DNA of 30,015 nt from a virus, in IMG/VR virus record IMGVR_UViG_3300045051_001305, positions 1 to 30,015 of that record; one strand, written 5' to 3'. Of this stretch, positions 1-30,015 are shown piece after piece. A model generated the notes under the pieces. It searched no databases, was not told where the DNA came from, and worked only from the letters and a program-made list of their open reading frames with translations. The translations under genes and the position numbers were made by a program. How positions within the stretch are numbered: the stretch's first letter is position 1; each line of letters opens with the position of its first letter.

Positions 1-60
1 TTATTTTTGCTTATTTAATTCTCCTCCAACCCTTCTCATAACCTTTAAAGGAGTACACAC

Positions 61-1275
61 ATGAAAGCTGTCGTTTTTCAGGGAATTGGTGACATTGGAC
101 TAAAAGAGGTACCTGATCCAGTAATAAAGGATCCAACAGATGCAATAGTACGGATTACAGCATCAGCAATATGCGGTACAGATCTTCACATGATTAGAGG
201 AACTCTCGGTCCTATGGAACCAGGGACAATTCTCGGTCATGAAGCTGTCGGGATTGTCGAACAGGTGGGCAGCAATGTCCGCAATCTTCAACCGGGTGAT
301 CGTGTCGTAATACCTTCGACAATTGCCTGTGGCTACTGTTCCTATTGCCGGGCCGGATATTATTCACAATGCGATAATGCTAACCCCAATGGCAGACTTG
401 CCGGAACAGCATTTTTCGGTGGTCCCAAGAGCTCCGGCAGTTTCAATGGCTTACAGGCCGAAAAGGCTAGAATACCATTTGCAAATGTTGGCCCATTTAA
501 ACTACCTCCCACAATCACTGATGATCAGGCATTAATGCTTTCTGATATCTTTCCAACAGGATATTTTGGGGCAGAGATTGCCGAAATTGACTCAGGCGAT
601 ACAGTTGCTGTTTTTGGCTGTGGTCCGGTAGGACAATTTGCCATAGCCAGCGCGAAACTTCATGGTGCAGGTCGCATTCTTGCTATTGACAATGTAGCCG
701 ATCGGCTTGAAATGGCGCGTTCGCAGGGCGCTGAAATTATCAATTTCGATGTCGATGATCCTGTTCAGGCAATCCTTGATTTGACCGGCGGAATTGGTGT
801 TGACCGCATCATCGATGCTGTCGGAATTGATGCAAGCCGTCCACATAGCGGAGCCGCATTTCAAAAATCAGAACAACTTCGCAATCAGTTCGAACAGGAG
901 CTGAGGCAGATTGCTCCAGAAACCTATAGCACTGGTCAACACTGGACTGCTGGTAACGCTCCATCACAGGCATTGCGCTGGGAAGTTGAAGCAATTGACA
1001 AAGCTGGAACACTGGCAATTATCGGAGTATACCCCCGGACAGTCCAGACTTTTCCCATTGGACAAGCGATGGGCAAAAATCTGACCATTAATATGGGGAA
1101 CTGTAATCATCGTAAATACCTACCTTATCTTGTTGACCTTGTAGAAAGCGGCGCGATTGATCCTCTAAAAATACTCACTCAGGTAAGACCGATTTCCAAG
1201 GTACTTCAAGCCTATAGCTCCTTTGATCAACATAAGAGCGGATGGATGAAAGTGGAGATTGTTCCGGGAATGTAG
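61..1275 (+). CDS. Zinc-dependent alcohol dehydrogenase (formaldehyde dehydrogenase-like MDR family)
   Basis: This 404-aa medium-chain dehydrogenase/reductase should oxidise an alcohol or a formaldehyde-type substrate with NAD(P)+ in the cytoplasm. The N-terminal GroES-like half carries the catalytic zinc set CGTD (Cys38) and GHE (His60-Glu61). The structural zinc lobe is Cys90, Cys93, Cys96 and Cys104. The Rossmann half begins near residue 178 and contains GCGPVG, followed by an acidic Asp in LAIDN that suggests NAD preference. The length and the insert after the zinc lobe fit the glutathione-independent formaldehyde dehydrogenase-like subgroup; the true substrate cannot be read from sequence. 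The start is fixed by AAAGGAG at 47-53, seven bases upstream. It is the only + strand gene, converges on the phage operon, and is probably host chromosome flanking the prophage. An accessory gene carried by the phage is less likely. Confidence 0.88.
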   Translation: MKAVVFQGIGDIGLKEVPDPVIKDPTDAIVRITASAICGTDLHMIRGTLGPMEPGTILGHEAVGIVEQVGSNVRNLQPGDRVVIPSTIACGYCSYCRAGYYSQCDNANPNGRLAGTAFFGGPKSSGSFNGLQAEKARIPFANVGPFKLPPTITDDQALMLSDIFPTGYFGAEIAEIDSGDTVAVFGCGPVGQFAIASAKLHGAGRILAIDNVADRLEMARSQGAEIINFDVDDPVQAILDLTGGIGVDRIIDAVGIDASRPHSGAAFQKSEQLRNQFEQELRQIAPETYSTGQHWTAGNAPSQALRWEVEAIDKAGTLAIIGVYPRTVQTFPIGQAMGKNLTINMGNCNHRKYLPYLVDLVESGAIDPLKILTQVRPISKVLQAYSSFDQHKSGWMKVEIVPGM

Positions 1276-1292
1276 TTTCAGTATAATAAAAA

Positions 1293-1326
1293 AAAGGCGA
1301 ACTCTCATTTCTGAAAGTTCGCCTTT
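1293..1326. terminator. Rho-independent terminator between the converging dehydrogenase and phage operon
   Basis: An 11-bp perfect stem (AAAGGCGAACT / AGTTCGCCTTT) closes a 12-nt loop. Read on the - strand the stem runs into eight consecutive T (complement of A 1288-1295), a strong terminator for the leftward phage operon. Read on the + strand it ends in only TTT, so it would stop dehydrogenase transcripts more weakly. It begins 17 bases after the dehydrogenase stop. Confidence 0.85.
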
Positions 1327-1366
1327 GGTAGACCTAAATACCACCGCTTGGAACTCTCTCTACCAA
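1325..1366. repeat. Inverted repeat with 8-bp arms at the phage/host junction
   Basis: TTGGTAGA (1325-1332) is repeated in inverted form as TCTACCAA (1359-1366) around a 26-bp centre. It lies between the operon terminator and the hairpins behind the methyltransferase gene, where the prophage end must fall. It could be a recombinase site (att arms) or simply part of a folded transcript. No direct-repeat partner can be seen because the other prophage end is outside the window. Confidence 0.4.
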
Positions 1367-1403
1367 TCCATTATGCTAATCTATTCATTAAAAGACATCT
1401 TAG

Positions 1404-1449
1404 TCAGCAATCATGCTGAGGAGACCATACCGAAATGAGTATGGTCTCC
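1404..1449. other. Two tandem hairpins just downstream of the methyltransferase gene
   Basis: GGAGACCATAC (1420-1430) pairs perfectly with 1439-1449 as an 11-bp stem with an 8-nt loop. It lies eleven bases past the methyltransferase stop codon. Directly next to it, TCAGCA (1404-1409) pairs with TGCTGA (1414-1419) around a 4-nt loop. Neither is followed by a U-tract on the - strand, so they look like mRNA 3'-end stabilisers or protein-binding palindromes; the real terminator is the hairpin at 1293-1326. Confidence 0.6.
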
Positions 1450-1460
1450 AATCTACCGCT

Positions 1461-2258
1461 CTACAGATCAAGCATCTGCGGCTCTACTCTTTCAAAGTTA
1501 TCATAATTTCTAATAATTAGTTCCTTCCCGATGCAATCTCCACTCGATTGAACTGAGTAATTCACATCGACTTTTTCAATTATAAAATCTTTAAAAATTT
1601 CAACGATATCCGGGTGGTCATTGATACTGAGCATGAACTTTCCAGTTACCTTTTTGAGCAGCTCAACCATTGTGACAAAATCAGGTAGCTCCATATTATA
1701 CATATAGAATGGAGCTTTGTAATATGGTGGATCCAAATAGAAAAAACTCTCAGGTTTATCGTATCGATTAACCAAATCTTTGTAGTCCAGATTTTCAATC
1801 ATCACCTTGGACAGCCGAAAATGCACGTCGGATAATTCCTCCTCCATCCGGATTAAATTTATTCTTGGAGCATGTTCGGTTTGGGTTCCAAATGTTCTGC
1901 CTCGAACTTTACCTCCAAAGCACTGCCGCTGAACATAGTAATAGCGTGCAGCTCGTTGGATATCTGTCAGTCCTCCGGTACCCAACTGGTTGTTCCATTC
2001 GGTCCACCATTGCCGAGACATTACCAGCCACTTGAACTGTTTAATGAATTCTTCAAAATGATTTTGTAGCACTCGATAGAATGAAACCAGGTCTCCATCT
2101 TTATCATTTATTACTTCGTACTTTGATGGAATTTTCCGGAAAAACACCCAAGCTGCTCCGGAAAAGCATTCTACATATGTTGAATGTGATGGAATTTTTT
2201 CAATAATTTGGCGGGAAAGTTGTGATTTCCCTCCAATGTAGCACAATGGACTATCCAT
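1461..2258 (-). CDS. D12-class DNA N6-adenine methyltransferase (Dam-like)
   Basis: The 265-aa protein transfers a methyl group from S-adenosylmethionine to adenine N6 in DNA. The D12-class order is visible: N-terminal YIGGKSQL (residues 7-14), the AdoMet-binding motif ECFSGAAWVF (30-39), and the catalytic motif DPPY (176-179). The recognition sequence cannot be read; GATC-type is only a guess from the family. The start is an ATG with AAAAGG eight bases upstream. It is the last gene of the late operon, after the lysis genes, and is separated from them by a folded element of about 80 bases. A late-expressed methylase at this place most likely marks progeny DNA against restriction, comparable in position to Mu mom, though it is a different enzyme. 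No companion restriction gene is present. Confidence 0.88.
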   Translation of the reverse strand: MDSPLCYIGGKSQLSRQIIEKIPSHSTYVECFSGAAWVFFRKIPSKYEVINDKDGDLVSFYRVLQNHFEEFIKQFKWLVMSRQWWTEWNNQLGTGGLTDIQRAARYYYVQRQCFGGKVRGRTFGTQTEHAPRINLIRMEEELSDVHFRLSKVMIENLDYKDLVNRYDKPESFFYLDPPYYKAPFYMYNMELPDFVTMVELLKKVTGKFMLSINDHPDIVEIFKDFIIEKVDVNYSVQSSGDCIGKELIIRNYDNFERVEPQMLDL

Positions 2259-2280
2259 AGTTGTTGCCTTTTAATATATT

Positions 2281-2354
2281 ACCTGTTCCCTATACAGGTA
2301 GTCCGAAAGGATATCCACGCTCGTTGTGGGTTGTCGGGGTGTTAGCGCACCCCG
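2281..2354 (-). ncRNA. Structured RNA element ahead of the methyltransferase gene, possibly c4-type
   Basis: The gap between lysozyme and methyltransferase genes folds densely on the - strand. From 5' to 3' there is a 7-bp stem CGGGGTG/CACCCCG with loop CGCTAA (2335-2354), then CCAC/GTGG (2315-2318 with 2326-2329), then TCC-TTTC-GGA, then ACCTGT/ACAGGT around a 7-nt loop (2281-2299). There is no ORF and no U-tract, so it is not a simple terminator. The spacing of single-stranded blocks (GCTAACACC, ACAACGA, GTGGATA, TATAGGGAAC) recalls the c4 antisense RNA family of P1/P7-type phages, but that is memory, not a search. It could equally be a leader that controls methyltransferase translation. 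Confidence 0.5.
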
Positions 2355-2377
2355 CTTGCCTGTTTAATTTTTCTCAA

Positions 2378-2848
2378 TCACCTAAAAGCCGTAATTGCTG
2401 TTTCGAATGTACGTTTTGTCCAGCCGTGGCCAAACCGTTGAAATGTTGGTAGTGAAATGTATTTTTCCATGCGTAATGTGCAGTATGTGGATGCCAGTGC
2501 AAATGTATCCATAGCGTGTACTTTGGTCATTGTCTGGGAGCCGAATACTCCATCACTTGTGACCAAACATGCTGCCTGAAGTAACTTTATTGCGGCCATA
2601 ACTCCCATATTAACTGCTGCATCAAAAAGTAGCAGTGCGATCGGATATGGTAACTCGTCACATCTGCAAGGTGTCCAGTAGTCGCGTTTATATATTAGTT
2701 TTGCCTCCGTGATTGATAATTTTTTTATATCGAGCGATGGATAAGCCCTTTTGCTGATTCCAAAATTTGTTTCTCCACCAGGATCCCTGGGGTCATTCAC
2801 ATATCCACCCTCATGTTTCAAAATTAAAGTAACAGCTTTTTCAAACAT
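2378..2848 (-). CDS. Endolysin, GH108-type lysozyme with C-terminal peptidoglycan-binding region
   Basis: The 156-aa enzyme cuts the glycan strands of peptidoglycan at the end of infection. The N-terminal family 108 signature HEGGYVNDPRDPGG (residues 12-25) carries the catalytic Glu13, followed by TNFGIS. A second helical segment (about residues 66-156, with DAAVNMG and FGSQT) fits the PG_binding_3 domain usually fused to it. The length is normal for the family. There is no signal peptide, so release needs the holin encoded immediately upstream; the start codon overlaps the holin stop by one base. No Rz/Rz1 spanin pair is evident beside it. Confidence 0.92.
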   Translation of the reverse strand: MFEKAVTLILKHEGGYVNDPRDPGGETNFGISKRAYPSLDIKKLSITEAKLIYKRDYWTPCRCDELPYPIALLLFDAAVNMGVMAAIKLLQAACLVTSDGVFGSQTMTKVHAMDTFALASTYCTLRMEKYISLPTFQRFGHGWTKRTFETAITAFR

Positions 2849-3303
2849 TATTTTATGCCCTTCACTTTCTCAAACGTTCTAAACCCACCCAGCCCCAACA
2901 GTCCTCCAAGCAGTGTTAATAACGACCCCATATCTATCACGGGCATAGGTGAGGCAGTATACCCCAATGTGTCAACAATCCATGGTGCAATTGTACGGAT
3001 AAGAAAATGGTACGCCAATGCAAAGACACAAACCCACCCTACCGCCGGCCGCCAACCGCCACGGAATAGATCCGGTGATTGTGCCTCGATCTTGTTGATT
3101 TCAACTTGGCCTAGCATGACAGCCTTGTCAGCCTCGAGGGCTGCGATCTCCATTTCCTGAGCTATCGTTTGTAACTTTATCAACTCATCCCCAGAGAGGA
3201 CAGATTTACCAGTCACAGCAGCTCGGACATCTTTTGCCATGCCGCCGATCCCGCGAGCAATCCCCTCAACTCCACCTTTTGCTAAATCACCCCAAATTGA
3301 CAT
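2848..3303 (-). CDS. Holin of the 3-TM (GTA-type) superfamily
   Basis: The 151-aa protein should form the inner-membrane lesion that lets the endolysin out and times lysis. The N-terminal glycine-rich and helical region (residues 1-75, a long ME..ALEADKAV helix) is followed by GGWRPAVGWVC, a hallmark of this holin superfamily. Hydrophobic segments lie at about 84-110 and 125-144, and the C-terminus is basic (EKVKGIK). A clear GGAGG sits 5-6 bases before the ATG. It is immediately upstream of the lysozyme gene with a one-base overlap, the classic lysis cassette. Confidence 0.85.
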   Translation of the reverse strand: MSIWGDLAKGGVEGIARGIGGMAKDVRAAVTGKSVLSGDELIKLQTIAQEMEIAALEADKAVMLGQVEINKIEAQSPDLFRGGWRPAVGWVCVFALAYHFLIRTIAPWIVDTLGYTASPMPVIDMGSLLTLLGGLLGLGGFRTFEKVKGIK

Positions 3304-3323
3304 GATTCCTCCAGTTGTTTTTG

Positions 3324-3596
3324 TTAGCGGTTCTTTATATACAGTGTAATTGATCGATCGTCAGTCCTGCCGGCAGCAGTAGTAATCCTGTTTGTAATAG
3401 TGTATGTCTGGCCCAAGATACCACCGCTGACCCAAACAATTGTTGTATTGCTTGTGAATGTCGAGTTTATGGATGTCAAACCGTCCGGCACAATCCATGT
3501 ACTTTGCACAATAGTGTCAGTACCCAACCATTTACCCCAAAGAAAGCCGTAATCGAGGTTTGCGTCAGGGTCTTTTTCAATTGTCGTAATCTGCAC
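3324..3596 (-). CDS. Phage fibre-tail adaptor-like protein
   Basis: This 90-aa protein has the pattern of phage fibre-tail adaptors: KDPDANLDYGFLWGKWLGTD, then STWIVPDGLT, then a beta-rich VWVSGGILGQTYTITNRI stretch and a final RSITLYI strand. Such proteins are small beta-sandwiches thought to link fibres to the tail. I chose the GTG at 3596 because AAAGGA lies six bases upstream. A TTG at 3620 would add eight mostly lysine residues but has no ribosome binding site. It overlaps the 48-aa gene upstream. Its presence behind the fibre genes supports those genes being tail appendages. Confidence 0.7.
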   Translation of the reverse strand: MQITTIEKDPDANLDYGFLWGKWLGTDTIVQSTWIVPDGLTSINSTFTSNTTIVWVSGGILGQTYTITNRITTAAGRTDDRSITLYIKNR

Positions 3597-3723
3597 ATCG
3601 GATCCTTTCTTCTTTTTCAACTTGAAACATTCGCACTTCTTTATCTGTATCTACAATGCGGCATTCCCCAAAAACAACAGTAACTCTAACTTCAGCATCG
3701 ATACTGATTATGCGAGTATCCAT
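3577..3723 (-). CDS. Small hypothetical protein, 48 aa
   Basis: A 48-codon ORF starts at ATG 3723 with AAGGAG eight bases upstream, one of the clearer ribosome binding sites in this part. The product (MDTRIISIDAEVRVTVVFGE...) is a short beta-strand-rich N-terminus followed by a charged stretch with EKEERIR. It overlaps the 49-aa gene before it by 16 bases and the adaptor gene after it by 20 bases. No family is recognised. The position suggests a minor tail or fibre assembly factor. Confidence 0.55.
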   Translation of the reverse strand: MDTRIISIDAEVRVTVVFGECRIVDTDKEVRMFQVEKEERIRCADYDN

Positions 3724-3857
3724 CTATTTTCTCCTTCTACAATTACCAGTCGACTGCGGGGAGGTAACGTAGTTTCGAATCGCCATTGATAACTGTAGAT
3801 GTATGCGTCGGTTGTCTGGGTGCCACACTGGTAGTACTCTGTCAAAAACCCAATCAT
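3708..3857 (-). CDS. Small hypothetical protein, 49 aa
   Basis: This ORF begins with an ATGA overlap (3854-3857) on the stop of the 218-aa gene, with AGGTGA seven bases upstream, as expected for translational coupling. The 49-aa product is aromatic and tyrosine-rich near the N-terminus (MIGFLTEYYQCGTQ, YIYSYQWRF). I do not recognise it. The tight packing on both sides is the main argument that it is real. Confidence 0.5.
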   Translation of the reverse strand: MIGFLTEYYQCGTQTTDAYIYSYQWRFETTLPPRSRLVIVEGENRWILA

Positions 3858-4510
3858 GGTGTTATCACCTGTCTAAGCGGAATCCTATTTTGAAAGGTTG
3901 TTCTTACAACAGTATCACCACCTGCTACAGTTTCAGTAATAACGCCATTTTCGATCGTGTTCTCACGTTCGTACATCAATTCTTTGGCTCTTTGCTCTGT
4001 CAATAGTCCATCATTAGATATACCCATTAACTGAGCACGTTCATCAGTTAATAACGTTTGTGTCGGAATTGACATTAACCTATTGTGCTCTTCATCGGTA
4101 AGGGCCGTGCCTCCTGTTGATATTTTAATTATTTCGACCTGTGGAGGATTGTAGTTGATGTCGATACGCGATGTGCTGGATAGTGGCGATCGATCAAAAC
4201 AGTTGATCCCAGATCGGCCATCGTCGGTTATTATTTCAAACGTTACGAGCAGCTCGTGACTAGTGTTGTATGGTACTATCAGAGCACCATTGAGTAGCTG
4301 CACGTATCTCGGTGTAAATTTACCTCCACCTTTGGGTATATTACCACGCGCAACTAAAAAGGGGGAAAATACCTGTAGAGTATCGTCGTTTTCTCTCATC
4401 ACACGGTAATCTCTATAAAACATGTCAAACGATGTTAAACCTGCATTTACCGTGTCAATATGAAGAAAAATCCTGCGCGGATCCCCTGTGATGGTCTGTA
4501 TTGCAGGCAT
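3854..4510 (-). CDS. Hypothetical virion/tail-appendage protein, 218 aa
   Basis: The N-terminal part (residues 1-130) is beta-rich, with MPAIQTITGDPRRIFLH, YRDYRV and VTFEIITDDGRSGIN. It reads like a small structural domain of the kind found in proteins between phage fibres. After about residue 135 there is a helical segment with two related units, LTDEEHNRLMSI and LTDERAQLMGI, followed by LTEQRAKELM. This is probably a trimerising or fibre-anchoring stalk. No named family is certain. It starts directly after the 494-aa gene and is coupled by ATGA overlap to the next small gene, within the fibre region. Confidence 0.65.
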   Translation of the reverse strand: MPAIQTITGDPRRIFLHIDTVNAGLTSFDMFYRDYRVMRENDDTLQVFSPFLVARGNIPKGGGKFTPRYVQLLNGALIVPYNTSHELLVTFEIITDDGRSGINCFDRSPLSSTSRIDINYNPPQVEIIKISTGGTALTDEEHNRLMSIPTQTLLTDERAQLMGISNDGLLTEQRAKELMYERENTIENGVITETVAGGDTVVRTTFQNRIPLRQVITP

Positions 4511-5995
4511 TTAAACGTTGGTCTCCTCACCCGGGACGCATGATGCTGTTACTCTCGCTTGCCTTTCAATTGTAAAATAGGCTATACTTTGGGTTGCCCC
4601 TCCGTTACCTTCACAGATAAATACAACGTCCTTATTTGTCCCAGCAGGTAATCCAGCTTGAGTATTCCCGTCGTAATCATATGTAAATACTATTTCGCTA
4701 TTGCCTTGTGCATCGGTAGATACATAACCGGCAACCGCTTCGCTATTGACATCGTTAACTGTAACTGCACCTACCTTGTTAAAATCGGCGTCTCCCGCAC
4801 CATTGACATACATACACCGGTACCAACAGTGTGTATCCGAGACCGCTACAGCACCAACCGCAACCCGCACCTCCACATTAAATGGGTATGTATGGCCAGC
4901 GCCACTGTTGTCTGTTTGTACGATGCTTTGCTGATCAGAAGCAGGTAAGTTGTCTATATGTAAGCCCTGACGGGTAACTACGCGCCCCTGTGTATCTACC
5001 GAATACCACACAGCGTCACGTTTACCGTAAATGGTGCCGGAGCCAGAGTCTATGTCTGCATTTACGGTGGCTAAGGCATCGAGTATTGCCCTGACTTGTT
5101 TTAATGTGCCCCCAGCTGTGTTATGAAGGATGTATGTAAAATTGGCACTACCATCATTAAAACCACTTCTTGATTGCGGAGTACCATACCCTTCCAATGA
5201 CATCCCAGTCCAAGGCGCTATTGCAGCCCCACCGTAGACATCTGCAATATTATAATCATTTTGATCGTTAGCGGTCTCGCCAATACCAAAACCAGTACTA
5301 AAGCCTGCCAACAACACAATGCCCGTGGCTGTTGACGTTGTTCTGGAGTAGTTATTGCCAAATGTTCTACACGATAGAACCAGGATATAACTCGTATAGT
5401 CAAAATTACCAGCTCCGGAGTCACCACCTGCGGTTGATCCATACACCTGCACAGCTTCATCGATCGGCCCGGCCCGGTTAAAATCCACCGGCGCAGCTGT
5501 GGGTATAGCTCCCGAGTTAGCCGCTAACTGATAATAAGGTTGCGATGCGATGTCAATATCGTTCAGAGATTTTACGCCAAAATAAATTCTATCCAAAGTG
5601 CCCGTCGCGCTCTTTTCGTTCCAGCCGGAGCCTCGTATTTTTTGTCGGTCATTGGAGGCGAATTTTCGACCGTTGACAAGTTCATAGGCACCGCCGAATT
5701 TGAAATTTGCGTCGGTAAAACGTAAAAACCGCTGTAAAACCTCAGTAGTTTCACGGACATTGTTTTCGAATTTATAAATTGCAATAAACATGATTCCGAA
5801 GTAATTGGTTAATGGGTTATCCTCAAAGCCAGAACCGAGATCGATCTGCGCTAATTCTTCACAAGTGATAAGCTCTATTTCCCCCGTGGTAGTGTTAAAG
5901 AACACATTACCATTCGGAGATCCGGATCTACCGGCTGTTGATAATTTTAATAAAGACAAACAATTTGAAGCAGTGATTAATTGAGCAATAGCCAT
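4511..5995 (-). CDS. Hypothetical virion structural protein, 494 aa
   Basis: The product is large, glycine/serine/asparagine-rich and beta-dominated, without signal peptide or membrane segment, as expected for a virion protein. The N-terminus (MAIAQLITASNCLSLLKLST) and a 'FNTTTGEIELIT' strand are followed by a compact region with NYFGIMFIAIYKFENN. The C-terminal third has Ig-like strand patterns (VAGYVSTDAQGNSEIVFTYD, then DVVFICEGNGG). No enzymatic motif is seen and I cannot assign a family. The gene starts one base after the stop of the 113-aa gene with GGAGT six bases before the ATG. The position among fibre genes makes a tail-surface or host-contact role likely. Confidence 0.7.
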   Translation of the reverse strand: MAIAQLITASNCLSLLKLSTAGRSGSPNGNVFFNTTTGEIELITCEELAQIDLGSGFEDNPLTNYFGIMFIAIYKFENNVRETTEVLQRFLRFTDANFKFGGAYELVNGRKFASNDRQKIRGSGWNEKSATGTLDRIYFGVKSLNDIDIASQPYYQLAANSGAIPTAAPVDFNRAGPIDEAVQVYGSTAGGDSGAGNFDYTSYILVLSCRTFGNNYSRTTSTATGIVLLAGFSTGFGIGETANDQNDYNIADVYGGAAIAPWTGMSLEGYGTPQSRSGFNDGSANFTYILHNTAGGTLKQVRAILDALATVNADIDSGSGTIYGKRDAVWYSVDTQGRVVTRQGLHIDNLPASDQQSIVQTDNSGAGHTYPFNVEVRVAVGAVAVSDTHCWYRCMYVNGAGDADFNKVGAVTVNDVNSEAVAGYVSTDAQGNSEIVFTYDYDGNTQAGLPAGTNKDVVFICEGNGGATQSIAYFTIERQARVTASCVPGEETNV

Positions 5996-5996
5996 T

Positions 5997-6338
5997 TCAT
6001 ACTCCTTGATTTATATCTGTTATATCGAGTTCATCCCCACGTAAAGTCCCACCGAACGATTCCTGCATCCATTTTAAAGTAACAGCCCGTATCGCTCTAT
6101 CAATTCCAGCGATTGATATATTAAATTTTTCTCCGGTAACAGGATCCTGAATATTTGCACACTCTAATGCCACATCTGTTAATTTCCTGTGTACCTGATG
6201 GTATCGATCAATCACTTGAAGATCTCGCTCGCTATCATCACGCACCACTTTTTGTAAATACAGATGGATGAATGGTGCCGACAAATTTGTCGGAACATCA
6301 ATCACTATTTGTTGCGTGCGTAAAATTGTTTTACTCAT
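5997..6338 (-). CDS. Hypothetical tail-region protein, 113 aa
   Basis: I place the start at ATG 6338, which overlaps the stop of the 758-aa fibre gene by eight bases and has GAAGAAA just upstream. A longer reading frame upstream lies wholly inside the fibre gene and lacks a binding site. The product has a beta-type N-terminus (TQQIVIDVPTNLSAPFIHLY) and a mostly helical body with several charged residues. No family is recognised. It sits between two structural genes, so a small tail appendage or assembly protein is the likely role. Confidence 0.6.
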   Translation of the reverse strand: MSKTILRTQQIVIDVPTNLSAPFIHLYLQKVVRDDSERDLQVIDRYHQVHRKLTDVALECANIQDPVTGEKFNISIAGIDRAIRAVTLKWMQESFGGTLRGDELDITDINQGV

Positions 6339-8607
6339 TTTCTTCAACTTCCAGTCCGATAAAAACTGTTTGGTTTTCGGGTAAAAGAGTAAACGGTATA
6401 ACCTGCTCAACATACCCTGACTTTATTATTTGTATGTACACCTGATTTTCAACGCCGTAATGGATGTGCTGGAATGTTGCGTAGCCATTATTGTTGGACT
6501 CGGCGATCTCATCACCCATATCACCCGGGATTACTCCGTTGCGATCGTAGATGCTGATCTGTGCACCAACCAAATCGTTTCCGTTTTGACTTGCCAGTGT
6601 TAGAGTATATGTGTCAATAGGGTATTTATAGTTGATGTAGTCAACCGACGTCGTAAAATTTAGCAAATTCAAATAATCTGCGGCCGATTGACGCGTGTGC
6701 GTAATACGAATTTTGAGCGGAAAACCAGCGGACGGACTGACCGTTTCTGCCTGCATATTAGTTTCGGTTACAGCCGCCCAAGTGTTGCCGTTATCGAGCG
6801 AATACTCAACTGTAAAATATTGCGTGTTTGCCCCGTCGAGAGTTAAAACCCCAAGTAAACCTGTAACGCCAATAATGCGATGGGGCCAGGTGTAAACTAT
6901 CGAATCACCGGATGCACCTGGCATGTACATTGCTCCGGCCATATTAAAAGCAACAGTGCCGGATTTCGTTATATATTGGTAATCGCTCGTGTACGCTGTG
7001 AATAATAAGCCAATTAAGCCGCTGTTTGTAGCTACCCTCACTTCGTAAAAATGAGTATTCTGTGTCCAGCCAGGGTTTGTAGGTATCCCTGTAGGAGACA
7101 CGTCAACAGCTTTAAAAATGACATTTGCAGGGGTATATCCTGCCCCCCTGAATAATGGAAGTGTAAAACTATTAGATCTGACATTTTGTAGGACGATATT
7201 AGATTTAGAACCAGACCATAAAATATGATATGTTGACACGCTTCCTATGTACGCATCTTTGATAATTAAACCATCCACTGGTATACTACAAAATTGAGTA
7301 CCGATTGCTGCAATTGACGACTGATATATTTCACTAAAACCAGTAATAAGGTTTGCTATACTACTGTCGGACAAATGACCATCCGCAATAGCATATATAT
7401 TAATTAAGGTAGCGCCAACGTCTCCGGCATTATTGATAAATGATGTGTAATAATTTCCGTACAAATCGGCATGCGGCGAATCCGATATGCCTATATTTCT
7501 AAAAACTATGTTTTTACTCGTATCGATGTAGACCCTACAACCCACGATAAAACTGTCACTTATCTCAACACTACTACATGTGTTTAAATTGAGGGAGGCA
7601 TCATTGACACTATCTCGTTTTAACACAAAACATCTGGGGTTTTTTACTTGTCCGTCAAAAAGGTTCTGAAGATATAGGCTATAGGTACTGATTGAAGTAG
7701 TTATAATATTCTCAATCGTAAGATTCGGTATGACGTTAAAAGTCGCAGATGATGCTGTCGTATTTGAAGCATTTGCGCAAACGGTCAGATTCTTTATTTC
7801 CGCGTCACCGGCAAACGTTACATTTACGGGGATGTATGCCGCAACACCATCCGTTTTTAAAGCTTTTACATTGTTAACATTTAGAAAGTATCCAGACAGG
7901 TATAACCCAGACAAATCTATGTCGCCACCTGGGGAAAAGTCAGCCTCATAATTGTCAGCAGCAGTTGCATAATTTTGTATTGTTGTTGCGTTACTTTTAG
8001 TTCCCCATAGTGTGCTATACACACGCACACGTGCACCCATGGGCACTACATTGCCGCCATGCCCTGCCGTACCCGCCCCTCCATCACCAAAAGTTATTAC
8101 ACCAGTAGTATTATTATATTTAAACCAGTTTCCGAGTTCACCCACCCCCACGTCGCTAAATAAAAGTGTGTCAATATTTACAAATCTGGTATAGGTATTA
8201 GTGCCATTTCCTGTTTCAACTTGCACTTCAGCGGGAATATCCAGTGGGTCGAATCCAGCAGCTGTCCAACCACTAGTAGTTTGCGACGCGCTACCGTCCC
8301 CTGTATATATAGTTAAGAAATGCTTTTTTACCGTTAATTTAGAACCGTTTCTTGCTTGCATTGTTTGCTGGGCAGGCCCATAATGGCGTAGTGCAGATGT
8401 CCCGTTATTGTCATATACTACTTCACCAAAACCAGATGTAGATATTACTCTAATACCAAGGTCAACATTAGTGGGTGTATACTGTATCGGATCTACAGTG
8501 AGTACAGCACCACTATTAACTGTAATACTATCTCCAAATACGAGGCCAGCCCAGTTATATTCCGGCCCACCCCAATAACAGTTTTGCGTCACAGTTATTG
8601 ATGCCAT
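6331..8607 (-). CDS. Tail fibre or spike-like protein with parallel beta-helix body, 758 aa
   Basis: The protein starts MASITVTQNCYWGGPEYNW and continues with many short strands rich in N, S, T, V and I, such as LTIENIITTSISTYSLYLQN and DSFIVGCRVYIDTSKNIVF. These are typical of right-handed beta-helix spikes. Near residues 560-665 there is a discoidin-like stretch ending in KIRITHTR. The last 90 residues (YTLTLASQNGNDLVGAQISI onward) look like a carboxypeptidase-regulatory Ig-like fold. No catalytic residues for a depolymerase can be pointed out. It probably binds the host surface. It follows the small membrane protein gene directly and is coupled to the 113-aa gene after it. Confidence 0.7.
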   Translation of the reverse strand: MASITVTQNCYWGGPEYNWAGLVFGDSITVNSGAVLTVDPIQYTPTNVDLGIRVISTSGFGEVVYDNNGTSALRHYGPAQQTMQARNGSKLTVKKHFLTIYTGDGSASQTTSGWTAAGFDPLDIPAEVQVETGNGTNTYTRFVNIDTLLFSDVGVGELGNWFKYNNTTGVITFGDGGAGTAGHGGNVVPMGARVRVYSTLWGTKSNATTIQNYATAADNYEADFSPGGDIDLSGLYLSGYFLNVNNVKALKTDGVAAYIPVNVTFAGDAEIKNLTVCANASNTTASSATFNVIPNLTIENIITTSISTYSLYLQNLFDGQVKNPRCFVLKRDSVNDASLNLNTCSSVEISDSFIVGCRVYIDTSKNIVFRNIGISDSPHADLYGNYYTSFINNAGDVGATLINIYAIADGHLSDSSIANLITGFSEIYQSSIAAIGTQFCSIPVDGLIIKDAYIGSVSTYHILWSGSKSNIVLQNVRSNSFTLPLFRGAGYTPANVIFKAVDVSPTGIPTNPGWTQNTHFYEVRVATNSGLIGLLFTAYTSDYQYITKSGTVAFNMAGAMYMPGASGDSIVYTWPHRIIGVTGLLGVLTLDGANTQYFTVEYSLDNGNTWAAVTETNMQAETVSPSAGFPLKIRITHTRQSAADYLNLLNFTTSVDYINYKYPIDTYTLTLASQNGNDLVGAQISIYDRNGVIPGDMGDEIAESNNNGYATFQHIHYGVENQVYIQIIKSGYVEQVIPFTLLPENQTVFIGLEVEENE

Positions 8608-8928
8608 TTACTTTTTCACCCCCTTCAAACTACCAATTGCCCCTTCGTGGTCTCTCAATACCCGGAAAACCTCTCTGATGTCATTTTCCAGATTGTCAAA
8701 CCTCTCTTTCATGTATTCCATACCACTCACTATTGTTGGTATTTGCTTTACATTTGCAATGACCTCTTTGTGGTTATCGCATGAAGAGCGAGGAACGCGC
8801 AAAACCTTCTGCTCTGCGCTTTTTGGCTTCTTGATCTTGTTCAAATAAAATCCACTGGCGCCACTGGCAACCGCGATAGATACTCCAGAAATTATTTGTA
8901 TCACTGCATCGATATTTTCGGGTGTCAT
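8608..8928 (-). CDS. Small membrane-anchored coiled-coil protein, 106 aa
   Basis: One hydrophobic segment (about residues 8-28, VIQIISGVSIAVASGASGFY) is followed by a basic KIKKPK and then a charged helical region, with MEYMKERFDNLENDIREVF as a likely coiled coil. This is the outline of an inner-membrane protein with a soluble helix, similar to Rz-type i-spanins or accessory holins. It stands alone between fibre genes, about 5 kb from the holin-lysozyme pair, and no Rz1 partner is seen nested in it. AAGGAA precedes the ATG. The lysis role is a guess. Confidence 0.6.
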   Translation of the reverse strand: MTPENIDAVIQIISGVSIAVASGASGFYLNKIKKPKSAEQKVLRVPRSSCDNHKEVIANVKQIPTIVSGMEYMKERFDNLENDIREVFRVLRDHEGAIGSLKGVKK

Positions 8929-8951
8929 TTGTGTTTTCCTTATGGTTATCG

Positions 8952-9596
8952 TTACCAGTTTGCTACAACATATGTCAGATCGAGGTCATACATACCTTTA
9001 CTGCCCGATTCTGGGAATGTCAGCAAATCAAACCCAGCATCTGCATTTTGTAAAAATATATTTATTGACCCATCGGGAGCAATCAGCGCATTCCCGATGC
9101 GGAACGCCGTACCGGACTGAACTGTAACAGCTGCACGAGTACCATTAACTGGGCGATATCCTTCAGGTATCGCCCCAGCAGGTGCGTTCAAAGAGGCCTG
9201 GTTAGATTCACCAGTAAACCCAGGTATCAGCAGTCTAACGATTGTACGTAACACATTGCTGCCAGGAGTAGTTAACGAAGGGATCGTTATTATCTCGCTT
9301 TTGAATGCTATACATTGACTGGATGGGTTATTTGAGAAACCAGCCCAAAGCACATCAAACTCAACAACAGAGGCCCACTGGTTTAATTGAGATAGATTGC
9401 CCGTCACATTATTGTTTAATGACAGCAGACCTGTCACATGGTTTGCTAAATCAATCTTTGCGCAATGCCCATCTTCGTCAACGTCATCATGTTTGTGTCC
9501 TCCAAGAGTATTAAATATCAAATTCATGAATGCGGCCAACACTCTCGTGCCTCTGCCGCCGTTAGTTCCGTTGTCAACAAACTGTGTTTTTGGCAT
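8952..9596 (-). CDS. Short tail fibre-like protein, 214 aa
   Basis: The N-terminus (NGTNGGRGTRVLAAFMNLIF) is followed by the histidine-rich motif GGHKHDDVDEDGHCAKIDL at about residues 32-50. That motif is common in phage fibre shafts where His/Asp residues bind metal along a trimer. A short linker with LSLNNNVTGNLSQLNQW leads to a C-terminal beta domain (about 80-214) with RPVNGTRAAV and RIGNALIAPDGSINIFL, resembling a small receptor-binding or tip domain. It comes right after the gp48 homologue, where Mu-like phages carry their first fibre gene. GGAG lies six bases before the ATG. Confidence 0.72.
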   Translation of the reverse strand: MPKTQFVDNGTNGGRGTRVLAAFMNLIFNTLGGHKHDDVDEDGHCAKIDLANHVTGLLSLNNNVTGNLSQLNQWASVVEFDVLWAGFSNNPSSQCIAFKSEIITIPSLTTPGSNVLRTIVRLLIPGFTGESNQASLNAPAGAIPEGYRPVNGTRAAVTVQSGTAFRIGNALIAPDGSINIFLQNADAGFDLLTFPESGSKGMYDLDLTYVVANW

Positions 9597-9598
9597 AA

Positions 9599-10150
9599 TT
9601 ACTCCGTATAAATAAATTCAAATGATACGTTTGTGTGTTTCAACCAATTAAACGCTCTTTCCAAGCGAGCTCCGCCAGTGGCAGGTCCATTTACGTATAC
9701 TAACACTACATTATTATCTGCACCTTCTCCTAAATATTCACCACAACAAGAGACACCACATTCAAAATATCCGGTCGTACTGTCATCTATGTTGGTAACT
9801 ACATACCCCAACCTAAGAGCGAGATTGATATAGTAGTTCTTATTTGGGATAATAACAACACCATCAAAGGTGTACAACGACTGTATTTGAGCCCGACGAA
9901 TCGCAATATCTGATGTTTCATCAAGCACTGCATTCGGTAAGCCGTACTCTGTTTCCCACTCCGGTAAGAGCTCCTGGACCGTCGAAGGAAAAAAGTTTGT
10001 TATCAATTGTTCTACCTGCTGATGTATTCTATAGAATTCCTCCGCAATGCCCTCAACGAGATTGCTCAAACCGTTTCCAAGGCTAACCATCCATGCCTTC
10101 CCAGGAGGTAACAGTTTAGTTATGCAGTGCTGTATGTCTGTTTTTGTCAT
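9599..10150 (-). CDS. Baseplate wedge protein, Mu gp48 / YmfQ-like (DUF2313)
   Basis: The 183-aa protein shows the family's N-terminal pattern: LLPPGKAWMVSLGNGLSNLV, then helical EEFYRIHQQVEQLI, then FPSTVQELLPEWETEYGLP. It joins the outer baseplate to the fibres in Mu-type tails. A later SCCGEYLGEG segment holds the cysteine/glycine-rich part, and the C-terminus has FNWLKHTN. It overlaps the gp47 gene by four bases (ATGA) and is followed by the first fibre gene, the expected Mu arrangement. Confidence 0.88.
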   Translation of the reverse strand: MTKTDIQHCITKLLPPGKAWMVSLGNGLSNLVEGIAEEFYRIHQQVEQLITNFFPSTVQELLPEWETEYGLPNAVLDETSDIAIRRAQIQSLYTFDGVVIIPNKNYYINLALRLGYVVTNIDDSTTGYFECGVSCCGEYLGEGADNNVVLVYVNGPATGGARLERAFNWLKHTNVSFEFIYTE

Positions 10151-11250
10151 GATCGTAACCCGTAGTGCATATCGTTTTCATCAAAAACAGCAAGCTCTCC
10201 AGCACCCACAGTAACATCATCCATTGCACCAGGATTCCCATCAACCCAGATGGCTACTACTTCATCATCGGCAGATCCGGAGGCATATGCTACAGTCTCT
10301 CTAATGTCTGACAGCAGCAGTGTGCCCCCAGCCTCAGCCTTCAGTATAAACAAGTTTGCAAGCGCATTGTTTATTGCCTGCTGTAATGGCGTTGTGAGGG
10401 GGTTTAGCAAAATAGTAAACCCAACATACCTGAGAGTGGGTGCAACGATGTTAGGGTGTTGGGTAATCGGACGCTGCGCATTCAACCAGGCATCCATTGT
10501 CGCAATATCGGTTGAAGTTGGTGCAACATTTTCACGATCGTCAAATACAAACATACATACGACGGAGTTTAAACCAGCCGCACCAGGTGAAGCCCAGACC
10601 CTCGTCGGTGTCAATGACGGGCAATCTCTCATCCAGTCTTCCCAGTCCTCATCTTTCCCGCCCATTGATATCCGTTGTTTTTTACGTAAAATGCGGCTCT
10701 TCCAGGAGTTTTCCGCCTCAATGTCAACTCCGCCTGTTATCCCACCAGCCTGCACCGTTCCCGTTGAATTAACACCGGGGATTTCACTATCTATTACAAT
10801 ACTGCTTCCTGCTGACAAGTTGCCTTTTGCTCCGGATTCGACGGCAACAACAGTACATATTGCCGTCAATGCAATACCGATTTCTACCGATGATACAACT
10901 CGGTATTGCACTCCATTGTCACCAGTACATTCTGTCTGTTCGAGGATTATTGATCCCTCAAGGCCAGTAAACTGTATTGTTCCTCTTGCGTATGTAGGAG
11001 CTTTGCGAGGTACATTGTTTTCCTTCGCATGTATCTGCAAGTACTCTGTCGTTTGACACGTCGAAACAAGTAGCTCCTTCGCAACATTATCGATGTACCC
11101 GTAAATTAAATGAGCGATCGCCCCAATCGTTTTCCCAATAATTTTTACTACCTGTTTACGCAAAACGGTAGCATTGCGAGATAGTGATGTAATCATATCC
11201 CGCTGCGCTCGCTGTATTAAATCTTGTAACGTTGGACGTGGTAGTGGCAC
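10147..11250 (-). CDS. Baseplate J-like protein, Mu gp47 homologue
   Basis: This 367-aa protein is the wedge component that surrounds the hub of contractile tails (baseplate J family, related to P2 gpJ and T4 gp6). Clear landmarks are PTLQDLIQRAQRDM at the N-terminus, YIDNVAKELLVSTCQTTEYLQIHA (about 52-75) with the conserved helix before PRKAPTYARGTI, and a central WKSRILRKKQR followed by a D-W-x-x-W segment. The C-terminal part has the usual DDVTVGAGELAVFDENDM. The start is GTG with AGGAG six bases upstream. It lies between the gp46 and gp48 homologues. Confidence 0.92.
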   Translation of the reverse strand: MPLPRPTLQDLIQRAQRDMITSLSRNATVLRKQVVKIIGKTIGAIAHLIYGYIDNVAKELLVSTCQTTEYLQIHAKENNVPRKAPTYARGTIQFTGLEGSIILEQTECTGDNGVQYRVVSSVEIGIALTAICTVVAVESGAKGNLSAGSSIVIDSEIPGVNSTGTVQAGGITGGVDIEAENSWKSRILRKKQRISMGGKDEDWEDWMRDCPSLTPTRVWASPGAAGLNSVVCMFVFDDRENVAPTSTDIATMDAWLNAQRPITQHPNIVAPTLRYVGFTILLNPLTTPLQQAINNALANLFILKAEAGGTLLLSDIRETVAYASGSADDEVVAIWVDGNPGAMDDVTVGAGELAVFDENDMHYGLRS

Positions 11251-11263
11251 GACAATCTCCTGC

Positions 11264-11686
11264 TTAAAAACTTATTTCGCCAATGTTAGTATTATTTTTG
11301 AGTATGGCAATTTTTGTAATAATCGCATCTTGGTTAACTGCGGATCGCTCTGCAGTTACCTCTATAGAGTCTGCGATCCGATCTGTTACTAACCATTGAA
11401 GAGCCTCGTTGCAAAAATTTTTTCTATCTTCAATTGTTTTTTGATTCAACCTGGTTCGTTCCTGCGTCCATAAAAGAGATCCTGTTTCGCTGCCATCATC
11501 AGTCATAACATCACCCCAGTACCCTCTCCTATCGGCAGTGAACGGTATGGATTCCGGCAACCTGGCATCCGAAAAAAGCGATATAATGACCGCAGTTTTA
11601 AGCGTCGGATCCAGGGCAATGTCACCATCTTCGATGACAATGTCCCCATAAATACCAAAATCAATTTTTATATCGCTGAATGTCAT
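11264..11686 (-). CDS. Mu gp46-like baseplate protein (GP46 family)
   Basis: The 140-aa product has the family's features: a strand-rich start (DIKIDFGIYGDIVIEDGDIA), then TAVIISLFSDAR, then RRGYWGD at about residues 53-59, and a SLLWTQERTR helix. It ends with a beta hairpin ITKIAILKNNT. In Mu-type baseplates it is the lysozyme-free counterpart of T4 gp25, connecting the wedges to the sheath. It is directly followed by gp47 and gp48. Upstream, where gp45 would be expected, there are instead the 166-aa gene and the long fibre. Confidence 0.88.
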   Translation of the reverse strand: MTFSDIKIDFGIYGDIVIEDGDIALDPTLKTAVIISLFSDARLPESIPFTADRRGYWGDVMTDDGSETGSLLWTQERTRLNQKTIEDRKNFCNEALQWLVTDRIADSIEVTAERSAVNQDAIITKIAILKNNTNIGEISF

Positions 11687-11701
11687 GTTCTTTTATGGCT
11701 T

Positions 11702-12202
11702 TTACTTTTTTGGTTTTGCTGTTTGTTCTGCTGTCACAGCGTTTTCTTTGAAAAATGGCTGGATTGTCATAATGTACTTCAGTTCAATCGATCCTTTACC
11801 ACGTATAGTCAATTCCCCTGTCGCAGTTTTTCTGTCTATGGGAGTTATATTCTTCACAACCACTTCTTTTTCAAGTTGTTCGTTTATTGCATCAATGCGA
11901 TCGAATTCTTTCTCCCTGACATCAATATTACTTGCATCAATTTTGTCCAACTCTTCTTTCAACTTGTCAGGGTTGCTTGCAAAACTGTTCTTTGCAGTTT
12001 CAATGGCCCGCTGATATTTTTTAAAATCAACTGATTGCTTATTAAGCATTTTAAAAGATTCTACGATCGGATTCAGCTGGTTTTTATTGTGGACCAAAGC
12101 TTCAGTTATCTCAAAGCCACTGAACTCAAGATTTACTTTGTCAGAATTTTCCATTACTGCGTGGATTTCAAGAGCTTTTCTCGTAGTCATTTTCAGTTCC
12201 AT
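11702..12202 (-). CDS. Unrecognised helical protein, 166 aa, inserted in the baseplate cluster
   Basis: GGAGGT lies six to seven bases before ATG 12202, a strong binding site, so the start is well supported. The protein has about 45 residues of mixed structure (MTTRKALEIHAV, VNLEFSGFEITEALVHNKNQ), then a long charged helix with FKKYQRAIETAKNSF and KLKEELDKID, then a short basic tail. It contains no enzymatic motif, and I do not recognise a family with certainty; it faintly recalls small phage proteins of DUF1617 type. It is preceded by a 58-base gap with its own inverted repeat and a TATAAT box, unlike the overlapping neighbours. Together with the upstream fibre it separates gp45 from gp46. 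Confidence 0.6.
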   Translation of the reverse strand: MELKMTTRKALEIHAVMENSDKVNLEFSGFEITEALVHNKNQLNPIVESFKMLNKQSVDFKKYQRAIETAKNSFASNPDKLKEELDKIDASNIDVREKEFDRIDAINEQLEKEVVVKNITPIDRKTATGELTIRGKGSIELKYIMTIQPFFKENAVTAEQTAKPKK

Positions 12203-12214
12203 GCTACTACCTCC

Positions 12215-12239
12215 ATTACTGTATTTAATCTACAGTAAT
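12215..12239. repeat. Perfect 9-bp inverted repeat before the 166-aa gene
   Basis: ATTACTGTA (12215-12223) and TACAGTAAT (12231-12239) form a perfect 9-bp palindrome around a 7-nt loop. It lies between a possible -10 box and the ribosome binding site of the following gene. It could be an operator or an mRNA hairpin. No U-tract follows, so a terminator is unlikely. Confidence 0.5.
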
Positions 12240-12259
12240 CTAAAATGTTTATAAAAAAT

Positions 12260-12265
12260 ATTATA
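12260..12265 (-). promoter_or_regulatory. Possible -10 box (TATAAT) upstream of the 166-aa gene
   Basis: A perfect TATAAT on the - strand overlaps the stop codon of the long fibre gene. No good TTGACA-like -35 is found at 16-18 bp, so this is at best a weak or activator-dependent promoter and may be chance in an AT-rich gap. It would read into the 166-aa gene and gp46-gp48. Confidence 0.25.
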
Positions 12266-15200
12266 GGCTATTGTATATGTATGTTACGCAAAAACCTATA
12301 ACGCCATTACTACCTGCAGGAAATGATGCCCCTCCAGCAGGTCTTATGGTAAAGTACGTGTTGTTGCTTTCCATATCTAAATACCCATACGTACTTGCAC
12401 CGTTAAGCCAAATCTCTATCAGAAAAGTACGCGATGTCGAGGGCACCAAATCAGAGGGTATTCCCCTGATTGACATCGCCCCGCTTACAGTAGTTATGGC
12501 AGAGAAACCTGGGCAGCTAAAGGTAATCAAATTTCCCTGTCTGGCAGCAACTGCCTGACAAGAGTTATAGTCTGTAGACCCTACCCTTAATGTGACAGTA
12601 AAACCCGTTGTGGTCATGTGAGAATGATTACCCTCACTTACCGTTCCAGCTGATGTACCAAAGTTTTTGTTAAACGCCGTATTTTTTGTAAATGCAGGTT
12701 CGTATTGTGCGTGGGGGTTTCCTGTTGACCCGTGGTTTCCGGTATGTAAAACATTGTATAGCGTAGCACTCAAATGATCTCTAACAGCTAAATTCATTCC
12801 TCCAGTATAAACTAATGACATAGCATCCTGCCCGGCTCTATGGAATCCAATCAATGGGTATCTTCCAGGTGTATTTATGTCATATGTTGTTCGAAGTTCT
12901 AAATTGCCAGCATTGTATCCAGTACTTCCAGATTCGTAATGTGCTAACAACCGCCCCGCAGACACATTCCCTGCTGTATCGATTGTAACACGATCAACGC
13001 CGTTATAATTAAAAACAAAATTATAGTTTAATGCAGCAGGAGAACGCCATAAACCCCACTGGCCAACTCCAGTACCTGAATCTCCCGCAACGGCACCAAA
13101 CATTATCGTAGAGTACCCGCCATCACTTGCATACATACGGATATTCTCATTATAATTAATGCCACCGATGAACTTTACTCTTGCATTTACAAAATTTACT
13201 GTGCCATTTACATCCAAAGTGTATGCTGGTGCAATATTATTTATTCCAGTAAACCCTGTATCAGTAATGCGTAGGCGACTGGTAAAGGTTTGAACTGCTC
13301 CTGCTGCGACACTTGAGGCATTCATAAAATCAATATGACCCTGACCTAAATTAATCAATGAAGCGTTGCCCGTTCCTATTGCTCTGCTATTAGCCCCATC
13401 ATAATAGGTGTTCTGTTGAATTCCTATATGACCGTAACATGTTCCACCAGTAAATCCCATATCATTAGATGTTCCATAAACAGCTCCATAACCTCTCAAA
13501 TCAAGAAATGAATAATTGGAATGCCATGCATAAGCGGCCGCAGAGTTCATACGTATATTGCCAGACATGTCAACCTTGAATCTAACAACATGACTGTGTA
13601 ATGCACCAGCAACAGCACTTCCTGCTACATTAAATTCTAATCCGGTATCAGCAAAGCTAAGTATTGAACCCACACCGTCATACATTGCATGCCAACCACT
13701 ATCAGTACTATAATAGCTATTATGTGATAGCCACATGCTGCCGTAATTCGAAGGAAGACCCGCAACTTGACCCATTATTACCGCAGAATTACCAATACGT
13801 ATAGTGCGATAATTAGTATTTGTAGTCATATGTGCAGCAGACAATGTTAAATTACGCCCAATGGAAGCATCTCCAACATTATTAATTGCAAACATATCAA
13901 CAAGTGTGGAACCATTGCAATACGCTGTGTGCCAATAAAAATTATTAGCATCATTTGATGGGACGGTTACACCCGTTTCCCACCATGTTGAGCCGTTTAC
14001 AGCAGCAGCATAGCGTACGCCCGAATATCCTGTTTGATTCCCGGCTTTATTATCTGATCGATAACCCACGTGCGGGTTGTCGATCATTACTATGGCAACA
14101 CTACCATCCCCAGATAAAGTTGGGTAATTAAAGCCATTTCCCCAAGAATTCTTAAGGGATAAAACACCAATACCGTTTGGTATACCAAGATTATCTGCGC
14201 TTTGTCCGAAATAAATGCCCTTGCCAATCCTCACTTGTTTGTTGTTATAATGATTGATGTATACATCAAATCCATTTTTGCTATCAATGTGCAAATTTCC
14301 ATTACTTACTTGCATCCTTGCCGATGTAAAATCAGTAGAGGTCCATCCACCAATTTTTAAATATTCTCCATATGTAGCATTAGGCCCAATAGTGAAAGAA
14401 GACGTATTCCCTGAATTTATTCCTGTTTGTATCTCATACCGATTAATTGACACCGATTTTATATCATCAACATAATAATCAAATCGTCCATTATGTGCAA
14501 CATCTGATGCATGGAATTGCATATCGTAATCAGGGCCAGTACTGATACCCCATATATTACCAGCACCATCATTCCAAAATTCTATAATACATTTATCTTT
14601 GGTGTATCCATTACTGCACGTTAAGTCAAATGATAATTTTGTGGGTGTGGCAGACTGCGTGGGAGTTGATACAGTTCCAAGTTTTACACCATTAGGAATA
14701 TTTTGTAATAAAGAATTATTAAGTGTTTCATTAATAGTGTAATATGGAATGAAATTCTGAGTTAATCCACCAAACACAGATGATAGTTTAGCATAGACTG
14801 TACTATGGTCATGATCACTTCTAGCAATTGTTGTAGCAGAACCTGTTCCATCAAAAGTATACTTAGTAAAAGTATCATTCCCAGTTTGATAAATAAATCC
14901 TACATTGGAATTTAATCCTGCTAATGCAGTCAATGTATTATCAGCAGGTTGAGCACCAACATCAGTATAAGTCAACCCATGCGCAGTAAACCCGAACTCT
15001 GTGGCAGAAATAGCTTTGAGGAAATGTCCCGTCGTTAAACCGGATACCGTATGCGTCGCACTTACCAAACCGTGAGCTGTTGGTGCCCTGGTATCGCTCA
15101 ATCTGCTATCATTTCCTTGACACGCCGTCCCCGCTGTGGTACCATATGCAACAGCTGCTGTCACCGCAGCAGCGCCATTATAAGAGGTCCCTGTTAACCC

Positions 15201-15971
15201 AGTACCCAGAGTTAATTCATAGGGATTTGGAAGGCTCGTTGGCATAGTGGCTAACGACATATCACCGCGAAAATACTGGGCCGTTGTTCCCTTTGTAATG
15301 GCAGGTTCATACTCTCCATCATGGTCGTGATCGAGTCGCGAATAAAGTAAATCTCCAACAGCGACTAACGCAGTTGCAAAATCGCTAATTGTACTTGCAG
15401 TTTGCGTTCCGCTATGCGTTGATCGATCTCTATCCGAAGCATGGTAATGAAGGGTAGTATTTCCACCGTCCATGAGATCAACTGCTTGAGCATATGTTAA
15501 ATGGTAATAGTTATTACTGTTTAAATTTTCTAAAAGAGCATGATCAGTGATCCCAGCAGCTAAGCGGTCAAGCCATGTACTCCCATTGTAAAAGTTAAAT
15601 TTATCAGTATTTTTATCCCAAACTTCATACCCTTCTACGGGAATTGTCTCGGTCCACTGCGTCCCATCCCACTCATATAACCTATGCTGAATCCACCCAT
15701 TTCCGTTGGCAGTAGCCACATATCTGTCAAAGAGAACTGGATTTGCCGGTAAACCATTTGTTGGGTTAAAAAAAGCATTGACCGTCTCTATGCCACTAAT
15801 ACCATCATACATCCGGTCAACAATCGAATCGATCAGTGGGGTCATCTTTTGCAGTGGTGAATTCAAGTTGTAACCAACCCACAACTGGCCAGATATGGTC
15901 CTTGTAGGGTTATCCGGATCTTGGTTCAGATCATCCCGTATTCCTTGCTTAACTTCTTCTTTAGTTGCCAT
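12261..15971 (-). CDS. Long tail fibre protein, 1236 aa
   Basis: I place the start at ATG 15971, which overlaps the gp45 stop as TAATG; an upstream ATG would run into gp45. The N-terminus (about 1-70, KEEVKQGIRDDL, LQKMTPLIDSIV) is helical and probably attaches to the baseplate. A DUF2793-like segment follows (about 85-145, RLYEWDGTQWTET). Then come shaft motifs with His pairs (LHYHASDRDRSTHSG, SRLDHDHDGEYEP, ARSDHDHSTVY). The middle is long, strand-rich and asparagine/glycine-rich, with a YTLDVNGTVNF spike motif. The C-terminal 140 residues (TGNHGSTGNPHAQYEPAF onward) end in a compact tip domain. No S74 chaperone signature is seen. Its place between gp45 and gp46 is unusual. Confidence 0.8.
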   Translation of the reverse strand: MATKEEVKQGIRDDLNQDPDNPTRTISGQLWVGYNLNSPLQKMTPLIDSIVDRMYDGISGIETVNAFFNPTNGLPANPVLFDRYVATANGNGWIQHRLYEWDGTQWTETIPVEGYEVWDKNTDKFNFYNGSTWLDRLAAGITDHALLENLNSNNYYHLTYAQAVDLMDGGNTTLHYHASDRDRSTHSGTQTASTISDFATALVAVGDLLYSRLDHDHDGEYEPAITKGTTAQYFRGDMSLATMPTSLPNPYELTLGTGLTGTSYNGAAAVTAAVAYGTTAGTACQGNDSRLSDTRAPTAHGLVSATHTVSGLTTGHFLKAISATEFGFTAHGLTYTDVGAQPADNTLTALAGLNSNVGFIYQTGNDTFTKYTFDGTGSATTIARSDHDHSTVYAKLSSVFGGLTQNFIPYYTINETLNNSLLQNIPNGVKLGTVSTPTQSATPTKLSFDLTCSNGYTKDKCIIEFWNDGAGNIWGISTGPDYDMQFHASDVAHNGRFDYYVDDIKSVSINRYEIQTGINSGNTSSFTIGPNATYGEYLKIGGWTSTDFTSARMQVSNGNLHIDSKNGFDVYINHYNNKQVRIGKGIYFGQSADNLGIPNGIGVLSLKNSWGNGFNYPTLSGDGSVAIVMIDNPHVGYRSDNKAGNQTGYSGVRYAAAVNGSTWWETGVTVPSNDANNFYWHTAYCNGSTLVDMFAINNVGDASIGRNLTLSAAHMTTNTNYRTIRIGNSAVIMGQVAGLPSNYGSMWLSHNSYYSTDSGWHAMYDGVGSILSFADTGLEFNVAGSAVAGALHSHVVRFKVDMSGNIRMNSAAAYAWHSNYSFLDLRGYGAVYGTSNDMGFTGGTCYGHIGIQQNTYYDGANSRAIGTGNASLINLGQGHIDFMNASSVAAGAVQTFTSRLRITDTGFTGINNIAPAYTLDVNGTVNFVNARVKFIGGINYNENIRMYASDGGYSTIMFGAVAGDSGTGVGQWGLWRSPAALNYNFVFNYNGVDRVTIDTAGNVSAGRLLAHYESGSTGYNAGNLELRTTYDINTPGRYPLIGFHRAGQDAMSLVYTGGMNLAVRDHLSATLYNVLHTGNHGSTGNPHAQYEPAFTKNTAFNKNFGTSAGTVSEGNHSHMTTTGFTVTLRVGSTDYNSCQAVAARQGNLITFSCPGFSAITTVSGAMSIRGIPSDLVPSTSRTFLIEIWLNGASTYGYLDMESNNTYFTIRPAGGASFPAGSNGVIGFCVTYIYNSL

Positions 15972-16624
15972 TATGCAATTTTCGCTTTTACGGTTTGAGA
16001 TCCCATAGCATGCATTCCACCAGTAATGCATGCGCACATCGTCGTAACTACTCCGCCACCAGCATTGGCAAGTGGTTCATTCCCGAGGAAAATATTTGTT
16101 GCATTAACAATAACTTTTCCACCGGCGCCATTGGCATTTATTTCAACACTCGATGCAGCACCAGTAGCATTTATCTTAACATTACCCGCAGCGCCTCCTG
16201 CGTTAATAGTAACATTACCCCCAGTCTCGCTTGTTGCATTGATTTCGATATCATTTCTTGCCTCGACAATTATCTTGTTGTCTGTAGGGCTCAGATGCAC
16301 TTTGTTGCCATTTCTGTCGTATAACGCAACATCAGCCTCATTAGGCAGCTTTATTCGATATTCTCGGTGTTCACAGCTTATTACAATACCATTATCTCTG
16401 TTACCCCCAACAAATGCAGCAACAGCCTCTGAACCAACAGGAGGCCTGCTCGTAAAACCGTACTCCTGGTGTCGTGGGAGCTCGTCAACTTCTCCATCAA
16501 AAAGTGTCACCTGTACGGTTTGAAGCCCTTTTGCATCATTGACCATAGTAACAACAGCGCGACTTAAAATTAACATTATTCGTCGCTGTAATGGAGCTAT
16601 GATTTTTTTAATTGCGTCAATCAT
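15971..16624 (-). CDS. Baseplate spike protein, Mu gp45-like
   Basis: The 217-aa protein forms the trimeric membrane-piercing spike at the tail tip. The N-terminal OB-fold region fits the Mu gp45 family (RRIMLILSRAVVTMVNDAKG, then TVQVTLFDGEVDELPRHQEY, then GSEAVAAFVGGNRDNGIV). From about residue 120 a beta-helix begins, with four 11-residue repeats at 135-178. The tip segment is CACITGGMHAMGS, where many spikes have a metal-binding His-x-His; here only one His (205) is seen with Met two residues later. It follows gpP after a 3-base gap and is coupled to the long fibre gene. Confidence 0.88.
   Translation of the reverse strand: MIDAIKKIIAPLQRRIMLILSRAVVTMVNDAKGLQTVQVTLFDGEVDELPRHQEYGFTSRPPVGSEAVAAFVGGNRDNGIVISCEHREYRIKLPNEADVALYDRNGNKVHLSPTDNKIIVEARNDIEINATSETGGNVTINAGGAAGNVKINATGAASSVEINANGAGGKVIVNATNIFLGNEPLANAGGGVVTTMCACITGGMHAMGSQTVKAKIA
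16091..16222 (-). repeat. Four tandem 33-bp coding repeats in the spike gene
   Basis: Codons 135-178 consist of four 11-residue units: GGNVTINAGGA, AGNVKINATGA, ASSVEINANGA, GGKVIVNATNI. Each unit would be one strand pair of the triangular beta-helix needle. Copy number changes here would lengthen or shorten the spike in steps. Confidence 0.8.
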
Positions 16625-16627
16625 TAG

Positions 16628-17707
16628 TTATTTCTTTGCTGGTGGTAACAATGCAAACGGGTTTTTATCTTTTTTGCTGATATCGCTTTGCGGTTCAACA
16701 GTAAAAGACCCTTCAGGCACAAGGGTTATATCTGTCATTTCGCCATCGAGTTCATTGTACGTTTTTGTCACCTTACTTGTAATATAATAACTATTACCTG
16801 TAATTCCTAATGTTTCCGACTGAAACAACACCGTTACATTTTTTTCCCATAATGTCGCATCATAACTCCACCCATTGACAATACAATTTATGCCTATCGA
16901 TCGTGCTCTCCGAATGGCACATTCCCATTCTGCGCGTTTCTTTGCTGTGTCCTTTGAGACAACCGATTCAGCAACAATGACAGTGGGCCGGTACCTTGGA
17001 ATTAATGGATCCACCACAGAATGTCTTATTGCAGTAGCGCTCTTAGCAAAAATTGAATCGTTTGCCAAATCTTGACCAGTCACGATATATTTACTAAATC
17101 GTTCTTTTACCGACCTTTTTAATGATGCCTTGTATATGTTTACCCCCTCTTTCAAACTCACGGGGATTCTATTCTTTCCAATTTCTCCAATTACAAGGGT
17201 TCCACTATTATCACAAACGATAATATGTCCACGCAACCGGCAGGCTCGATCCATCGCTTCGAAGACCGTTTCACCGGGTTGTATTTTAAATTCTGAAAAT
17301 ACCTTACCCGTTTCCACCTCGACTTTCAAGTCAATTCCGAATGGTTTGCACAGTTTGCGTATAATTGTTTCTAATGATGCATTCTTAAACGAAGAAAAAC
17401 TTTCTATTCCGCAATCGACAAGGTCACAGGTTTTGGATCGGCCGGTAATTGTTGTAATCGATACATCGTCCGGGTGAAGATCCGGATCACAATCATCGAT
17501 GTATCCCGTGAGTAATAATTTGCCTCCATAAGTAATACTACATGGCATGCCTGTGGTAATCGGCAAAAACTTTTCGTTTTTACCTGATGCATTAATCGCT
17601 TTAAAAGAAAAAGATCCGCAGATTGCTTCGATAGCGTCAACTAATTCAACTTCAGTCCAACCGGTGTATATTTGGCCATTCACATGTAATTGTACGTTTT
17701 TATTCAT
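16628..17707 (-). CDS. Baseplate hub protein, Mu gpP (gp44)-like
   Basis: The 359-aa hub starts at ATG 17707 (MNKNVQLHVNGQIYTGWTEV); a start 12 codons earlier lies inside gpN and lacks a better site, whereas GGTGGT lies seven bases upstream of this one. The beta-barrel opening with SFSFKAINASG, PCSITYGGKLLLTGYIDD and TGRSKTCDLVDCGIES is characteristic of the T4 gp27/P2 gpD/Mu gpP family. It overlaps the gpN stop by eight bases and precedes the gp45 spike that binds it. Confidence 0.9.
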   Translation of the reverse strand: MNKNVQLHVNGQIYTGWTEVELVDAIEAICGSFSFKAINASGKNEKFLPITTGMPCSITYGGKLLLTGYIDDCDPDLHPDDVSITTITGRSKTCDLVDCGIESFSSFKNASLETIIRKLCKPFGIDLKVEVETGKVFSEFKIQPGETVFEAMDRACRLRGHIIVCDNSGTLVIGEIGKNRIPVSLKEGVNIYKASLKRSVKERFSKYIVTGQDLANDSIFAKSATAIRHSVVDPLIPRYRPTVIVAESVVSKDTAKKRAEWECAIRRARSIGINCIVNGWSYDATLWEKNVTVLFQSETLGITGNSYYITSKVTKTYNELDGEMTDITLVPEGSFTVEPQSDISKKDKNPFALLPPAKK

Positions 17708-18851
17708 TTGATACCACCATGATTGGATATCCCGCAGGAACAAACCCAGGGTGTAATATTTTATTCCGCTTCAAAATCTCATCAGCCATATCAATGTTGC
17801 CATATAATTGATACGACAATACCATTGCCGGTGTGGGCTCATCTAATTGCACTGTGGATACCCTGGGATAATCAATAAATGTAGTTGCCACATAGTCGTT
17901 TACTGAAGATTTTAATTTGTAGAGGGCCTCATACAAATTATCCGAAACAACAGCCTCGATACTTTCAATTGCTGTCGTTATTTTATCACTGTAAAGTATT
18001 GCATCATCGTAGGTAGTGAAATTGGTATTCAGCATAGTAGTGACAATCACGCCTGTAATTGCCACTTTGAGGAATGTATTTATATGATCATTATTTACAG
18101 TGCCGGTCAGCTCGATTTCCAGGCTTTCAAACAATTCCAGCAAATCGTCAATTTGTCCTACGCCGGCAGTCTCGTTATTGTTTGTTGTCAACAAAAGCAG
18201 GAGTCTTGTTGCTAATTCTTTTGGATCTGTAAGCAATGATGCCAACTCAGATTCTACACTCGATAACACGCTTGCAAACGTGTCAACCGAGTTCATGAAG
18301 AACAATTTGTCCTGTATCTTTCCGGTAATATCTCTGCAATCAGACAATGCTTTTGCAACTAGAAACTGTGGTTTATTACTAAAGTTATAATTTTCAACAA
18401 ACTCACTTTCCGTAGTGGATTGCAGATCTTCCGCTGCTACAACCACGGTTGCTTTCGTGTCGGTAATTCTGATTGGTTTATTATCACTTTCGCTGTACTC
18501 AACAAAAGTGAACGTAAACTTTGCTACACGAGTTTCCGAATCAACCAGCGTTGGTGCGAAATCATCGCAGGAAACCATCTTGCGGCCCATGTAAGTATTA
18601 ACATACTCACCAGGCCCCTCAACCTCAGATGCAGCCTGCAGCGCGCGGATCTGCTCGATGTAATCATCTCCAATTACGTGCCCGTTGATAGTGAATTTCC
18701 GATCTTTACGCCCCAGATCAGCAATGTATGGGTTGTCTCTTGATGGCAATGACTTAGTGACAAGCCTGCGGCCAGTCGGTGCAGAAACCAACTCCTCAAA
18801 AAACGGCACACCTCGAAATGAGGCCTGGTGCAATTTGTCCGCTGAGCTCAA
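17700..18851 (-). CDS. DNA circulation/tail protein, Mu gpN-like (DNA_circ_N domain)
   Basis: The N-terminal 110 residues carry the DNA_circ_N pattern: ASFRGVPFFEELVSAPTGRR, then DLGRKDRKFTINGHVIGDDY, then PGEYVNTYMGRKMVSC and AKFTFTFVE. The remainder (about 130-383) is mainly helical, ending with YPIMVVS. The family name comes from Mu; structurally it is a tail/hub component linking tape measure and hub. The start is TTG, overlapping the tape measure stop as TTGA, with AGGCGG upstream. It comes between tape measure and gpP as in Mu. Confidence 0.85.
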   Translation of the reverse strand: MSSADKLHQASFRGVPFFEELVSAPTGRRLVTKSLPSRDNPYIADLGRKDRKFTINGHVIGDDYIEQIRALQAASEVEGPGEYVNTYMGRKMVSCDDFAPTLVDSETRVAKFTFTFVEYSESDNKPIRITDTKATVVVAAEDLQSTTESEFVENYNFSNKPQFLVAKALSDCRDITGKIQDKLFFMNSVDTFASVLSSVESELASLLTDPKELATRLLLLLTTNNNETAGVGQIDDLLELFESLEIELTGTVNNDHINTFLKVAITGVIVTTMLNTNFTTYDDAILYSDKITTAIESIEAVVSDNLYEALYKLKSSVNDYVATTFIDYPRVSTVQLDEPTPAMVLSYQLYGNIDMADEILKRNKILHPGFVPAGYPIMVVSNE

Positions 18852-20719
18852 AATGATACCGCCTGGTAACCCATACTTAGATCAACGTTTTTCAATGAAC
18901 CAGAAGTGGATACTTTTGTGCCTTGCGGCAATCCAGCAATTTCCACCTTTACCTTTTGCTCGCTTTTAGAAATTTCTGTTTTTCGTGATTCTCTGATGCT
19001 TTCTTTAAGAGCCATTCCAGCAGGAGCGCCACTTGGGGTGCCGAAGAAAGCGGTACCATCATCATTACCTAATAACCACTTGAGCGATTTGCCTGCCACA
19101 GAACCAGCACTTTTATCAAGCTGGTCAAGAGGTCCCTTTAATCCATTATCAACACCGCCCAGCCACGAACCAACTTTTCCAAAAAAGCTATACACTGGAG
19201 ACTTTACAAACCAATCAGAGAATGCTGCAACGGTCTTTTTGATAGAATCAAATCCGTTAGAAAAAGCATCCTTAATTTTGTCCCAATTTTTTATTAAAAG
19301 TGTTGGAAGTGCTGTGAATATATTGGAATATAGAACTATCGTTCCTATTCGTGAATTGAATAACTTTGTAAGAAAGTCCCATACCCCAACAAAGAAACCC
19401 TTAATTGCGTTCCACTTAACAACAATTAGTGTAACCGCTGCCCCGACAAGCGCAATCCCCCCAACGATAGCAGCCACCCAGCCAACGACGGGGAGACTGG
19501 CCGCTACGAATATAGCGGCTATACTACTGATACCTACTATTACAGGACCTGCAAGTGCAACAAGGCCTGCAAACGCAGCTGTAACACTAAGTATTGTAGG
19601 GTCAAGATTTATAAGCCAATTTAAAAGAGGGGTACCAATACGTATAACAGCATCAATTGCTGGAGCTAATGCATCACCCAACTTTTGACCAAACACAGTT
19701 AATCTTTGCAGTGCCTGACTTAATGCAAAACCAGTTTTATTGATTCCCTCTGTTTGTTGTCTAAAAGCGCGATCGGCAGCACCGGCAACCGCTGTATCCG
19801 ACATTCCTTTTAGTATGGAGTCAAATTTCTTTACACCATCACCAGTAAATTGCATTGCAAACAACATGGCTTCACTGCGGCCTAAAAACTTCTGTAAAGG
19901 CACGTCCGCCAATGTTGATAATTCGGTAATTTTTTGTAATGTTGGGATAACTCCTCCCAAACCTTTTATCATCTCCGGACCAGATTTGTACCCGAGATAA
20001 TCCATAAGTTGAGTTAGTTCCTTTGATGGATTTAATATTTCTTTTAATGCGCTTGCAAACTGAGTGGATGAAACCGAAGTACTATTTGTAATTAATGTAC
20101 TGTATGCCATTGCAGCAAACATCTCATTCAAACTTACTCCCAGTTGTTTACTGGGAAGTGTGACGTTGCTTATTGATGCAGCAAGCTCTGGGAATGTAGT
20201 CTTTCCAAGGTTTGAGGTTTGAAAAGCAAAGTCGGCAGCTGTCTGAACAGCTTTCGCTGAGGTATCCCCCCACACCTGTGTAACTGATGAAGTCAAATTA
20301 ATTGCATCAGAGACAGTAGCTAAACCCGCAACAGCAGCTTTGGTATTGATACCTAAAAGCTTAGTAGTTTCTGCAGAATCCTGAAAGGTGCTAACTGTTT
20401 GATACAAGCCTTCAGCAACATCCTTAGAACTTTTACCCGCCTCGATTGCAAGATCTTGCACCGGTGATTTAAGTTCGTTAATTCTGCTGATGTTATCAGG
20501 TATCAGTGTCGCTACATTCGCCATAGCGGAATTTAACTCTGTGGAAAAAGCAGTGCTGGCAATACCCAGGCCCAATATAGGTAGCGATAAGCCTACAGTT
20601 AATGCATTTCCAACGCTTTTTGCTTTCTTGCCAAGAAAGTCAATATCTTTAATGGCACCATTAAACGTACTACCGTACTGATTAACACCAGCGAGTATTA
20701 TTTTTATCGGTTGAATCAT
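18848..20719 (-). CDS. Tail tape measure protein, 623 aa
   Basis: The long helical protein sets tail length and is ejected ahead of DNA. The TP901-type region is visible: ELNSAMANVATLIPD (61-75), VAEGLYQTVSTFQDS (101-115), LATVSDAINLTSS and LKEILNPSKELTQLMDYLGY. A strongly hydrophobic block lies at about 374-435 (GLVALAGPVIVGISSIAAIF, GWVAAIVGGIALVG), typical for membrane passage. At roughly 1.5 A per residue the tail would be about 90 nm; this is a rule of thumb. The ATG overlaps the stop of the frameshifted chaperone (ATGA). Confidence 0.93.
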   Translation of the reverse strand: MIQPIKIILAGVNQYGSTFNGAIKDIDFLGKKAKSVGNALTVGLSLPILGLGIASTAFSTELNSAMANVATLIPDNISRINELKSPVQDLAIEAGKSSKDVAEGLYQTVSTFQDSAETTKLLGINTKAAVAGLATVSDAINLTSSVTQVWGDTSAKAVQTAADFAFQTSNLGKTTFPELAASISNVTLPSKQLGVSLNEMFAAMAYSTLITNSTSVSSTQFASALKEILNPSKELTQLMDYLGYKSGPEMIKGLGGVIPTLQKITELSTLADVPLQKFLGRSEAMLFAMQFTGDGVKKFDSILKGMSDTAVAGAADRAFRQQTEGINKTGFALSQALQRLTVFGQKLGDALAPAIDAVIRIGTPLLNWLINLDPTILSVTAAFAGLVALAGPVIVGISSIAAIFVAASLPVVGWVAAIVGGIALVGAAVTLIVVKWNAIKGFFVGVWDFLTKLFNSRIGTIVLYSNIFTALPTLLIKNWDKIKDAFSNGFDSIKKTVAAFSDWFVKSPVYSFFGKVGSWLGGVDNGLKGPLDQLDKSAGSVAGKSLKWLLGNDDGTAFFGTPSGAPAGMALKESIRESRKTEISKSEQKVKVEIAGLPQGTKVSTSGSLKNVDLSMGYQAVSF

Positions 20720-21137
20720 TTTTTGTTTATCTCCGCTGCAACAATTTCTGCCCGTCTCGACCAGGCTCTCAGGTTATCACTATCCATTTCGCTTAATTCT
20801 GACGGCTGAAAATGGAAAAAATAGGCTAAATAGCCTATTAATTCGTCCCAGTTTCCTGGGACTTCGGCAAAAAATACGCCATCACCTTGTTAGCTTCCTG
20901 AAAATCAACAGGATCCATCTCCGAAATAACAGCTGAAACTACTCCTGTTAATCTGGATAAGATCTTCGCGGATCTGTCAATATTCGATAAACTATCAGGA
21001 ATACCCTCAAGATCTTTTACCTTCGGTTTTCTTGTAAAAGTAATCGACGTTATTGGGTTTTCAGTAATCCCAACAATTGCTTCTTTCAGAGTAACAGTAT
21101 GCGGTATGGTGTATGTAGTTTCTTTATTGGTAGACAT
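20716..21137 (-). CDS. Tail assembly chaperone, -1 frameshift product (Mu gp41/gp42, P2 E+E' type)
   Basis: Ribosomes that slip at T TTT TTG (20868-20874) after codon 90 read on in the -1 frame for 50 more residues, giving about 140 aa. The added tail includes NWDELIGYLAYFFHFQPSEL and then WSRRAEIVAAEI. This matches the P2 GpE'-type C-terminal domain (an aromatic F-H-x-x-PSEL motif followed by L..W..RA), although no separate start codon or binding site exists for it. Its stop overlaps the tape measure start. The extension should bind the tape measure while the shared N-terminus binds tube protein during tail assembly. Confidence 0.88.
20820..20839 (-). other. Second hairpin behind the frameshift stem-loop
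   Basis: AATAGGCT and AGCCTATT form a perfect 8-bp stem around a 4-nt loop, five bases after the first stem. On the - strand it is followed by a T-run, so it looks like a weak intrinsic terminator inside the frameshifted reading frame. It could tune frameshifting or lower tape measure transcription; either role is inferred. Confidence 0.5.
20838..21137 (-). CDS. Tail assembly chaperone, unshifted product (Mu gp41-like)
   Basis: The 99-aa product of normal decoding fits the Phage_TAC family of Mu-type phages: YTIPHTVTLKEAIVGITENP, then ITFTRKPKVKDLEGIPDSLS, then LSRLTGVVSAVISEMDPVDF and ANKVMAYF. AAGGAGG precedes the ATG by six bases, among the strongest binding sites of the operon, which suits the large amount needed. 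It comes directly after the tube gene and before the tape measure gene. Confidence 0.9.
   Translation of the reverse strand: MSTNKETTYTIPHTVTLKEAIVGITENPITSITFTRKPKVKDLEGIPDSLSNIDRSAKILSRLTGVVSAVISEMDPVDFQEANKVMAYFLPKSQETGTN
20845..20874 (-). promoter_or_regulatory. -1 programmed frameshift signal: slippery heptamer plus stem-loop
   Basis: The heptamer T TTT TTG (20868-20874) is in the correct frame for tandem -1 slippage. After a 5-nt spacer (CCGAA) comes a perfect 7-bp stem, GTCCCAG/CTGGGAC, closed by a GAAA tetraloop (20845-20862). Slippage leads straight into the conserved E'-type domain, which gives strong functional support. Confidence 0.88.
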
Positions 21138-21148
21138 TGAACTCCTCC

Positions 21149-21517
21149 TTAAATTTCTCTTCCCGACATGCCTTCAAACCGGAAGTCTCCGGTGCCATCA
21201 TTGCTGCTCATATTACCTTCACTGGCAAAACATGCTCCTTCAAGGATGAAAGACTTGCCATTTGCAAGTCTGCACAGAATTGTAGCGTTTGTAATATTTT
21301 GAAACTCTGACAGCTTTACACTTTTACTATCTCTAAACTTCCCGCTGCAAAATGGCACCTGGGCTTTTTCTCCGTAGCCCTGCGGGCCATTCGGGCCGGT
21401 GTACATTTCACGTTTCGGATAGAATCCACCGTACTCGATTCCGTCACCGGCAACCTCGACAACCTTACCATCGTAGGAAAGTTCAATGGTTCCGGATCTT
21501 CTATTAGAATTATCCAC
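21149..21517 (-). CDS. Tail tube protein, Mu gpM-like
   Basis: The 122-aa protein polymerises as the inner tube of the contractile tail. It shows the family's beta pattern: RRSGTIELSYDGKVVEVAGD, then GGFYPKREMYTGPNGPQGYG, then AQVPFCSGKFRDSKSV, then FILEGACFASEGNMSSNDGT with the final FRFEGMSG. Length agrees with Mu gpM. The start is GTG with GGAGG four bases upstream. It sits between sheath and chaperone genes as in Mu. Confidence 0.92.
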   Translation of the reverse strand: MDNSNRRSGTIELSYDGKVVEVAGDGIEYGGFYPKREMYTGPNGPQGYGEKAQVPFCSGKFRDSKSVKLSEFQNITNATILCRLANGKSFILEGACFASEGNMSSNDGTGDFRFEGMSGREI

Positions 21518-21526
21518 AATACCTCC

Positions 21527-23026
21527 TTACATAATGAATGCGATTTTTGTCGCACCGTTATAGAATTGGTTTACAAAGTTCGGTGACAACATCCAGTCCA
21601 TCCGGTCAACGTTCTGGCCGTTTCGTTCAGCTAACAGGTCTTCTGCAAACTGTTCGTAATCTTCGACAAGACCAAGTTTTTCCCATTGGAAAAAACGTGT
21701 CAACGCTTCAGCTTTCGCGAGTATAGGTTTCATCACAACCTGTCCAGATCCTATGCGCGCATCATCGCCTGCCAATTTAGCCCGGGAATACTTGAATTTC
21801 AACACATTGAAAATCCAGTCCCAGCGCAAATACATTGCAATGAACCTGTATTCTAAATTTCTCCAGCTCGGATCAGTAGCACCAACTGCATTTTTTTGGT
21901 AATTTGTTACCAGTCGTTCAATTGCAACTTTCCCTCCGGTTGTAAATGCCAGTACGCTGCATCCACCTTCAAGTAGAGTCTGTTTTTCCGCAAAATCATC
22001 AATGCGGTCTCCACTTTTTGCAGCAGTTACACCAGGCAATTCCAGTGTTGTATAGGGTAAAGCTTCAGCGCCGTTCCCAGTCCGGAGTGATTTTGTCACC
22101 AACGCTCCTACTGATGCAGCAACCTCGCATGGTAATTGCGGAATTCCCTTGGTCGGGATAAAACAAAAATGCTTCGAGTTCTTGCCGCTTGCATCAGCAT
22201 CACATAATGTCACCATATTAGCATGTGTCGAATTATCGCCCATAAAAACGACACCGTCAATACCGGCCTGTGCCTGAAATTTGCGCTGCATTTCGACATC
22301 GAGATCGCCCTGCGAAGTTGTGTCGATGTACGGAGTCACAATAATATGAAACCACTCGTTTGAAAGAAGTGCGATCGCATCATCAAGTGCAGGGTTTGTT
22401 GTTCCACCAGTAAATTGTGTCGGTGTTACGGTAAGCCCGGCCGGTGTTTCTTCGCCCGGATTCCAGTTAATGTTCAGCGGGATTTTAGCTCCTGCTGGAC
22501 CAACATTTTTACTAGTTAATGCCACAGTCCCTGCTGTTGTTGCGCCGTCCGCTGTGACGGGAAAATCTTTTGTTATCGCAGCTGCAACTGCAGCAGAAAT
22601 AGTTGCGAGAGTTGCTCCCACTTCAACCGCTACGGTTATTCGTTGGAAACCTACATATAAATACAGCATTCCTGCTTTTGTTGGCGATCCGGTTATTACA
22701 AAGCTACCAGTTGCTTTTCCCGTTGCTGATGCGAGTGCATCTTTTGCTGCTCCCACACCATAAAACATAAACGATGGGAATGATTTGCATGCATATATTG
22801 CCATGCGATGCAGCTGTGATCCACGCCCCCACAATTTAGCGGCTTGGTCAGCATTAGAAAAACCATTGAGTGTATTTACAGCAGCTGCACCTTCATCAGT
22901 CCCACCACCTATAATCAGCATGCGGTAGGGGAGACTCAATGGCGTCCGAACTGCTCCACTGCTGTCAAATTCTGCTTGCATGAAAGGTACAAGTGAATCA
23001 GTAATTTCATTAAACGTTATCGCCAT
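21527..23026 (-). CDS. Tail sheath protein, Mu gpL-like
   Basis: This 499-aa protein forms the contractile outer sheath. The N-terminus (MAITFNEITDSLVPFMQAEF followed by YRMLIIGGGTDEG) matches the Mu gpL type. The middle, with TGSFVITGSPTKAGMLYLYV and LNINWNPGEETPAG, is the surface domain. The C-terminal part has RNLEYRFIAMYLRWDWIF and a final FVNQFYNGATKIAFIM, the arm that links neighbouring subunits. GGAGG lies seven bases before the ATG, inside the end of the DUF2635 gene. Confidence 0.94.
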   Translation of the reverse strand: MAITFNEITDSLVPFMQAEFDSSGAVRTPLSLPYRMLIIGGGTDEGAAAVNTLNGFSNADQAAKLWGRGSQLHRMAIYACKSFPSFMFYGVGAAKDALASATGKATGSFVITGSPTKAGMLYLYVGFQRITVAVEVGATLATISAAVAAAITKDFPVTADGATTAGTVALTSKNVGPAGAKIPLNINWNPGEETPAGLTVTPTQFTGGTTNPALDDAIALLSNEWFHIIVTPYIDTTSQGDLDVEMQRKFQAQAGIDGVVFMGDNSTHANMVTLCDADASGKNSKHFCFIPTKGIPQLPCEVAASVGALVTKSLRTGNGAEALPYTTLELPGVTAAKSGDRIDDFAEKQTLLEGGCSVLAFTTGGKVAIERLVTNYQKNAVGATDPSWRNLEYRFIAMYLRWDWIFNVLKFKYSRAKLAGDDARIGSGQVVMKPILAKAEALTRFFQWEKLGLVEDYEQFAEDLLAERNGQNVDRMDWMLSPNFVNQFYNGATKIAFIM

Positions 23027-23186
23027 TTGTCACCTCCACAACGTCACCGTCATTGATACGTCTGCGCCAGTATGGGTCGTTAGGAACGACATCGCCATCA
23101 ACCGGCAGAAATTTTGGTTTACCTGGTCTCGGGTCTCGAACGAATAATCCCGCAGCAGGTATAACCATCAACTTTTTTTCGCTCAT
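23010..23186 (-). CDS. DUF2635 protein, Mu gp38-like, 58 aa
   Basis: This small gene begins with ATGA overlap on the stop of the upstream tail completion gene and ends 17 bases inside the sheath gene. The product has the conserved family core: KLMVIPAAGLFVRDPRPGKP, then LPVDGDVVPNDPYWRRRIND, then GDVVEV. Proteins of this family are found just before the sheath gene in Mu-like phages; the function is unknown, possibly in sheath or tail assembly. Confidence 0.88.
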   Translation of the reverse strand: MSEKKLMVIPAAGLFVRDPRPGKPKFLPVDGDVVPNDPYWRRRINDGDVVEVTNGDNV

Positions 23187-23761
23187 GGTTCACTCCTTAC
23201 ATTCACTGTATTGTCAACGTCTGCAACGCCATCGTTATTTCTATCAAAACGTGTATTTGCCTGAAGAAAATCGTCAATTTCATCACTATCAGGATCAACC
23301 GTTACCGGCCAATTTTTTTCATAGCTACAGGTGTAGCGCAATGTACTCGCCCCAAGTGGTACCTTTGTGTCAATTATCACCTCTGTTTCGGACCCGGTAG
23401 GTTCTAACCCATTAATAAGTGCATCAGTATTTACATTTGTCGTGCTTTCCGGATCCGGCAAATATTCACTTGCTGGTAGTAGAGCTTCGACCTGCTCCTG
23501 GATCGTATCGAGCACGTCTTCCAGGCTTTCATTTGCTTCTGCAAGAATTATTATGTTTACATCAGGTGTCCTCTCGAACACTTTTACTGGACTGCAAGAT
23601 GTTTTTTTAAATTGCTCCCGAGGCGTTGATATACAAATAGCAGGCAGTTCAGGTATCCATACAGGGGTTGGACGCGATGTAAACACATTCTGTCCACAAT
23701 CAGTATTACCAAGCAATAACTCACGTATTCGTTTCCGAATTGTAATTTTATTGGTTGCCAT
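23183..23761 (-). CDS. Tail terminator/completion protein (lambda gpU / Mu gpK position), 192 aa
   Basis: The N-terminal part has the fold pattern of tail terminators: a start helix (TIRKRIRELLLGN), then PELPAICISTPREQF, then a strand NIIILAEANESLEDVLDTIQ leading to EQVEALLPASEY. Such proteins cap the finished tail and join it to the head. The assignment is by position (after FII, before DUF2635 and sheath) and pattern. The protein is longer than lambda gpU. The C-terminal extension contains FDRNNDGVADVDN, an Asp-rich loop resembling a calcium-binding EF-hand or dockerin loop. It overlaps the upstream gene by 14 bases. Confidence 0.75.
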   Translation of the reverse strand: MATNKITIRKRIRELLLGNTDCGQNVFTSRPTPVWIPELPAICISTPREQFKKTSCSPVKVFERTPDVNIIILAEANESLEDVLDTIQEQVEALLPASEYLPDPESTTNVNTDALINGLEPTGSETEVIIDTKVPLGASTLRYTCSYEKNWPVTVDPDSDEIDDFLQANTRFDRNNDGVADVDNTVNVRSEP

Positions 23762-24083
23762 GATAATCCTTTAAAAAACTGAGTAGTATATCCGCAGTAC
23801 CCACGCCATCAGGTTCATAGTCTCTTACACGATACCGTTTACCACTAATCTCAATTTCATCCTGGTTGTTCGGTATTGTTTTAAGGGCCTTTTCCATGAC
23901 ATTAAATGTTGGTGCAGTAGTTACCACACCAACACCAAGTTCAGCAGTCTGATTGGGTTCATCAAAAATTCCATTAATTGGATAAGGGTCTCCAACTTTC
24001 GGATAATAGACAGCTGAAACACCGAATTCATCAGTGTTGTACATCTGTCCAAGATCCCGATCCTGTAGCTGCTTGAAATTCAT
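23748..24083 (-). CDS. Head-tail joining protein, lambda gpFII-like
   Basis: The 111-aa product fits the small FII-type stopper: FGVSAVYYPKVGDPYPINGI, FDEPNQTAELGVGVVTTAPT and RYRVRDYEPDGVGTADILLS. That is a beta-sandwich with the typical IFDEP and ...RV.D..PDG..... pattern. It would close the portal channel and receive the tail. The ATG overlaps the upstream stop as TAATG. It lies between the HhH protein and the tail terminator, where lambda has FII. Confidence 0.8.
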   Translation of the reverse strand: MNFKQLQDRDLGQMYNTDEFGVSAVYYPKVGDPYPINGIFDEPNQTAELGVGVVTTAPTFNVMEKALKTIPNNQDEIEISGKRYRVRDYEPDGVGTADILLSFLKDYHGNQ

Positions 24084-24631
24084 TACACACTCTTTACGTA
24101 ATCAAAAATCTTTTTTGCCCTTGTGTACCCGATTTTCGGTAACGCAACCAGGGCATCCATAGTTAAAGCTTTGAGAGACTCAATGGAAGTATATCCAGCT
24201 TTAACAAGCACATCAATCGTAGCGCTGTCAATTCCAGGAATTACGTACACACCGATGTTATCTGCCTTACCTGCCGTTTCATCAATAACCCGGAAGCTTG
24301 ATGTATCAACGATTTCTTTTTCAGACTCATCGCTGTCAGTTGTTTCGTCAAGATCTTCTTCGTTATTGTCGTCTGTATCATCTGTTTTGCCATCGGCATC
24401 ACTTTCACCTTTTGTTTCGTTAGCACCATTTCCGTCAGCCGGAGCTTCAGGAGTGAGCTTTTCGCCCTTATTTGCAGGAGCTTTGCTATCACTGGGCACA
24501 AACGACATGAACGGCTGCGCCAATCCTTGTTCGACAAGAGACTGACCCTCTTTATCGCTAACCGTTAAAGGAGTATCTTTTTTTACAAAGCTACCACCTC
24601 GCTTAATCTGTCTGGTCAATTTTATATTCAT
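24083..24631 (-). CDS. Head protein at lambda FI position with acidic linker and HhH domain, 182 aa
   Basis: Three parts are visible. Residues 1-45 are a small domain (LTRQIKRGGSFVKKDTPLTV) of a type seen in phage head genes. Residues about 50-112 are a disordered linker very rich in Asp, Glu, Lys and Thr (DADGKTDDTDDNNEEDLDET). Residues about 125-182 form a helix-hairpin-helix pair: IPGIDSATIDVLVKAGYTSI and ALPKIGYTRAKKIFDYV. HhH domains usually bind DNA backbone or proteins without sequence specificity. An acidic FI-like protein helping terminase dock on the prohead is the likely role. AGGA precedes the ATG; a hairpin lies between this gene and the capsid gene. Confidence 0.75.
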   Translation of the reverse strand: MNIKLTRQIKRGGSFVKKDTPLTVSDKEGQSLVEQGLAQPFMSFVPSDSKAPANKGEKLTPEAPADGNGANETKGESDADGKTDDTDDNNEEDLDETTDSDESEKEIVDTSSFRVIDETAGKADNIGVYVIPGIDSATIDVLVKAGYTSIESLKALTMDALVALPKIGYTRAKKIFDYVKSV

Positions 24632-24643
24632 AGTTTTCCTGAA

Positions 24644-24669
24644 AATTCCCGGTATTGCTACCGGGAATT
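24644..24669 (-). terminator. Intrinsic terminator-like hairpin behind the major capsid gene
   Basis: AATTCCCGGTA and TACCGGGAATT form a perfect 11-bp stem; on the - strand the loop is GCAA, a stable GNRA tetraloop, followed by TTTTC counting the last stem bases. It starts 19 bases after the capsid stop codon. A partial terminator or mRNA 3'-end protector here would favour capsid over later genes. Confidence 0.75.
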
Positions 24670-24687
24670 AATGAATAATGTTTTCAG

Positions 24688-25740
24688 TTATCGGACTTTC
24701 ACACAAATCCATGAGTCGATTACTTTAGGAACAATCAGCGGTGCCGACTGAAGCATAAAATACCGAGCAGATGGGTCCTTTTCAGTCCATACTTTTGGAT
24801 AGCGAGGCACAGCAAACAACCCAGCTTCGATCGCATCGACATCTTTAATTGCTCCGTAACACTGTGTACCCTGGCCATTTCGAGAACCAAGAATCACACT
24901 GTCAGGGTCAATCATGGGTTTTTCTTCATTTGTGTTTTCATCAATATACCACTCATCATATGTCCACAAATCAAGCGCTGGTTCTGTCAATCTTCCAATG
25001 TAGGTAACTCCATCGGGTAGTTCCTGTGGGTTGATACGCCCTAATTGAACGTTAGTCAGATCAAAGAGAGATTTTTTTGTGGAAGAGCCAATGACATCAT
25101 CACATTTCATGAAGTCTGCATATGCATTTGAGCCAAGGATAGCATCTGTAGCACCTACTCCAGATCTGTTGAGGCCTTGTCGTTTAAGCTCACGAAAGTC
25201 ATCAAGTGGGTGAGCTGTGGTAGGAGCACTCCATTTATCGCCGCCGGTAAGTGTGGCAAGGTTGTCCTGATCCATGCCGAAATCAATTTCAGCCTCGATT
25301 CCATCACCTTTAATGACTATTTTACCAGTTTGGATTGCTTCTGAACACATCTGTTCCAGCCGGCGTGTAATCGAATCGTCGCAGATTTGTACCTCTTTGG
25401 CAAGCTGCTCAGCAGCACGCATTTCCGGTGTCTTTCCACCACCGTAAAAAACTTCCCCCGCAGAACGTTTCAAAAAGTCTCCAGCAGTGGAAACTGTTTT
25501 GGGTTTTACGTATGCTGGAACAAAGTTCAGTGTTTTGTACCCTTGTTTCTGCATTACCTTACCTGCAACCATTGGCGAAACATAAGGTGCAATTGTCCGG
25601 CGGCCTTTAGTAATGTCAAATGTTATGCTCTCTGCAGCACTGACGTCTACATTTTGAAAAAAGGTATCAAGAAGAAACCTTCGAGCCGGTTTGAGAATTT
25701 CGACCGCCGTCATCATGTTAGTAAATTCGTAAATATCCAC
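24688..25740 (-). CDS. Major capsid protein, lambda gpE family
   Basis: The 350-aa protein builds the icosahedral shell. Family landmarks are ILKPARRFLLDTFFQNVDVS near the N-terminus, then TFDITKGRRTIAPYVSPMVA, then NFVPAYVKPKTVS, and in the C-terminal part IGRLTEPALDLWTYDEWYID followed by PMIDPDSVILGSRNG. The length is close to lambda gpE. The start is GTG (25740) with GGAGG five bases upstream. It lies after the decoration gene, as in lambda, and is followed by a hairpin terminator. Confidence 0.93.
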   Translation of the reverse strand: MDIYEFTNMMTAVEILKPARRFLLDTFFQNVDVSAAESITFDITKGRRTIAPYVSPMVAGKVMQKQGYKTLNFVPAYVKPKTVSTAGDFLKRSAGEVFYGGGKTPEMRAAEQLAKEVQICDDSITRRLEQMCSEAIQTGKIVIKGDGIEAEIDFGMDQDNLATLTGGDKWSAPTTAHPLDDFRELKRQGLNRSGVGATDAILGSNAYADFMKCDDVIGSSTKKSLFDLTNVQLGRINPQELPDGVTYIGRLTEPALDLWTYDEWYIDENTNEEKPMIDPDSVILGSRNGQGTQCYGAIKDVDAIEAGLFAVPRYPKVWTEKDPSARYFMLQSAPLIVPKVIDSWICVKVR

Positions 25741-25769
25741 TATATCCTCCAGATTTCAGTTTTAAAGGT

Positions 25770-26966
25770 TTAGTTACCCTTGATGGTTCGTTGTGTGTAA
25801 ATGCCATTTTCTTTCATCGCCAGGCGATGAGTCTCAATAGTATCGTCTCCACCAAAGTAGAGCGATCGTTCGTCAAAAACGCCACCGATGTAAACAGGTG
25901 CATTTTTGGGAACTGTCGTTGCATCGACAGCCTCTGCCAGAATCATCTCCGGTATATTTGATCCATCAGTATTGTCTTTATTGACCAACTTTGATTCACC
26001 CTGCGCAATTGTCGTTGTGATGGCAAATTTGTCGCCAACAACAAAATCAGTTGCGTCCCATATTACAAACGCGATATGGTTGTTTTCAAAAAAGTAGAGG
26101 GTAAACACACTGTCAACAAGAGTGTCCGTTGAACCATCCGTGATCCTGAAAGAAATCTGCTCGTGCCAGAACACCGCTGATGCTCCTGCTCCCGGAGTGA
26201 TCGTTACCGTACCCAGTGAAACGCCATCGGGATCGAATACAGTGAATACACCGCCATTCGCAACCGCTGTAGTACACTTAATGAGATACGGTCCATTGTT
26301 TTTGAACTCGGGACCAGCTTTAATCTCGGTCACCGTACCGTTACCAGTGCCGATAAATTTTGACGCATACGCATATCCGACAATCACACCGTCAGGGTCG
26401 ACAACTTTAAACTTACCACCGTTTGCGATCGCTTCGGTACACTCAACATTGTATGCACCTTTTTTGAGCGACGGACGAGGTTCAACCTGTATGAGAGTAC
26501 CATTACCAGTGTTTCCACCATCAGCAGTGCCGGTGTCAGGACATCCCTCAGTCACAGCAATGGTAAACGAGTCATTCGCAACAAACGCAGTAGTTCCCGA
26601 TGTTATCCGCAATTTGATCTGGTCGTTTGCAAAATCGCCCGTTTCAGTACTGGCAACGCCAACCATGCAATTACCAAGAACTTCACTGTTAGGACCAATA
26701 ACGCGGAATTCAGCATAGGCACTTGCTACGACCTTTAGACAGAGGATCGTATACGTACCATACTTAACATTTTTACCACCGCGAACGAGAGTGACCGTTC
26801 CATTGCCAGTATTTGCGCCAGCAGCCCCTGTTGTCGGGCACGAAAACTTCACTTTCGACAAAACAGCGCCACGCGGCAATTTCTGTCCTGCCTGGACAAC
26901 AGTATTGTCGGTGAAAAAGGGCCCACCGACAAGCAGGTTATCTGGTCTGAATCTTCCGATTTCCAT
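25770..26966 (-). CDS. Head decoration protein, lambda gpD-type, enlarged by beta-repeat domains, 398 aa
   Basis: The C-terminal part (about 297-398) and N-terminal residues 1-42 resemble a gpD-type trimeric capsid-stabilising protein: GQKLPRGAVLSKVKF, then IPEMILAEAVDATTVPKNAP and VYIGGVFDERSLYFGGDD. Between them, residues about 53-296 consist of three related beta units that begin TGNGT, continue with a K-x-G-x-Y strand, and contain F.V..PDG.. turns; two have the longer form ending in a FTI/FTL strand. gpD itself is only about a quarter of this size. The repeats probably project from the capsid surface. Similar repeats occur in other prophage gpD-like proteins, as I recall. The ATG has GGAGG eleven bases upstream. 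It lies between protease/scaffold and capsid genes. Confidence 0.85.
   Translation of the reverse strand: MEIGRFRPDNLLVGGPFFTDNTVVQAGQKLPRGAVLSKVKFSCPTTGAAGANTGNGTVTLVRGGKNVKYGTYTILCLKVVASAYAEFRVIGPNSEVLGNCMVGVASTETGDFANDQIKLRITSGTTAFVANDSFTIAVTEGCPDTGTADGGNTGNGTLIQVEPRPSLKKGAYNVECTEAIANGGKFKVVDPDGVIVGYAYASKFIGTGNGTVTEIKAGPEFKNNGPYLIKCTTAVANGGVFTVFDPDGVSLGTVTITPGAGASAVFWHEQISFRITDGSTDTLVDSVFTLYFFENNHIAFVIWDATDFVVGDKFAITTTIAQGESKLVNKDNTDGSNIPEMILAEAVDATTVPKNAPVYIGGVFDERSLYFGGDDTIETHRLAMKENGIYTQRTIKGN
26079..26810 (-). repeat. Three diverged coding repeats within the decoration gene
   Basis: Units at residues 53-140, 153-205 and 207-296 share TGNGT, a Y-x-(I/V/L)-x-C strand (TYTILC, AYNVEC, PYLIKC) and an F.V..P(D/N)(G/S) turn. 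The middle one lacks the second half. They look like an ancient duplication of a small beta domain, with one unit shortened. Confidence 0.75.
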
Positions 26967-26971
26967 AATAG

Positions 26972-27382
26972 TTAACGCCTCCGCTGATTGACATTTTTGG
27001 TAGCTTCCGCAATAATCGCCTTATCGGCAGCGGTTTTATCCTGACCAGGATTAGTCTGAGAGCCCAGGCCCTTCAGCTGGTTATTTAACTGATCAGTCTC
27101 TTCTGTTTTTGCGCTTTTCAACGCTTCCGCAGTCTGTTTTTGATTTGCCATTATTGCCAATGCTACATCAGCATCAGTTTTTGACGAATCAAACTTCATT
27201 GCTGCAATTATTTTTTCGTAACCAGGTACGGCTACGGCTTCAATTTTTTTGATTCGGTCGTTTTCCTGAGTGACACCTGCATTTTTACCAGCATTGTATA
27301 TTGCCTGGTAAACCGCAGGATTATCTCTCTGGATCGATTCGGCCGTAACTACCGGCCCGGAATTTTCGCCTGTGAGACTCAT
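26972..27382 (-). CDS. Nested scaffold protein (lambda Nu3-like), in-frame internal start
   Basis: Within the protease gene an in-frame ATG (27382) is preceded by AAGGGGG at 27388-27394 with a 5-base spacer. Initiation there gives a separate 136-aa protein made of the C-terminal region only. It contains TAESIQRDNPAVYQAIYNAG, then RIKKIEAVAVPGYEKIIAAM and a long polar helix. In lambda, Nu3 is made in just this way from gene C and serves as scaffold for gpE. The arrangement here is the same, with the capsid gene two genes further on. The helix-rich, low-hydrophobic composition fits a scaffold. Confidence 0.72.
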   Translation of the reverse strand: MSLTGENSGPVVTAESIQRDNPAVYQAIYNAGKNAGVTQENDRIKKIEAVAVPGYEKIIAAMKFDSSKTDADVALAIMANQKQTAEALKSAKTEETDQLNNQLKGLGSQTNPGQDKTAADKAIIAEATKNVNQRRR

Positions 27383-28198
27383 CACGGCCCCCTTCGAGTT
27401 TGTTAAATTGAGTATTGAATAATTTTTATATTTATCAATAATAGCCTCAAGTGTACCTACACTTTCCGCCATCTTTTGATCGACAATCTGTTGACCAACA
27501 AAAAGGCCACCTTTACCATAGTTATTTTTTACTGTATCAACGGTAACGTTTCTATTGGTTGCTATATCGGCAATCATGGCTTCAGCCATTGCATCTACAA
27601 CAGCCTGTACTTTTGCTCGACCTTCAGGGGTTTTAAGGTCGGGTCGTTTATCAGGAGACACCTCGCTGACGATCTGAATATTCTCATACCCATCCCGTTG
27701 ATCCCGGACAGATGAATCCCACGCATCCCACACAACACCAAGACTCCCAGCTTCAGCAGTTGGTGAAACGATTATCTCTGAACAAGCGCTTGCTATCCAA
27801 TAACAAGCAGATGCACATGCTCCATGAGCAAACGCGATAATAGGCTTTTTAATTTTCACCTGTCGGATAAGAGCTGTCAATTCAACACACCCGACAACAT
27901 TTCCCCCAGGAGAATCCATATTCAACACGATAGCACGAATTGCAGGATTATTTGATGCAGTAGTTATGTCATGTGCCAGTAACTGCAAACTGGTTCGATA
28001 ATACCAGTAATCACGTGGTACAATTACCCCAAAAACCGGTATAATTGCTACGTTATTACGGACATCTGCTTTATAGGTATTATCAAGTGGAGGTGTATAC
28101 TGTTTGAGTAAACTGTCAAATTGTTCTTTGTCGATACTCTTGATCTTATCCAGAGCAGATGGTAGTATTCCCCATACGCTGCTTAATTCAACATTCAT
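26972..28198 (-). CDS. S49-family prohead protease (lambda gpC-like) with C-terminal scaffold region
   Basis: The 408-aa protein matures the prohead by cutting scaffold and portal parts. The SppA/ClpP-like domain (about 45-250) has LNMDSPGGNV (92-101), the nucleophile in HGACASACYW with Ser130, and AGSLGVVWDAWD. The basic partner is probably Lys184 in SPDKRPDLK. Residues 273-408 are a helical, charged region that matches scaffold proteins, with a second start inside. It overlaps the portal gene by four bases (ATGA). Confidence 0.92.
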   Translation of the reverse strand: MNVELSSVWGILPSALDKIKSIDKEQFDSLLKQYTPPLDNTYKADVRNNVAIIPVFGVIVPRDYWYYRTSLQLLAHDITTASNNPAIRAIVLNMDSPGGNVVGCVELTALIRQVKIKKPIIAFAHGACASACYWIASACSEIIVSPTAEAGSLGVVWDAWDSSVRDQRDGYENIQIVSEVSPDKRPDLKTPEGRAKVQAVVDAMAEAMIADIATNRNVTVDTVKNNYGKGGLFVGQQIVDQKMAESVGTLEAIIDKYKNYSILNLTNSKGAVMSLTGENSGPVVTAESIQRDNPAVYQAIYNAGKNAGVTQENDRIKKIEAVAVPGYEKIIAAMKFDSSKTDADVALAIMANQKQTAEALKSAKTEETDQLNNQLKGLGSQTNPGQDKTAADKAIIAEATKNVNQRRR

Positions 28199-29835
28199 TC
28201 CTGGGTATCTCCATTCTCATCAGTGTCAGCTTTGTTCTCGTCATCATCAATGTGACTTTTTGATTTTGATGTCTTCAGGTCGTAGGTGTCTGCAATCAAC
28301 TTACTTACCTTTTTCCGCTCTCGCGTTTGACGGGAAACTGCTCCATCCCAGCCCGATCCATTGATGGCGGCATATTCATCTTCATAAGTAGACAAAACGT
28401 TCTTTATTCTAAGTTCTGCGCCTTGAGTCTCTTTTACCGGGTCAACTTGACCCTGTGCTGGACCAGTCCAGTGCGACCCACACCACGCAGCGCGGATCTC
28501 GTCATTCTCAAAAAAACCGGGAGCCGCGATTCGGCCTTCCAGTATTTCTGTTTCCAGCCAATCCTCGTAAACAGGTTGACTAAATTCTGTCACATTAAAC
28601 TTTCGTGACCCCATGTAAAACTTCCAGGCTTCTAGTACTGCACCGCGAAACGCAGTGTATGATGATGCAAAATGCAGTAGTAAGTGCTCCATGGGAATTT
28701 CTATCGCCGCACCTATCTGCTTTGCCATAGCAAGAAAAAACGGCTCAAATGCTCCGTTTGGTCTCTTTGCTTCCGCAATTTCAATGCTCTGACCTTCCTG
28801 GCCCAGTTCCAGAATATTGCCACTGCCCATTTCAAGCGCCTGGCTTACCTGATTATTTACCGATGCTCCAGTACTGCCACTCGCGTCGATCAGTGTTCCA
28901 GGAGAAATAGAGTTTTGAGGAGACGCGGTCTTAATGAAAACAGTAAAAAATGATGTAATAACAGCAGCCATCAGCTCAGCTTCACTTAACCGAGATACAC
29001 TTTTAAGTAGTTCTACAATGGCAGCAAAGAGCGGCATGCCGCGCAACTGACCAATGCGTTCTTTGTGGTAAATGTGCAGAACCTGTTTTCTGCCACTTGA
29101 AGAATACACATTAATCGGCTCTGTTTTCAGACCCGCCAAATTAACATCTGAGTTTATAAAACTATCTGGATTCAGCTTTCTGACATAAATACGAACTTTT
29201 TCTTTAGTATCAGGATCAATCTCGATACCGCCCGCAAAAGTAAAAGTTTCAGGTTTATTTAAGGGATTCGTAACATCATCAGCCTCGATAAGTTTGACCG
29301 ATGTTTGTCGTTTTCCTTTAAAAACACGTGTTGTCAATACAGCAAACACATCTCCCGAAAGGGATGTGTTAAATGTAACCATCCATTGCTGTTGATAAAA
29401 ATTGCTGTCTAATGAAAAATCTGATCGTTTTGATCCCGCCCATATGTGAAATTTTCTCTCAGTATTGCTTTGCCACTCGTCAGCCTCTTCATCAGAGAGT
29501 TTCAATACATTTTGATTAATTCGAGACTGTAGAAAAAGCCCTGGCCCTATGGCGTTTCGCGCCTCGCGTAGTAAAGCCCCCCTTGCAATAGGGGTATTCA
29601 TGGTCAAATCACGTGATGATTCCCGCGATTTTTTGAGCTTTGGTAATGTGTCCTGGTTCGCAGTACCGCTATTTGCTCTCCAACTTTTTACGGCATTTCG
29701 GTTGCTGCCGGCGGTAATGTACCCGCTGGTTTGCATAAACGAAAGCGCTGTTTTCGCTTTAACGCGCTCCATACCCTTAACGGGATTTATGTAATTTATG
29801 CAGCGATCGATAACGTTAAGTTTAACAGGATTCAT
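28195..29835 (-). CDS. Portal protein, lambda gpB family
   Basis: The 546-aa portal forms the ring at the DNA entry vertex. Landmarks of the lambda family are SRDLTMNTPIARGALLREAR near residues 73-92, GPGLFLQSRIN, VFAVLTTRVFKGKRQTSVKL, the VYSSSGRKQVLHIYHKERIG segment, LRGMPLFAAIVELLKSVSR, and the FLAMAKQIGAAIEIPMEHLL - YTAFRGAVLEAWK pair in the stem/clip region. The charged C-terminus (KSKSHIDDDENKADTDENG) is disordered. It starts two bases after the gpW/DUF6148-like gene and overlaps the protease gene. Confidence 0.94.
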   Translation of the reverse strand: MNPVKLNVIDRCINYINPVKGMERVKAKTALSFMQTSGYITAGSNRNAVKSWRANSGTANQDTLPKLKKSRESSRDLTMNTPIARGALLREARNAIGPGLFLQSRINQNVLKLSDEEADEWQSNTERKFHIWAGSKRSDFSLDSNFYQQQWMVTFNTSLSGDVFAVLTTRVFKGKRQTSVKLIEADDVTNPLNKPETFTFAGGIEIDPDTKEKVRIYVRKLNPDSFINSDVNLAGLKTEPINVYSSSGRKQVLHIYHKERIGQLRGMPLFAAIVELLKSVSRLSEAELMAAVITSFFTVFIKTASPQNSISPGTLIDASGSTGASVNNQVSQALEMGSGNILELGQEGQSIEIAEAKRPNGAFEPFFLAMAKQIGAAIEIPMEHLLLHFASSYTAFRGAVLEAWKFYMGSRKFNVTEFSQPVYEDWLETEILEGRIAAPGFFENDEIRAAWCGSHWTGPAQGQVDPVKETQGAELRIKNVLSTYEDEYAAINGSGWDGAVSRQTRERKKVSKLIADTYDLKTSKSKSHIDDDENKADTDENGDTQE

Positions 29836-29837
29836 GG

Positions 29838-30015
29838 TTACCAGTTTGGAGCTACAGGAATTATTCGAATACTATTTGTTCCGCTGAGCGAGTCAACATA
29901 GTTCTGCCAGCGCTGACGTTCCCGAACGACCTCATTGAGATTTGCCCGGGTATAGGTACGATTCTTAAAGGTGTAGGATTGATTTATCAGGATAGCCTTT
30001 TCAGCTTCAATGTAG
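29838..30015 (-). CDS. gpW/DUF6148-like small head-completion protein, 3' part only
   Basis: The last 58 codons of a gene run off the right edge. They read YIEAEKAILINQSYTFKNRT, then YTRANLNEVVRERQRWQNYV, then DSLSG and a short tail ending in PNW. The 'A..AI..NQSYTF..R.YTRANL.EV...R..W' pattern is that of gpW/DUF6148 proteins that lie between terminase and portal in lambda-type head modules. The stop codon is two bases before the portal ATG. The start is outside the window. Confidence 0.75.
   Translation of the reverse strand, partial: YIEAEKAILINQSYTFKNRTYTRANLNEVVRERQRWQNYVDSLSGTNSIRIIPVAPNW

Follow-up and report, generated by a model that had tools for sequence, protein, structure and literature searches.

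A likely P2-type programmed -1 frameshift in the tail chaperone gene of an uncultured contractile-tailed phage

Does the tail assembly chaperone gene of an uncultured phage end in a programmed ribosomal frameshift, and which of the RNA elements around its slippery site would take part? The stretch of DNA analysed here, referred to below as the window, is a 30,015-base virus record from a contractile-tailed phage, and the whole feature lies on its minus strand (Table 1). The genes on this strand are ordered portal (PF05136), S49 protease, capsid E, sheath, tube, chaperone, tape measure, and DNA circularisation protein. In a Pfam profile search, the chaperone open reading frame (ORF) matched Phage_TAC_7 with 31.3 bits against a cut-off of 25. 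Its placement between the tail tube (PF10618) and tape measure (PF10145) genes is that expected of a TAC ORF of the P2 E/E+E' type. At the window edge, positions 61-1275 of the plus strand hold a zinc-dependent alcohol dehydrogenase-like gene (PF08240, PF00107) that adjoins the phage lysis genes; since this gene resembles a bacterial flank, the record may be that of an integrated prophage, one end of which is close by. A D12-class N6 adenine DNA methyltransferase gene (PF02086; 1461-2258, minus strand) is located at the distal end of the phage genes, and two large proteins of 1258 and 758 aa, putatively tail fibres or tailspikes (12261-16037 and 6331-8607, minus strand), gave no Pfam match.

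Table 1. Features of the putative frameshift locus, in window coordinates
Feature	Position	Strand	Basis or remark
Tape measure ORF, 623 aa	18848..20719	-	PF10145 PhageMin_Tail 4e-15 and PHROG tape-measure families
-1-frame extension, 50 aa (AEVPGNWDELIGYLAYFFHFQPSEL...INKK)	20719..20868	-	Stop TGA 20718-20716
Stem-loop 2, AATAGGCT-ATTT-AGCCTATT, then TTTT	20820..20839	-	RNA fold; terminator-like; probably incidental
Tail assembly chaperone ORF, zero frame, 99 aa (short product)	20838..21137	-	Pfam PF10109 Phage_TAC_7
Stem-loop 1, GTCCCAG-GAAA-CTGGGAC	20845..20862	-	RNA fold; plausible 3' stimulator in the window's lineage
Spacer CCGAA, 5 nt	20863..20867	-	Sequence
Slippery heptamer T TTT TTG (-1 shift)	20868..20874	-	Canonical register
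Shine-Dalgarno (SD)-like AGGTGAT (within AAGGTGAT)	20881..20887	-	7-nt match to anti-SD complement; proposed 5' stimulator

The first-pass annotation had proposed a -1 shift in a Mu gp41/P2 E-type chaperone, and had described the heptamer, the 5-nt spacer, and a 7-bp stem with a GAAA loop at the end of a Mu gp41-like gene. All three elements were found on the minus strand, RNA folding agreed with the stem, and all close relatives as well as many distant ones retain the heptamer. The register, TA followed by T TTT TTG, fits tandem -1 slippage and places the site ten codons ahead of the chaperone TAA (20840-20838). Slippage by one base would give a 140-aa fusion with a 50-aa GpE-like tail. As the annotation had stated, this extension lacks a start of its own: the 50 codons are open, and a codon scan of the -1 ORF found no ATG, GTG, or TTG before extension residue 28, which is the first ATG. 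The TGA that closes the extension overlaps the tape measure ATG as ATGA. The suggested likeness to P2 E'-type proteins, by which the extension may belong to the GpE family, has in its favour the P2 GpE motif, FHFQPSEL...W, which is common to about 100 relatives, and a match to phrog_8286 (E 8e-6); PF06528 (Phage_P2_GpE) matched the extension alone with 19.4 bits (E 7e-4), under its cut-off of 23. The heptamer, its register, the open -1 frame, the protein families, and the conserved placement are all directly visible in the DNA, and the locus is very probably a programmed -1 ribosomal frameshift of the P2 E/E+E' type in a Mu/P2-type contractile-tail phage.

A homopolymer run sits at the junction, which speaks for transcriptional slippage at T6, in which a U is inserted into or deleted from the RNA instead of the ribosome slipping. 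This reading is very improbable: known bacterial cases involve about 9 A or T in a row (PMC5009743), and relatives of the window keep the heptamer in tRNA register, some of them with sites that are not homopolymers (G GGT TTT, A AAT TTT, G GGA AAC). We also weighed a -2 shift. Mu gp41 has the same place within a related order of sheath, tube, chaperone, and tape measure genes (Mu L and the window sheath share about 30% identity) and uses a verified -2 shift according to its record annotation, whereas the window has a -1 heptamer. The short 5-nt spacer next to a U6 run is in line with the finding that shorter spacers favour -2 on U6A (PMC7618472). However, the -2 frame after the heptamer encodes a short, unrelated peptide and closes, so that no Mu-type -2/+1 extension is present. 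The conserved GpE-like extension, which runs up to the tape measure start, is read in the -1 frame; we regard a -2 shift here as hardly credible.

The relatives of the locus allowed its geometry to be compared. There is a near-identical copy (L002/L015), and the closest independent relative, the L003/L016 group, consists of two contigs with 75% chaperone and 85% sheath identity; heptamer and spacer are kept in both. TTTTTTG itself is identical in L003/L004/L016, L091, and L093, and both P2 and Bordetella phage PBb002 have it as well, in the window's register. A tblastn search with the chaperone as query found no match among cultured phages, and a DNA-pattern search found two distant relatives. 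The T6 pattern, made up of T6, 9 free bases, CCN NNN RAY TGG, 30 bases, and TTY CAY, is blind to stem pairing and matched at least 120 viral stretches, nearly all of them chaperones with a zero-frame ORF and a -1 extension. Dropping sites that were at least 80% identical left 89 relatives among the matches listed. T6N ends 8 nt ahead of the Pro codon of a -1-frame P-x-[ND]-W in 89/89 of these, a distance set by the pattern. Since a match to the T6 pattern presupposes T6, [ND]-W, and FH, we took the frequencies of these elements solely from a scan in which T6 was left out of the pattern. Here, among the non-redundant matches listed, T6N stood at that distance in 44 of 67 sites and another canonical heptamer in 14, and none was recognised in the remaining 9 of 67. 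Chaperones without T6 at the usual place (within L208-L254) carry G GGT TTT, A AAT TTT, G GGA AAC, or C CCT TTG, and several lack a canonical heptamer though the -1-frame P-x-[ND]-W is kept.

We then turn to the structures downstream of the heptamer. RNA folding predicted exactly two hairpins, with -36.3 kcal/mol over 101 nt and a z score of -5.2; none of 200 dinucleotide shuffles was as stable, although this null takes no account of coding. When compared with synonymous codings that preserve the same -1-frame peptide at the phage's own codon usage, the hairpin pair reached -26.2 versus -11.8 +/- 2.6, and 0/10,000 codings were as stable, with the caveat that the hairpin p-values are optimistic because both stems were chosen after the fact.

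Stem 1 (arms 20862-20856 and 20851-20845) is a perfect 7-bp helix that begins 5 nt past the heptamer. Its codons, GTC CCA G/GA AA/C TGG GAC (slashes enclose the GAAA loop), read V-P-G-N-W-D in the -1 frame. CCA is the complement of TGG, and a Gly codon with an Asn or Asp codon after it invariably yields GNRA, so the P-G-N-W codons alone provide the stem core and the loop. The GNRA-capped stem, singled out at first as unusual, is in this respect ordinary, and 29% of synonymous codings form 7 pairs at stem 1. What does stand out is the version in the window, as only 0.4% of codings make all seven pairs Watson-Crick and 0.6% reach the local energy. The rarity of the all-Watson-Crick helix makes a local stimulatory role plausible in the window's lineage.

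Comparison with the closest independent relative gave a mixed picture. The L003/L016 group has ATCCCAG-GGAA-CTGGGAC, with 6/7 pairs and a GNRA loop whose A to G change is silent in Gly, the codons of the heptamer and of stem 1 otherwise being unchanged between the window and L016. Among same-residue codons, 6/7 are identical in the stem-1 segment, as opposed to 18/62 (0.29) upstream and 179/403 (0.44) in the sheath gene. This conservation can equally stem from the two overlapping frames, which end right past stem 1. Further away, the GC-rich L091 and L093 retain TTTTTTGCC and TCCC...GGGA, but their Pro codon, CCT, breaks the inner pair.

An alignment of related phages had been suggested as a check for stem covariation, and across the 89 relatives (among the matches listed) none above shuffles was detected for stem 1 outside the fixed Pro/Trp core in a fixed register; slid registers behaved alike. 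Only 3 of these 89 form 7 pairs at stem 1. The relatives listed also had no extra structure past the heptamer over the coding null (mean z -0.36, against an upstream background of -0.2 to -0.5), despite this region having the highest absolute stability of the positions tested. Relatives' codon usage is approximate, being drawn from six-frame long ORFs, and positional controls in the structure and anti-SD tests guard against the resulting bias. An Rfam search gave no match. Because the family lacks both covariation and structure above the coding null, stem 1 appears to be mostly dictated by the peptide, and the window's lineage may have sharpened it.

These data also bear on the view that both hairpins are pure by-products of coding and that the heptamer and the SD-like element alone drive the shift, as in P2-type phages that have no hairpin. 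P2, KS5, KS14, and KL3 have no predicted hairpins at the shift site (PMC3091744), which, together with the peptide origin of the CCA...TGG core and the family-wide nulls, speaks for such an explanation. The fully Watson-Crick stem 1, a combined stability beyond that of 10,000 codings, and the 6 pairs and GNRA loop retained in L016 speak against it. We consider this view quite possible, if a little short of an even chance.

The second 8-bp stem that had been noted, ending in a U-run, is likewise present and predicted by folding; GAATT (five bases) separates it from stem 1, and 2.4% of synonymous codings contain it as an 8-pair helix. It overlaps the codons of I-G-Y-L-A-Y, in which Gly GGC and Ala GCC of the conserved G-x-x-A are complementary, and the U-run on its 3' side comes from the Phe codons in FHF, a conserved motif. 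The first-pass annotation had suggested that this tandem hairpin could combine frameshift control with transcript attenuation, a proposal that found no backing in the relatives. In L003/L016 the stem reads GATTGGTT-ATTT-AGCGTATT with two internal mismatches, and between the window and L016 its codons have diverged like the rest of the gene. Terminator-like structures were not enriched in the extensions (6 observed versus 8.5 expected from synonymous chance). L116, an independent relative, makes the same 8 pairs from V-G-D-I-A-Y, with the same G-x-x-A codons in a sequence different from that of the window, which points to coding. We therefore rejected attenuation or termination by stem 2 as the main reading, based on the broken stem in L003/L016, the absent terminator enrichment, and the diverged codons. 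An attenuator or terminator that meters tape measure expression, and that ribosomes mask by reading on or by stopping at TAA, could still draw on the facts that stem 2 satisfies a simple terminator definition and that the zero-frame TAA lies at the stem foot. With just 3 G-C pairs in addition to the findings above, it is very improbable. Stem 2 is most likely an incidental by-product of the protein sequence.

Upstream of the heptamer, we identified an element that the first-pass annotation did not mention. AGGTGAT ends 6 nt ahead of the heptamer, and its GGAGG-aligned core lies 10 nt from it. Among the matches listed, 45 of 89 sites have an SD match of at least 5 nt within 29 nt ahead of the heptamer, compared with 25.9 expected synonymously, and the matches in the family cluster at spacings 7 and 10. 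In the relatives listed, anti-SD pairing 2-11 nt upstream averaged -6.4 kcal/mol versus -4.3 kcal/mol for synonymous codings, and the pairing energy leaves the null close to the heptamer only. None of 120 permuted anti-SD sequences gave a bigger difference, and pyrimidine-rich permutations also showed a smaller excess. Relative to the rest of the same genes, GAG was enriched at codon -5 (p 0.003) and GTG at -4 (9e-5) and -3 (2e-4). All of these family statistics are uncorrected for shared ancestry. AGGTGAT probably helps slippage, and the support is statistical only; if confirmed, the signal would be a 5' stimulator selected family-wide, unlike the downstream stem.

From the sequence we infer that slippage occurs, how efficient it would be, and what role either hairpin might have. 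Most ribosomes would end the 99-aa chaperone at TAA, and a smaller share, in which tRNA-Phe and tRNA-Leu occupy T TTT TTG, would slip one base back and make the 140-aa fusion, which carries a GpE-like domain at its C-terminus. If the analogy to lambda G/GT and P2 E/E+E' holds, the two products would jointly coat and recruit the tape measure. Slippage would probably be aided by the upstream AGGTGAT, whose core has a dnaX-like distance of about 10 nt, and in the window's lineage probably also by the hairpin 5 nt downstream.

Of the systems compared, P2 E/E+E' is built alike: it has the same heptamer and register, with T TTT TTG at the annotated frameshift and TTTTTTG named as the E+E' shift site (PMC3091744), a TAC gene directly ahead of the tape measure gene, and a GpE-like -1 extension that lacks its own start and whose stop overlaps the tape measure start. 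The downstream hairpin is clear in the window but reported absent in P2, the P-x-N-W that follows the shift in the window does not occur in that form in P2, and the TAC proteins are far diverged. Downstream structure is reported to be rare where phages frameshift and to be missing from P2-like phages (PMC3091744), so the hairpin of the window is a mild variation. The Mu-like Pseudomonas phage PaMx73 has a putative T TTT TTC -1 site in its tail assembly genes (PMC4378225), but it is a siphovirus with unrelated tail genes. Escherichia coli dnaX, with an internal SD 10 nt 5' of its shift site (PMC5009743), possibly shares a three-part layout of SD-like element, heptamer, and downstream hairpin. 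It differs in its heptamer, A AAA AAG, in a far higher efficiency, and in the gene concerned, and the role of the window's hairpin is putative.

The mechanism is already known; what is new is an unannotated family of uncultured phages that probably uses this known recoding. It is conceivable, though we hold it rather doubtful, that myophage tail chaperones in general share a dnaX-like three-part signal built into the protein code, namely a GAG-GTG-type SD-like element about 7-10 nt upstream, T6N fixed 8 nt from P-x-[ND]-W, and a CCA...TGG base of a stimulatory hairpin tuned per lineage by synonymous codons. The locus also illustrates a trap, in that the peptide encoded past a slippery site (here P-G-N-W) can impose a perfect GNRA-capped stem. 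The geometry of T6N, 8 nt, and P-x-[ND]-W offers a precise search pattern for tail chaperone fusions, which are usually missed. The nearest cultured relatives by sheath (37.6%), Bordetella phages vB_BbrM_PBb002 and PY223, have no stem in the window's register in their tail modules. In PBb002, TTTTTTG lies 8 nt before P-A-D-W in the chaperone gene (L008:6971-7360), followed by a GpE-like -1 extension (ARFPADW...FHWPPSEL); the record carries no frameshift annotation and lists the short product only.
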